Shown piece by piece: positions 1 to 43,407 of a stretch of 43,407 bases of DNA (position 1 is the stretch's first letter; each line of letters opens with the position of its first letter). Position numbers and translations under genes: made by a program. Source of the stretch: an uncultured Bacilli bacterium. Its GTDB lineage: Bacteria > Bacillota_I > Bacilli_A > RF39 > UBA660. The notes under the pieces were generated by a model that was not told where the DNA came from, did not search any database, and saw only the letters and a program-made list of their open reading frames with translations. Location of the stretch: assembly GCA_944358525.1 (NCBI GenBank), contig CALVRI010000007.1:1-43407 (forward strand), in the 5' to 3' direction.

Positions 1-63
1 ACTAATTAGAGCTTTTTTTTCATACCCGTAGGGTCGAGGGTTCGAATCCCCCTCTCGCTACCA
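1..63 (+). tRNA. tRNA, 3' part only (class II, isotype undetermined)
   Basis: The window opens inside a tRNA. The T-loop TTCGAAT is at 41-47 between GAGGG and CCCCC, and the gene ends with encoded CCA at 61-63 after discriminator base A60. A stem ACCC-GTA-GGGT at about 24-34 looks like a long variable arm, which points to a class II tRNA (Leu, Ser or Tyr). A73 favours Leu or Tyr over Ser. The anticodon cannot be read because the 5' half is outside the window. One T-stem pair (A-C) is mismatched. Confidence 0.7.
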
Positions 64-73
64 ATATGTATTT

Positions 74-102
74 AACTAGATAAATGTATCTAGTTTTTAT
101 TT
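74..102 (+). terminator. Rho-independent terminator of the tRNA transcript
   Basis: A 9-bp stem (AACTAGATA / TATCTAGTT, loop AATG) at 74-95 is followed on the plus strand by TTTATTTT. It sits 10 nt after the tRNA CCA and also abuts the 3' end of the convergent HD gene. Confidence 0.75.
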
Positions 103-867
103 TACCCTGCTTTCTAAATAACTATTAGCTTTTTGTTTTAACAATTTAATTTTATTAAAATCATTTTTATAAACATACCTATCAAATAATTTATTAACAT
201 AATTATTTTTCTTCACTAATTTTAAACTACTATTAAATTCTAACCCAAAAATAAATGCGATATATGAAATCCATATATCAACTCCAGTTTTTCTATCTTT
301 ACTAAATATTGTTTTTTCATTCATAAAATCATTATATACTTTATCTGAAATTTTAGAATCTTCAATATCCTTTTCAGTAATATTAGCCATTATATAAATA
401 TCTTCTGTAGCTTTTGTTCTAAAACTATCAATTTTATCAGCATCTCTAATTATTTTAGCATGTAACTTTTCTTTTTCTGTCATTCCTGTTTCATCTAAAA
501 TATACTCACTATGATGTAAAATTGCTTTTTTTATTATATTGTCATATCTATTTGTTTTAATAAAATTCCTTATTTCATTTGTTTCAAATAAACATTTTAC
601 TCCTAAAGTTGCATGATCATAATCATTTATATCTTCTCGAAAAGAATTTATTTCACAAACTTGCTGAAATCTACCTATGTCATGTAAAAGAGCAATTATC
701 ATTGCTATATCTTTATCCTCTTTATTCAAATGCATATCATCACATATATATTTTACATTATCAACAACATGATAAGTATGTTCAATTTTATGAATAATTT
801 TATCATTATTTAAATCAAAATTATTCTTAATAAAGTAATTAAAATGTTTTTTAGCTTCTTCATACAT
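97..867 (-). CDS. HD-domain phosphohydrolase
   Basis: Soluble HD-superfamily metal-dependent phosphohydrolase. Numbered from the longest frame (ATG at 891), the signature includes H38/H41, the doublet H70-D71 in 'ALLHDIGRF', H126-H127 in 'AILHHS' and D150 in 'IRDADKID'. That is a complete HD metal site. The substrate cannot be told from sequence; nucleotides or phosphorylated cofactors are typical of the superfamily. I place the start at the ATG at 867 because a GGGTGA sits 7 nt upstream of it, while the in-frame ATG at 891 has no ribosome-binding site. It follows fhs by about 30 nt and probably shares its transcript. Confidence 0.8.
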   Translation of the reverse strand: MYEEAKKHFNYFIKNNFDLNNDKIIHKIEHTYHVVDNVKYICDDMHLNKEDKDIAMIIALLHDIGRFQQVCEINSFREDINDYDHATLGVKCLFETNEIRNFIKTNRYDNIIKKAILHHSEYILDETGMTEKEKLHAKIIRDADKIDSFRTKATEDIYIMANITEKDIEDSKISDKVYNDFMNEKTIFSKDRKTGVDIWISYIAFIFGLEFNSSLKLVKKNNYVNKLFDRYVYKNDFNKIKLLKQKANSYLESRVK

Positions 868-899
868 ATTACAATCACCCAAAACAACCATATAATAGC

Positions 900-2558
900 T
901 TAAAACAAACCATAAATGGTTCCATCATCATCTATATGCATATTCTCATATGCAGGATTTTTAGAAAGTCCAGGCATTGTCATAATCTTACCCATATAAA
1001 CAACAATAAATCCAGCACCACTATTTACCAAAACATCTCTAACAATAATTTCATAATCTTTAGGATAACCTAATTTTTTAGCATCATCACTTATAGAATA
1101 TTGAGTTTTTGCTACACAGATAGGTAACTTATCTAATCCCATACTTTCTATTTTTTGAATATTTTCTAAAGCCTCATCTAAATACTTCACACTTCCAGCA
1201 TGATAAATATCTTTAGAAACTTTTTCAATCTTATTTTTAATACTATCATTTTCATCATAAAGCAAATTAAACTCTATATCATTTTCACATAATTTAACTA
1301 TTTTTCTAGCTAAATCAGTTGCGCCTTCCCCACCATTTTTATATGATATACAAACCGCAAACTCACATCCTAATTTCTCACAATAATTTTCAACAAAACT
1401 AATTTCATCCTCATCATCAAAATCAAACTTATTCAAACAAACAACAATATTATCCAAATATTTTTTCATATTTTCTATATGAACTTCTAAATTACAAATA
1501 CCTTTTTTTAAATATTCCATATTCTTAATATTAAGTTCATCTTTACTCATTCCACCATTATATTTTAAACTTCTAATAGTTGCATTAATTACAATAACAC
1601 TAGGTTTTAAATTTCCTTTTCTACATTTAATATCTAAAAATTTTTCGGCTCCTAAATCAGCGCCAAAACCAGCCTCAGTAACAACATAATCAGATAATTT
1701 TAAACCAAGTTTAGTAGCAATCAAACTATTACACCCATGTGCAATATTAGCAAAAGGTCCCCCATGAATAATAACTGGATTATTTTCTAAAGTTTGAACC
1801 AAATTAGGTTTAATAGCATCTTTAAGTAAAATTGTCATAGCCTCTTCCACGTGTAAATCACGAACAAAAAGTGGTTTTCCATCAACATCATAAGCAAACA
1901 AAATATTACCCAACCTGTCTTTTAAATCTTTCAAGTTCTCTGCTAAACACAAAATAGCCATAACCTCTGTTGCCACAGTGATAGAATAATGATTTTCATG
2001 AATAACATCTTTACCTAAATCAAGTCCTACCGTAACTGTTCTTAAAGCTCTATCATTCATATCTACACATCTATTAAAAATAATTTTATTCTTATCAATA
2101 TTTAACTTATTACCTTGAAATATATGATTATCTATAGCTGCACAAAGTAAATTATTAGCCGCTCCAATTGCATGCATATCACCAGTAAAATGCAAATTAA
2201 TATCTTCCATCGGAACAACCTGTGAATATCCTCCACCAGCAGCCCCACCTTTAATTCCAAAAACAGGTCCTAAAGAAGGTTCTCTTAAAACTGCTAAACT
2301 GTTAAATCCTAATTTTCTCAAAGCATCATGAATTCCAATACTCATAGTTGTTTTACCTTCACCAAAAGGAGTTGGATTAATTGAAGTCACTAAAATAAGT
2401 TTTCCTTCTTTTTTATTCAATTCATTTAAAATTCCCAAATCTATTTTAGCCTTATATTTACCATAATTTTCTAAATATTTATCACCAATACCTATTTTTT
2501 TAGCAATCTCACTAATTTCTAACATTTTAATACTTCTAGCTATTTCAATATCTGTCAT
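900..2558 (-). CDS. fhs: Formate--tetrahydrofolate ligase
   Basis: ATP-dependent ligation of formate to tetrahydrofolate, giving 10-formyl-THF for purine synthesis and one-carbon metabolism. The 552-residue length matches monofunctional bacterial Fhs. The nucleotide-binding segment 'TPFGEGKTTMSIG' lies near residues 63-75, followed by 'LREPSLGPVFGIKGGAAGGG' and 'HAIGAANNLL', all hallmarks of the family. The ribosome-binding site AGAGGTGG lies a few bases before the ATG. It lies between an SDR gene upstream (32 nt) and an HD hydrolase downstream. No regulatory leader is visible. Confidence 0.97.
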   Translation of the reverse strand: MTDIEIARSIKMLEISEIAKKIGIGDKYLENYGKYKAKIDLGILNELNKKEGKLILVTSINPTPFGEGKTTMSIGIHDALRKLGFNSLAVLREPSLGPVFGIKGGAAGGGYSQVVPMEDINLHFTGDMHAIGAANNLLCAAIDNHIFQGNKLNIDKNKIIFNRCVDMNDRALRTVTVGLDLGKDVIHENHYSITVATEVMAILCLAENLKDLKDRLGNILFAYDVDGKPLFVRDLHVEEAMTILLKDAIKPNLVQTLENNPVIIHGGPFANIAHGCNSLIATKLGLKLSDYVVTEAGFGADLGAEKFLDIKCRKGNLKPSVIVINATIRSLKYNGGMSKDELNIKNMEYLKKGICNLEVHIENMKKYLDNIVVCLNKFDFDDEDEISFVENYCEKLGCEFAVCISYKNGGEGATDLARKIVKLCENDIEFNLLYDENDSIKNKIEKVSKDIYHAGSVKYLDEALENIQKIESMGLDKLPICVAKTQYSISDDAKKLGYPKDYEIIVRDVLVNSGAGFIVVYMGKIMTMPGLSKNPAYENMHIDDDGTIYGLF

Positions 2559-2590
2559 AAAACCACCTCTTACAGATATTATATCAAAGA

Positions 2591-3364
2591 TTAAGAAAAT
2601 AAATTAATTATTTTTGAAAATAAATTATGTGACATAGGCGCACTATAACGAAAATGTGGTTTTGAAACCGTTATTGCTTCATATATTTTTCTGGCAATAG
2701 AATTTAATTTTCTTTTTTCAAAAAGCCACAAATAAACATTTTCACTTTTTCTAATAAATTCAATTTGATTAGAAAAAAAAGAATTATAATCCATAAAATC
2801 ATATTTTTTATCAAAAGCTAATTTATTAAACCCCGTTCTATAAAGACCCGGTTCCACTAAAACAATGTCTATTTTAGAAGAAAGTAACATACTTTCATAA
2901 TGCAAACATCTTGCAAAGACTGATAAAGCGGCTTTAGTTCCTGAATAACTTCCTAAAAAAGGTATTGGCATTTTACTAATTAAAGAAGAAATTATAACAA
3001 TTCTCCCCTTACCTTTTTTAATCATTTTATGAGAAACTTTTTGTATTAATTTTAAATTAGAAAAAACATTAACCTCAAAATTATCTTTAACTTTATCAAT
3101 TGGGATTTCAAACAAAGATCCACTTTCCGCAATAGCTCCATTACACACAAGTACATCAATATCAATTTTATCTATCTTATTTAAATCTTTAGTTATATCA
3201 AGCTTTAAACATTCTATATTTTTATCATCTTTATATAATCGTTTAATCGATTTAAGTTCACTTTCTGTATGCACTGACACATATATATGATTTTTTTCTT
3301 TTAATTTTTGAATAACTGGATAAATCATTCCACTTCTAGCTCCCGTAATTAAAATATTTTTCAT
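2591..3364 (-). CDS. Short-chain dehydrogenase/reductase (SDR)
   Basis: NAD(P)-dependent classical SDR. The N-terminal Rossmann motif reads 'ITGARSGMIYPV' (family TGxxxGxG, last glycine altered). Further signs are 'CNGAIAESG' in the N-A-G position, the catalytic serine region 'IVIISSLISK', and the active-site 'YSGTK' (YxxxK). The 257-residue length is typical. The substrate is unknown. The gene is first in a minus-strand run with fhs and the HD gene, and is divergent from the orphan gene at 3473. GGTGAT precedes the ATG. Confidence 0.85.
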   Translation of the reverse strand: MKNILITGARSGMIYPVIQKLKEKNHIYVSVHTESELKSIKRLYKDDKNIECLKLDITKDLNKIDKIDIDVLVCNGAIAESGSLFEIPIDKVKDNFEVNVFSNLKLIQKVSHKMIKKGKGRIVIISSLISKMPIPFLGSYSGTKAALSVFARCLHYESMLLSSKIDIVLVEPGLYRTGFNKLAFDKKYDFMDYNSFFSNQIEFIRKSENVYLWLFEKRKLNSIARKIYEAITVSKPHFRYSAPMSHNLFSKIINLFS

Positions 3365-3409
3365 ATCATCACCAATATTAATATTTACAAATCAACAAAA
3401 AATATGTAT

Positions 3410-3438
3410 TTGACAGTAACATAAATAAAATGTATAAT
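3410..3438 (+). promoter_or_regulatory. Consensus SigA promoter of the orphan gene at 3473
   Basis: TTGACA at 3410-3415 and TATAAT at 3433-3438 with a 17-bp spacer: a perfect SigA match. The ATG at 3473 has GAGGAGGA upstream. Such an ideal promoter predicts strong vegetative expression. Confidence 0.85.
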
Positions 3439-3472
3439 ACATTTTACTTAAATATGAGGAGGAATATTTCAT

Positions 3473-4057
3473 ATGAATAGTTCAGAATTTTATAATGCTA
3501 TAAAATTAATTGCTAGTAAAAAAGATAGTATTGCTTTAATAAATCTAAACGAATTTAGAAGGCTAAAACGAATTAACGGTGAATATAAATGGATTCCTTT
3601 TAAAATTGGCAAATTACCAGCAATCCCTATTAAAACAAGTGATTTTAAAGAAGCATTTAGAGGAACTAACGAATTAGTTAATATCAGATTAACACCAATT
3701 TGGACTTATCTAACCAATGGAAAGCAAGTTATAACACCTAAAATTGAATCTTTTGAATTTACTGAATATAGTAAACAAAGAAAACATTACTCATTATCAT
3801 TACAATATGTTATTAATCCACATTATTTATCCAATTCTAATTGGCACAATATATTTGATAAAGCTTTAGCGCAAAAAGAAAATGCCATAGAATGGAATAA
3901 ACAAAGTAAATCCATCTTATTAACAAGTATAGATAAACAAACCCTTCAAAACTTTTTAAAAATATACCAAAGTGAATTACAAGAATTTAATACAATATAT
4001 GAAGAAAGTGTCCAAACAGCCAAAGATTTAAATATATATCAAAAGAAACTAAAATAG
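3473..4057 (+). CDS. Hypothetical protein, 194 aa
   Basis: I do not recognise this protein. It is soluble, with no signal peptide or membrane segment, and rich in Lys, Tyr and Asn. The N-terminal half looks mixed alpha/beta; the last 60 residues are predominantly helical, possibly a short coiled coil. It stands alone on the plus strand between two minus-strand blocks, with a perfect SigA promoter, a strong Shine-Dalgarno and its own terminator, whose stem contains the stop codon. That transcription unit argues for a real, well-expressed gene. Recent acquisition is possible but not shown. Confidence 0.8.
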   Translation: MNSSEFYNAIKLIASKKDSIALINLNEFRRLKRINGEYKWIPFKIGKLPAIPIKTSDFKEAFRGTNELVNIRLTPIWTYLTNGKQVITPKIESFEFTEYSKQRKHYSLSLQYVINPHYLSNSNWHNIFDKALAQKENAIEWNKQSKSILLTSIDKQTLQNFLKIYQSELQEFNTIYEESVQTAKDLNIYQKKLK

Positions 4058-4082
4058 TCCCCAAATTAGGGACTATTTTTTA
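4052..4082. terminator. Bidirectional terminator between convergent genes
   Basis: A 10-bp perfect stem (AAATAGTCCC / GGGACTATTT) with a 7-nt loop, followed by T's on the plus strand and preceded by A's. It ends the orphan gene and, on the other strand, the 53-residue gene. The stop codon of the plus gene is inside the stem and that of the minus gene is in the T-run. Confidence 0.85.
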
Positions 4083-4241
4083 CATCATATTATCTAACTG
4101 ATCCGTTAGCTCTTCAGCTTTACTAGTAGCCGTTTTAGCAACGTTCTTAACAGTTCTCATCACTGACTTATTATATTTTTGATAAGCAAGTGTAATCGCA
4201 CCACCCATTGCCATTAAAGCTACATTTTTCATCATATCCAT
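4080..4241 (-). CDS. Small hypothetical protein, 53 aa
   Basis: A short gene starting MDMMKNVALMAMGGAITLAY and ending in TAA at 4080-4082. AGGTGA lies 5-6 nt before the ATG. Residues 6-20 could form a short membrane-associated helix; the rest is a basic-then-acidic helix with 'VKNVAKTATSKAEELTDQL', resembling small YtxH-like or stress-type membrane-anchored helical proteins. That family assignment is only a resemblance. It ends at the shared terminator and lies upstream of nothing on its strand, so it appears to be a separate small unit downstream of the 3' side of recD2's neighbourhood. Confidence 0.6.
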   Translation of the reverse strand: MDMMKNVALMAMGGAITLAYQKYNKSVMRTVKNVAKTATSKAEELTDQLDNMM

Positions 4242-4299
4242 TTTATCACCTACTTGTCAGTAACATGATGTTGTATGTTTTTTCACATACATTTATATT

Positions 4300-6516
4300 C
4301 TAACTAATATTTTCGAATTTATACTTAATTTTTTCAATTAATTTTGAATTTCTAATATATTCATGATTATTTTGAACACTCATAGCAAACGCATCAGGTT
4401 CACCAATAATAATCAATTTTCTTTTAGCTCTTGTTACACCAGTATAGACAAGTTTTTTATAAAGCATTCGTTTATACGAATTAGCCATAGGCATAATGAC
4501 CATTTCAAATTCACTGCCCTGACTTTTATGAATACTAATAATAAATCCATGTTTTATTTTTACAAAATCTTTTGGGGTATACTTAACTAAATTACCATCA
4601 AAATCAACATAAATCTCATCTTTTTTACTTTTACTAGTATTTCCATATTTAATATATTTTATAACTCCAATATCACCATTAAATACATTTTCATCCGGCA
4701 TATTAACAAGCTGTAATATTTTGTCATTTTCTCTAAAAATAACATTTCCAGACTTTATTTCTCTTTTCCCAGCTGTCTTAGGATTAAATATATCCTGTAA
4801 TTCCTTATTTAAAGTATCAATACCATTTTCCCCTTTATACATTGGAGCTAATATCTGTAACCGCTTATAATCATAACCTTTTTCTATCACCTTTTCACAA
4901 AGCCTAACTAAATTACTTTTAATATGATTAGCTGAACACTTTAAAAATGTATAATCATTATAAGAATTTAAAAATTTATTACTTAACTCTCCATCTTTTA
5001 TTTCATAAGCAAGTGTCGTAATATAAGAATGTTCATCTTGTCTATATAAATGTTTTAAATGAACAACATCTATTACATCACTACATATTAAATCTTTAAG
5101 CAAATTACCCGGTCCAACACTTGGTAATTGATCATAATCACCAACCAAAATCATCTTAACTCCTCTTTTTAAACCCTTAAGTAAACTATCAAATAAATTA
5201 ATATCTATCATACTAACTTCATCAACAATTACAAGATCAACCTTAGATTTATTTTCTTCGTTTATCATAAATTCACCAGTTTCTTTATTCCATTTTAAAA
5301 ATCGGTGAATTGTCGATGCAGGTAAAAATGTCGATTCACTCATTCTTTTACTAGCTCTTCCTGTCGGTGCGAGTAAAGCCAACCGTTCAGTAAATTCATC
5401 ATAATCTAGTTTATTAATATGTTGATAAAGCTCTGTAATAGCTTTAATTATCGTAGTCTTACCGGTTCCTGGACCGCCAGTTATAATTAAAATATTATCA
5501 TCAATCGCTTTTTTTATAGCTTTTTTTTGTTCATCATTATAATTCATACTATTAACCTTTTCAAGCTCTTCTAACAAACTATCCAAATTCTTTTTTTTAA
5601 CTATAGGTCTAGAAGCCATATCATAAAGTCTGTCTACAATATTAACCTCAGCTTTCCAAATTTCTTCTAAATAATAATCTTCACCATCTATTACAATATA
5701 ATCTGCCTCTTCTAATTCTTTAAAAACCTCATCATAATTATCATAACTAATTTTCAAAAATTTATTCACATTTTGAATAATTACATCTTTACTTAAATAA
5801 CTATCACCATTTTGATATATAAGTTTTTTCATAATATATAAAGTTACTGCCTTCACTCTTCTATCATCTGCAGCATCTATTTCTAACATATTAGCTGCTT
5901 TATCAATTTTCAAAAAAGGTATATCAGATAAATTATAAGAAAATTGATAAATATTACTATCAATAATTTTCATAGTATTGGACTTATATTCATTATAAAT
6001 ACTTAATGCTTCCCTCATTGTAAAACCTAAATCAATTAATTTAGAAATAGTTTGATGACTTTCTTCGTATTTTTTTAAAGTATTAACTATTTTTTTGATT
6101 TTATTTTCTGTAAGCTTAGGCACTAAATAAAGACAACTTTCATCATCCAAAATTTTATCTAATGCATTATCACCTAAAGTTTCTGCGATACTTTTAGCTA
6201 GCTTTTCACCAACACCTGGAAATAAATCACTCGATAAAAATTCAATTACTGCTTCTTTACCTGTCGGTTTAATTCGCTCATATCTATTAGATTGAAATTG
6301 AAAACCATACCTTGGATGATTGACTGCCTCACCATATAAAATATAAGTATCATCTTCGTTTAATTCATGAAAATAACCAGTAAAAGTAATTGTTTGATTT
6401 ATATATTCTTCCAAAATTTCATCGTTAGTTTCACGCACCTTAAAAAGTCCAATAACATACCCTTTATCAGACTTAAAAATACTACGGCGAAAATTTCCTT
6501 TGATGTAACTATCCAT
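4300..6516 (-). CDS. recD2: RecD2-type ATP-dependent DNA helicase
   Basis: SF1B helicase of the RecD2 (RecD-like without RecBC) family, about 738 residues, moving 5'-3' on DNA in repair and replication-fork maintenance. Seen: an N-terminal OB-like region, a helix-hairpin-helix segment ('LFPGVGEKLAKSI'), Walker A 'GGPGTGKTT', Walker B 'VIVDEVSM', 'GDYDQLPSVGPG', the UvrD-like C-terminal motif 'SIHKSQGSEF' and 'TGVTRAKRKLIIIG'. The start is set at the internal ATG (6516) because GGGTGG lies just upstream, whereas the first ATG of the frame overlaps a TATAAT-like -10. It has its own transcription unit after a terminator. Confidence 0.93.
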   Translation of the reverse strand: MDSYIKGNFRRSIFKSDKGYVIGLFKVRETNDEILEEYINQTITFTGYFHELNEDDTYILYGEAVNHPRYGFQFQSNRYERIKPTGKEAVIEFLSSDLFPGVGEKLAKSIAETLGDNALDKILDDESCLYLVPKLTENKIKKIVNTLKKYEESHQTISKLIDLGFTMREALSIYNEYKSNTMKIIDSNIYQFSYNLSDIPFLKIDKAANMLEIDAADDRRVKAVTLYIMKKLIYQNGDSYLSKDVIIQNVNKFLKISYDNYDEVFKELEEADYIVIDGEDYYLEEIWKAEVNIVDRLYDMASRPIVKKKNLDSLLEELEKVNSMNYNDEQKKAIKKAIDDNILIITGGPGTGKTTIIKAITELYQHINKLDYDEFTERLALLAPTGRASKRMSESTFLPASTIHRFLKWNKETGEFMINEENKSKVDLVIVDEVSMIDINLFDSLLKGLKRGVKMILVGDYDQLPSVGPGNLLKDLICSDVIDVVHLKHLYRQDEHSYITTLAYEIKDGELSNKFLNSYNDYTFLKCSANHIKSNLVRLCEKVIEKGYDYKRLQILAPMYKGENGIDTLNKELQDIFNPKTAGKREIKSGNVIFRENDKILQLVNMPDENVFNGDIGVIKYIKYGNTSKSKKDEIYVDFDGNLVKYTPKDFVKIKHGFIISIHKSQGSEFEMVIMPMANSYKRMLYKKLVYTGVTRAKRKLIIIGEPDAFAMSVQNNHEYIRNSKLIEKIKYKFENIS

Positions 6517-6540
6517 TTTACCACCCACTAACATTATAGC

Positions 6541-6567
6541 AAAAATAAAAGACCTTTACCAGGTCTT
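6541..6567 (-). terminator. Terminator of the 6586-6978 gene
   Basis: Stem AAGACCT / AGGTCTT (6549-6567, 5-nt loop), followed on the minus strand by TTATTTTT. It separates the small membrane-protein gene from recD2. Confidence 0.75.
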
Positions 6568-6585
6568 ATACCAACGTTTGTTCTA

Positions 6586-6978
6586 TTATCTTCCCATCGT
6601 TGGAACATTTTCTTGATAACTTTGAGCTAGGTCTTGAGCATTAATTCCATTATAACTAGCAACCTTCTGACCATCAGCAGTTTCTATATACGAATATGCT
6701 GGATTCTCTGTCACATTTAAAGTTGCTCCATCAGGTAATGCCTCGGTTGCAACTACTGCCGTATTTTGTGTCATACTTTGAGTTTGAGCCGCTGTAATTG
6801 CCATCATACCAGCACCTAAACTAAGTATTAAAGCAACTGGCAAAACAATATTTGCTATCCTATGAGAATCTTCTCTTTGAACTTCATAATTTAATTTTTC
6901 ATCTGGTAAAGATGTAATATTAATTTTATATTCTGTATTAACCATATTATTTCTAATACTATTTGGATATTCATTCAT
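6586..6978 (-). CDS. Hypothetical single-pass membrane protein
   Basis: About 130 residues. A short N-terminal cytoplasmic part is followed by one hydrophobic segment at about residues 41-63 (numbered from the ATG at 6978) and an external Thr/Gln/Ala-rich tail ending 'YQENVPTMGR'. Family unknown. The start is the ATG at 6978, since GAGGGTGA lies about 6 nt before it; the frame's earlier GTG overlaps that site. A -10 TATAAT lies just upstream and a terminator follows, so it is probably monocistronic, or co-transcribed with mtaB by read-through. Confidence 0.75.
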   Translation of the reverse strand: MNEYPNSIRNNMVNTEYKINITSLPDEKLNYEVQREDSHRIANIVLPVALILSLGAGMMAITAAQTQSMTQNTAVVATEALPDGATLNVTENPAYSYIETADGQKVASYNGINAQDLAQSYQENVPTMGR

Positions 6979-6998
6979 TTTTATCACCCTCTATCTAC

Positions 6999-7027
6999 AT
7001 TATACCAAAATTATCTATTTAATACAA
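6999..7027 (-). promoter_or_regulatory. Likely SigA promoter of the 6586-6978 gene
   Basis: Minus-strand TATAAT (6999-7004) with TTGTAT (7022-7027) 17 bp upstream, inside the last codons of mtaB. The -10 is perfect and the -35 matches 4 of 6. Confidence 0.5.
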
Positions 7028-8285
7028 AATCTTTTATGTCACTTATTAAATAAGGATATTCTACTTTACTAATTTTGACTGTTACTTCTTTAGTTAAAAA
7101 TAATTTATCACCTTTAGCTTTAATTAATAAATAATTAGAAGTATGTCCAATCAAATAACCATTCTCATATACTTCTGGTATAAAAACAATCTCCTTACCA
7201 ATATGTTTACTCATATATTCCATTTCCAAACCTTTTGATAATTCAAGTAATTTCTTCACCCTATTTTTTTTAATAATACCATCTATTTTATTAGGCATAT
7301 AACTAGCCTTAGTACCCTCTCTATCTGAATAAGGAAAAACATGTAATTTAGTAAACCCTATTTTCTTAATAGTTTCTATACACTCCTCAAATTGTTCATT
7401 AGTCTCACCAGGAAAACCTACAATCACATCTGTTGTTACATTCATATCAGGTTTAATTTTTTTTAACTTTTGAATTTTATTTATAAAATATTTTTTATCA
7501 TATTTTCTATTCATTTGTTTGAGAATCTCATCAGAACCAGACTGTAAAGGAATATGCATATGATTTACCAAAACATCATTATTTTTAATTACATCTAAAA
7601 CTTCATCATTTATTTCTGTAATTTCAATTGATGAAATTCTAAGCCTCTTAAGCCCATCTAGCTTAACTAAATCTTTAAGTAAATCCGCAAAACTATAATT
7701 ACCATCATGATAATGACCTGTATGAATACCCGTCAAAACAATTTCTTTATGACCATTTCTAATTAATGACTTTGCTTCCTCAAGCACCTTTTCATGTTTT
7801 TTACTTCTAACATGTCCCCTAACATATGGAATAATACAATAAGAACAATAATTATCGCATCCATCTTCAATTTTTATATAAGCCCTTGTTAAATCAAAAT
7901 TATTTAAACTCATATCTTCAAAATCAGCATCATCCATATCTTCAACCACATATATTTTTTCATCTCTAAAATCTTCTATATAATTTACAATTTCTGTTTT
8001 ATGTTTATTGCCAATTATAATATCCGCATTAATATCTAATTTATCCCTTTTATTTTGAATCATACATCCAGCCACAACTAAAATAGCATTTGGATATTTT
8101 CTTCTAAGACTTCTAATCATCTTTCTGGATTTACTATCAGCTGTATTAGTTACTGTACAAGTATTAACTATACAAACATTTGGATTATCTGATTTAATAT
8201 AACCATGATTTTCTAATAAATTTTCCATAACTTCGCTTTCATATTCGTTCACTTTACATCCTAAAGTGATAATTTTATACTTCAT
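7011..8285 (-). CDS. mtaB: tRNA t6A37 methylthiotransferase MtaB
   Basis: Radical-SAM enzyme converting N6-threonylcarbamoyladenosine at tRNA position 37 to its 2-methylthio form. The N-terminal UPF0004 domain has cluster cysteines C10, C43 and C74; the radical-SAM motif is C143-x3-C147-x2-C150 ('DGCDNYCSYC'). A C-terminal TRAM-like region follows residue 360. The 424-residue length and the opening 'KIITLGCKVNEYESE' fit MtaB rather than MiaB or RimO. TGGAGG precedes the ATG. The gene follows a coiled-coil membrane-protein gene, with a terminator hairpin between them. Confidence 0.93.
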   Translation of the reverse strand: MKYKIITLGCKVNEYESEVMENLLENHGYIKSDNPNVCIVNTCTVTNTADSKSRKMIRSLRRKYPNAILVVAGCMIQNKRDKLDINADIIIGNKHKTEIVNYIEDFRDEKIYVVEDMDDADFEDMSLNNFDLTRAYIKIEDGCDNYCSYCIIPYVRGHVRSKKHEKVLEEAKSLIRNGHKEIVLTGIHTGHYHDGNYSFADLLKDLVKLDGLKRLRISSIEITEINDEVLDVIKNNDVLVNHMHIPLQSGSDEILKQMNRKYDKKYFINKIQKLKKIKPDMNVTTDVIVGFPGETNEQFEECIETIKKIGFTKLHVFPYSDREGTKASYMPNKIDGIIKKNRVKKLLELSKGLEMEYMSKHIGKEIVFIPEVYENGYLIGHTSNYLLIKAKGDKLFLTKEVTVKISKVEYPYLISDIKDFVLNR

Positions 8286-8301
8286 AAAATAACCTCCAAA
8301 G

Positions 8302-8322
8302 AAAAATAAGCCCTAAGGCTTA
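8302..8322 (-). terminator. Terminator/attenuator between the 8320-9018 gene and mtaB
   Basis: Stem TAAGCC / GGCTTA with a 4-nt loop, then TTTTTC on the minus strand. The upstream gene's stop codon lies within it. No separate mtaB promoter is evident, so partial read-through into mtaB is likely. Confidence 0.65.
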
Positions 8323-9018
8323 TAAATTTTTTCTAAACTCTTTAAGTGAATTTAGGAAATCGACATTTTGTTCCTTTTCACTCTCAGGATTAATTTCTTC
8401 ATAAGCTCTACTTATTATACCATTACTTTGTGGTTTTGTGGAGCTTTTTACCATTGGTTTTTCTCTTTGAACCCCATATATCGGAGAAATAATTTCTGAA
8501 TTTTTAAATCCATTATATGTAGATTTTTCAGTTTTTTTAGAAACATCTTTTGAGGTATGTTCTTGATAAGTATTCATAGCTTCTAAAACTTTCATGTCAG
8601 CACTATTTTCTACATTAGCTTCATATTTATTAGCTTCTTCTTTTAGCTTTTCAGCCTTAGCCATCAATTCTTGGTAACTTATAATTGCATTTTCTTCCTG
8701 TTCTCTTTCAAATTCATCAATATTATCTGGTTTCTCTTCTTGCTTTTCTAAATCCGCACTCATCTGTTCGTAAACTCTTTCTAACTCAGCCTTAGCTGCC
8801 TTTTGTTCATCAGTAAGTTCCATATTTGATTTTATTACTTCTTTCGTTTGAATTTCTTCGTTATCTTCATTATCAAAACGATCATCTTCACTAATTGGTT
8901 TTACTTTATTCCCTCTAAAGGCTGCTTTAAATATAACAGTTGCGACAATCAAAATAGCAACTAAAATAATTCCAATAATCATCAAATCTCTATCGGCAAT
9001 TTCAAATAAAATATTCAT
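8320..9018 (-). CDS. Membrane-anchored coiled-coil protein, hypothetical
   Basis: About 232 residues starting MNILFEIADRDLMIIGI. One N-terminal transmembrane helix (residues about 11-31) is followed by a long acidic cytoplasmic region rich in Glu, Lys and Ala, with heptad-like stretches ('ELERVYEQMSADLEKQ', 'QELMAKAEKLKEEANKYE'), then a Pro/Ser-rich tail. This is the general form of cell-division or scaffold proteins, but the family is not recognised. The start at 9018 is chosen over the longer frame because GGAGTGG sits 5 nt before that ATG. Confidence 0.75.
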   Translation of the reverse strand: MNILFEIADRDLMIIGIILVAILIVATVIFKAAFRGNKVKPISEDDRFDNEDNEEIQTKEVIKSNMELTDEQKAAKAELERVYEQMSADLEKQEEKPDNIDEFEREQEENAIISYQELMAKAEKLKEEANKYEANVENSADMKVLEAMNTYQEHTSKDVSKKTEKSTYNGFKNSEIISPIYGVQREKPMVKSSTKPQSNGIISRAYEEINPESEKEQNVDFLNSLKEFRKNL

Positions 9019-9221
9019 ACAATCCACTCCAAATAAACTTTTTAATTCAGTAAGCGAAATAAAAAACAAAAACATTTTGTTTACACTTTCCAACTAGGCT
9101 TACATACTATATACAGTTTACCACAAACCCATATCTTTTTCAAAGGTTTTAACAACATTTTTTTACATATTTTTTAAACCATTAAAATCACTATTAATAT
9201 CGTGTGTTTTTTTCAAAAAAA

Positions 9222-9255
9222 AATACAAAAAAAAGGATAGAATAAAATCTATCCT
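9222..9255 (-). terminator. Terminator of the zinc-ribbon/Yip1 operon
   Basis: Stem AGGATAGA / TCTATCCT (9234-9255, 6-nt loop) followed on the minus strand by eight T's. The stop codon of the 9254 gene lies at the edge of the stem. Confidence 0.85.
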
Positions 9256-9946
9256 ATGAAAATATAAGTGAAATAATTGCAAGCACAACACCATAAAACA
9301 CTGTTGTAATTAAATAAATATATCCATGTTTATTTTCATCTTTAACTCCAAGAGTTTCAATACCTTTATAAACATAAAGAGTATTCAAAACAGAACCAAG
9401 CAAGAAAATAATTACTCCTAAAATAGGACTTAAAAACATAAATATTGAAGCAACAAGTAATGAAACAGTTGTAATTACAGAATTAACTCCATACATAGCA
9501 AATACTTTTTTAAAACTCTTCTCACCCTTAAACATAACTGAATTTACTAAGTATAAAAGTCCAGTATACATAAAGATAAATATAACTGCTGCAATTAAAC
9601 AAATAAAGAATATTTTTAAATATGGTATTTGAACAACCCCACTAGATATTGCATATAATGTAAGTCCACCCATAGAACTAGTTGCAACCTCTGTAAGATT
9701 TTTAATAAGTGAAAGTACAAATAAAGAAGTCGCAACACTAAATATTCCAAGTAAAATTAAAGCCAAACTAAAACTTTTCTCATCAGTATATGCTTTAATA
9801 GTATCAATAGGTTTAACAAACATTCCTTTTATTACCTCGGCTAAATTAGAGCCAATACTATCAGACTGCACTTGTACATTTGCTTGACAACTGCAAACCT
9901 CTCCTTCCTCTAATTTTTTACCACAATGAATACAAAATTTTGCCAT
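9254..9946 (-). CDS. Zinc-ribbon Yip1-like membrane protein
   Basis: 230 residues. The N-terminal zinc ribbon 'CIHCGKKLEEGEVCSC' (residues 5-20) is followed after about 40 residues by a domain of five or so transmembrane segments, with the layout of Yip1/YesK-like integral membrane proteins ('VKPIDTIKAY' just before the first helix is typical). The function in Firmicutes is unknown. It follows the TcaA/YvbJ-like zinc-ribbon gene by only 12 nt, so the two proteins probably work together in the envelope. Confidence 0.75.
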   Translation of the reverse strand: MAKFCIHCGKKLEEGEVCSCQANVQVQSDSIGSNLAEVIKGMFVKPIDTIKAYTDEKSFSLALILLGIFSVATSLFVLSLIKNLTEVATSSMGGLTLYAISSGVVQIPYLKIFFICLIAAVIFIFMYTGLLYLVNSVMFKGEKSFKKVFAMYGVNSVITTVSLLVASIFMFLSPILGVIIFLLGSVLNTLYVYKGIETLGVKDENKHGYIYLITTVFYGVVLAIISLIFS

Positions 9947-9958
9947 ATAATCGCCTCC

Positions 9959-11140
9959 TTAAAATCTTGAAAAATATGTAGCTAAACCTGTCATATCAAC
10001 AAGTTTAAAACCATCACTATAATCAAATGTTAAATAAGCTGTATCATTATCAGTGTCTGAAACAGTTCCTTCTGAGAAATATTCTTTAGCAGAATATTTA
10101 TAATCGATATCAACAGTTACATATACATATCCATCTTCAGTAACTGATAATCTATCGACTTCCAAATCAGTAACTTCATATGAAGTAAGTTCGTTATTTT
10201 TAATAGATCTAGCAAAAGAACCGTAAGCATCTTCCAAATCACTCAAATCAGAATTCTTATATTCAAATTCACCCTTAATATCAGTAAATGCTTTTTGATC
10301 AATAGCAGATTTATATAGCTTATTAACATTATTCTTAATCGCATCTTCTAAAGCTTTTTCATCTTTATCAGATAGTTCAAAAGTATTAATATTTGTACCG
10401 TAATTATCGACATCTACTTTACTTGTAGTAGTAAGCCCATTTTTCAAAGTAACCTCTACATCGTATTCACCTTTAAATAGTGCGGGAATTACATATGTAT
10501 CATATCTAGTACTGTCACTATCTTCTTTGTATTTCTTGTCGACTTCTACACCTTCTAACTTCACGGTTGCATTTTTAAATACTGTAATTTCATAATCTTT
10601 TTCTACTAATGAACTTCCATCACTAATCTTCCAGTTGTCAAAAATAAGCATCTTATTTTTCTTATCTTTAACTAAATAAATCGTTGTTGTAAGTGGTGTC
10701 TGATGACCTTCTAAAGTATAACTAATTTTAACCTGTGCAGACAAACCATCTGTTGATTTTTCCTCACTAACAACCTGGTAATTAACCATGTCTTCCTCTT
10801 CAGAATCAGTAACCTCCGTAAATATTTTCTTAGTTGTAAATTCATTTTCTGGAACATCGATATAATCATATAACTTATTAGTATCGTTGTTCATTAATGC
10901 CTCAAAATATTCAGTAGCAACCTTTGAAGGTTTAAAACTCTCAGATAAAACAATTCCTCCAACACTTAACACTAAAACCAAAATAACCGCCACAATAATA
11001 ATTATCTTAGTTTTCTTTTTCATCGGTTTTCTAGGTTGTTTAGGCAATACCACTTTACTCTCCTCGGCAATTTTCGCACCACAATGTTCACAAAACTGAG
11101 CTCCCGCCTCATTTTTCTTACCACATTCTGGACAGAACAT
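9959..11140 (-). CDS. Zinc-ribbon TcaA/YvbJ-like membrane protein
   Basis: 393 residues. The N-terminal zinc ribbon 'CPECGKKNEAGAQFCEHCG' (residues 3-21, two C-x2-C pairs) is followed by a Lys-rich stretch, one transmembrane helix at about residues 46-66, and a large extracellular part: an NTF2-like region, a beta-rich 'TVKLEGVEV...FKGEYDVEVTL' domain like the TcaA second domain, and a C-terminal NTF2-like region. TcaA proteins in staphylococci affect glycopeptide response and wall-stress signalling; transfer of that role here is inference. First gene of a two-gene operon with its own promoter. Confidence 0.78.
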   Translation of the reverse strand: MFCPECGKKNEAGAQFCEHCGAKIAEESKVVLPKQPRKPMKKKTKIIIIVAVILVLVLSVGGIVLSESFKPSKVATEYFEALMNNDTNKLYDYIDVPENEFTTKKIFTEVTDSEEEDMVNYQVVSEEKSTDGLSAQVKISYTLEGHQTPLTTTIYLVKDKKNKMLIFDNWKISDGSSLVEKDYEITVFKNATVKLEGVEVDKKYKEDSDSTRYDTYVIPALFKGEYDVEVTLKNGLTTTSKVDVDNYGTNINTFELSDKDEKALEDAIKNNVNKLYKSAIDQKAFTDIKGEFEYKNSDLSDLEDAYGSFARSIKNNELTSYEVTDLEVDRLSVTEDGYVYVTVDIDYKYSAKEYFSEGTVSDTDNDTAYLTFDYSDGFKLVDMTGLATYFSRF

Positions 11141-11185
11141 AAACCCAACTCCTTCCTAAGATAAAGCACTCCTCTATCTGATTTA

Positions 11186-11214
11186 ATTATATCTTATAAA
11201 ATAAAAATTATCAA
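11186..11214 (-). promoter_or_regulatory. SigA promoter of the zinc-ribbon operon
   Basis: Minus-strand TTGATA (11209-11214), 17-bp spacer, TATAAT (11186-11191). The -35 abuts the stop codon of the ApbE-like gene. The ATG of the downstream gene is at 11140 with GGAAGGAG before it. Confidence 0.75.
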
Positions 11215-12099
11215 TTATTTTTTAATATAATTATTAAAACCTTCCGTAGTTACAATATCACCATCAATAACCCATAAAGCTTCCCCATGATAGTCATTAA
11301 CTAATTCTTTTCCTTCTTCTATATCCATTAAGTATAAACTGTTAACTAACATATTAGCAGTTAAATTATCATTTGCAATTACAACCACACCATCATATTT
11401 ACTTTCCTTTTTACTAGTCTTAGGATTTACCATGTAACTTTTAAATTCACTAGTTGTATATCTAGAAGCCATAGCCTTATTTTCTAAAGAAACAATTTCC
11501 AAAACTTCATCACTATTAGGTTTACTTATACTAATGCTATATTCATCATTGGAATAATGTTCACCTACAGCCACATCTCCATTTTCTGAAACAATATACT
11601 TTGTAATTTTATTTTGTTTAAAATAATATAAAACCTCATTAGTCGCATAACTACCAATAATACTATCAAAATTAAAATTGATATCATTAACTAATTTATC
11701 ATCTTTAATTTCTACCTTTTCAATATCACTTTCAAAACTATATTCTTTATCATCTTTAATTTTATCAATTAACTCACCACTAGTAACATCTACATATCCA
11801 CCAGTTTTATAATAAAGTATTTTACCATATTCTATCAAAGATTTTTCATCTTCATTAACTTTACCTTTTAATTCATTAACATTCTCATACTTCTTATATA
11901 TATTATTTATGTCATTAGTTAACTTATTATGATTCACTTTATCATAAACCTTAAAAGTTATTTCTTCACCATAATAATTAAAAGTTTCAACATATGGTTC
12001 TCTCTTATGGAAAAACAAACTCCATACTACCCAAATAATTAAAACTATTATAATAAAAAATATTATATAATTTCGCTTGTCAATTATTTTTTTTAACAT
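11215..12099 (-). CDS. Degenerate ApbE-like protein (membrane-anchored)
   Basis: 294 residues with an N-terminal membrane anchor (residues about 11-30) and the overall pattern of ApbE, the FAD:protein FMN transferase that flavinylates membrane proteins. Recognisable segments: 'GGYVDVTSGEL' (family GxFDPTxGPL), 'FDSIIGSYATNEVL' (family LGGIAKGYAVD), 'IVSENGDVAVGE' and 'VNPKTSKK' (family HIxDPxTG). The expected Lys of AKGYA, the His before DPxTG, and the Asp/Thr metal ligands near the end are replaced (Ser, Tyr/Val region, Asn, Asn). So flavinylation is doubtful. The start is the ATG at 12099, with GTGGTGAT before it. Confidence 0.7.
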   Translation of the reverse strand: MLKKIIDKRNYIIFFIIIVLIIWVVWSLFFHKREPYVETFNYYGEEITFKVYDKVNHNKLTNDINNIYKKYENVNELKGKVNEDEKSLIEYGKILYYKTGGYVDVTSGELIDKIKDDKEYSFESDIEKVEIKDDKLVNDINFNFDSIIGSYATNEVLYYFKQNKITKYIVSENGDVAVGEHYSNDEYSISISKPNSDEVLEIVSLENKAMASRYTTSEFKSYMVNPKTSKKESKYDGVVVIANDNLTANMLVNSLYLMDIEEGKELVNDYHGEALWVIDGDIVTTEGFNNYIKK

Positions 12100-12114
12100 A
12101 TCATCACCACTTAA

Positions 12115-12144
12115 AGTATAACAAAAGACCTCACATTTAAGCAA
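12115..12144 (-). promoter_or_regulatory. Likely SigA promoter of the ApbE-like gene
   Basis: Minus-strand TTGCTT (12139-12144), 18-bp spacer, TATACT (12115-12120). It lies directly after the glycosyltransferase terminator region. Confidence 0.5.
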
Positions 12145-12182
12145 GGTCTAATTTGTAATTACATTTTTACCTCTTAACATGA

Positions 12183-12223
12183 TCAAAAACAAAAAAGCAA
12201 GATAAATTCTAGTTATCTTGCTT
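12183..12223 (-). terminator. Terminator of the glycosyltransferase gene
   Basis: An 11-bp perfect stem AAGCAAGATAA / TTATCTTGCTT (12195-12223, 7-nt loop) followed on the minus strand by TTTTGTTTTTG. Confidence 0.85.
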
Positions 12224-12240
12224 AAATCTTGCTTATTATC

Positions 12241-13257
12241 TTACTTATTTATCAAATCTTTTTCTAAAACATATTCATAAACTTTCTTAAGTTTATATCC
12301 AATTTTCTTGATATCTCTTTCTTTAGCCACCTTATATCCTTCTTCAGTCAAATCAGGTAACTTACCTTTTAATATTAATTTAATTTTATATTCAAAATCA
12401 TCCACATTCTTAGCCTTATAAACATTAACTCCATCTTTAAGCCAATCATCATAAATTGGAATATCACTAATTAGTGTTTTAGTTTTCATAGCTAGTGCCT
12501 CTAATAATACAATACCCTCAGTTTCTTCTTTAGTTGGAAATATATATAAATCACACCCCGCATAAGCATCTTTAAGTTCCTCACTTTTAACATATCCTGG
12601 AAAATAAACATTATCGGTTTTATTCTTAATAGCATCGCTTATTTTAACCGGAATAAGTGATGGTTTTGTATAACCAAACCATATGAATTTATATTCTGGC
12701 ATTCTTCTAGCTAATTCCAAAAACTCTAAAATACCTTTTCTTTCAATATAAAGTCCAACCGCCATAATAACTTTATCATCTTCACTAAATCCATACTTTT
12801 CTCTAAATCTCTTTCGGCTATCTTTATCAGCTTTAAAAAGTTCTAAATCGATACCATTTGAAATTGGAATAATTTCCTTACCTAAATCATATTTTTCTAA
12901 CACTCTTTTTGAATATTCAGTTGGTGTTATTAACAAATCAGCCGATCCATAACAAAGTTTAAGCCATTGACGAAATAATGGAGATACTCCATTTGAAAGT
13001 TTAAATGAATTTCTGAAATCCTCTTCTGTAGAGTGAGCATGAAAAATGACTTTTTTACCCATTTGCTTACACTTCTTCGCTAGCATTAATGATTCCGGAA
13101 AAATAGTATTAATATGAACTATATCAAAATCATCATTAACATTAGTTGTATAAGGAACATGAACCAAATCTAAAGCCTTCATTTGATGAACAATAGCCTT
13201 ACCAACACCACTTTTTTCAACTTCTTTAAACTTACCTGTATGCAGTAATATCTTCAT
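12241..13257 (-). CDS. GT4-family glycosyltransferase
   Basis: Retaining GT-B glycosyltransferase of family GT4, 338 residues. The N-terminal acceptor-binding half includes 'GVGKAIVHQMKAL' and 'VIFHAHSTEEDF'. The donor half has 'VGLYIERKGILEFLELA', 'FPGYVKSEEL' and the E-x7-E motif in 'PTKEETEGIVLLEALAM'. The order resembles diacylglycerol alpha-glucosyltransferases of low-GC Firmicutes, so a membrane glycolipid or lipoteichoic-acid anchor is a reasonable but unproven product. TAGGAGG lies before the ATG. It follows ylmC by 9 nt, so the two share a transcript. Confidence 0.8.
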   Translation of the reverse strand: MKILLHTGKFKEVEKSGVGKAIVHQMKALDLVHVPYTTNVNDDFDIVHINTIFPESLMLAKKCKQMGKKVIFHAHSTEEDFRNSFKLSNGVSPLFRQWLKLCYGSADLLITPTEYSKRVLEKYDLGKEIIPISNGIDLELFKADKDSRKRFREKYGFSEDDKVIMAVGLYIERKGILEFLELARRMPEYKFIWFGYTKPSLIPVKISDAIKNKTDNVYFPGYVKSEELKDAYAGCDLYIFPTKEETEGIVLLEALAMKTKTLISDIPIYDDWLKDGVNVYKAKNVDDFEYKIKLILKGKLPDLTEEGYKVAKERDIKKIGYKLKKVYEYVLEKDLINK

Positions 13258-13266
13258 AATAACCTC

Positions 13267-13488
13267 CTAGGTATTCACATTAACTAGTATAACATCTTTC
13301 CCAATCTTGTCAATCTGAGACCATTTAATTTTAGAAAGCCCACCACTAAAAAAAATAAATCTTCTCCTTTGAACACTCATCTCGATAATTTTACCTTCTT
13401 TATCTAAACTGACATCAATTATCGAACCAATTTTTTTACCATCAAACACATTTATAATATCTTTATTTTGTAAATCAGAAAGCATCAT
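13267..13488 (-). CDS. YlmC/YmxH-family PRC-barrel protein
   Basis: 73-residue single PRC-barrel protein: 'MLSDLQNKDIINVFDGKKIGSIIDVSLDKEGKI', ending in a short beta-strand with 'IDKIGKDVILVN'. YlmC/YmxH proteins are conserved in spore-forming Firmicutes and often annotated as sporulation-associated, with no defined biochemistry. AGGGAGG precedes the ATG pair. The protein begins MM, so the start may be one codon later. It leads a two-gene unit with the glycosyltransferase. Confidence 0.85.
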   Translation of the reverse strand: MMLSDLQNKDIINVFDGKKIGSIIDVSLDKEGKIIEMSVQRRRFIFFSGGLSKIKWSQIDKIGKDVILVNVNT

Positions 13489-13515
13489 ACTACTCCCTCC
13501 CTTTAATTATATTAT

Positions 13516-13550
13516 ATAAAAAATAGAAAATGACAAACATTTCCTATTTT
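13516..13550 (-). terminator. Terminator of the serine hydrolase gene
   Basis: A 13-bp stem (one G-T pair), AAAATAGGAAATG / CATTTTCTATTTT on the minus strand with a 5-nt loop, followed by TTATA. The serine hydrolase stop lies in the stem. Its downstream side also carries TTGTCA and TATAAT-like elements that may serve ylmC. Confidence 0.75.
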
Positions 13551-15010
13551 CCCTTCACCGTTTTAGAAGATTCAAATTCTCTTACAACCGCATCATTCAA
13601 AACTCCACTATGTTCAATTTCTGCCCTCCGCATCAATGAATTTTTTGCAAGTCTAAGCTTAAGTAAAGTATAAATTTGTGCTTCTTTTAAAGTATTAGTT
13701 ATTCTCGTAAATGGTGCGCTTCCTATCACATTACCTTCACCATCTAACACCTTAGAGGTTTTTCCTGAAATTCTAAATTTAGTTCCATCTTCAAAATGTT
13801 TAAAGCAGTCAATAATACAAAATTTTTCATTATCAATAACAATTTCTCTTTCATTTTCTAAAGAAAATGGATTTGCTAAAATATTAGCTGTTAAACCATT
13901 TTTTAAATCAAATGTTGCCCATGTACCTGTAAAACCTGTAATTGAAAATGATTCATCACCCATTACATCAACCATTTCATTTACTCTAATTCCTTCTGGA
14001 TGTTTATAGTATACAGCCATACCTCTACTGACATTTTGAATACCAGATGTATAACCATCTCTATTTTTCTTATACATAATTGTACCATCTGAGTTTAATA
14101 AAATCGGTGTATCTAAAACTGGAGTAATCATCTCCTTAATTGATTCATTAGATAAAAATCCATCATTTAATTTTTCAAATAATTTAACCAAATCTTTAGA
14201 AGTACTAAATATACCCGCATGTCCTGGATTTAAATTATATCTTTCCATTACTCTAGCTTTAGGGTCATTAACTGTTTCATTATCTCTCATACCAGTTAAT
14301 ACTCCAAAACTCCTATCATAACTAGTTTGTAATAAATTCATCTCTTCATTAAAATATTTTTTAAAATATTCATCCGCATCAGGCATTATATCTTTTAAAA
14401 TAATAAATGGAATATCACTATAAACAAAAGTTTTTTCTTTCGCAATACTAGTTAAAGAAAGTCTTCTTTGTAACTCTTCTAATGAAAGATTTTTTTCATC
14501 TAATCTACCATCAGTTCTTAAATCATAATAAAACTTAGACATTTTTTCTACTGGAATATCTAAATTAACATATTTACCATTTTTATATTCTGACACTAAT
14601 TTATCTAAATCAAACTTGCCTTCCTCAGCCAACTTTAATGCTTCTATACTAGTAAATAATTTAGTTGAACTAGCTAAATCAAAACGAGTATTTTCATCCA
14701 CTGCTTGACCATCTTTTTTAGTTACTCCATCATAAGTATAAATAGACACTCCACTTTTCGCATCTTTAATAGCAGTCGATAAACCTGGCACTAACATACT
14801 AATTCCTTTAACTTTTTTTAAATAATCGGTTATAATTGCATAATATACTTCATTAGGTGTTTTATCCATATAAGATGCAAGCATATCTTTTTCTTCATCA
14901 AACATTTCTATTAAATAATGGTATTCTTTTAATTTTCCATTTTGAATAAGTTCGTTAATCAATTTATATTCTTCTTCAATAATAATTCCTAAATATTCCT
15001 GTTTTTCCAT
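13544..15010 (-). CDS. Serine hydrolase, class C beta-lactamase-like
   Basis: 488 residues. After about 75 N-terminal helical residues comes a beta-lactamase/transpeptidase-like fold. The nucleophile motif is 'ASSTKLFTS' (S-x-x-K), the second motif 'FVYSDIPF' (Y-S-D in place of Y-x-N), and a C-terminal 'SITGFTGTWATFD' takes the place of KTG. The family (Pfam Beta-lactamase, EstB and PBP4*-like) includes esterases and D-aminopeptidases, so beta-lactam hydrolysis should not be assumed. No signal peptide or membrane segment is visible, suggesting a cytoplasmic enzyme. It has a perfect SigA promoter. Confidence 0.82.
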   Translation of the reverse strand: MEKQEYLGIIIEEEYKLINELIQNGKLKEYHYLIEMFDEEKDMLASYMDKTPNEVYYAIITDYLKKVKGISMLVPGLSTAIKDAKSGVSIYTYDGVTKKDGQAVDENTRFDLASSTKLFTSIEALKLAEEGKFDLDKLVSEYKNGKYVNLDIPVEKMSKFYYDLRTDGRLDEKNLSLEELQRRLSLTSIAKEKTFVYSDIPFIILKDIMPDADEYFKKYFNEEMNLLQTSYDRSFGVLTGMRDNETVNDPKARVMERYNLNPGHAGIFSTSKDLVKLFEKLNDGFLSNESIKEMITPVLDTPILLNSDGTIMYKKNRDGYTSGIQNVSRGMAVYYKHPEGIRVNEMVDVMGDESFSITGFTGTWATFDLKNGLTANILANPFSLENEREIVIDNEKFCIIDCFKHFEDGTKFRISGKTSKVLDGEGNVIGSAPFTRITNTLKEAQIYTLLKLRLAKNSLMRRAEIEHSGVLNDAVVREFESSKTVKGK

Positions 15011-15035
15011 AATATAACACCTTTTTTCTCTAGCT

Positions 15036-15064
15036 ATTATAAAAACATTTATCTATTATGTCAA
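15036..15064 (-). promoter_or_regulatory. Consensus SigA promoter of the serine hydrolase gene
   Basis: Minus-strand TTGACA (15059-15064), 17-bp spacer, TATAAT (15036-15041). AAAGGTG lies 7 nt before the ATG at 15010. Confidence 0.85.
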
Positions 15065-15069
15065 ATTTA

Positions 15070-15792
15070 TTATTTCAAACTTTTTCGGATTAATTCTTCG
15101 AATAAATTTAAATTTTTGCTTTCTAATTCTGGATGAAACTGCACACCAACACACCACCAATCACTCTTACTTTCAATAACTTCAATTTCATCATCCTCAC
15201 TTAAACCTGTAACTTTAAAAATAAAACTATTATCAAATACCTCTTTTTTAGCAATCGATTTATGAAGTGATGGCATATCTAAAACCCTAGTATGAAAAAT
15301 ATCATATAACCTCGATTTTTCATTTATAAAAACCTTGTGCTTAGATTTTTCAATGTTTTTTAAAACAAAGGGATCTAACTCATCATGTCCCTTCTTATCA
15401 AATAAATAATAACTCTCACTATCGTAATCAAACTCTTTATTTATAATATCATAGTTTAACTCGCCTGAATATTTTTGACAAAACCATTCATATCCTACCA
15501 TCGTCTGCATTCCTAAACAAACACCCAAAACAGGAATTTTGTGTAAATAAGCATAATGAAGTACGCATATATGTGAACTACCTAAATGTGGACCACCTTG
15601 GATAATTATTCCATCACACATTTTAATTTCATCTTCAATAAATTTCTCATTTGGAAAAAGTAAACCAATTGGAATTCCTCCTGCTTCCATAACCCTTTTA
15701 GGATAATTATCAACAAATCTACTTTGACATTCAAATGGATCTTCCTCATTAAATCTCCTTGGAGCCAAAATACCAATAATTGGTTTTCTCAT
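15070..15792 (-). CDS. Class I glutamine amidotransferase-like hydrolase (peptidase C26)
   Basis: 240 residues, of the gamma-glutamyl-GABA hydrolase (PuuD-like) peptidase C26 group. Opening 'PIIGILAPRR', 'DGIIIQGGPHLG' (the family usually has GGxDxxP), nucleophile C92 in 'VLGVCLGMQTM', and the His/Glu pair H220/E222 in 'VGVQFHPELES'. The triad is therefore complete. The altered GGPHLG region suggests a substrate other than gamma-glutamyl-GABA, possibly a gamma-glutamyl peptide. GAGGAGG precedes the ATG. It follows the zinc-ribbon membrane gene by 12 nt and sigG further upstream. Confidence 0.82.
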   Translation of the reverse strand: MRKPIIGILAPRRFNEEDPFECQSRFVDNYPKRVMEAGGIPIGLLFPNEKFIEDEIKMCDGIIIQGGPHLGSSHICVLHYAYLHKIPVLGVCLGMQTMVGYEWFCQKYSGELNYDIINKEFDYDSESYYLFDKKGHDELDPFVLKNIEKSKHKVFINEKSRLYDIFHTRVLDMPSLHKSIAKKEVFDNSFIFKVTGLSEDDEIEVIESKSDWWCVGVQFHPELESKNLNLFEELIRKSLK

Positions 15793-15804
15793 AAAAACCC
15801 TCCT

Positions 15805-16353
15805 CTAAAAATAACTCATAACTACCATAAAAATTACAAAAAGAAATATACATATTACTATATTCAAAAAAAGAAAAAATGACCTATCGCTATCATGATT
15901 AGCCAAAATAAACTTATAATTTTTAGGATTATTCTTTTTAATTTTTTCTATTGCAACATTATCTAAATAAAGTATAAAAGAATTTAAAAAACCTGCTAAC
16001 AATAACCTTATAAAAATCCAAATGATTAATGTCATTATAAGTCCAAAAATCATTTTATAACTAAATGCGAAAGTTTCAAAAAATCTATATATATAATAAA
16101 AAGCAGTTAACTCTATAAACGACAATAGTACTCCAATTATTAAATGCCCTTTATATCCGATATACAAAGTACCAAGTAAATATGGTTTTAAAAGTTTTCT
16201 ATTATGAATCATATTATCATAATCTTTTTCAAACAGTTCTAAATCACTTTTAGAATAATCATAATTTATTTTAATATTTACCCCTGTTTTCATATAACCA
16301 CATTTTATACAAACCCCATCTATCATTTGACATTTACATTTTGGACACTTCAT
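15805..16353 (-). CDS. Zinc-ribbon membrane protein, hypothetical
   Basis: 182 residues: an N-terminal zinc ribbon 'CPKCKCQMIDGVCIKCG' (residues 3-19), then a soluble segment and three or four transmembrane helices at about residues 60-85, 95-122 and 155-180. It resembles DUF2628-type membrane proteins in arrangement but the function is unknown. It is the third zinc-ribbon membrane protein in this window. It lies between sigG and the C26 hydrolase on the same strand, after a terminator-like hairpin at the end of sigG. Confidence 0.7.
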   Translation of the reverse strand: MKCPKCKCQMIDGVCIKCGYMKTGVNIKINYDYSKSDLELFEKDYDNMIHNRKLLKPYLLGTLYIGYKGHLIIGVLLSFIELTAFYYIYRFFETFAFSYKMIFGLIMTLIIWIFIRLLLAGFLNSFILYLDNVAIEKIKKNNPKNYKFILANHDSDRSFFLFLNIVICIFLFVIFMVVMSYF

Positions 16354-16383
16354 ATTCTCACCACTTTAATTTTATCATAATAG

Positions 16384-16408
16384 AAAGAAAAAACATACCA
16401 AAGTATGC
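16384..16408 (-). terminator. Terminator of sigG
   Basis: Stem CATAC / GTATG (16394-16407, loop of 4) followed on the minus strand by TTTTTTC, directly after the sigG stop codon. Confidence 0.6.
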
Positions 16409-17182
16409 TTATTTAATCAATTTTTTAATCTTAGCTAAACCATTTTTTTCTAAACGAGATATCTGAGCTTGACTAATGCCAATTTCCTCAGCTAGTTCCG
16501 TTTGTGTTCTACCCATCATATATCTTTGTAAAATAATATATTTTTCCTTTTCTTTTATTTGATTTAATGCCTTTCTTAATGATATTTTTGTTTCAATATC
16601 ATAAATTCCCTTATCACTAGAAAGCTGATCAGATAAATAAATAATATCCCCACCATCACTATAAATAGGTTCAAACATACTTACAGTATCTTTAAGTGAA
16701 TTCAATGCTTGAACTACTTCCCATTCTGATATATGAAGTTTTTCTGCAATTTCTAAAGTTGTTGGTTCTTTATTGTTTTTAAAAGTAAGTTCATCCTTTA
16801 CCCTCAAAGCCTTATAAGCTAAATCTTTAATACTTCTAGATACCCTTAAACAGCTATTATCTCTTAAATATCTTTTTATTTCCCCTAGTATCATTGGAAC
16901 CGCATAAGTACTAAAACGCACCTCATGATTTAAATCAAAATTATCGATCGCCTTAATTAATCCAATCACCCCTACTTGAAATAAATCATCTAAATTATCT
17001 ACCCTTCCAGAAAAACTTTTTAAAACGGATAAAACCAACTTTAAATTTCCTTGAATCAAATCATCCTTCGCCTTTAAATCCCCATCATGATATTTATTAA
17101 ATAATTCCAATTGTTCTTCCAAAGTTAAAACTTTAATATTCGCAGTATTCACGTTCGCAATTTCTACCTTGTGACGTGCCAT
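16409..17182 (-). CDS. sigG: RNA polymerase sigma factor SigG
   Basis: Late forespore sigma factor, 257 residues. The start 'MARHKVEIANVNTANIKVL' is the SigG signature. Then come sigma region 2 ('LDDLFQVGVIGLIKAIDNFD...FSTYAVPMILGEIKRYLRD'), region 3 and region 4 with helix-turn-helix 'TQTELAEEIGISQAQISRLE'. In Bacillus sigG lies directly after sigE; here four genes intervene. A strong hairpin covers its ribosome-binding site (separate entry). SigF/SigG-driven expression in the forespore is expected from the family. Confidence 0.95.
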   Translation of the reverse strand: MARHKVEIANVNTANIKVLTLEEQLELFNKYHDGDLKAKDDLIQGNLKLVLSVLKSFSGRVDNLDDLFQVGVIGLIKAIDNFDLNHEVRFSTYAVPMILGEIKRYLRDNSCLRVSRSIKDLAYKALRVKDELTFKNNKEPTTLEIAEKLHISEWEVVQALNSLKDTVSMFEPIYSDGGDIIYLSDQLSSDKGIYDIETKISLRKALNQIKEKEKYIILQRYMMGRTQTELAEEIGISQAQISRLEKNGLAKIKKLIK

Positions 17183-17228
17183 AAAAAATCTCCTTTCACC
17201 TTTATAATGAGCGAAAAGAGATTTTTTT
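17183..17228 (-). promoter_or_regulatory. sigG leader hairpin sequestering the ribosome-binding site, with SigF/SigG-like -10
   Basis: Minus-strand bases 17228-17211 pair with 17199-17183 over 17 consecutive positions (two G-T pairs), with an 11-nt loop. The SD (GGAG, 17190-17193) lies entirely in the 3' arm, and six T's run straight to the ATG at 17182. The loop contains CATTATA, one base off the SigF/SigG -10 CATA(A/C)TA; a weak GTTTA lies 18 bp upstream. The hairpin could terminate upstream transcription or block translation of read-through mRNA. RNA started at the loop promoter would lack the 5' arm. Confidence 0.7.
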
Positions 17229-17772
17229 AAACAAATAGTTTAAGTAAAACAAGTATAATTATCACTATAACAGTAAAACCAACTAAAGAAATAATCTTTT
17301 TGTTTTTATCTAAATCAAATATTTTATTAAAACACATATATAACATAAATAAATACAAAATAACTATAATAATTAAAATAATATATGCAAGTACATCAAA
17401 AATTCCAATAAAAAGACATGAAATAATTAACCCAATCACCAAAATAATATTTAAAAACGATAATAAATTAAAAAGTTTAATATAGCTTTTTTTTAAATAC
17501 AAAGACAAAATTAAAGTAACCACAAAGAAAAATATAAGACTTAAAACAAGACCGATTAAAAAATAATTTACTTCACTTGGTCTATTTGTCGATGTCGTTA
17601 CATAAGACGACAAAACACCAGTACCATCAAACAAATTATTAGAAGCATTTTCAAAGACATTATTTTTAAAAAGTGTATAAAAAAGCCCAAATAACAAACT
17701 AGTTAAACCAGTAATAATAACTGAAACATAAAATAAATTTTTATCTAAATAAGACTTTATAAACTTAATCAT
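17227..17772 (-). CDS. Multi-pass membrane protein, hypothetical
   Basis: About 181 residues with an N-terminal transmembrane helix (about 15-35), an external Asn/Ser/Thr-rich segment, and four more helices at about 68-90, 98-118, 122-142 and 155-180. Not recognised. The start is the ATG at 17772, with GAGGTGAT upstream; the frame's GTG at 17781 overlaps that site. It overlaps the end of the PAP2 gene by 8 nt, so translation is likely coupled. Its stop codon lies at the base of the sigG leader hairpin. Confidence 0.72.
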   Translation of the reverse strand: MIKFIKSYLDKNLFYVSVIITGLTSLLFGLFYTLFKNNVFENASNNLFDGTGVLSSYVTTSTNRPSEVNYFLIGLVLSLIFFFVVTLILSLYLKKSYIKLFNLLSFLNIILVIGLIISCLFIGIFDVLAYIILIIIVILYLFMLYMCFNKIFDLDKNKKIISLVGFTVIVIIILVLLKLFV

Positions 17773-18388
17773 TAATATCACCTCTTATTTTTAAATATCT
17801 ACTAATCAAAGTAATATATAAAATCAAATAACTAGCCGAAATCATATAGCCTGCTAGTACATCACTCGCATAATGAACTCCTAAATATATTCTACTAATT
17901 CCTATTAAAATAATCAAAATAGAAAGTAAAATTGTAAAAATAATTTTAGCTCTTTTTCTTAAATTGAAATGCCATATCAAATATATAATAAATCCATAGA
18001 AACCTAAAGCTGCCATCGCATGACCAGAAGGAAAACTGTAGCCACTTTCAGTTATAATCATTAAATCATAAGGCCTATCTCTCATAAATATAAGTTTGAG
18101 TATAATATTTAATATAACTATATTAACCGCATTTAAAATCACAAAAAGACCATATCTTTTATTTTTAAAAATCAAAAGAAAAGCTAAAGAAATCAAAACA
18201 ACCATAATTTCACTCGCAAAAAAAGTAATAAATTTATAAAAGCCTGTCAAAAAATCTACTTTATTAATTGTTACAATACTATAAACAAAATTATCAAAAA
18301 ATAATGTTTTATTATTTGTTACTAAATAAGCTAATAAAACAAACATTAAAAGTGTCAAAACAAAAACCAACCATTTTATTTTTTTCAC
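17765..18388 (-). CDS. PAP2-family phosphatase
   Basis: 207-residue integral membrane phosphatase of the PAP2 superfamily, with five to six transmembrane helices. All three motifs are present: 'KLIFMRDRP' (K-x6-R-P), 'SFPSGHA' (PSGH) and 'SRIYLGVHYASDVL' (SR-x5-H-x3-D). Likely substrates are undecaprenyl pyrophosphate or phosphatidate/phosphatidylglycerol phosphate, acting on the outer membrane face; which of these cannot be told. The start codon is GTG at 18388, preceded by AGGATGTGAT. A SigA promoter lies upstream. Confidence 0.88.
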   Translation of the reverse strand: MKKIKWLVFVLTLLMFVLLAYLVTNNKTLFFDNFVYSIVTINKVDFLTGFYKFITFFASEIMVVLISLAFLLIFKNKRYGLFVILNAVNIVILNIILKLIFMRDRPYDLMIITESGYSFPSGHAMAALGFYGFIIYLIWHFNLRKRAKIIFTILLSILIILIGISRIYLGVHYASDVLAGYMISASYLILYITLISRYLKIRGDIND

Positions 18389-18401
18389 ATTATCACATCC
18401 T

Positions 18402-18430
18402 ATTATAACTTCTTAATTATACCATACCAA
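18402..18430 (-). promoter_or_regulatory. SigA promoter of the PAP2 gene
   Basis: Minus-strand TTGGTA (18425-18430), 17-bp spacer, TATAAT (18402-18407). Confidence 0.65.
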
Positions 18431-18440
18431 AGAAAAATCA

Positions 18441-19337
18441 TCATATTATTTGACGATTTTCTATATTTTCATTTATAGTAGGTTTACTTTTTATATGATT
18501 TCCAATAATTTCAGATACATCAAACACCGTTACAAAAGAAGAATCATCCACTTCGTTTAAAATATCCTTTAAAATAGATACTTCAAACCTTGTGATAACT
18601 GTATATAAAATTCTTTTATTACCATGTGAAATAATACCCTCACCAGCAAGCACAGTTACTGTTCTACCAAGTCTTTTAAGTATTTCATGGGCAATTTCTG
18701 TACCATCATCAGTAATAATAAATGCCGCTTTTGCACTATTTAAACCATCTGAAACCATATCGATAACTTTATAAGTAATAAAATAAGTTAATAAAGAATA
18801 TAAAGCTCGCTCTGCTCCAAACACAAAAATAGCCGCACCATAAATAACAATATTAAAACCTAAAACAACTTGACCAACAGAAATGCTTTTCTTTCGGTTG
18901 ATTAAAATAGCTACAATTTCTGTACCATCCAAACATCCACCACATTTAATAATCAAACCACTTCCAACACCAAGCATAATTCCACCATAAACCGTAGCTA
19001 ATAAAGTATCTTCAATAAGTGGTGAATAATTATTAAATACTTCTAATAAAATACTAAATAAAAGCATACCATAACCAGCTTTAAATACAAACTTATTTCC
19101 AAGCTGTCTATAACCCAAAATTAAAAATGGTAAATTCACTATAAAAATTATAAAACCAAGTGACCCTCCAAATAATGTGTTTAAAATAATTGAAACTCCG
19201 TTCATTCCACCATCAATCATTAAATTAGGTATTAAAATAAGTTCTAAAGCAATAGATGACATTACTGCACCTAACGTAATTAATATAAGCGATAAACAAA
19301 AATCCCAATCAAATATCCTAATCACTTTTTTTGCCAT
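18441..19337 (-). CDS. YitT-family membrane protein (DUF161/DUF2179)
   Basis: 298 residues. Five or six transmembrane helices in the first 190 residues carry the family's 'IPNLMIDGGMNGVSIIL' and 'GVGSGLIIKCGGCLDGTEI' segments. They are followed by a cytoplasmic C-terminal DUF2179 domain ('GRTVTVLAGEGIISHGNKRILYTVITR') ending 'VTVFDVSEIIGNHIK'. Function unknown; several YitT paralogues are typical of spore-forming Firmicutes. Preceded by a TATAAT-like -10 and GGGGGC at the ribosome-binding site. Confidence 0.9.
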   Translation of the reverse strand: MAKKVIRIFDWDFCLSLILITLGAVMSSIALELILIPNLMIDGGMNGVSIILNTLFGGSLGFIIFIVNLPFLILGYRQLGNKFVFKAGYGMLLFSILLEVFNNYSPLIEDTLLATVYGGIMLGVGSGLIIKCGGCLDGTEIVAILINRKKSISVGQVVLGFNIVIYGAAIFVFGAERALYSLLTYFITYKVIDMVSDGLNSAKAAFIITDDGTEIAHEILKRLGRTVTVLAGEGIISHGNKRILYTVITRFEVSILKDILNEVDDSSFVTVFDVSEIIGNHIKSKPTINENIENRQII

Positions 19338-19413
19338 ATCATCTAGCCCCCTATTAATATTATATAGGAAAAAGAAAAGCTTTTAAATAGTATTAAGCAA
19401 ATTAATGTTTTCT

Positions 19414-20478
19414 TTACATTTTTTCCAAAATAATTTCTCTATTTTTCAAAATTCTTTCATCTTTTGATATTTCAAGTGCCTTATCTACACATTCTAAAGC
19501 TTTATCATAATCACCTAAATTATAATAACAAAGTGATAGAAAATCATATATACTAAAATCTGTACTAAACCATTCAGTTATATAAGTTTTATAACCTTTT
19601 TTAATATCTAAAGCTTTCTTTAAAAGTGGAATAGCTTTGGAATACTCACTTCTTTCATAGTAAAAAATAGCGAGTTCTGTGTAAGCTTCTTTTAAATGTG
19701 GTGCTTCCATTAAAGCCTTTTGATACCACATCTCAGCTTCAAATGGTCTATTTAAATTCTTATAACACCTCCCAATAAACCTCATTGAAGCACATCTTTC
19801 ATCCTTCCAGGTAGCCTTTTTTAAATTTAAATGTTTTTCCAAAGTATCAATTGCCTCATTCCATCTTTTATAATACATATATTCTCTACCTAAATAATGT
19901 GTATTTCTATCATCCGAAGGATCTTCCTTAACCGATAGTTCTAAAAGTGGTAAATAGCTCCCCCTAGATTTTTCTCTATCAGGATAATGATTTAAAACAA
20001 TACTTTCATCAAATGCTCTCTTTTCTATTCTATCATAACTTAACACTTCATGTACCGGATGAGTCCACCTATAACCATCTCTTGCATGTATCTTATCAGA
20101 ATAAAAACTAACTATTGGTTTTCCATCTTCATCCAAACTCCAATTATAAGTATAACTAGCTCTAGTAATTCCATCAGTCCAAATTTTTTCTAATTTTTTA
20201 CGCCAACCTTTTTCAAACACTTCATCCAAATCAGTACATACACATATATCAGCATCCACATCAACCATGTCTAAAGATAAATTTCTAGCCACATCAAACC
20301 TCCAAGGCTTAACCTCCTTAACTTCTACTATTGCTCCAAGCTTTTTTAAAGTTTCCGCACTACCATCACTAGAACCAGTATCTAAAACAAATACCTTATC
20401 CGCTTCACTCATCGAATTATACCATCTTTCAGCAAACTTCTCCTCGTTTTTACATATCGCATAAACACATACTTTCAT
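19414..20478 (-). CDS. GT2 glycosyltransferase with C-terminal TPR repeats
   Basis: 354 residues. The N-terminal GT-A fold of family GT2 has 'CKNEEKFAERWYNSM', 'VLDTGSSDGSAETL' and the metal-binding 'CTDLDEVFEKGW' (D-x-D type). From about residue 190 it changes to tetratricopeptide repeats ('AEMWYQKALMEAPHLKEAYTELA', 'AIPLLKKALDIKKGYKTY', 'ALECVDKALEISKDE'). Such GT2-TPR proteins (SunS/beta-1,4-glucosyltransferase-like) modify peptides or surface polymers; acceptor unknown. GGAGGG precedes the ATG. It lies directly downstream of sigE. Confidence 0.82.
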   Translation of the reverse strand: MKVCVYAICKNEEKFAERWYNSMSEADKVFVLDTGSSDGSAETLKKLGAIVEVKEVKPWRFDVARNLSLDMVDVDADICVCTDLDEVFEKGWRKKLEKIWTDGITRASYTYNWSLDEDGKPIVSFYSDKIHARDGYRWTHPVHEVLSYDRIEKRAFDESIVLNHYPDREKSRGSYLPLLELSVKEDPSDDRNTHYLGREYMYYKRWNEAIDTLEKHLNLKKATWKDERCASMRFIGRCYKNLNRPFEAEMWYQKALMEAPHLKEAYTELAIFYYERSEYSKAIPLLKKALDIKKGYKTYITEWFSTDFSIYDFLSLCYYNLGDYDKALECVDKALEISKDERILKNREIILEKM

Positions 20479-20543
20479 ATTTTATCCCTCCATAATAGAA
20501 TATGAAAGTAACCTTTTTTTAATTATTTATAACACCTTATTTT

Positions 20544-21233
20544 TTAATTTTTATCAAGTTGTTTTAATTTTCTTATAACTTTTTTTTCAATTCTCGATAT
20601 ATAAGATTGACTAATACCTAATAATTTAGCAACATCTTTTTGAGTCATTTCATCATTACCATAAAGTCCATATCTTAAAACCATAATTTTTTTATCCCTA
20701 TCACTTAACCTCTCAATTTCTTCATATAACAATTTTTTATTTGTCTCTTCTTCTAACCCCCTAGTCACAATATCACTATCTGTTCCCAAAATATCTTCTA
20801 AATGAAGTTCATTTCCCTCAGAATCAAAGCTCAAATTATCTTCAAAACTAATTTCACCTCTTCTTCTTTTATTTTTTCTCAAAAACATCAATATCTCATT
20901 ATCAATACACCTAGAAGCATAAGTTGCAAGTTTAATATTTTTGCTAAGTTTATAAGTATTTACTCCCTTAATCAAACCAACACTACCAATACTAACCAAA
21001 TCTTCCAAATCAACACCTGTATTTTCATATTTTTTTGCAAGAAAAACAACTAACCTTAGATTATGCTCAATAAGTTTACTCCTTGCTTTCTTATCACCGT
21101 TCATTGAAAGAGTTACATACTTAATCTCATCATCTTTAGAAAGGGGGGCTGGAAGCTTGTCCGCACTTCCGATAAAAAATACCCCATCCTTTTCAAAAAA
21201 TCTCTTAATTAAATAAATTATCTTTTTAATCAT
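20544..21233 (-). CDS. sigE: RNA polymerase sigma factor SigE (pro-sigma-E)
   Basis: Early mother-cell sigma factor, 229 residues. 'FFIGSADKLPAPLSKDDE' at about residues 19-36 matches the processing region and mature start of Bacillus pro-SigE. The pro-sequence is short, about 18 residues against about 27 in Bacillus. Region 2 is 'DLVSIGSVGLIKGVNTYKLSKNIKLATYASRCIDNEILMFLRK'; region 4 ends in the helix-turn-helix 'TQKDVAKLLGISQSYISRIE'. Its ATG overlaps the TGA of spoIIGA by one base pair of shared ATGA, showing translational coupling with its activating protease. Confidence 0.95.
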   Translation of the reverse strand: MIKKIIYLIKRFFEKDGVFFIGSADKLPAPLSKDDEIKYVTLSMNGDKKARSKLIEHNLRLVVFLAKKYENTGVDLEDLVSIGSVGLIKGVNTYKLSKNIKLATYASRCIDNEILMFLRKNKRRRGEISFEDNLSFDSEGNELHLEDILGTDSDIVTRGLEEETNKKLLYEEIERLSDRDKKIMVLRYGLYGNDEMTQKDVAKLLGISQSYISRIEKKVIRKLKQLDKN

Positions 21234-22003
21234 CTTGTATCTCCTTTCATTAACCCATTTAATAAAACATCAGCACCACCTAATTTAAAATCTTTACTAA
21301 AACCTAAATAAACATCTTCAAAAACCCCTAGACCTATAACTTCAACCCGCCTTACTTTTATACATTCCAGCACCCCACTCCCTCCTATAACAATATATGG
21401 AATATATATTTTTTTATTTCTAAAATTATTATCAATATTAGTTAGAATTACTAACCTATTTTTATAAGTTAAAGTATTACCAGAATCCAAATATCCATTT
21501 AAATTTAAAACCTTTCTTCCTATATAAATGTTTGTCTTAAAACTAAAAACAATTTTTTGTTTAAACATTCTCATCTGTTTAATATAGAAATATAAAATAA
21601 TTGGCGAAATAATAATTAAAAATAAAGCATTAATACTAAAACCATCATTAAAAAAAATTAAACCATCGTGTTTATAAGAAAAAGTAATATTTAAAAAATA
21701 TAAAAAACCACCAAGTAAAATACTTACCATATAAAAAACTCCAACATTTACCAAAAAGCTTTTTAAATTTTTATACCCAAAGCAAACTATACACATAATA
21801 AAACTTAAATAAATTTTAATAAAAAATAGCTGCATAGAATCAATTTTAAAAAACAAAACCAAAATAGTTAAACTACCAATAAAAGCTCCAAAAATAATTC
21901 TAAACATCTTTACATTTCTCTTTAGTAAAATTACCACTGTAAGTAAAAGGAGGAAATCAAAATAAAAGTTTAAAAACAAAAGCCCATCAATATATACTGT
22001 CAT
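21230..22003 (-). CDS. spoIIGA: Sporulation sigma-E factor-processing peptidase SpoIIGA
   Basis: Membrane aspartic protease that cleaves pro-SigE at the forespore-facing septum when triggered by SpoIIR. Five transmembrane helices (residues 1-145) precede a pepsin-like half-domain with the catalytic 'YLDSGNTL' (D173). The family continues 'LVILTN' and 'GGADVLLNG' near the end. At 257 residues it is shorter than the Bacillus protein (about 309), mostly in the C-terminal part. GGTGGTGAT precedes the ATG. It is co-transcribed with sigE. Confidence 0.93.
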   Translation of the reverse strand: MTVYIDGLLFLNFYFDFLLLLTVVILLKRNVKMFRIIFGAFIGSLTILVLFFKIDSMQLFFIKIYLSFIMCIVCFGYKNLKSFLVNVGVFYMVSILLGGFLYFLNITFSYKHDGLIFFNDGFSINALFLIIISPIILYFYIKQMRMFKQKIVFSFKTNIYIGRKVLNLNGYLDSGNTLTYKNRLVILTNIDNNFRNKKIYIPYIVIGGSGVLECIKVRRVEVIGLGVFEDVYLGFSKDFKLGGADVLLNGLMKGDTR

Positions 22004-22018
22004 ATCACCACCATTTTA

Positions 22019-22051
22019 AGTATAAAAAAAATGACTCAAATATAATGTCAT
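22019..22051 (-). promoter_or_regulatory. Possible spoIIGA promoter with long spacer
   Basis: Minus-strand TATACT (22019-22024) with ATGACA (22046-22051) 21 bp upstream. Bacillus spoIIG is known for an unusually long (22 bp) spacer and Spo0A activation; no clear 0A box (TGTCGAA) is seen here, and the elements overlap a terminator. Confidence 0.35.
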
Positions 22052-22054
22052 TTT
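22023..22054 (-). terminator. Terminator after the Rpn remnant
   Basis: Stem AAAATGAC / GTCATTTT (22028-22054, 11-nt loop) followed on the minus strand by a run of T's. It isolates spoIIGA from upstream transcription. Confidence 0.7.
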
Positions 22055-22387
22055 TTATTTTAATGTTTCTATTTTCTCCAAAGATAGTCCAGTAACATCA
22101 GAAATATCTTGAATATTCATATTCTTTTTTAGTAATTTTTTAGCAATCTGTCTTTTTTCTTCTAAGGCACCTATCTCTTTAAATGTATTATTTGTCTTTC
22201 TCATATCTTCTTCAGCTGATAAAAATTCTTTATATCTCTTATTGTTATTTAAACTCTCTACCTTTTTCTTAAACTCTGTCATATATTTATCACCCGTTAC
22301 CACCTTTTTAAGCTCTTCCTTATCAAAATCAAATATGGCTAAAAATTCATATTCTTTATCTCCTTTTTTCAAACAAAAAAAGTTCAA
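22055..22387 (-). pseudogene. Rpn/PD-(D/E)XK transposase-family remnant, C-terminal part
   Basis: The 110-codon frame encodes the C-terminal helical part of Rpn-family (PDDEXK_2) putative transposases/nucleases: 'FLAIFDFDKEELKKV', 'VESLNNNKRYKEFLSAEEDMRK', and the closing helix-turn-helix 'NIQDISDVTGLSLEKIE'. The nuclease domain is absent. The ATG of the frame (22387) falls inside the 3' arm of the proS terminator and has no ribosome-binding site, so this is a 5'-truncated fragment. It may once have been part of the same gene type as the N-terminal remnant at 28871-29385. Confidence 0.75.
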
Positions 22388-22400
22388 AAATCTGAACTTT
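22374..22400 (-). terminator. Terminator of proS
   Basis: Stem AAAAGTTCA / TGAACTTTT (22377-22400, 6-nt loop) followed on the minus strand by TTTG. The proS stop codon overlaps the stem. Confidence 0.85.
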
Positions 22401-24085
22401 TATAAATAATTTTTTATCTCTTCGACTATTTTATCCTTAGAGATTTCTGAATCAATTTTACCATCACGAGATTTAATTTCTAAAATACCTTCACTAGCTT
22501 TCTTACCAACCGTAACTCTATAAGGAATACCTATAAGCTCTGCATCTTTAAATTTAACACCAGCTCTCTCATCTCTGTCATCCAATAATACATCAATACC
22601 TTGTTTATTAAATTCATCATACAATTCTAAAGCAATTTTATTTTGAATCTCATCTTTAATATTAATAACTGTAATGCACACTGTAAAAGGTGCGACAGAG
22701 ATAGGCCATACTAAACCATGTTCATCGGCCTTTTGTTCAGCAAGCGCTGCCATACATCTTGCAACCCCAATTCCATAACACCCCATATATACAGATTTTA
22801 GCTGATTTTCTTCATCTAAATAATTTAAATTTAAAGCTTTAGAATATTTAGTGCCTAGTTTAAACGTATTACCAATTTCAATACCTTTTTTAAAGTAAAT
22901 CTTGCCACCGCAATGTGGACAAGTATCACCTTCACGTATATTTACAATATCACCCTTCATATAAACATCAAAATCATTTAAATTAACATTTATATAATGA
23001 TAACCTGTCTTATTAGCCCCACATACAAAATTACTCATATTAGCAACTTCATTATCAATAACTATTTTAACATCTACTCCAATTGGACCTAAAAAACCAA
23101 ATGAAGCATCTGTAACTTTTTTTAATTCTTCTTCAGTTGCCATCTCTACACTTTGAGCATTAAGTAACTTACGCAATTTAGTATCATTTAAATCTCTATC
23201 ACCTTTAACTAAAGCAAATATAATTTCCCCATCTACATTATAAACTAAAGTTTTAACCGTTTTCTTAATATCAATATTTAAAAACTTAACTACATCCTCG
23301 ATACTTTTAACACTAGGTGTTTCTATAAGTTCCTTTTTTTTCTTATCTTCTCTATCAAACTCTTCAGCCTTTACAGGTGCGACTTCAATATTAGAGCCAA
23401 AATCACAGCTATCACACATTACTAAAACATCTTCACCAATATCCGTAACAGCTTGAAACTCTTCAGATAAATCTCCACCCATAACACCGGTATCAGCACG
23501 CACAATTCTATAATCTATCCCCATTCTGTCAAACGAATTCTTATAAGCTGTAACCATCTTTTGATAACTAATTTCTCCAGTTTCATCATTAGTATCAAAA
23601 CTATAAGCATCTTTCATTGTAAATTCTCTTGTTCTAATCAAACCAAAACGAGGTCTCGCTTCATCTCTAAACTTATCTTGAATTTGATAAATATTAAAAG
23701 GCATATCCCTATAAGATTTAATTTTTTCCTTAGCCGCTATAACAAATAATTCTTCATGAGTTGGTCCTAAACAAAACTCTCTATCATTTCTGTCATTTAA
23801 TTTAAACATATCAGAGCCAAAAGAATCATATCTATGTGACATATGAAAAATTTCACTAGGAATTAGTGCCGGCATCAAAACCTCATTGGCTCCCGCTTTA
23901 TTCATCTCATCTCTAATAATGTTTTCTATTTTCCTTTTAACTCTAAGTCCCATTGGCATAAACATATAAACACCACTAGCTTCTTTTTTTATCATGCCAC
24001 TTCTTACTAATAAATTTCCACTTTTACTATCTTCATCTTTGATGTCATCTCTAATTGTGTAAAAAAAACTGTTACTTAATTTCAT
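22400..24085 (-). CDS. proS: Prolyl-tRNA synthetase
   Basis: Class II aminoacyl-tRNA synthetase charging tRNA-Pro, bacterial type, about 561 residues. Motif 1 region 'MFMPMGLRVKRKIENIIRDEMNKAG', motif 2 'FRDEARPRFGLIRTREFTMKDAYSFD', an inserted editing domain (about 220-400), motif 3 'YMGCYGIGVARCMAALAEQ', and a C-terminal anticodon-binding domain ('GIDVLLDDRDERAGVKFKDAEL'). The start is the ATG at 24085 with AAGGAGG before it; the longer frame runs into the T-box. Regulated by uncharged tRNA-Pro through the upstream T-box. Confidence 0.96.
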   Translation of the reverse strand: MKLSNSFFYTIRDDIKDEDSKSGNLLVRSGMIKKEASGVYMFMPMGLRVKRKIENIIRDEMNKAGANEVLMPALIPSEIFHMSHRYDSFGSDMFKLNDRNDREFCLGPTHEELFVIAAKEKIKSYRDMPFNIYQIQDKFRDEARPRFGLIRTREFTMKDAYSFDTNDETGEISYQKMVTAYKNSFDRMGIDYRIVRADTGVMGGDLSEEFQAVTDIGEDVLVMCDSCDFGSNIEVAPVKAEEFDREDKKKKELIETPSVKSIEDVVKFLNIDIKKTVKTLVYNVDGEIIFALVKGDRDLNDTKLRKLLNAQSVEMATEEELKKVTDASFGFLGPIGVDVKIVIDNEVANMSNFVCGANKTGYHYINVNLNDFDVYMKGDIVNIREGDTCPHCGGKIYFKKGIEIGNTFKLGTKYSKALNLNYLDEENQLKSVYMGCYGIGVARCMAALAEQKADEHGLVWPISVAPFTVCITVINIKDEIQNKIALELYDEFNKQGIDVLLDDRDERAGVKFKDAELIGIPYRVTVGKKASEGILEIKSRDGKIDSEISKDKIVEEIKNYL

Positions 24086-24105
24086 AAAATCCTCCTTATC
24101 AAACA

Positions 24106-24311
24106 AAAAAGAATGATACAAAAGAGTGCATAAGCACGGTACCATCCTTTTATTTCACTTAATTTAAGATAACGGTTTTACCCGGAAATGTTTGCATTTC
24201 TCTCAGAAAGTAGGAATTAAATATTATCATAACTTGCTTTCACCAACCAAGCTCGCTTTATATGAGGGAATATTTAATATTCTTTCATCATCGATTTACA
24301 AATTAATCTTA
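24106..24311 (-). promoter_or_regulatory. Proline T-box riboswitch of proS
   Basis: The minus-strand leader has the T-box 14-mer core GGATGGTACCGTG (24135-24147) inside a terminator that runs to TCATTCTTTTTT (down to about 24106). The specifier region reads CCT then A then CTTTC, with CCT at 24212-24214, a proline codon. The 5' side of stem I has GATGATGAAAGA, which pairs with CTTTC. Uncharged tRNA-Pro is expected to pair with CCU and the UGGN-type bulge, disrupt the terminator, and switch on proS. Codon reading is from the alignment by eye. Confidence 0.88.
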
Positions 24312-24335
24312 ACACATTTATAACCATTTTGTCAA
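24306..24335 (-). promoter_or_regulatory. SigA promoter of the proS T-box leader
   Basis: Minus-strand TTGACA (24330-24335), 18-bp spacer, TAAGAT (24306-24311). The -35 is perfect. Confidence 0.7.
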
Positions 24336-24360
24336 AAATATTATATGCATAAAATTAAAA

Positions 24361-25428
24361 CTATCTAATAATTTTATATCTCTTTCTCTTTTTATTCATA
24401 TTAATAATATCATTTTTAAAATACTTAAATGTCGCAATCGCAATAATTGCAACCGGAAGAGAAATAACAATACCAAGAACACCAAGTAATGCCCCTCCTG
24501 CAAATACAGAAATAATAACTACCAAAGGATGCACTTGATTACTATTTCCATATACAAATGGATTAATTATATACCCATCAACAGCTGAAAAAACAATAAA
24601 CACAATACAAGTTTTAATAAATAGTGCTGGACTTATAACAAAAGCTGTAATAGCTGCTACAATATTTGTAATAATTCCTCCAAAATAAGGAATTAAATTA
24701 CCTAAAGCAGCCAAAGTTCCAAGCATCAAAGCATTTGGATGACCAATCAAAGTATAAGTAATAGTATATTCAAAAAATGAAATAACAACAATCTTCATAA
24801 AACCAACTATATACTTTCTCATCTCATCATCAATAGTTGCTACATAATTGTATATTTTTTTTGATTTATGAGATAAATATTCCTTAATAAATTTTCTTAT
24901 CTTATCCATATCAGCTAAAAAATAAACAAATGAAGCAAGAATAATAAATATTTTTGAAATATAATCAATCGATACTCCAATAAAACTTAAAGCACCGTTA
25001 GAAATATATGTGCCAAGCTTTTCTAAAGTATCATTAAAACCGGCCGATAAAGTATTTTGAATATCCTTAAAATTAACATTATAATCCGTTGATAACTCTT
25101 TCAAAAACGAAATAATACCATTAAATAAACTAGTAAGTTGTGACATAATTGTCGGTGTAATTAAAGCTAAAATTAAACAAATAACTCCAATAGCCCCACC
25201 AACTACCAAAAGCATTGCCAAAGCCTTAGGTACATTTCTATCAGTTAATTTTTTAACAATTGGATAAAATGCATAAGCAATTGCAAAAGCTATTAAAAAT
25301 GGAAGCAATATATTAAATATCAAACTTATTATTCCAACCCAAAAATCTCTTGCTTGATATACTAAATACACCGCTAAAACAAATAATACCACATTTATTA
25401 ATTTAAAATCTATCCTATTTTTTATCAT
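24361..25428 (-). CDS. AI-2E family transporter
   Basis: 355-residue membrane protein of the AI-2E/PerM family. An N-terminal pair of helices, a long amphipathic section, and a C-terminal block of helices with 'GTLAALGNLIPYFGGIITNI' and 'HPLVVIISVFAGGALLGVLGI', the family hallmarks. Members export autoinducer-2 or act as Na+/H+ antiporters; substrate here is unknown. Its start overlaps the end of dtd by 14 nt. Confidence 0.9.
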   Translation of the reverse strand: MIKNRIDFKLINVVLFVLAVYLVYQARDFWVGIISLIFNILLPFLIAFAIAYAFYPIVKKLTDRNVPKALAMLLVVGGAIGVICLILALITPTIMSQLTSLFNGIISFLKELSTDYNVNFKDIQNTLSAGFNDTLEKLGTYISNGALSFIGVSIDYISKIFIILASFVYFLADMDKIRKFIKEYLSHKSKKIYNYVATIDDEMRKYIVGFMKIVVISFFEYTITYTLIGHPNALMLGTLAALGNLIPYFGGIITNIVAAITAFVISPALFIKTCIVFIVFSAVDGYIINPFVYGNSNQVHPLVVIISVFAGGALLGVLGIVISLPVAIIAIATFKYFKNDIINMNKKRKRYKIIR

Positions 25429-25870
25429 CGGCTTTCTCCTTTTCTAAAAGAATTGTCACAGGTCCATCATTATTAATGTTAACAAGCATCTCCGCCCCAA
25501 ACTCACCAGTTTCAACATTAACATATTTACTTAATCTCTCATTAAATATTGTATATAATTTTAAAGCATTTATACTATCTAGTGCTTCAATATAACTTGG
25601 CCTATTTCCTTTTTTAGAATCCGCATAAAGTGTAAACTGTGAAACACTTAAAATCGATCCAGAAACATCCAAAATAGATTTATTCATAATCCCCTTTTCA
25701 TCATCAAAAATCCGCAAATGTAAAATTTTATTAATTAAATAATCTATCTCTTCTAAACTATCACCATAAGTAAATGCGACAAAAACAACCATTCCTTTAT
25801 CAATCTTACCAACTATTTTATCATGTACTGAAACACACGAATTTAAACTTCTTTGAACAAGTACTCTCAT
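25415..25870 (-). CDS. dtd: D-aminoacyl-tRNA deacylase
   Basis: Homodimeric proofreading enzyme that hydrolyses D-amino acids (and Gly mischarged on tRNA-Ala) from tRNA. 151 residues, typical length. Opening 'MRVLVQRSLNSCVSV', catalytic region 'SVSQFTLYAD', 'NRPSYIEA', and the gate motif 'NDGPVTILLE' near the end. Its ATG overlaps the stop of rel (4 nt), as in the widespread Firmicute order rel-dtd. Confidence 0.95.
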   Translation of the reverse strand: MRVLVQRSLNSCVSVHDKIVGKIDKGMVVFVAFTYGDSLEEIDYLINKILHLRIFDDEKGIMNKSILDVSGSILSVSQFTLYADSKKGNRPSYIEALDSINALKLYTIFNERLSKYVNVETGEFGAEMLVNINNDGPVTILLEKEKADDKK

Positions 25871-28032
25871 TTAATAAGTCGCTCCACATCTGTTACTTCA
25901 GGTATCATTTTAATATCATTCATAAGCTTAACAAGTTGTTCTTTATTATTAACCAAAACTGTCATTTCAATCGCATCATCTTCTTTAGAACGATGACTAT
26001 TAAACCTTCTAACTGGAATATCGTTATTAGCCGCTTTAGAAATAATATTAATAAGAGAATTATTATCACTATTTGCCCTAACCAAAATATTTGTTGGTAA
26101 CTTATTACTATCAGTATTCCACTTAACTTCAATTAATCTCTCATTTAAATTAGAAACATTCGGACAAACCATTCTATGAACAGTAACCCCATAACCTTTA
26201 GTTATATAACCAACAATTCTATCACCAGGTACTGGATTACAACACGAAGCTAAATTAACCTTAATATCATCAATTCCAGCCACCCCAATCAAACTGTTAT
26301 TAGTATTTTGCTTTTGACTACCTTTTGTCGCTTTAGAAAGGATTTTTTCCTCTTTGGATACCTCTTTTCTCAAAAAGGTATCCATAACAGTATTAATTGA
26401 AATCTTACCGCTTCCTAAATTACCATAAAGCTCATTCACTGAATTAAACTTTAAATCATTAAGTAATTTTTTACATTTCTCATCATCAAAAAACTCATCA
26501 TTACTTATTTTTTGCTTGCGCAATTCTTTGTTTAAAATATCTTCACCTTTTTTTAAGTTTTCTTCTTTGTTAACCTTGTTAAAAAAGGCTTTAATTTTAT
26601 TTTTAGCATGTGTTGTCTGAACAAAGTTAATCCATTCTCTGCTAGGTCCAACTGAATTATTATTTGTAATAATCTTAACAATATCATCACTTTTTAATTT
26701 ATAATCAAGTGGTACCATATTAGAATTTACAATAGCCCCTGTAGCCTTATCACCAACATTAGTATGAACTTTATAAGCAAAGTCAATAGGTGTTGAACCA
26801 TTTGGAAGTTCAATAACATCACCTAAGGGTGTAAATACATATATAGTATTTTGAAAAACTTCTTTTTTTACCGTATTAACAAAATCTTCTGGATTATCTT
26901 GTTCCTTTTTTAAATCCATAATTGCTCTAAAAAATTGCAATTTTTGTTCCATCTCATTTTGCATTACTGCCTTAACAGAACCTTTTTCTTTATAAGACCA
27001 ATGCGAAGCAATACCATATTCTGCTACTCTATCCATTTCATAAGTTCTAATTTGAATTTCATATAATTGTCCATCAATACCAAATACAGTTGTATGTAAC
27101 GATTGATACATATTAGTCTTAGGCATGGCTATATAATCTTTAAATCTTCTAGGTTTTGGTCTAAACTTAGAATGAATAATTCCTAAAGCCTGATAACAAT
27201 CCTGTTCGGTATCAACTAAAATTCTAAGTGCTAATAAATCATAAATTTCACTAAACCTCTTACCTTTTTCTAATTTTTTATAAATACTATAAATACTTTT
27301 AGATCTACCAAAGATTTCGTGTTTAATATCATGTTTATTTAAAAGTTCAGATACACTTTCAATCATTTTCACAACACTATTATCACGTTCAGCTTTAGTC
27401 GCATTTAACTTTTCAACTATATCATAATATTCACTAGGATTTAAATAACGCAAACAATACTCTTCCAAGTCCTGTTTAATACTACTAATACCAAGTCTAT
27501 CCGCTATAGGAGTTAAAATATCTAAAGTTTCCCTAGCTGTTGCTTTTTGTTTTTTCTCGCTATGCACAAATAGTGTCTGCATATTATTAAGTCTATCTGC
27601 TAATTTAATAATAATAACCCTAACATCCTCAGATAAACCTACTATTATTTTCCTCTGATTATTAATCAAAACTTCGGTTGTCCCAGATAAATTAAGTTTA
27701 TTAATCTTCGTTACACCATCAACTAAAACTGCAATATTATGTCCAAAATTATCCTCTATCTCACTTATAGAAATATTACAGTCTTCAACAACATCATGAA
27801 GTAAAGCTGCAGAAAGTGTCTCATAATCTGCATTTATTCTTGTTAAAATATATGCAACATTTAAAGGATGAATGATATAATCTTCACCAGTTAAACGTTT
27901 TTGTCCAAAATGTTTCTCATAGGCAAATCTATAAGCTTTATCAATAACAGTTAATTCTTTTTCGTCGGTAATATAAGTTTTAATCTTGTCCATCAATTTC
28001 TCAATTGTCAAATCTTTTTGATGCTTACTCAT
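25867..28032 (-). CDS. relA: Bifunctional (p)ppGpp synthetase/hydrolase Rel
   Basis: 721-residue long RSH enzyme making and degrading (p)ppGpp in the stringent response. Domain order: HD hydrolase with 'LLHDVVEDC', synthetase ending 'YEIQIRTYEMDRVAEYGIASHWSYKEKG', TGS ('VFTPLGDVIELPNGSTPIDFAY'), a helical and zinc-finger region ('NLASCCNPVPGDRIVGYITKGYG'), and a C-terminal ACT ('VNNKEQLVKLMNDIKMIPEVTDVERL'). Both catalytic domains look intact. Co-transcribed with dtd and the AI-2E gene, and downstream of comN. Confidence 0.96.
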   Translation of the reverse strand: MSKHQKDLTIEKLMDKIKTYITDEKELTVIDKAYRFAYEKHFGQKRLTGEDYIIHPLNVAYILTRINADYETLSAALLHDVVEDCNISISEIEDNFGHNIAVLVDGVTKINKLNLSGTTEVLINNQRKIIVGLSEDVRVIIIKLADRLNNMQTLFVHSEKKQKATARETLDILTPIADRLGISSIKQDLEEYCLRYLNPSEYYDIVEKLNATKAERDNSVVKMIESVSELLNKHDIKHEIFGRSKSIYSIYKKLEKGKRFSEIYDLLALRILVDTEQDCYQALGIIHSKFRPKPRRFKDYIAMPKTNMYQSLHTTVFGIDGQLYEIQIRTYEMDRVAEYGIASHWSYKEKGSVKAVMQNEMEQKLQFFRAIMDLKKEQDNPEDFVNTVKKEVFQNTIYVFTPLGDVIELPNGSTPIDFAYKVHTNVGDKATGAIVNSNMVPLDYKLKSDDIVKIITNNNSVGPSREWINFVQTTHAKNKIKAFFNKVNKEENLKKGEDILNKELRKQKISNDEFFDDEKCKKLLNDLKFNSVNELYGNLGSGKISINTVMDTFLRKEVSKEEKILSKATKGSQKQNTNNSLIGVAGIDDIKVNLASCCNPVPGDRIVGYITKGYGVTVHRMVCPNVSNLNERLIEVKWNTDSNKLPTNILVRANSDNNSLINIISKAANNDIPVRRFNSHRSKEDDAIEMTVLVNNKEQLVKLMNDIKMIPEVTDVERLIK

Positions 28033-28044
28033 TCTATCACCTTC

Positions 28045-28317
28045 TTAAATATCTAAATACACTTTTCGATTTTTTTCATTAATTTTCTCTTTAAAATATG
28101 CATCAATTAATGCATTATCACTATTTAAAATATCGCTAACCATATCACTTAACATTAAATCACGGCTACTTTTCCATTTTTTTTCTTTCAAATAATTCCA
28201 AATATCTTCTGGTTTTAAATAACCATAACCATTTGCTTCAAGTTCACTCATCTTAGTATTCAAAGCAGGTCTCAAACGATTATAAAGTTCTTCAAGTGAT
28301 TTAAATTCTATATCCAT
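28045..28317 (-). CDS. comN: ComN-family post-transcriptional regulator
   Basis: About 90 residues matching the small ComN/YrzD family (Pfam Post_transc_reg): 'SLEELYNRLRPALNTKMSELEANGYGYLKPEDIWNYLKEKKW'. In Bacillus ComN controls comER-comE mRNA position and stability through direct binding. Its neighbours there include spoVB, and a spoVB-like gene lies 1.3 kb away here. The start at 28317 is preferred (AAGGGG about 9 nt upstream); the ATG at 28326 abuts that site. Confidence 0.8.
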   Translation of the reverse strand: MDIEFKSLEELYNRLRPALNTKMSELEANGYGYLKPEDIWNYLKEKKWKSSRDLMLSDMVSDILNSDNALIDAYFKEKINEKNRKVYLDI

Positions 28318-28343
28318 ATCTCTCATCCCCTTTATATATAATC

Positions 28344-28372
28344 ATTATATATTAAATTAAATCATTTTTAAA
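28344..28372 (-). promoter_or_regulatory. Likely promoter of comN-rel-dtd-AI-2E
   Basis: Minus-strand TTTAAA (28367-28372), 17-bp spacer, TATAAT (28344-28349). The -35 is weak, which suits a gene set needing low expression or an activator. Confidence 0.4.
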
Positions 28373-28402
28373 GAGTAACACCAAAAAATTGGCATTTATT
28401 TA

Positions 28403-28431
28403 TTGAACATTTGCTAAAAAAATGTTACTAT
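28403..28431 (+). promoter_or_regulatory. SigA promoter of the orphan gene at 28457
   Basis: TTGAAC (28403-28408), 17-bp spacer, TACTAT (28426-28431), with AAGGAGAT before the ATG at 28457. The overlapping TATAAA is an alternative -10. Confidence 0.6.
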
Positions 28432-28456
28432 AAATAAACAAAAAGGAGATAAAACT

Positions 28457-28846
28457 ATGTTTAAAGTAAAAATAAATAATAAAAATATTGAAAATGAATA
28501 TCTAGTATATGGTGAAGGAGAAGTTTCTTTCGTAATGAAACAAAATCATGTAATGATACCAACCCCAAGTTATTATAATTTAGAAGTTATTTCAGGGCCA
28601 AACACAATAATCAAATTTACTAATAATGAACCTGTCATTATCAAAGCTGACACCATTACATATGATAAAACATTTGATAATTATTCTTTTTCTTTTGGAA
28701 TTAACCTTAGTATTAGAGAATATGAGGTCCTTTATGAACTACATTTAAAACAACAAAAAAAGCAGCAAACCCCAGAATATCAAAACATTCAAAAAATAAA
28801 GCAAGACATTGAAAAAGCTAAAAAATTAGTAAAAAATAGAGCATAA
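28457..28846 (+). CDS. Hypothetical protein, 129 aa
   Basis: Not recognised. Residues 1-95 look like a small beta-rich domain ('VISGPNTIIKFTNNEPVIIKADTITYDKTFDNYSF'), followed by a basic helical tail of 30 residues rich in Lys and Gln ('LKQQKKQQTPEYQNIQKIKQDIEKAKKLVK'), which could bind nucleic acid or form a coiled coil. No signal peptide. It is a stand-alone plus-strand gene with its own promoter and terminator between the comN operon and an Rpn remnant. Confidence 0.75.
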   Translation: MFKVKINNKNIENEYLVYGEGEVSFVMKQNHVMIPTPSYYNLEVISGPNTIIKFTNNEPVIIKADTITYDKTFDNYSFSFGINLSIREYEVLYELHLKQQKKQQTPEYQNIQKIKQDIEKAKKLVKNRA

Positions 28847-28862
28847 ATGCTCTATTTTAATG
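28833..28862. terminator. Terminator of the 28457-28846 gene
   Basis: An 11-bp perfect stem AAAATAGAGCA / TGCTCTATTTT (28833-28858, loop TAAA) with T's flanking. The stop codon is in the loop region. Confidence 0.85.
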
Positions 28863-28870
28863 ACTAAATT

Positions 28871-29385
28871 TCAACAGTTGAAAGTAAATTCTTTATTTCC
28901 ACTATACCATAATTCTTTTATTTTATCTATATTAAATTATCAATATATTTATTATATGATTTCTCACCTTTTAATGTAAAGATTTCTAATGATGGATATT
29001 CTTTTTTTAACCCTTTAGTTAAATTTATTTGGATAAATGTTTTCATTTTATCATATGTTTCACTTACCTTTGTCTCTTCAGAATATTTACTAAATATATA
29101 TGCCGCATTCCTTTTATGTAATGATGAATAATATGTATTATTAAATTCAATATTAAAAACCTCATCTCTTGTTTCAACCAAAACATCAACTGTTTTACCC
29201 TTTATATTTATATTTGTTTTAGCAACTTCTGTAGATAATATTTTTAAATCATCTAAATTACTATTCAAAACAGTTTTTAAACTTCTCCTAATAAATTCTT
29301 TTAAAAGATATTCATTTTTCTTAGCTGTAAATATTGCTTTAAACATCTGGTTATTTGTTCCTTTATAAAATTTTTTGTCATACAT
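28871..29385 (-). pseudogene. Rpn-family (PD-(D/E)XK) recombination-promoting nuclease, broken
   Basis: The intact frame (28927-29385, 152 codons) covers the N-terminal nuclease part: 'NNQMFKAIFTAKKNEYLLKEFIRRSLK', 'GKTVDVLVETRDEVFNIEFNN' (the D and E-x-N of the PD-(D/E)XK core). It stops at TAG near 28927. In another frame the same strand continues 'NIDKIKELWYSGNKEFTFNC' to a TGA at 28871-28873, which resembles the next segment of the family. So a frameshift and a truncation have broken the gene. The 5' end is sound: GAGAGGAG before the ATG. The C-terminal helical part is missing. Confidence 0.75.
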
Positions 29386-29596
29386 TTTCTCCTCTCAGGT
29401 TAATAATATATAGAAAATTTTCTGACAAAGCAAAAGGCCAAAATAAACATTTTAATCAAAAAATAACTTAAAATTTAAATTTTGCCATAAAGAAAAATCT
29501 ATAATTTCAGTCACTTTTAATATTCAAAATTTATTTTCACCATTTTTTAACTTTTGCATATGTAATGACTAATTTTTTAAAAGCATATATTCTAAT

Positions 29597-30892
29597 ATGA
29601 AAAAAAATATCTTTTTAAAATCAGTCATTTTATTATTAATTGGTGGTTTCATAACTAAAATTATAAGTATGTTTATTAAAATAGTTTTAGCTAGATTAAT
29701 CGGAACCGAAGGTATGGGAATATATATGTTAATATCCCCTACCTTTGTTATGCTTATGGCTCTAGCGCAGTTAGGTTTCCCTGTTGCTATAAGTAAACTA
29801 GTAGCCGAAGATACTAAAAATAATAAAAATTTAGTATTTTCAGTAATTCCAATTTCTCTTTCATTAAACATAATAATCATAATATTACTATTTTTAACTG
29901 CTGGATATATCTCTCATAATTTACTAAATGAAGACAGGGGCTACTGGGCGATAATTTGCATTGGATTTGTTCTTCCGTTTATCAGTATATCTAGTATTTT
30001 AAGAGGATATTTTTTTGGTAAACAACAAATGCTTCCACACGTTCTATCAAATGTTACCGAAGATTTTGTAAGACTAATTGCCATAATAATAGGCATACCA
30101 ATTTTTTTAAAATTTGGTCTTGAATATGCCGTTGCCTTTATAGTATTAACAAATGTCATCAGTGAACTAACATCAATTTTTGTTCTATTTTTCTTTATTC
30201 CTAAAAATTTTAAAATAACTAAAAAAGACTTAAAACCAAACAAAGGGAATATTAAAGAAGTATTTTCTATAGGAATACCCACAACACTAAGTAGAATAAT
30301 TGGATCTATAGGTGCTTTTCTCGAACCAATCATTTTAACTTATGGATTAATCAAAAGTGGATATACAAATAACTTTATTGTTAATGAATATGGAATTATA
30401 AATGGTTACGTTATGCCTTTAATTCTACTACCATCATTTTTTACTGGAGCTATATCTCAAGCTCTAATTCCAAATATTTCAAAAGCCCATAGCAAAAAAC
30501 ATTATAAATATGTTTGGAATAAAATTAAGTTTGCCATTTTTATATCACTATTAATAGGAATACCAGCCACTTTAATTTTTGAACTCATACCAAATATACC
30601 AATGAAATTAATATATAATACAAATGTAGGAATAGATTATATAAAAGTTCTAGCTCCCATCGCTCTGCTTCACTATGTTCAAGCACCACTTACCGCCTCA
30701 CTTCAAGCAATGGGAAAAGCCAAAGAAGCCATGCAGGGAACCTTAATAGGTACAATAATCAGAACAATAACACTATTGATACTATGCTTCTCTCACATTG
30801 GTTTATGGGCCTTAATATGGGCAACTGGTATCAATATTGTCATTGTTACTCTTCATCAATATAAACATGTAAAAAAATCCTTAAATATCTAA
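29597..30892 (+). CDS. spoVB: SpoVB-like polysaccharide/lipid flippase (MATE-like, MOP superfamily)
   Basis: 431 residues with about 12-13 transmembrane helices, the polysaccharide-biosynthesis/stage V sporulation protein B group. The start 'MKKNIFLKSVILLLIGGFITKIISMFIKIVLARLIGTEGMGIYML' and internal 'MAMAQLGFPVAISKLVAE'-like segment (here 'MALAQLGFPVAISKLVAE') are typical of SpoVB, which supports spore cortex synthesis, probably lipid-linked precursor transport. It is shorter than Bacillus SpoVB (about 518). No Shine-Dalgarno is visible before the ATG; CATATATT lies 5 nt upstream. The gene symbol is a family assignment; other MOP flippases are possible. Confidence 0.8.
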   Translation: MKKNIFLKSVILLLIGGFITKIISMFIKIVLARLIGTEGMGIYMLISPTFVMLMALAQLGFPVAISKLVAEDTKNNKNLVFSVIPISLSLNIIIIILLFLTAGYISHNLLNEDRGYWAIICIGFVLPFISISSILRGYFFGKQQMLPHVLSNVTEDFVRLIAIIIGIPIFLKFGLEYAVAFIVLTNVISELTSIFVLFFFIPKNFKITKKDLKPNKGNIKEVFSIGIPTTLSRIIGSIGAFLEPIILTYGLIKSGYTNNFIVNEYGIINGYVMPLILLPSFFTGAISQALIPNISKAHSKKHYKYVWNKIKFAIFISLLIGIPATLIFELIPNIPMKLIYNTNVGIDYIKVLAPIALLHYVQAPLTASLQAMGKAKEAMQGTLIGTIIRTITLLILCFSHIGLWALIWATGINIVIVTLHQYKHVKKSLNI

Positions 30893-30961
30893 AATACCTA
30901 TAACTCTTCTCATTTAAATAAAATGCAAATATACATTAATAAACAACAAACCAAGGATCAT

Positions 30962-30993
30962 AAAATAGCTAGAAAACTTATTCTAGCTATTTT
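30962..30993. terminator. Bidirectional terminator between spoVB-like and PFOR genes
   Basis: A 13-bp stem AAAATAGCTAGAA / TTCTAGCTATTTT with a 6-nt loop; the PFOR stop codon is within it. Confidence 0.85.
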
Positions 30994-33900
30994 ACTAAAC
31001 TCTTATAATAATCAAACCTCTTCATCGCCGCATTCTTATTAATCTTAAGCATCTCATCAGCTTGATTAGGATTAACCGTTTTAAGCATACTATACCTAGT
31101 TTGATTACTTAAAAAATCATCATATAAACTAAAATCAGGATTTGGACTATCTAAATTAAATTCATCTTTAGTTCCATCATATCTAAATATTGGAAAATAT
31201 CCACATTTAGTAGCTAAAGCTTCCTCTTCTATAGAGCAACCCATACCCGCTTTAATACCATGAGAAATACAAGGACAATATGCAATTATAATAGAAGGTC
31301 CATCGTGCTTAATTGCCTCATTAATAGCTTTAATTGTCTGCATCATATTAGCTCCAAGTGATACTTGAGCTACATAAACATTCGGATAAGCCATTGCAAT
31401 TCTAGCCAAATCTTTCTTATAATTTTTCTTACCAGATGCGGCAAACTCGGCCACCATACCCTCTGGTGTGGCCTTAGAAGCTTGCCCACCAGTATTAGAA
31501 TAAACCTCTGTATTAAGCACTAAAATATTTATATTAGAACCACTAGAAAGTACATGATCTATTCCACCAAAACCAATATCATATGCCCATCCATCACCAC
31601 CGACAGCCCAAACATTTTTAGCCACAATATAATTCTTATATTCTTTCAATTTAAAATGTTTTTCAAAATCTATATTATCATAAACCTCTTTAGTTATTGA
31701 ATAATCATTAGAATTATTAAGCCACTTATCAAAAAGTTCATCTTGATTTTCAAGCATATATTTTCTAACCATATTCTTACCATTTTCATAACCCATTAGT
31801 ATTCCATAACCAAATTCAGCATTATCTTCAAATAAACTATTAACCCAAGGAACACTGTATGGGGCATTGGGCAGCTCTCCTCCATAAATAGATGAACAAC
31901 CCGTCGCATTTGCAATTACTAAATTATCACCAGAAAGCTGTGTTAATAATTTAATATAAGCCGTCTCTCCACATCCCGCACAAGCTCCGTGAAAAGCAAA
32001 TTTCGGTCTCTTAAGTTGACTACCTTTAATGGTCTCTTTATTAAATTTATCTTTTTCTGAAATATTATTAACTAAATAATCAAATACCTTGTCATTATTA
32101 CTATCTTTAAGTTTTTCAAAAGCTAAAGCCTTATTACCACGCATACCCGGACAAGTATTTATGCATACAGAGCATCCAGTACAATTTTTAGCTGAAATAG
32201 CTATAACATAATAATGATCAGGTACACCAATAGCTGGTTTACAAATTTCTTTAATAAAATTAGGAGCCTTATCATACTCATCCTTATTAAGTAAAAATGG
32301 TCTAATTACTCCATGTGGACAAACAAGTGAACACATACTACACTGTATACAATTTTCCTTAAACCACTTAGGCACAAACTCCGCAATATTCTGCATTTCT
32401 GGCTCAGTATGTTCAAAAGAACCATCCTCAAAACCTCGAAAATCAGAAACCTTTAAAGCATTTCCTTTTCTATGAGCTAAAGCTTCGTAAATATTTTCAC
32501 TAGGAAATTTTAAATCTTCTTCCATATCATCTAATTCGACTTCTTTTAAATGAACATCCCTCAATGCTGAAATGTTGTTTTCGGCAACTTCTTTACTTTT
32601 AACACCAAATTTTTTCATTACATAATCTTCAAGTTTTTTTGTTGCTTCATCTTCATTTACTAAATCAGTTAACTTAAATATAGCTTTTTCCATAATCATA
32701 CTAATTTTACGACCTAAATTATGTTTTCGTGCAACTTCATCCGCATCAACAACATAAACCTTTATATTCTTCTCTTTCAAAAATCTTTTATAAGGATCTA
32801 AAGCTCCTAACAAACTATTATCATCCATACTAGTATTAATTAAAAGTTTTCCTTCAGAAGAAAGACTAGTAATTGCATCAAAAACAGATAAATAAGTATC
32901 TTTAGAAATGACTATAAGTTTAGGGTTATGTACAAAATAAGTTGAATGAATAGGTTTATCTGAAAATCTCAAATGACTACAAGTAACACCGCCAGATTTT
33001 TTAGAATCATATTCAAAATATCCTTGAACATACTTATCTCCATCACCAACAATTCCAAGTAATGATTTAGAACAACTCACCATTCCATCACTGCCATAAC
33101 CATAGATAAGCATTTCCGTATTATCTGTAACATTAATATTTTCATAATTTAAAGATAAATTAGTCACATCATCATCAATACCAATTGTAAACTCATCTTT
33201 AGGATTATCAAGCATATCATAAACAGCTTTTATCATACCAGGAGTTACATCTTTACTAGAAAGTCCATAACGACCATGACAAATATTTATTTTTTTATTT
33301 TTTAAACTACTAACTATATCTAAATATAAAGGTTCTCCCTCGCTTCCAGCCTCTTTAGTTCTATCAAGTACCGCAATTTTTTCTACACTAGAAGGTAAAA
33401 CATCAAGTAAATACTTATCACTAAATGGTCTAAATAAATGAACTTCAACTAAACCAATTTCCCCTTTTAAATAATCGATTGTTTCCTTAATCGCCTCACA
33501 AACTGAACCCATAGCAACAATAACTTTTTTAGCCCTAGAACTTCCATAATAATTAAACGGTTTATAACTAGTTCCAGCAAGATCATTTATCTTACTCATA
33601 TATTCATTTACAATATTGGGTACTTTATCATAAAATTTATTTCTAGCTTCCGTTTCTTGAAAATAAATATCACCGTTTTGATTAGTTCCTCTAGTAACTG
33701 GATGTTCATTATTCAAAGCTCTATTTCTAAAAGCTAAAATATTCTCATAAGGAATTATTTTTTTAATATCCTCATCTTCCAAAATATTAATTTTATTAAG
33801 TTCATGACTTGTCCTAAATCCATCAAAAAAGTGTAAAAAAGGTAAAGAAGCTTCAATACTAGACAAATGACTAACTAAAGCTAAATTATAAGCATCTTGG

Positions 33901-34331
33901 ACAGAAGAAGAAGCCATCATACAAAATCCCGTACTTCGTGTCGCATAAATATCCTGATGATCACCAAAAATACTTAAAGCATGTGTAGCTAATGACCTTG
34001 CTGCCACATGCATAACAAACGGCCACATTTCACCAGCAATCTTATACATATTAGGTATCATTAAAAGTAAACCTTGGCTAGCCGTATATGTAGATGCTAA
34101 AGAACCAGTTTGTAAAACACCATGAACCATGCCAATAGCGCCCGCTTCACTTTGCATCTCTACCACCTTAGGTACTGAATCAAATAAATTTTTCTTACCT
34201 TCCATTGCCCATTTATCAATAAGTTCAGGCATCGGACTAGATGGTGTAATCGGATAAATACCCGCCACTTCTGTAAACAAATACGAAGCTCGCGCACAAG
34301 CTTCATTACCATCACAAGTTATTTTCTTCAT
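30987..34331 (-). CDS. nifJ: Pyruvate:ferredoxin (flavodoxin) oxidoreductase
   Basis: Single-chain PFOR, 1114 residues, converting pyruvate and CoA to acetyl-CoA, CO2 and reduced ferredoxin/flavodoxin in anaerobic metabolism. Order seen: N-terminal thiamine-type domain ('GIYPITPSSPMPELIDKWA'), pyruvate-binding and CoA segments, two 4Fe-4S motifs ('CIQCSMCSLVCP', 'CTGCSVCINTCP'), then the TPP domain with the proximal cluster cysteine motif 'GACAGCGETAYI' and 'GDGWAYDIGFGGIDHV...NTEVYSNTGGQAS'. The length is slightly under the usual 1170. AAGGAGG precedes the ATG. It lies 11 nt after the rpe-pilin gene, so probably in that operon. Confidence 0.95.
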   Translation of the reverse strand: MKKITCDGNEACARASYLFTEVAGIYPITPSSPMPELIDKWAMEGKKNLFDSVPKVVEMQSEAGAIGMVHGVLQTGSLASTYTASQGLLLMIPNMYKIAGEMWPFVMHVAARSLATHALSIFGDHQDIYATRSTGFCMMASSSVQDAYNLALVSHLSSIEASLPFLHFFDGFRTSHELNKINILEDEDIKKIIPYENILAFRNRALNNEHPVTRGTNQNGDIYFQETEARNKFYDKVPNIVNEYMSKINDLAGTSYKPFNYYGSSRAKKVIVAMGSVCEAIKETIDYLKGEIGLVEVHLFRPFSDKYLLDVLPSSVEKIAVLDRTKEAGSEGEPLYLDIVSSLKNKKINICHGRYGLSSKDVTPGMIKAVYDMLDNPKDEFTIGIDDDVTNLSLNYENINVTDNTEMLIYGYGSDGMVSCSKSLLGIVGDGDKYVQGYFEYDSKKSGGVTCSHLRFSDKPIHSTYFVHNPKLIVISKDTYLSVFDAITSLSSEGKLLINTSMDDNSLLGALDPYKRFLKEKNIKVYVVDADEVARKHNLGRKISMIMEKAIFKLTDLVNEDEATKKLEDYVMKKFGVKSKEVAENNISALRDVHLKEVELDDMEEDLKFPSENIYEALAHRKGNALKVSDFRGFEDGSFEHTEPEMQNIAEFVPKWFKENCIQCSMCSLVCPHGVIRPFLLNKDEYDKAPNFIKEICKPAIGVPDHYYVIAISAKNCTGCSVCINTCPGMRGNKALAFEKLKDSNNDKVFDYLVNNISEKDKFNKETIKGSQLKRPKFAFHGACAGCGETAYIKLLTQLSGDNLVIANATGCSSIYGGELPNAPYSVPWVNSLFEDNAEFGYGILMGYENGKNMVRKYMLENQDELFDKWLNNSNDYSITKEVYDNIDFEKHFKLKEYKNYIVAKNVWAVGGDGWAYDIGFGGIDHVLSSGSNINILVLNTEVYSNTGGQASKATPEGMVAEFAASGKKNYKKDLARIAMAYPNVYVAQVSLGANMMQTIKAINEAIKHDGPSIIIAYCPCISHGIKAGMGCSIEEEALATKCGYFPIFRYDGTKDEFNLDSPNPDFSLYDDFLSNQTRYSMLKTVNPNQADEMLKINKNAAMKRFDYYKSLVK

Positions 34332-34342
34332 ATAAATCCTCC

Positions 34343-35392
34343 TTATCTATGACAAGCCTCATCCGCATTTTCATAAATAACATCATAACTATAATCACTA
34401 CCATTAGTTGTTGTAATTTGAACAGACACTCCACTAGTCGAATCAACATAAGGCTTTTCAGTCATTGGATTAACTAAATTATCATCTATATAACCTTTAT
34501 CAACAATTTGACCATTAATCGTCCCACCATCTTGAAGTTGTCTAACTGTAACTGTTACTGGAGAAGCTGAAGAAGTTGGAAGTAAATTAGGATAATCTAC
34601 CATCATCATTTTAGTTCCCTCAATCAAATTAGTCTCTTGAACTAAACAACTATCATAACGACTTTTCTTAATATTATTATCAATAGTTGTTACTGCCACT
34701 AAACCTAAAATACTCAAAACGATTATAACCCCAAGTAATTCCGCTAAAGTAAAACCGTTTCTTAAACTTTTCTTTAGTTTATAAATTTGACTTTGATAAT
34801 TTTCACTATCAGTAATAAATGAACCAACTACTACTATATCTACATTTTTTACCTTTTTAATAGTAGCATCATTAATACCTCCATCCACTTCTATCAAATA
34901 AGATAAATTATTTTCATCACGGTATTCTATCAAGTTTTTTACTTTATCAGTTATATCAATAAAAGTCTGTCCACTAGCTCCAGCTTTAACACTCATAACT
35001 AAAACCATATCTATATCATTTAAATATGGATACACATCTTCTACTTTAGTATTAGGATTAATCGCAATTCCAACTTTTACTCCTTTATCTTTTATATAAC
35101 TAATAATCTCAGATACATTATAAGAAGCTTCTAAATGAAACGTTATAAAACTAGGATTTATAGGTATAACTTTATCAACATATTTCTTTATATCATTGAC
35201 CATCAAATGCACATCAATAGGTTTTCTCAACCCTTTAATATCTTCACACATCTGGTCAACTGAAAGAGTTGGATGTTCTGTAAATTTACCATCCATTATA
35301 TCAAAATGTATATAATCACAAACCTCATCTAAATCTTTAATTTTAGAAATATTGTCCTGAATTTTCAAAAAAGAACCAGCTATTTTAACCAT
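34343..35392 (-). CDS. rpe: Ribulose-phosphate 3-epimerase fused to a type IV prepilin
   Basis: 349 residues in one frame. Residues 1-about 205 are a full Rpe (pentose phosphate pathway, ribulose 5-P to xylulose 5-P) with metal ligands H29, D31, H62 and D170 in 'YIHFDIMDG', 'VHLM' and 'EVDGGI'. The chain then reads 'YKLKKSLRNG/FTLAELLGVII': G213/F214 is the prepilin cleavage site, with Glu five residues after it, then a hydrophobic helix to about 234 and a pilin-like domain with C249 and C347. No in-frame ATG, GTG or TTG lies near the junction. It sits at the normal rpe place after rsgA. The pilin part needs a prepilin peptidase, not seen here. Confidence 0.9.
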   Translation of the reverse strand: MVKIAGSFLKIQDNISKIKDLDEVCDYIHFDIMDGKFTEHPTLSVDQMCEDIKGLRKPIDVHLMVNDIKKYVDKVIPINPSFITFHLEASYNVSEIISYIKDKGVKVGIAINPNTKVEDVYPYLNDIDMVLVMSVKAGASGQTFIDITDKVKNLIEYRDENNLSYLIEVDGGINDATIKKVKNVDIVVVGSFITDSENYQSQIYKLKKSLRNGFTLAELLGVIIVLSILGLVAVTTIDNNIKKSRYDSCLVQETNLIEGTKMMMVDYPNLLPTSSASPVTVTVRQLQDGGTINGQIVDKGYIDDNLVNPMTEKPYVDSTSGVSVQITTTNGSDYSYDVIYENADEACHR

Positions 35393-35403
35393 TAATAATC
35401 ACC

Positions 35404-36231
35404 TCATTTTAAGAAATTTATATAATTATCATATCTACTTTTTAAAATAGTTCCATCCAAAACTTTTTCTTTAACTTTGCATTTTTTCTCCTGAATATGA
35501 AAACAATCTCTAAATTGACATTCATCTCTATATAAATTAAATTCCACAAAATTATCACGAATATCTTCTTTGCTCATACCGGTAAATTCCAAAGCGGAAA
35601 ATCCAGGAGTATCCGCAACTAATCCACCGCATAACTCATGCAGTTCTGTATGTCTTGTCGTGTGTTTTCCTCTATTTAAAGCAAGTGATATTTCACCCGT
35701 TTTTAAATTTAAATTAGGATTAATTTTATTTAAAAGTGTACTTTTACCAGCCCCACTTTGGCCAGTAAACACACACACATTACCTTTAAAAATTTTTTTA
35801 ACCTTAGAAATATCATCATTCATATAAACCTCATAACCAATTTTTTTATAATAATTAATTACAAATTTTATATCTTCAAATTCATTTCCATCTAATAAAT
35901 CAGCTTTGGTAAAAACAATAACTGGTTTAATTTTATTATATTCACATATAACCAAAAACTTATCGAGTAAATTAGAAGAAAAATCAGGTTTTTTCAAACT
36001 AGTAATAATTACAGCTATATCAACATTAGCAACAGTTGGTCTAGTAAGTTCATTATTACGAGGTAAAACTTCCAAAATATATTTATTATTTTCATCAAAT
36101 ATTACCTCATCACCAACAATTGGTGAAAGGCCCATGTTTCTAAATTTACCACGGGCTTTACACACAAATTCTTCATCTAAAGTTTTAACTGTATAATCAT
36201 TACTAATAAGCTTAACTATCTTACCTTTCAT
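35404..36231 (-). CDS. rsgA: Ribosome small-subunit GTPase RsgA
   Basis: Circularly permuted GTPase that helps mature the 30S subunit. 275 residues: OB domain (1-65), G4 'TKAD' (108-111), G1 'GQSGAGKS' (157-164), switch region 'GKHTTRHTELHEL', G3 'DTPG' (207-210), and a zinc-binding C-terminus with C238, C243, H245 and C251. It follows prkC by 3 nt and precedes rpe, the normal Firmicute order. Confidence 0.95.
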   Translation of the reverse strand: MKGKIVKLISNDYTVKTLDEEFVCKARGKFRNMGLSPIVGDEVIFDENNKYILEVLPRNNELTRPTVANVDIAVIITSLKKPDFSSNLLDKFLVICEYNKIKPVIVFTKADLLDGNEFEDIKFVINYYKKIGYEVYMNDDISKVKKIFKGNVCVFTGQSGAGKSTLLNKINPNLNLKTGEISLALNRGKHTTRHTELHELCGGLVADTPGFSALEFTGMSKEDIRDNFVEFNLYRDECQFRDCFHIQEKKCKVKEKVLDGTILKSRYDNYINFLK

Positions 36232-36234
36232 CTA

Positions 36235-37938
36235 TCACATATCTCCAGTATCTTGAGTTTCAGTATTAATTTCAACGTTTTTTACAACCTTTATTCTTAA
36301 ATTAGCATCCTTACTAACTTTAGAGCCTGCTGCCATATTTTGATATACAACAGCCCCATCAACATTATTTATATCTTCAACATAAGTAACATTCAAAGTA
36401 ATACCATTTTCATCACAGAACTTCTTAACATCTGCTTCTGTATATGTTCCATCAGTAAAATTAGGATAACTAATATATATATTTGGAATAGTAAAAGTTA
36501 TTGTATCACCCTCACCCAATTTAGTTCCAACCTCTACATCCTGTTCTAATATAGTTCCCTCTTCAATATCTTCATCTTTAGAAACATCTTTTTCATAACT
36601 TACAACATTAATACCAGCAGCTTCAAGCTCAGCTTTAACATCATCAAATTTTTTTCCAGTATAATCTTCAATTTCTATTTTCTCAGAACCAGTAGAAACA
36701 ATAAGAGTTATTTCTGAACCTTCTTTTAAAGTTTCACCAATTTCTGGATCAGTTCCAATAACTTTATCCTCTTCTACATCATCACTAGCTTCTTTTTTGG
36801 TCTTACCACTAACCTCAAATCCTTTATCTTCTAAAGTACTTCTAGCCTGCTTAACAGTCATACCTTGAACATCCGGTATTTCAATATCTGGTTTATCAGA
36901 AATCTTTGGCCATAAGATAAAGACAAATAATAATGCGGCTATTAAAACTCCTACTATTGTTCCAATTACAATTAAAGCTTTATTCATTCTTTTATCTTTT
37001 TTATCTTCACTCTTTTCAGCATTTCTAATAGCTCTACCAACTCTAGGTATATCATTATCATCATCAAACCCTTTTTCTGGATATCTATATTTAACCCTTG
37101 GTTCATTAAATCTATCTTTATCCAAAGCAGTTTCTAAATCTTCATGCATATCCCAAGCCGAATCATAACGATTCTTCGGATTTTTAGCAGATGCTCTTAA
37201 AATAATGTTTTCAATAGATTGTGGCATTTCAGGATCATATTCACAAATGCTAGGTATTTCCTCATTCATATGTTTAATTGCTACTTCTACAGGATTATCT
37301 CCTTTAAAAGGAACATGACCTGTCACAAGTTCATACATCAAAATACCAAGTGAATATATATCACTTTTAGTAGTTGCTGAAGCACCATTAGCTTGCTCAG
37401 GCGGAATATAATAAACAGTTCCCATTACACTATTAGTTTGTGTAAATTCTCCAGCATTTAAAGCCACCGCAATACCAAAATCCATTATCTTAACTCTTCC
37501 ATCTTCTAAGATAATAACATTTTGTGGTTTAATATCTCTATGAATAATATAACTTTCATGTGCATGAGCTACCGCACTAGTAAGCTGAAGCATAATATCT
37601 TGAACTTCTGGCAAAGTTAAACTTCCTCTTTTTTTAATTAATTGTTTTAAAGTTAAACCTTGAACATATTCCATAACAATAAAATATTTACCATCATCTT
37701 CTCCAACATCGTAAACTTCAACAATATTAGGATCATTTAAAGAACTAGCTGAAATAGCTTCTCTTTGAAAACGTCTAACAAACTTTTCATCTTCAGCTAA
37801 ATCTCCCCTTAATATTTTAACTGCAACTTTTCTATCTAAAATAGTATCCTGAGCTAAATAAACATTAGCCATTCCACCTTCACCAATAGATCTAATAATT
37901 TCATAACGATCATTAATCATTTGTCCCCTTGTTATCAT
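36235..37938 (-). CDS. prkC: PASTA-domain Ser/Thr protein kinase PrkC
   Basis: Membrane kinase sensing peptidoglycan fragments, 567 residues. The N-terminal kinase domain has the ATP loop 'GEGGMANVYLA', 'VKILRGDLAEDEKF', catalytic 'HRDIKPQN', 'DFGIA' and the activation loop 'SVMGTVYYIPPEQA'. A Lys-rich juxtamembrane stretch is followed by a transmembrane helix ('ALIVIGTIVGVLIAALLFVFI', near residue 325) and three extracellular PASTA repeats. In Bacillus PrkC affects spore germination and growth. Its ATG overlaps the end of stp by 4 nt. Confidence 0.96.
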   Translation of the reverse strand: MITRGQMINDRYEIIRSIGEGGMANVYLAQDTILDRKVAVKILRGDLAEDEKFVRRFQREAISASSLNDPNIVEVYDVGEDDGKYFIVMEYVQGLTLKQLIKKRGSLTLPEVQDIMLQLTSAVAHAHESYIIHRDIKPQNVIILEDGRVKIMDFGIAVALNAGEFTQTNSVMGTVYYIPPEQANGASATTKSDIYSLGILMYELVTGHVPFKGDNPVEVAIKHMNEEIPSICEYDPEMPQSIENIILRASAKNPKNRYDSAWDMHEDLETALDKDRFNEPRVKYRYPEKGFDDDNDIPRVGRAIRNAEKSEDKKDKRMNKALIVIGTIVGVLIAALLFVFILWPKISDKPDIEIPDVQGMTVKQARSTLEDKGFEVSGKTKKEASDDVEEDKVIGTDPEIGETLKEGSEITLIVSTGSEKIEIEDYTGKKFDDVKAELEAAGINVVSYEKDVSKDEDIEEGTILEQDVEVGTKLGEGDTITFTIPNIYISYPNFTDGTYTEADVKKFCDENGITLNVTYVEDINNVDGAVVYQNMAAGSKVSKDANLRIKVVKNVEINTETQDTGDM

Positions 37939-38672
37939 TCAATTTCCTCCTTTTGTAAATAAGCAACTGAGATATTATCTGTACCTCCACGATTATTTGC
38001 TTTATTAATTAATTTCTGCACTTTCGCATCTATATCTATATCACTATTTAAAACTGTTTCAATTTGGTTATTATCAAGCATATTAGTAAGTCCATCACTA
38101 CAAAGTAATATTCCGCTAACATCTCTTTCCACATCAAATACATCCATCTCAACCGATATATTAGCACCTAATGCCCTCATCAAAACATTTTTTCTCGGAT
38201 GATCCTTTGCTTCCTCTTCAGTAATTTCTCCAGATTTCACAAGCAAATTAACCAAAGTATGATCATTAGTTATTTTATATAATTTTTTATCTTTAATTAC
38301 AAAACCTGAAGAATCACCAATATTTCCAAAAAGCAAAAACTCTTTAGTCAAAAGTGCCATTACAATAGTTGTACCCATACCAACACTTTCAGGATTATTC
38401 TCAGTATATTTATAAAGTAACATATTAGCTTCACTAACAATTTCCTTTAAAAAATTAATTGCATCTTCTTTATTACCAACAGAAGAAGTATCGACAAATC
38501 TTTTACCAATATGAGTTATCGCAATTGATGAAGCAATCTCACCACCTTTATGACCACCCATACCATCAGCTACTGCCATAAGTATTTCACCTGCAGCATT
38601 TTTAACAATTGTCACACTATCTTCATTATGATCTCTGACCTGGCCAGGATCGGTTAAATATGAAAATTCCAT
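37935..38672 (-). CDS. stp: PP2C-family protein phosphatase Stp/PrpC
   Basis: Mn/Mg-dependent Ser/Thr phosphatase that reverses PrkC phosphorylation. 245 residues with the family motifs 'VRDHNEDS', 'VADGMGGHKGGEIASS', 'FGNIGDSSGF', 'LLCSDGLTNML' and 'GGTDNISVAYL', so the metal-binding aspartates are all present. The genes overlap on both sides (rlmN stop at 38672, prkC start), indicating translational coupling in the rlmN-stp-prkC-rsgA-rpe cluster. Confidence 0.96.
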   Translation of the reverse strand: MEFSYLTDPGQVRDHNEDSVTIVKNAAGEILMAVADGMGGHKGGEIASSIAITHIGKRFVDTSSVGNKEDAINFLKEIVSEANMLLYKYTENNPESVGMGTTIVMALLTKEFLLFGNIGDSSGFVIKDKKLYKITNDHTLVNLLVKSGEITEEEAKDHPRKNVLMRALGANISVEMDVFDVERDVSGILLCSDGLTNMLDNNQIETVLNSDIDIDAKVQKLINKANNRGGTDNISVAYLQKEEIE

Positions 38673-39694
38673 TATTTTCCCTCCTCAAAGTTACTACGTA
38701 ACTGCCCACAAGCTGCACTTACTTCACTACCGAACTCCTTGCGCACCGTCACATTTATTTTATTTTTCTTAAGTATATCATAAAAATGCATTATTTTATC
38801 TCTATCAGTCTTTTTAAACTCTATATGACTTGTCTCATTATAAGGGATTAAATTAACATAAGCCGTTAATCCTTTTAATAAATTAGCAAGTTCCAAAGCA
38901 CATTCGTCGCTGTCATTCACATCTTTAAGCATGATATATTCAAAAGTAATCTTTCTATGATTTTCTTTTAAATAATCTCGAACCGCCTTCATTACTTCTT
39001 TTAAAGGATATACCTTATTAATCTTCATTATCTTATTTCTAATCTCATCATTAGGAGCATGCAGACTAATAGCTAAATTAACCTGTCTTTTTTCTTTTGT
39101 AAATTCTCTTATTTTAGGAACAATACCGCAAGTTGATACCGTAATATGTCTAGCTCCTATAGCTATACCATGATCATCATTTATAATATCAATAAATTTC
39201 ATTACATTATCATAATTATCAAATGGCTCGCCAATACCCATCAAAACAACATGAGAAATTCTAATTTTTTGAATCTCTTCCACTATTAATATTTGACTAA
39301 CCATCTCATAAGTCTCTAAATTTCTAACTTTTTTAAGCCTACCACTTTCACAAAAAGCGCATCCCATATTACATCCAACTTGCGTTGAAACACATAAACT
39401 GTTGCCATAATCATGATTCATAAGTACTGCTTCAATCTTATTGCCATCCTCAAGTTCAAATAAATACTTATGAACATCTTTTCCATTTTGAATTTTCAAA
39501 ATATTAGGTTTTTCTATACTAAAATCTTCTTTTAATTTTTCTATGACTGACTTCTTAACATTAGTCATCTCATCAAATGAATTAACCCTCTTCTTATAAA
39601 GCCAATCATATACCTGAATAGCTTTAAACTTTTTTTCACCAATTAAAGTAAAATAAGTTTCTAAATCTTTAAGGGTTTTGCCATATATGTTCAT
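38672..39694 (-). CDS. rlmN: Dual-specificity RNA methyltransferase RlmN
   Basis: Radical-SAM enzyme methylating C2 of A2503 in 23S rRNA and A37 of tRNAs. About 340 residues. Radical-SAM motif 'CNMGCAFCESG' (C-x3-C-x2-C), 'GIGEPFDNYDNV', 'AISLHAPNDEIRNKIM', and the C-terminal catalytic cysteine in 'SEVSAACGQLRS'. The start is the ATG at 39694 (AAGGTGGT upstream); the frame's earlier ATG at 39751 lacks a site and runs through promoter-like sequence. Confidence 0.95.
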   Translation of the reverse strand: MNIYGKTLKDLETYFTLIGEKKFKAIQVYDWLYKKRVNSFDEMTNVKKSVIEKLKEDFSIEKPNILKIQNGKDVHKYLFELEDGNKIEAVLMNHDYGNSLCVSTQVGCNMGCAFCESGRLKKVRNLETYEMVSQILIVEEIQKIRISHVVLMGIGEPFDNYDNVMKFIDIINDDHGIAIGARHITVSTCGIVPKIREFTKEKRQVNLAISLHAPNDEIRNKIMKINKVYPLKEVMKAVRDYLKENHRKITFEYIMLKDVNDSDECALELANLLKGLTAYVNLIPYNETSHIEFKKTDRDKIMHFYDILKKNKINVTVRKEFGSEVSAACGQLRSNFEEGK

Positions 39695-39713
39695 ATTGAC
39701 CACCTTACCTTTA

Positions 39714-39742
39714 ATTATACCAAATTCCAAAAAAAAATAACA
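39714..39742 (-). promoter_or_regulatory. Likely promoter of the rlmN-stp-prkC-rsgA-rpe-PFOR cluster
   Basis: Minus-strand TATAAT (39714-39719) is perfect; 17 bp upstream only a poor -35 (TGTTAT). It follows a run of T's that may end secG transcription. Confidence 0.4.
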
Positions 39743-39778
39743 GAACCCCATTATATTTTTATTATAAGTTCCATTATT
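39726..39778 (-). terminator. Possible terminator of secG
   Basis: An imperfect stem on the minus strand pairs GGAAC with GTTCT around an AT-rich centre, followed by nine T's (39729-39737). Base pairing in the middle is poor, so confidence is moderate. Confidence 0.45.
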
Positions 39779-39815
39779 TTTTAATTAAAAACCTTCTATT
39801 TGACAATATATTTAC

Positions 39816-40034
39816 CTATTTTATAAAATTCATGGCTATACATATAGCGAAAAATATTACACCTAAAATAGCAGTTAATCTAGTAACGAATAACTCTCCG
39901 CCTCTTTCTTTACGGTTTGCGAATAATTCATCATTACCACCCATAATGTTACTATCAGGGCTTACTGCTTTACCACTTTGTAAAAGCACAATCGCAATTA
40001 ATAAAATAGATACAATAATTAAAAGTATTTCCAT
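39816..40034 (-). CDS. secG: Preprotein translocase subunit SecG
   Basis: 72-residue SecG with two transmembrane helices (about 2-20 and 51-70) joined by the conserved cytoplasmic loop 'LQSGKAVSPDSNIMGGNDELF'. It assists the SecYEG channel. GGAGGG lies before the ATG. TTGATT and TAAATT with a 17-bp spacer lie upstream as a possible promoter. Confidence 0.93.
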   Translation of the reverse strand: MEILLIIVSILLIAIVLLQSGKAVSPDSNIMGGNDELFANRKERGGELFVTRLTAILGVIFFAICIAMNFIK

Positions 40035-40071
40035 AGTATCCCTCCGACTTCTAATAATTTACCATAAAACC

Positions 40072-40110
40072 TAAGAAAAATCAACCATCACATTAATTAT
40101 ATGGCTGATT
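40072..40110 (-). terminator. Terminator of rpoZ
   Basis: Stem AATCAGCCAT / ATGGTTGATT (40079-40110, 12-nt loop, one G-T pair) followed on the minus strand by TTTCTT. Confidence 0.8.
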
Positions 40111-40113
40111 TAT

Positions 40114-40314
40114 TTAATTTTTCTTAATATGAATTAAACCCTTGTTAATTTCCTCTAAAGCTCTACCAATGTTTTTAGATGATCTATATTCATTTTCTTT
40201 CATTTGAAAATAACCTGTTTCATCCATTTCTTTAGCCCTTTTAGAAGCAATATTAACAAGTAAGTATTTTGATTCAATTTTTTGAAGTAATGCATCGATT
40301 GATGGATATATCAT
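40114..40314 (-). CDS. rpoZ: RNA polymerase omega subunit
   Basis: About 66 residues: 'MIYPSIDALLQKIESKYLLVNIASKRAKEM' is the omega signature, which latches the beta' subunit. The tail 'NIGRALEEINKGLIHI' also fits. The start is the ATG at 40314, with AGGAGGT 7 nt upstream; the ATG at 40320 abuts the site. Stand-alone, not next to gmk as in Bacillus. Confidence 0.93.
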   Translation of the reverse strand: MIYPSIDALLQKIESKYLLVNIASKRAKEMDETGYFQMKENEYRSSKNIGRALEEINKGLIHIKKN

Positions 40315-40335
40315 AACCATACCTCCTATAATTCA

Positions 40336-40364
40336 ACTATATACCAAATTTTTATAAATTACAA
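40336..40364 (-). promoter_or_regulatory. SigA promoter of rpoZ
   Basis: Minus-strand TTGTAA (40359-40364), 17-bp spacer, TATAGT (40336-40341). Confidence 0.65.
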
Positions 40365-40385
40365 CAAACCCGCATAAATTTGACA

Positions 40386-42212
40386 TTATTTAACAGTCCT
40401 GCGTAGTCCATCTAAAACCGCAAACATCGCATAAGTGTCTTGCTGACAATACTCTACTAACTTCTGATATTTATGTTTATAATCTAAAGGTAATAATTTA
40501 GGAAAAGATGCATAAGTAACCATAGCTTCTACCCCATTACCTACTTCCATTCCCTTATATGTCAAATCAGAAAACAAAGGCAAAACTTTTTTAATCGAAA
40601 ATGATCCGTCCATATCTGGATGATAATAATTAAACATCTTAGCCTCCTCCTTAGAATAACCTAATTTTTCATATAAAGAGGATTTTGTCTTAACAATATT
40701 CATTAAATCAAACACATTATCCCTAATTTTAAGTAACTTATCTTTGTATTCTGGAAAAATATAAGCGAGTTCCTTTAATCTAGTTTTTTCAAACGAATCA
40801 TTATAAACTAAAACCATCTTATCACAAGGAATAAGCTCACACATATATTTAACTAAATCTAATCTATGATCTAAATGATCAGGAGCCAAATAACCATAGT
40901 GATCTTTCTCTTTATCACATACCCCAAGCTCTTTTTCAATATGTAAAGAAAATTGAAACACTGACTGTGTGTATGGTCTTTCTCCTTTATATCTAGGAAG
41001 TGGACAAGGAAAAGTTTCAAAATCCAAATGATAAAGTGGATAAGTAATCTGTTTAATTCCATCTTTAATCTTCTTTTCATTCATATAAGGTTTACCACTA
41101 ATTACTGCATCCTTTTGGATTTTATTTTTTTCCCTATTAAGCATATCATCAGATATATCAAGCATACCTACCTTACCCTCATTAATCAAATCATATGTAT
41201 CATATTTAACATTACCTTTTTTAAATCCAAAATTATTATTTATATAACACAAAATAGAATGTTTTTCAGGAAGTACATCAAAACAAAGTGGACAGTACTT
41301 ACACTTAACAGTCTTCTTATACTCGCAAAACCCTCCAAGTGGTACCCTAGAACCTTTTAAATCATCAATATATCCTTTTATCTTCTTACTATCCAAATAT
41401 ATCTTATCCATCATATCCTTAGTAATACTAGTCACATCAATATATGAAATAATATCCTCACCATTTACCTCATCATAAATAGCTTCCCCATTTTCATACT
41501 TACCATCAAACACATAATTACTATTTAAAACCGCCAAATAATACTTAACCTTTTTATTTTCATTATGACTTTTCATATCATTTTCGATAATAAACCTTTG
41601 AACTGCAATATCGTAAATATAATGACCCACTCCCGTATACTTATCAAATAACTTATTTCTATTTCTTTCATAAACTTTTAAAGGCATATAATCTTCTATA
41701 TTTAAATTTAAATCCTCAAGTAAATAATATATTCCATCTCTACCTTTTTCAAATATTGAATGATCTTTACTCCCTAAATCTAAATACTTTTTAGTTGTCG
41801 TTGCTTTAACTTCAATAACATTAATACCATCATCATTTTCATTATAAATATCAACATAACATAAATACCTTATATTATCAATTACTGCATCAAAACTCTC
41901 CTGATTATAAGTACTTTTAGAAAATTTAAAGTTACCTTTAAAATATTTTGAAGCAAGTTCTCCAGCCAATATTTCAACTTTATTATAATATGGCATCATT
42001 GTCTCTAAGTGTTCATTCCTAACATCAATCAAATCATTACCACTATCATCAAACATATTGCCCAAAAGTTCTGTAATATGTTCCATTTCTTCTTCTTTTT
42101 TATACTCTTCTATTGAAATCATACTATCTAATTTTTCTTTTTTTAAATCATCTAGTGCTACATATCTAGGACACCTAGAATAATTTATAAATTTTGTTTT
42201 TGTAATCGCCAT
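40386..42212 (-). CDS. DUF2779-type protein: Cas4-like Fe-S nuclease plus DEDD exonuclease
   Basis: 608 residues with two nuclease-like parts. The N-terminal part looks like a Cas4/RecB-type PD-(D/E)XK fold: C14 ('YSRCPRYVAL'), D121, 'INVIEVKATT' (E134-x-K136), and C296 with C304-x2-C307-x2-C310, fitting a 4Fe-4S cluster. The C-terminal part looks like an RNase H/DnaQ exonuclease: 'HLDFETFP' (D397, E399), and 'YCQQD' (Y588-x3-D592). DUF2779 proteins are widespread and uncharacterised. It is a lone gene with TATAAT and AGGTGG upstream; no CRISPR array or other cas gene is in this window. Confidence 0.85.
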   Translation of the reverse strand: MAITKTKFINYSRCPRYVALDDLKKEKLDSMISIEEYKKEEEMEHITELLGNMFDDSGNDLIDVRNEHLETMMPYYNKVEILAGELASKYFKGNFKFSKSTYNQESFDAVIDNIRYLCYVDIYNENDDGINVIEVKATTTKKYLDLGSKDHSIFEKGRDGIYYLLEDLNLNIEDYMPLKVYERNRNKLFDKYTGVGHYIYDIAVQRFIIENDMKSHNENKKVKYYLAVLNSNYVFDGKYENGEAIYDEVNGEDIISYIDVTSITKDMMDKIYLDSKKIKGYIDDLKGSRVPLGGFCEYKKTVKCKYCPLCFDVLPEKHSILCYINNNFGFKKGNVKYDTYDLINEGKVGMLDISDDMLNREKNKIQKDAVISGKPYMNEKKIKDGIKQITYPLYHLDFETFPCPLPRYKGERPYTQSVFQFSLHIEKELGVCDKEKDHYGYLAPDHLDHRLDLVKYMCELIPCDKMVLVYNDSFEKTRLKELAYIFPEYKDKLLKIRDNVFDLMNIVKTKSSLYEKLGYSKEEAKMFNYYHPDMDGSFSIKKVLPLFSDLTYKGMEVGNGVEAMVTYASFPKLLPLDYKHKYQKLVEYCQQDTYAMFAVLDGLRRTVK

Positions 42213-42251
42213 AAAACCACCTAATCTAATTATACATCTTTTTATATTTTT

Positions 42252-42280
42252 CCAAAAGGAAAAAGTGCCTAGGCACTTTT
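42252..42280 (-). terminator. Terminator of the sortase-substrate gene
   Basis: A 10-bp perfect palindrome AAAAGTGCCT / AGGCACTTTT (42261-42280) followed on the minus strand by TTTTCC. Confidence 0.85.
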
Positions 42281-42283
42281 AAA

Positions 42284-43156
42284 TTAAGCTAATTTTTTAC
42301 GAGCTATAAATACTACTACCACACTTAAAGCTAAAGTAGCAAAAGTAATCATAATTCCATCTGAAGTTTTTGGATTTTCTACTTCATCTTTAACATCTTC
42401 ATCTTTGACATCTTCAGATGGTTCTGTAATTGAAACTGGGGTTTTAATTAAAGTATAACCATAAGCAAAATCACTACTTACTGCATCGCCAGAAATTGAT
42501 GCATGGGTTTTATCATTTTCTCCTAATGCATAAGTAAATTTGTCACTATCTTTTTGTGCGACTACTAAGTTATCTTTAACATCAACAACTGTTGAATACA
42601 CATTCGCATTTTCAAAAACATTTACTTTTACTTGTAGACCACTTTCTCCATATACAGATATATTTCCATATAAATTAGTTACACCTGTTCCCATATAAGT
42701 AGAAGCAGATCTAACCTCTAAATTACCAACAATATTTACAGTACCATTATTTGTAAATGTTGTAGGCGCTCCAGTAGTTAAAGCCATATTACCATACAAA
42801 TTGAAAGTAGAGCCTTCATTAACTACAATATTAATTGGATACTTTTGACTATTATATGTAACATACATTAAGTTTTTCATATGCCTTGTCTCAGCAACAC
42901 CATCAACAGTCATAGTAATACCATTACCATCAAATGCTACTAAAACTTTTCCTTCAGTAATATTAATATAACCATCTTCTCCAATTAATTTTTCGCCAAG
43001 AGCTGTAAAAGTATCACCAGCCAAAAACTCTTTTGATGTTCCTCCCATTATTTCAAGTGCTGTATCATCTGTATAATCAGCAGCCTTTACATTACCAAAT
43101 GGCATTAAACAAACCCCTAAAACCAAAGTTCCTAAAAATAATCCTAGCTTTTTCAT
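42284..43156 (-). CDS. Sortase-anchored surface protein (NPKTS motif)
   Basis: 290 residues. Signal peptide 'MKKLGLFLGTLVLGVCLMPFGNVKA' (1-25). The mature part is beta-rich with repeating 'TFTNNGTVNIVGNLEVRSAS', 'TNLYGNISVYGESGLQV' strands like a right-handed beta-helix. An acidic spacer ('EDVKDEDVKDEVE') precedes the cell-wall sorting signal NPKTS (261-265), a hydrophobic segment and 'ARKKLA'. NPKTS is a variant of the sortase LPxTG/NPxTG motif; the sortase is not in this window. Ligand and role unknown. GGAGGAGG lies before the ATG. Confidence 0.85.
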   Translation of the reverse strand: MKKLGLFLGTLVLGVCLMPFGNVKAADYTDDTALEIMGGTSKEFLAGDTFTALGEKLIGEDGYINITEGKVLVAFDGNGITMTVDGVAETRHMKNLMYVTYNSQKYPINIVVNEGSTFNLYGNMALTTGAPTTFTNNGTVNIVGNLEVRSASTYMGTGVTNLYGNISVYGESGLQVKVNVFENANVYSTVVDVKDNLVVAQKDSDKFTYALGENDKTHASISGDAVSSDFAYGYTLIKTPVSITEPSEDVKDEDVKDEVENPKTSDGIMITFATLALSVVVVFIARKKLA

Positions 43157-43191
43157 ATTTATTCCTCCTCCTAGGCTATCTTGCCACTTTT

Positions 43192-43220
43192 ATTGTATCA
43201 AATGCACCTATAATTTTCAA
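43192..43220 (-). promoter_or_regulatory. SigA promoter of the surface protein gene
   Basis: Minus-strand TTGAAA (43215-43220), 17-bp spacer, TACAAT (43192-43197). Confidence 0.75.
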
Positions 43221-43287
43221 TATTCAAATTATATTTTGATGTAACATTAATGTAAAAACTTTTTTAAATAAAATTATATGAACAAAA

Positions 43288-43407
43288 TGTCAAAATAAAT
43301 TTTGACATTAGCTTACCTCACGGTAAGCTATTTCTACTTCATAGCAGCCTTAGGCTCCTCCATAGACCAATATCGGATAGTCGCTACCCTAACATATATT
43401 TATTTGT
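43288..43407 (-). other. Structured non-coding sequence or insertion-sequence end at the right edge
   Basis: Read on the minus strand: a hairpin GGGTAG-CGA-CTATCC, then AGCC-TAA-GGCT, a perfect 9-bp hairpin TAGCTTACC / GGTAAGCTA (43309-43330), then a TGTCAAAA / TTTTGACA palindrome (43288-43307) and TTTTG. A short open stretch ends in '...YWSMEEPKAAMK' with TAG at 43334-43336, but it has an in-frame stop upstream. It could be the 3' part of a structured RNA with terminator, or the right end of an IS200/IS605 element. The remaining bases continue beyond the window. Confidence 0.45.

Follow-up and report, generated by a model that had tools for sequence, protein, structure and literature searches.

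An rpe-pilin gene fusion in a genus of uncultured Bacilli, a predicted precursor of both a metabolic enzyme and a type IV pilin

Described prepilins carry leaders of 6–26 residues (PMC4471445), and prepilin peptidase, PilD, is known to cut on the cytoplasmic face of the membrane (PMC10191384, PMC4471445). Here we describe a gene in which a pilin follows, in the same frame, a ribulose-phosphate 3-epimerase (Rpe). With type IVa prepilins and pseudopilins bearing a class III signal peptide (PF07963), its product shares the hydrophilic positive stretch, the G/F site, E+5, the long helix and the small beta head, and the genome likewise encodes cognate PilD, PilC and PilB; the difference is that the predicted leader is a folded 213-residue enzyme and not a peptide of 6–26 residues (PMC4471445). 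With Rpe (PF00834; NF004076) it shares a complete domain, all catalytic residues, the conserved rpe locus and the 2fli fold, but no stop separates the enzyme from the membrane helix and pilin head that follow. A non-pilin domain is also joined to a pilin in the modular pilins PilB and PilC of Streptococcus sanguinis, where the pilin displays the grafted domain, which has an adhesive function (PMC10191384); in the fusion, by contrast, the extra domain precedes the cut site, would stay inside and is an enzyme. Finally, translationally coupled overlapping gene pairs (for example PMC6728339, PMC10666635) have a stop-start overlap like that of the split relatives presented below, whereas in the fusion one frame has replaced the two and the signals for a second start have decayed. 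Within the open-licence literature, we came across no account of an rpe-pilin fusion, of a very long leader or of an enzyme in the role of a prepilin leader, and our literature search gave no report of the peptidase acting on a folded 23-kDa leader.

The gene was found in a window of 43,407 nucleotides, the whole stretch of DNA analyzed (GenBank assembly GCA_944358525.1, contig CALVRI010000007.1), from an uncultured bacterium of the Bacilli. All genomes used are draft metagenome-assembled genomes (MAGs), that of the window being 80% complete and 1.3 Mb long. Members of the genus have small genomes and are probably gut-dwelling, a habitat inferred from public records of relatives. The relevant features are the following.

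34343 to 35392, minus strand: rpe-pilin fusion gene (P0001), a single open frame with Pfam matches to Rpe and N_methyl and an AlphaFold2 model of mean pLDDT 95.4
34775 to 35392, minus strand: ribulose-phosphate 3-epimerase domain, about residues 1-206, with PF00834 at residues 6-193, a fold match to 2fli and invariant catalytic residues
34754 to 34780, minus strand: junction KLKKSLRNG, residues 205-213, a cytoplasmic positive linker and predicted prepilin peptidase site, near-invariant in 16 fused species
34346 to 34753, minus strand: predicted mature type IV pilin, residues 214-349 (FTLAELLG...ACHR), with N_methyl, invariant F+1 and E+5, and in the AlphaFold2 model a helix at 216-266 plus a small beta domain
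35404 to 36231, minus strand: rsgA, upstream neighbor in the same operon (PF03193, E 4e-55)
30987 to 34331, minus strand: nifJ, pyruvate:ferredoxin oxidoreductase (PF01855, E 5.7e-76)

The frame runs on the minus strand from an ATG at 35392 down to 34343 and encodes 349 amino acids with no internal stop. This confirms the original prediction, made from the letters alone and without naming the strand, of one stop-free frame for an epimerase and then a prepilin, with KSLRNG/FTLAE at the join. The expected conserved locus rlmN-stp-prkC-rsgA-rpe was also recovered, as rlmN, PP2C, PASTA kinase, rsgA and rpe, and nifJ starts 11 nt past the fusion stop. Elsewhere in the window, the regions 20544-22003 and 16409-17182 encode SpoIIGA (PF03419, E 6e-33), whose gene lies beside one for a sigma factor, and, as judged by sequence, another sigma factor of sporulation type, placing sporulation regulators in a 1.3-Mb genome. 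At 42284-43156 lies a gene for a secreted protein without Pfam match, ending in NPKTSD, a hydrophobic helix and RKKLA, which resembles a sortase signal.

The epimerase part is matched by Ribul_P_3_epim (PF00834) over residues 6-193 (E 2.6e-46; 157.9 bits, cut-off 21.1) and by NF004076 of NCBIfam (190.7 bits, cut-off 165); the equivalog cut-off of TIGR01163 is missed (171.4 versus 212.6). Its best fold match is S. pyogenes Rpe (2fli), with a TM-score of 0.89 on the target. The metal ligands originally named, H29, D31, H62 and D170, are all in place and, like S7 and D34, invariant across 40 aligned Rpe-bearing rows. As far as sequence can tell, the Rpe domain is complete with intact catalytic residues; epimerase activity was not assayed. 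Exactly one Rpe match was obtained in 43 of the 44 genomes of the genus. The remaining one, G021, has three, two of which are apparently pieces of one gene broken across contigs; it alone in the genus carries an extra copy, a second, more diverged Rpe-family gene (G021:C73:15800-16390). No second soluble Rpe was found in any of the 24 genomes with the fusion, with the caveat that these counts rest on draft MAGs, in any one of which a second rpe could be missed.

The N_methyl profile (PF07963) matches residues 211-233, scoring 20.0 bits in the protein scan, just under the cut-off of 21.2, and 23.9 bits, over it, in the genome scan; across the alignment all pilin-bearing rows (38/38) match at E <= 0.01. 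The prepilin motif reads NG/FTLAELLGVIIVLSILGLVAVTTI, with a hydrophobic stretch of about 21 residues. When fused and split relatives are aligned, F+1, T+2 and E+5 are invariant and position -1 is always G or A. AlphaFold2 models a confident two-part protein (mean pLDDT 95.4), in which the epimerase barrel extends to about residue 210, pLDDT dips to 78 over residues 211-220, the linker end included, and a continuous pilin helix (216-266) leads into a small beta head; the long N-terminal helix and the beta head are features of the pilin fold. Structural comparison of the pilin alone returned pseudopilins and pilins as top neighbors at low Z (best 5.4), the nearest being the type II secretion pseudopilins of the Xcp pseudopilus model and PulG, both weak (Z 5.4 and 5.2). 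Foldseek against the PDB gave no significant match for the pilin alone, and viral structures gave none informative on the fusion. All 24 fused species retain the extracytoplasmic domain, including an NPMT-like motif and cysteines.

At 213 residues, the leader of the fusion lies outside the 6–26 range; the other 14 prepilins of the window genome have ordinary short leaders with an ATG. No other enzyme-pilin fusion of the genus was seen in 14 loci fetched for long pilin frames, 12 from the genus and two from another genus (G044), which do not cover every pilin of the genus; the pilins there are C-terminally long and their leaders ordinary and short. A further protein (L105:8888-10171) matches DUF6273, and two prepilin-like proteins, at L105:15467-16720 and in L003, have, by eye, a similar C-terminal WRII..DG..KI pattern, which suggests modular pilins.

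The original prediction had singled out prepilin peptidase and pilus ATPase genes as worth checking, and prepilin peptidase, PilC and an assembly ATPase were all found. A prepilin peptidase match is present in 24/24 fused genomes, and the assembly machinery (T2SSF, that is PilC, and T2SSE, the ATPase) occurs through the genus. PilD of the window genome has both peptidase and methylase domains (PF06750 and PF01478) and its gene adjoins pilC. The genome also encodes an ATPase of the PilB type and, separately, a Tad system. In G013, a 92% complete genome with split rpe and pilin genes, neither prepilin peptidase nor PilC was found while 14 prepilin motifs remain, reflecting either gene loss or missing contigs.

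Related genomes, where the same fusion had been proposed to be sought, contain the two genes in both fused and split form. Among 44 genomes of the genus, 24 have the fusion, 19 have split adjacent genes and one (G041) is cut off within rpe by the end of its contig. The fused proteins are 49–76% identical to that of the window. An indel at the join, initially a concern, is excluded in practice by the open fused frame in 24 separately assembled species. Sixteen of these form the clade of the window (support 100/99), and in all 16 the distance between two conserved landmarks is exactly 69 nt. Overlapping samples of 386 genomes from the family and 385 from the order gave no fusion outside the genus; as far as sampled, it is restricted to one genus. 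An assembly from another genus (G174) has nifJ directly after rpe without a pilin between, from which we infer that the pilin may have been inserted between rpe and nifJ in the present genus. In a further genus (G388, locus L106), a different pilin starts 3 nt past the end of the rpe frame as a split gene; the adjacency of rpe and pilin may thus have arisen more than once.

The strongest sign that ribosomes read through the join comes from the junction itself. KLKKxLRNG (205-213) is identical at 8 of 9 positions across all 16 species of the clade, and synonymous codons vary freely among them; the corresponding Rpe end is variable in the alignment of split species. For these residues pS is 0.81 and pN 0.075, a ratio of 0.09 that is the lowest of six segments, Rpe having 0.37 and the pilin head 0.54, all from uncorrected proportions and, at the junction, from just nine codons. 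Since the protein is kept while its codons vary, this is the best evidence of read-through that we have; on this pattern, the constraint acts on protein and not on DNA, with the junction translated and selected. As originally noted, no start codon lies near the join: upstream of the cleavage-site glycine, the window gene has no in-frame ATG, GTG or TTG within 30 codons, and the Shine-Dalgarno sequence and ATG of the split relatives' pilins have been lost in its clade. The codons at residue 203 (ATT, GTT, GTA, ATA, TTT) are likewise not conserved as alternative starts in the clade. An internal start was accordingly rejected for this clade, which has no conserved ATG, GTG or TTG and a decayed Shine-Dalgarno sequence.

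The split genomes indicate what was lost. All 19 split pilins have their own ATG 2–6 codons ahead of the cut site, usually inside the rpe end and overlapping the rpe stop, and most genomes have a strong Shine-Dalgarno sequence there (energies at the pilin ATG -3.2 to -11.1). In the clade of the window the best upstream energy is just -0.6 to -4.5, with start codons either missing or only sporadic. The clade sequence CTA AAG AAA AGT TTA AGA AAC GGT stands against CTA AGG AGG AGT TTA A ATG AAT AAA AAA GCC in a split species; with AAG AAA (Lys Lys) in place of AGG AGG (Arg Arg), the Shine-Dalgarno sequence is gone and the charge is kept. The landmark distance is 76 nt in most split species near the clade and 69 nt within it, and this net loss of 7 nt fits the removal of the stop and the joining of the frames, a single deletion being our inference. 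Other fused lineages have distances of 60, 63, 66, 69, 72 and 78 nt, all multiples of 3, as expected of separate fusion events. Three related genomes (G023, G035 and G026) are fused yet retain the ATG and a Shine-Dalgarno sequence (-6.8 to -8.1); they are intermediates, in which separate pilin synthesis is possible. G001 is fused and retains the ATG without a Shine-Dalgarno sequence.

A tree of rpe and rsgA requires 5 changes of fused state, at least 4 of them forced, and a tree built from RsgA alone requires 6, of which at least 3 are forced; placing all fused genes in a single clade is rejected (p-AU 1.7e-45). Together the trees call for at least 3–4 changes of state and probably 5–6, with several origins of the fusion from split genes that mostly overlap. 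Reversals could account for some changes; fission would require a regained start, Shine-Dalgarno sequence and stop, except from an intermediate form.

We think it probable, in line with the original prediction, that the fusion is a natural two-product precursor, which PilD would cut after G213 into a soluble Rpe and a 136-residue pilin. Rpe would be made first and fold in the cytoplasm; the pilin helix would come next and insert in the membrane, leaving the positively charged KLKK..R stretch on the inner side. Cleavage by the genome's PilD after G213, on the cytoplasmic face, would free Rpe as a soluble protein of 213 residues that ends in a short C-terminal tail, and the mature pilin, beginning at F214, would join a type IV filament. 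In the ancestral split pair, mostly overlapping and probably translationally coupled, small indels would have removed the rpe stop and set both genes in one frame, and later decay of the pilin Shine-Dalgarno sequence and start would have left the pilin wholly dependent on rpe translation. The single frame, its conservation and recurrence, the loss of initiation signals, the junction selection and the presence of the peptidase are observed. Cleavage, its site, the solubility of Rpe and incorporation into a pilus are inferred, with no protein, transcript or read data behind them.

The same lack of direct evidence of cutting leaves room for an uncut fusion, in which the pilin helix would anchor Rpe at the membrane, perhaps with the pilin-like domain outside, as does a leader some eight times the length of the longest one in the papers we consulted (PMC4471445). 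A mere anchor would need neither the G/A at -1, F+1 and E+5 kept in 24/24 fused species nor the extracytoplasmic domain, NPMT-like motif and cysteines included, and PilD is present in every fused genome; we regard this alternative as unlikely. The pilin could also, or exclusively, be made from a start codon inside the fused gene, at the junction or close to it, with the fused product as a by-product, and the start signals kept by G023, G035 and G026, like the lone ATG of G001, are what it would look like. Against it stand the clade without a conserved start codon, the junction kept as protein and not as DNA, and the window gene itself, with no in-frame start within 30 codons, and we give it very little weight. 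That assembly or sequencing falsely joined two genes can practically be dismissed: every sequence does come from draft metagenome assemblies, but 24 separate species assemblies share the open fusion, 16 of them with identical junction length and diverged sequence, and an artefact was rejected on these grounds.

A different matter is why the fusion persists. If PilD makes the join harmless, it could arise and be maintained by mutation and loss of start signals without benefit, and we see the chances of this as evenly balanced; it does not exclude the two-product precursor, as the cutting mechanism is common to both. Several independent lineages with differing linker lengths, and intermediates that retain start signals, are in keeping with neutrality. 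Stronger-than-average selection on the junction in the clade of the window and persistence over 16 species argue against it, though a fusion that began neutrally and on which dependence then developed would also fit both.

If the two-product precursor is real, a complete folded enzyme can act as a prepilin leader, far beyond 6–26 residues, and PilD can serve as the maturation protease of a cytoplasmic enzyme. We lean, with some reserve, toward a view in which PilD, as a polyprotein-processing protease, serves central metabolism: each chain would yield one pilin and one Rpe, apparently the cell's only one, which would link the supply of pili with an enzyme of the pentose-phosphate pathway and leave the production of soluble Rpe dependent on PilD, an arrangement that would have evolved several times in one genus. 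Closely related species also present a natural series, from split genes with their own start, through fusions with the start kept, to fusions with the start lost, which lets the merging of overlapping genes be followed stepwise.
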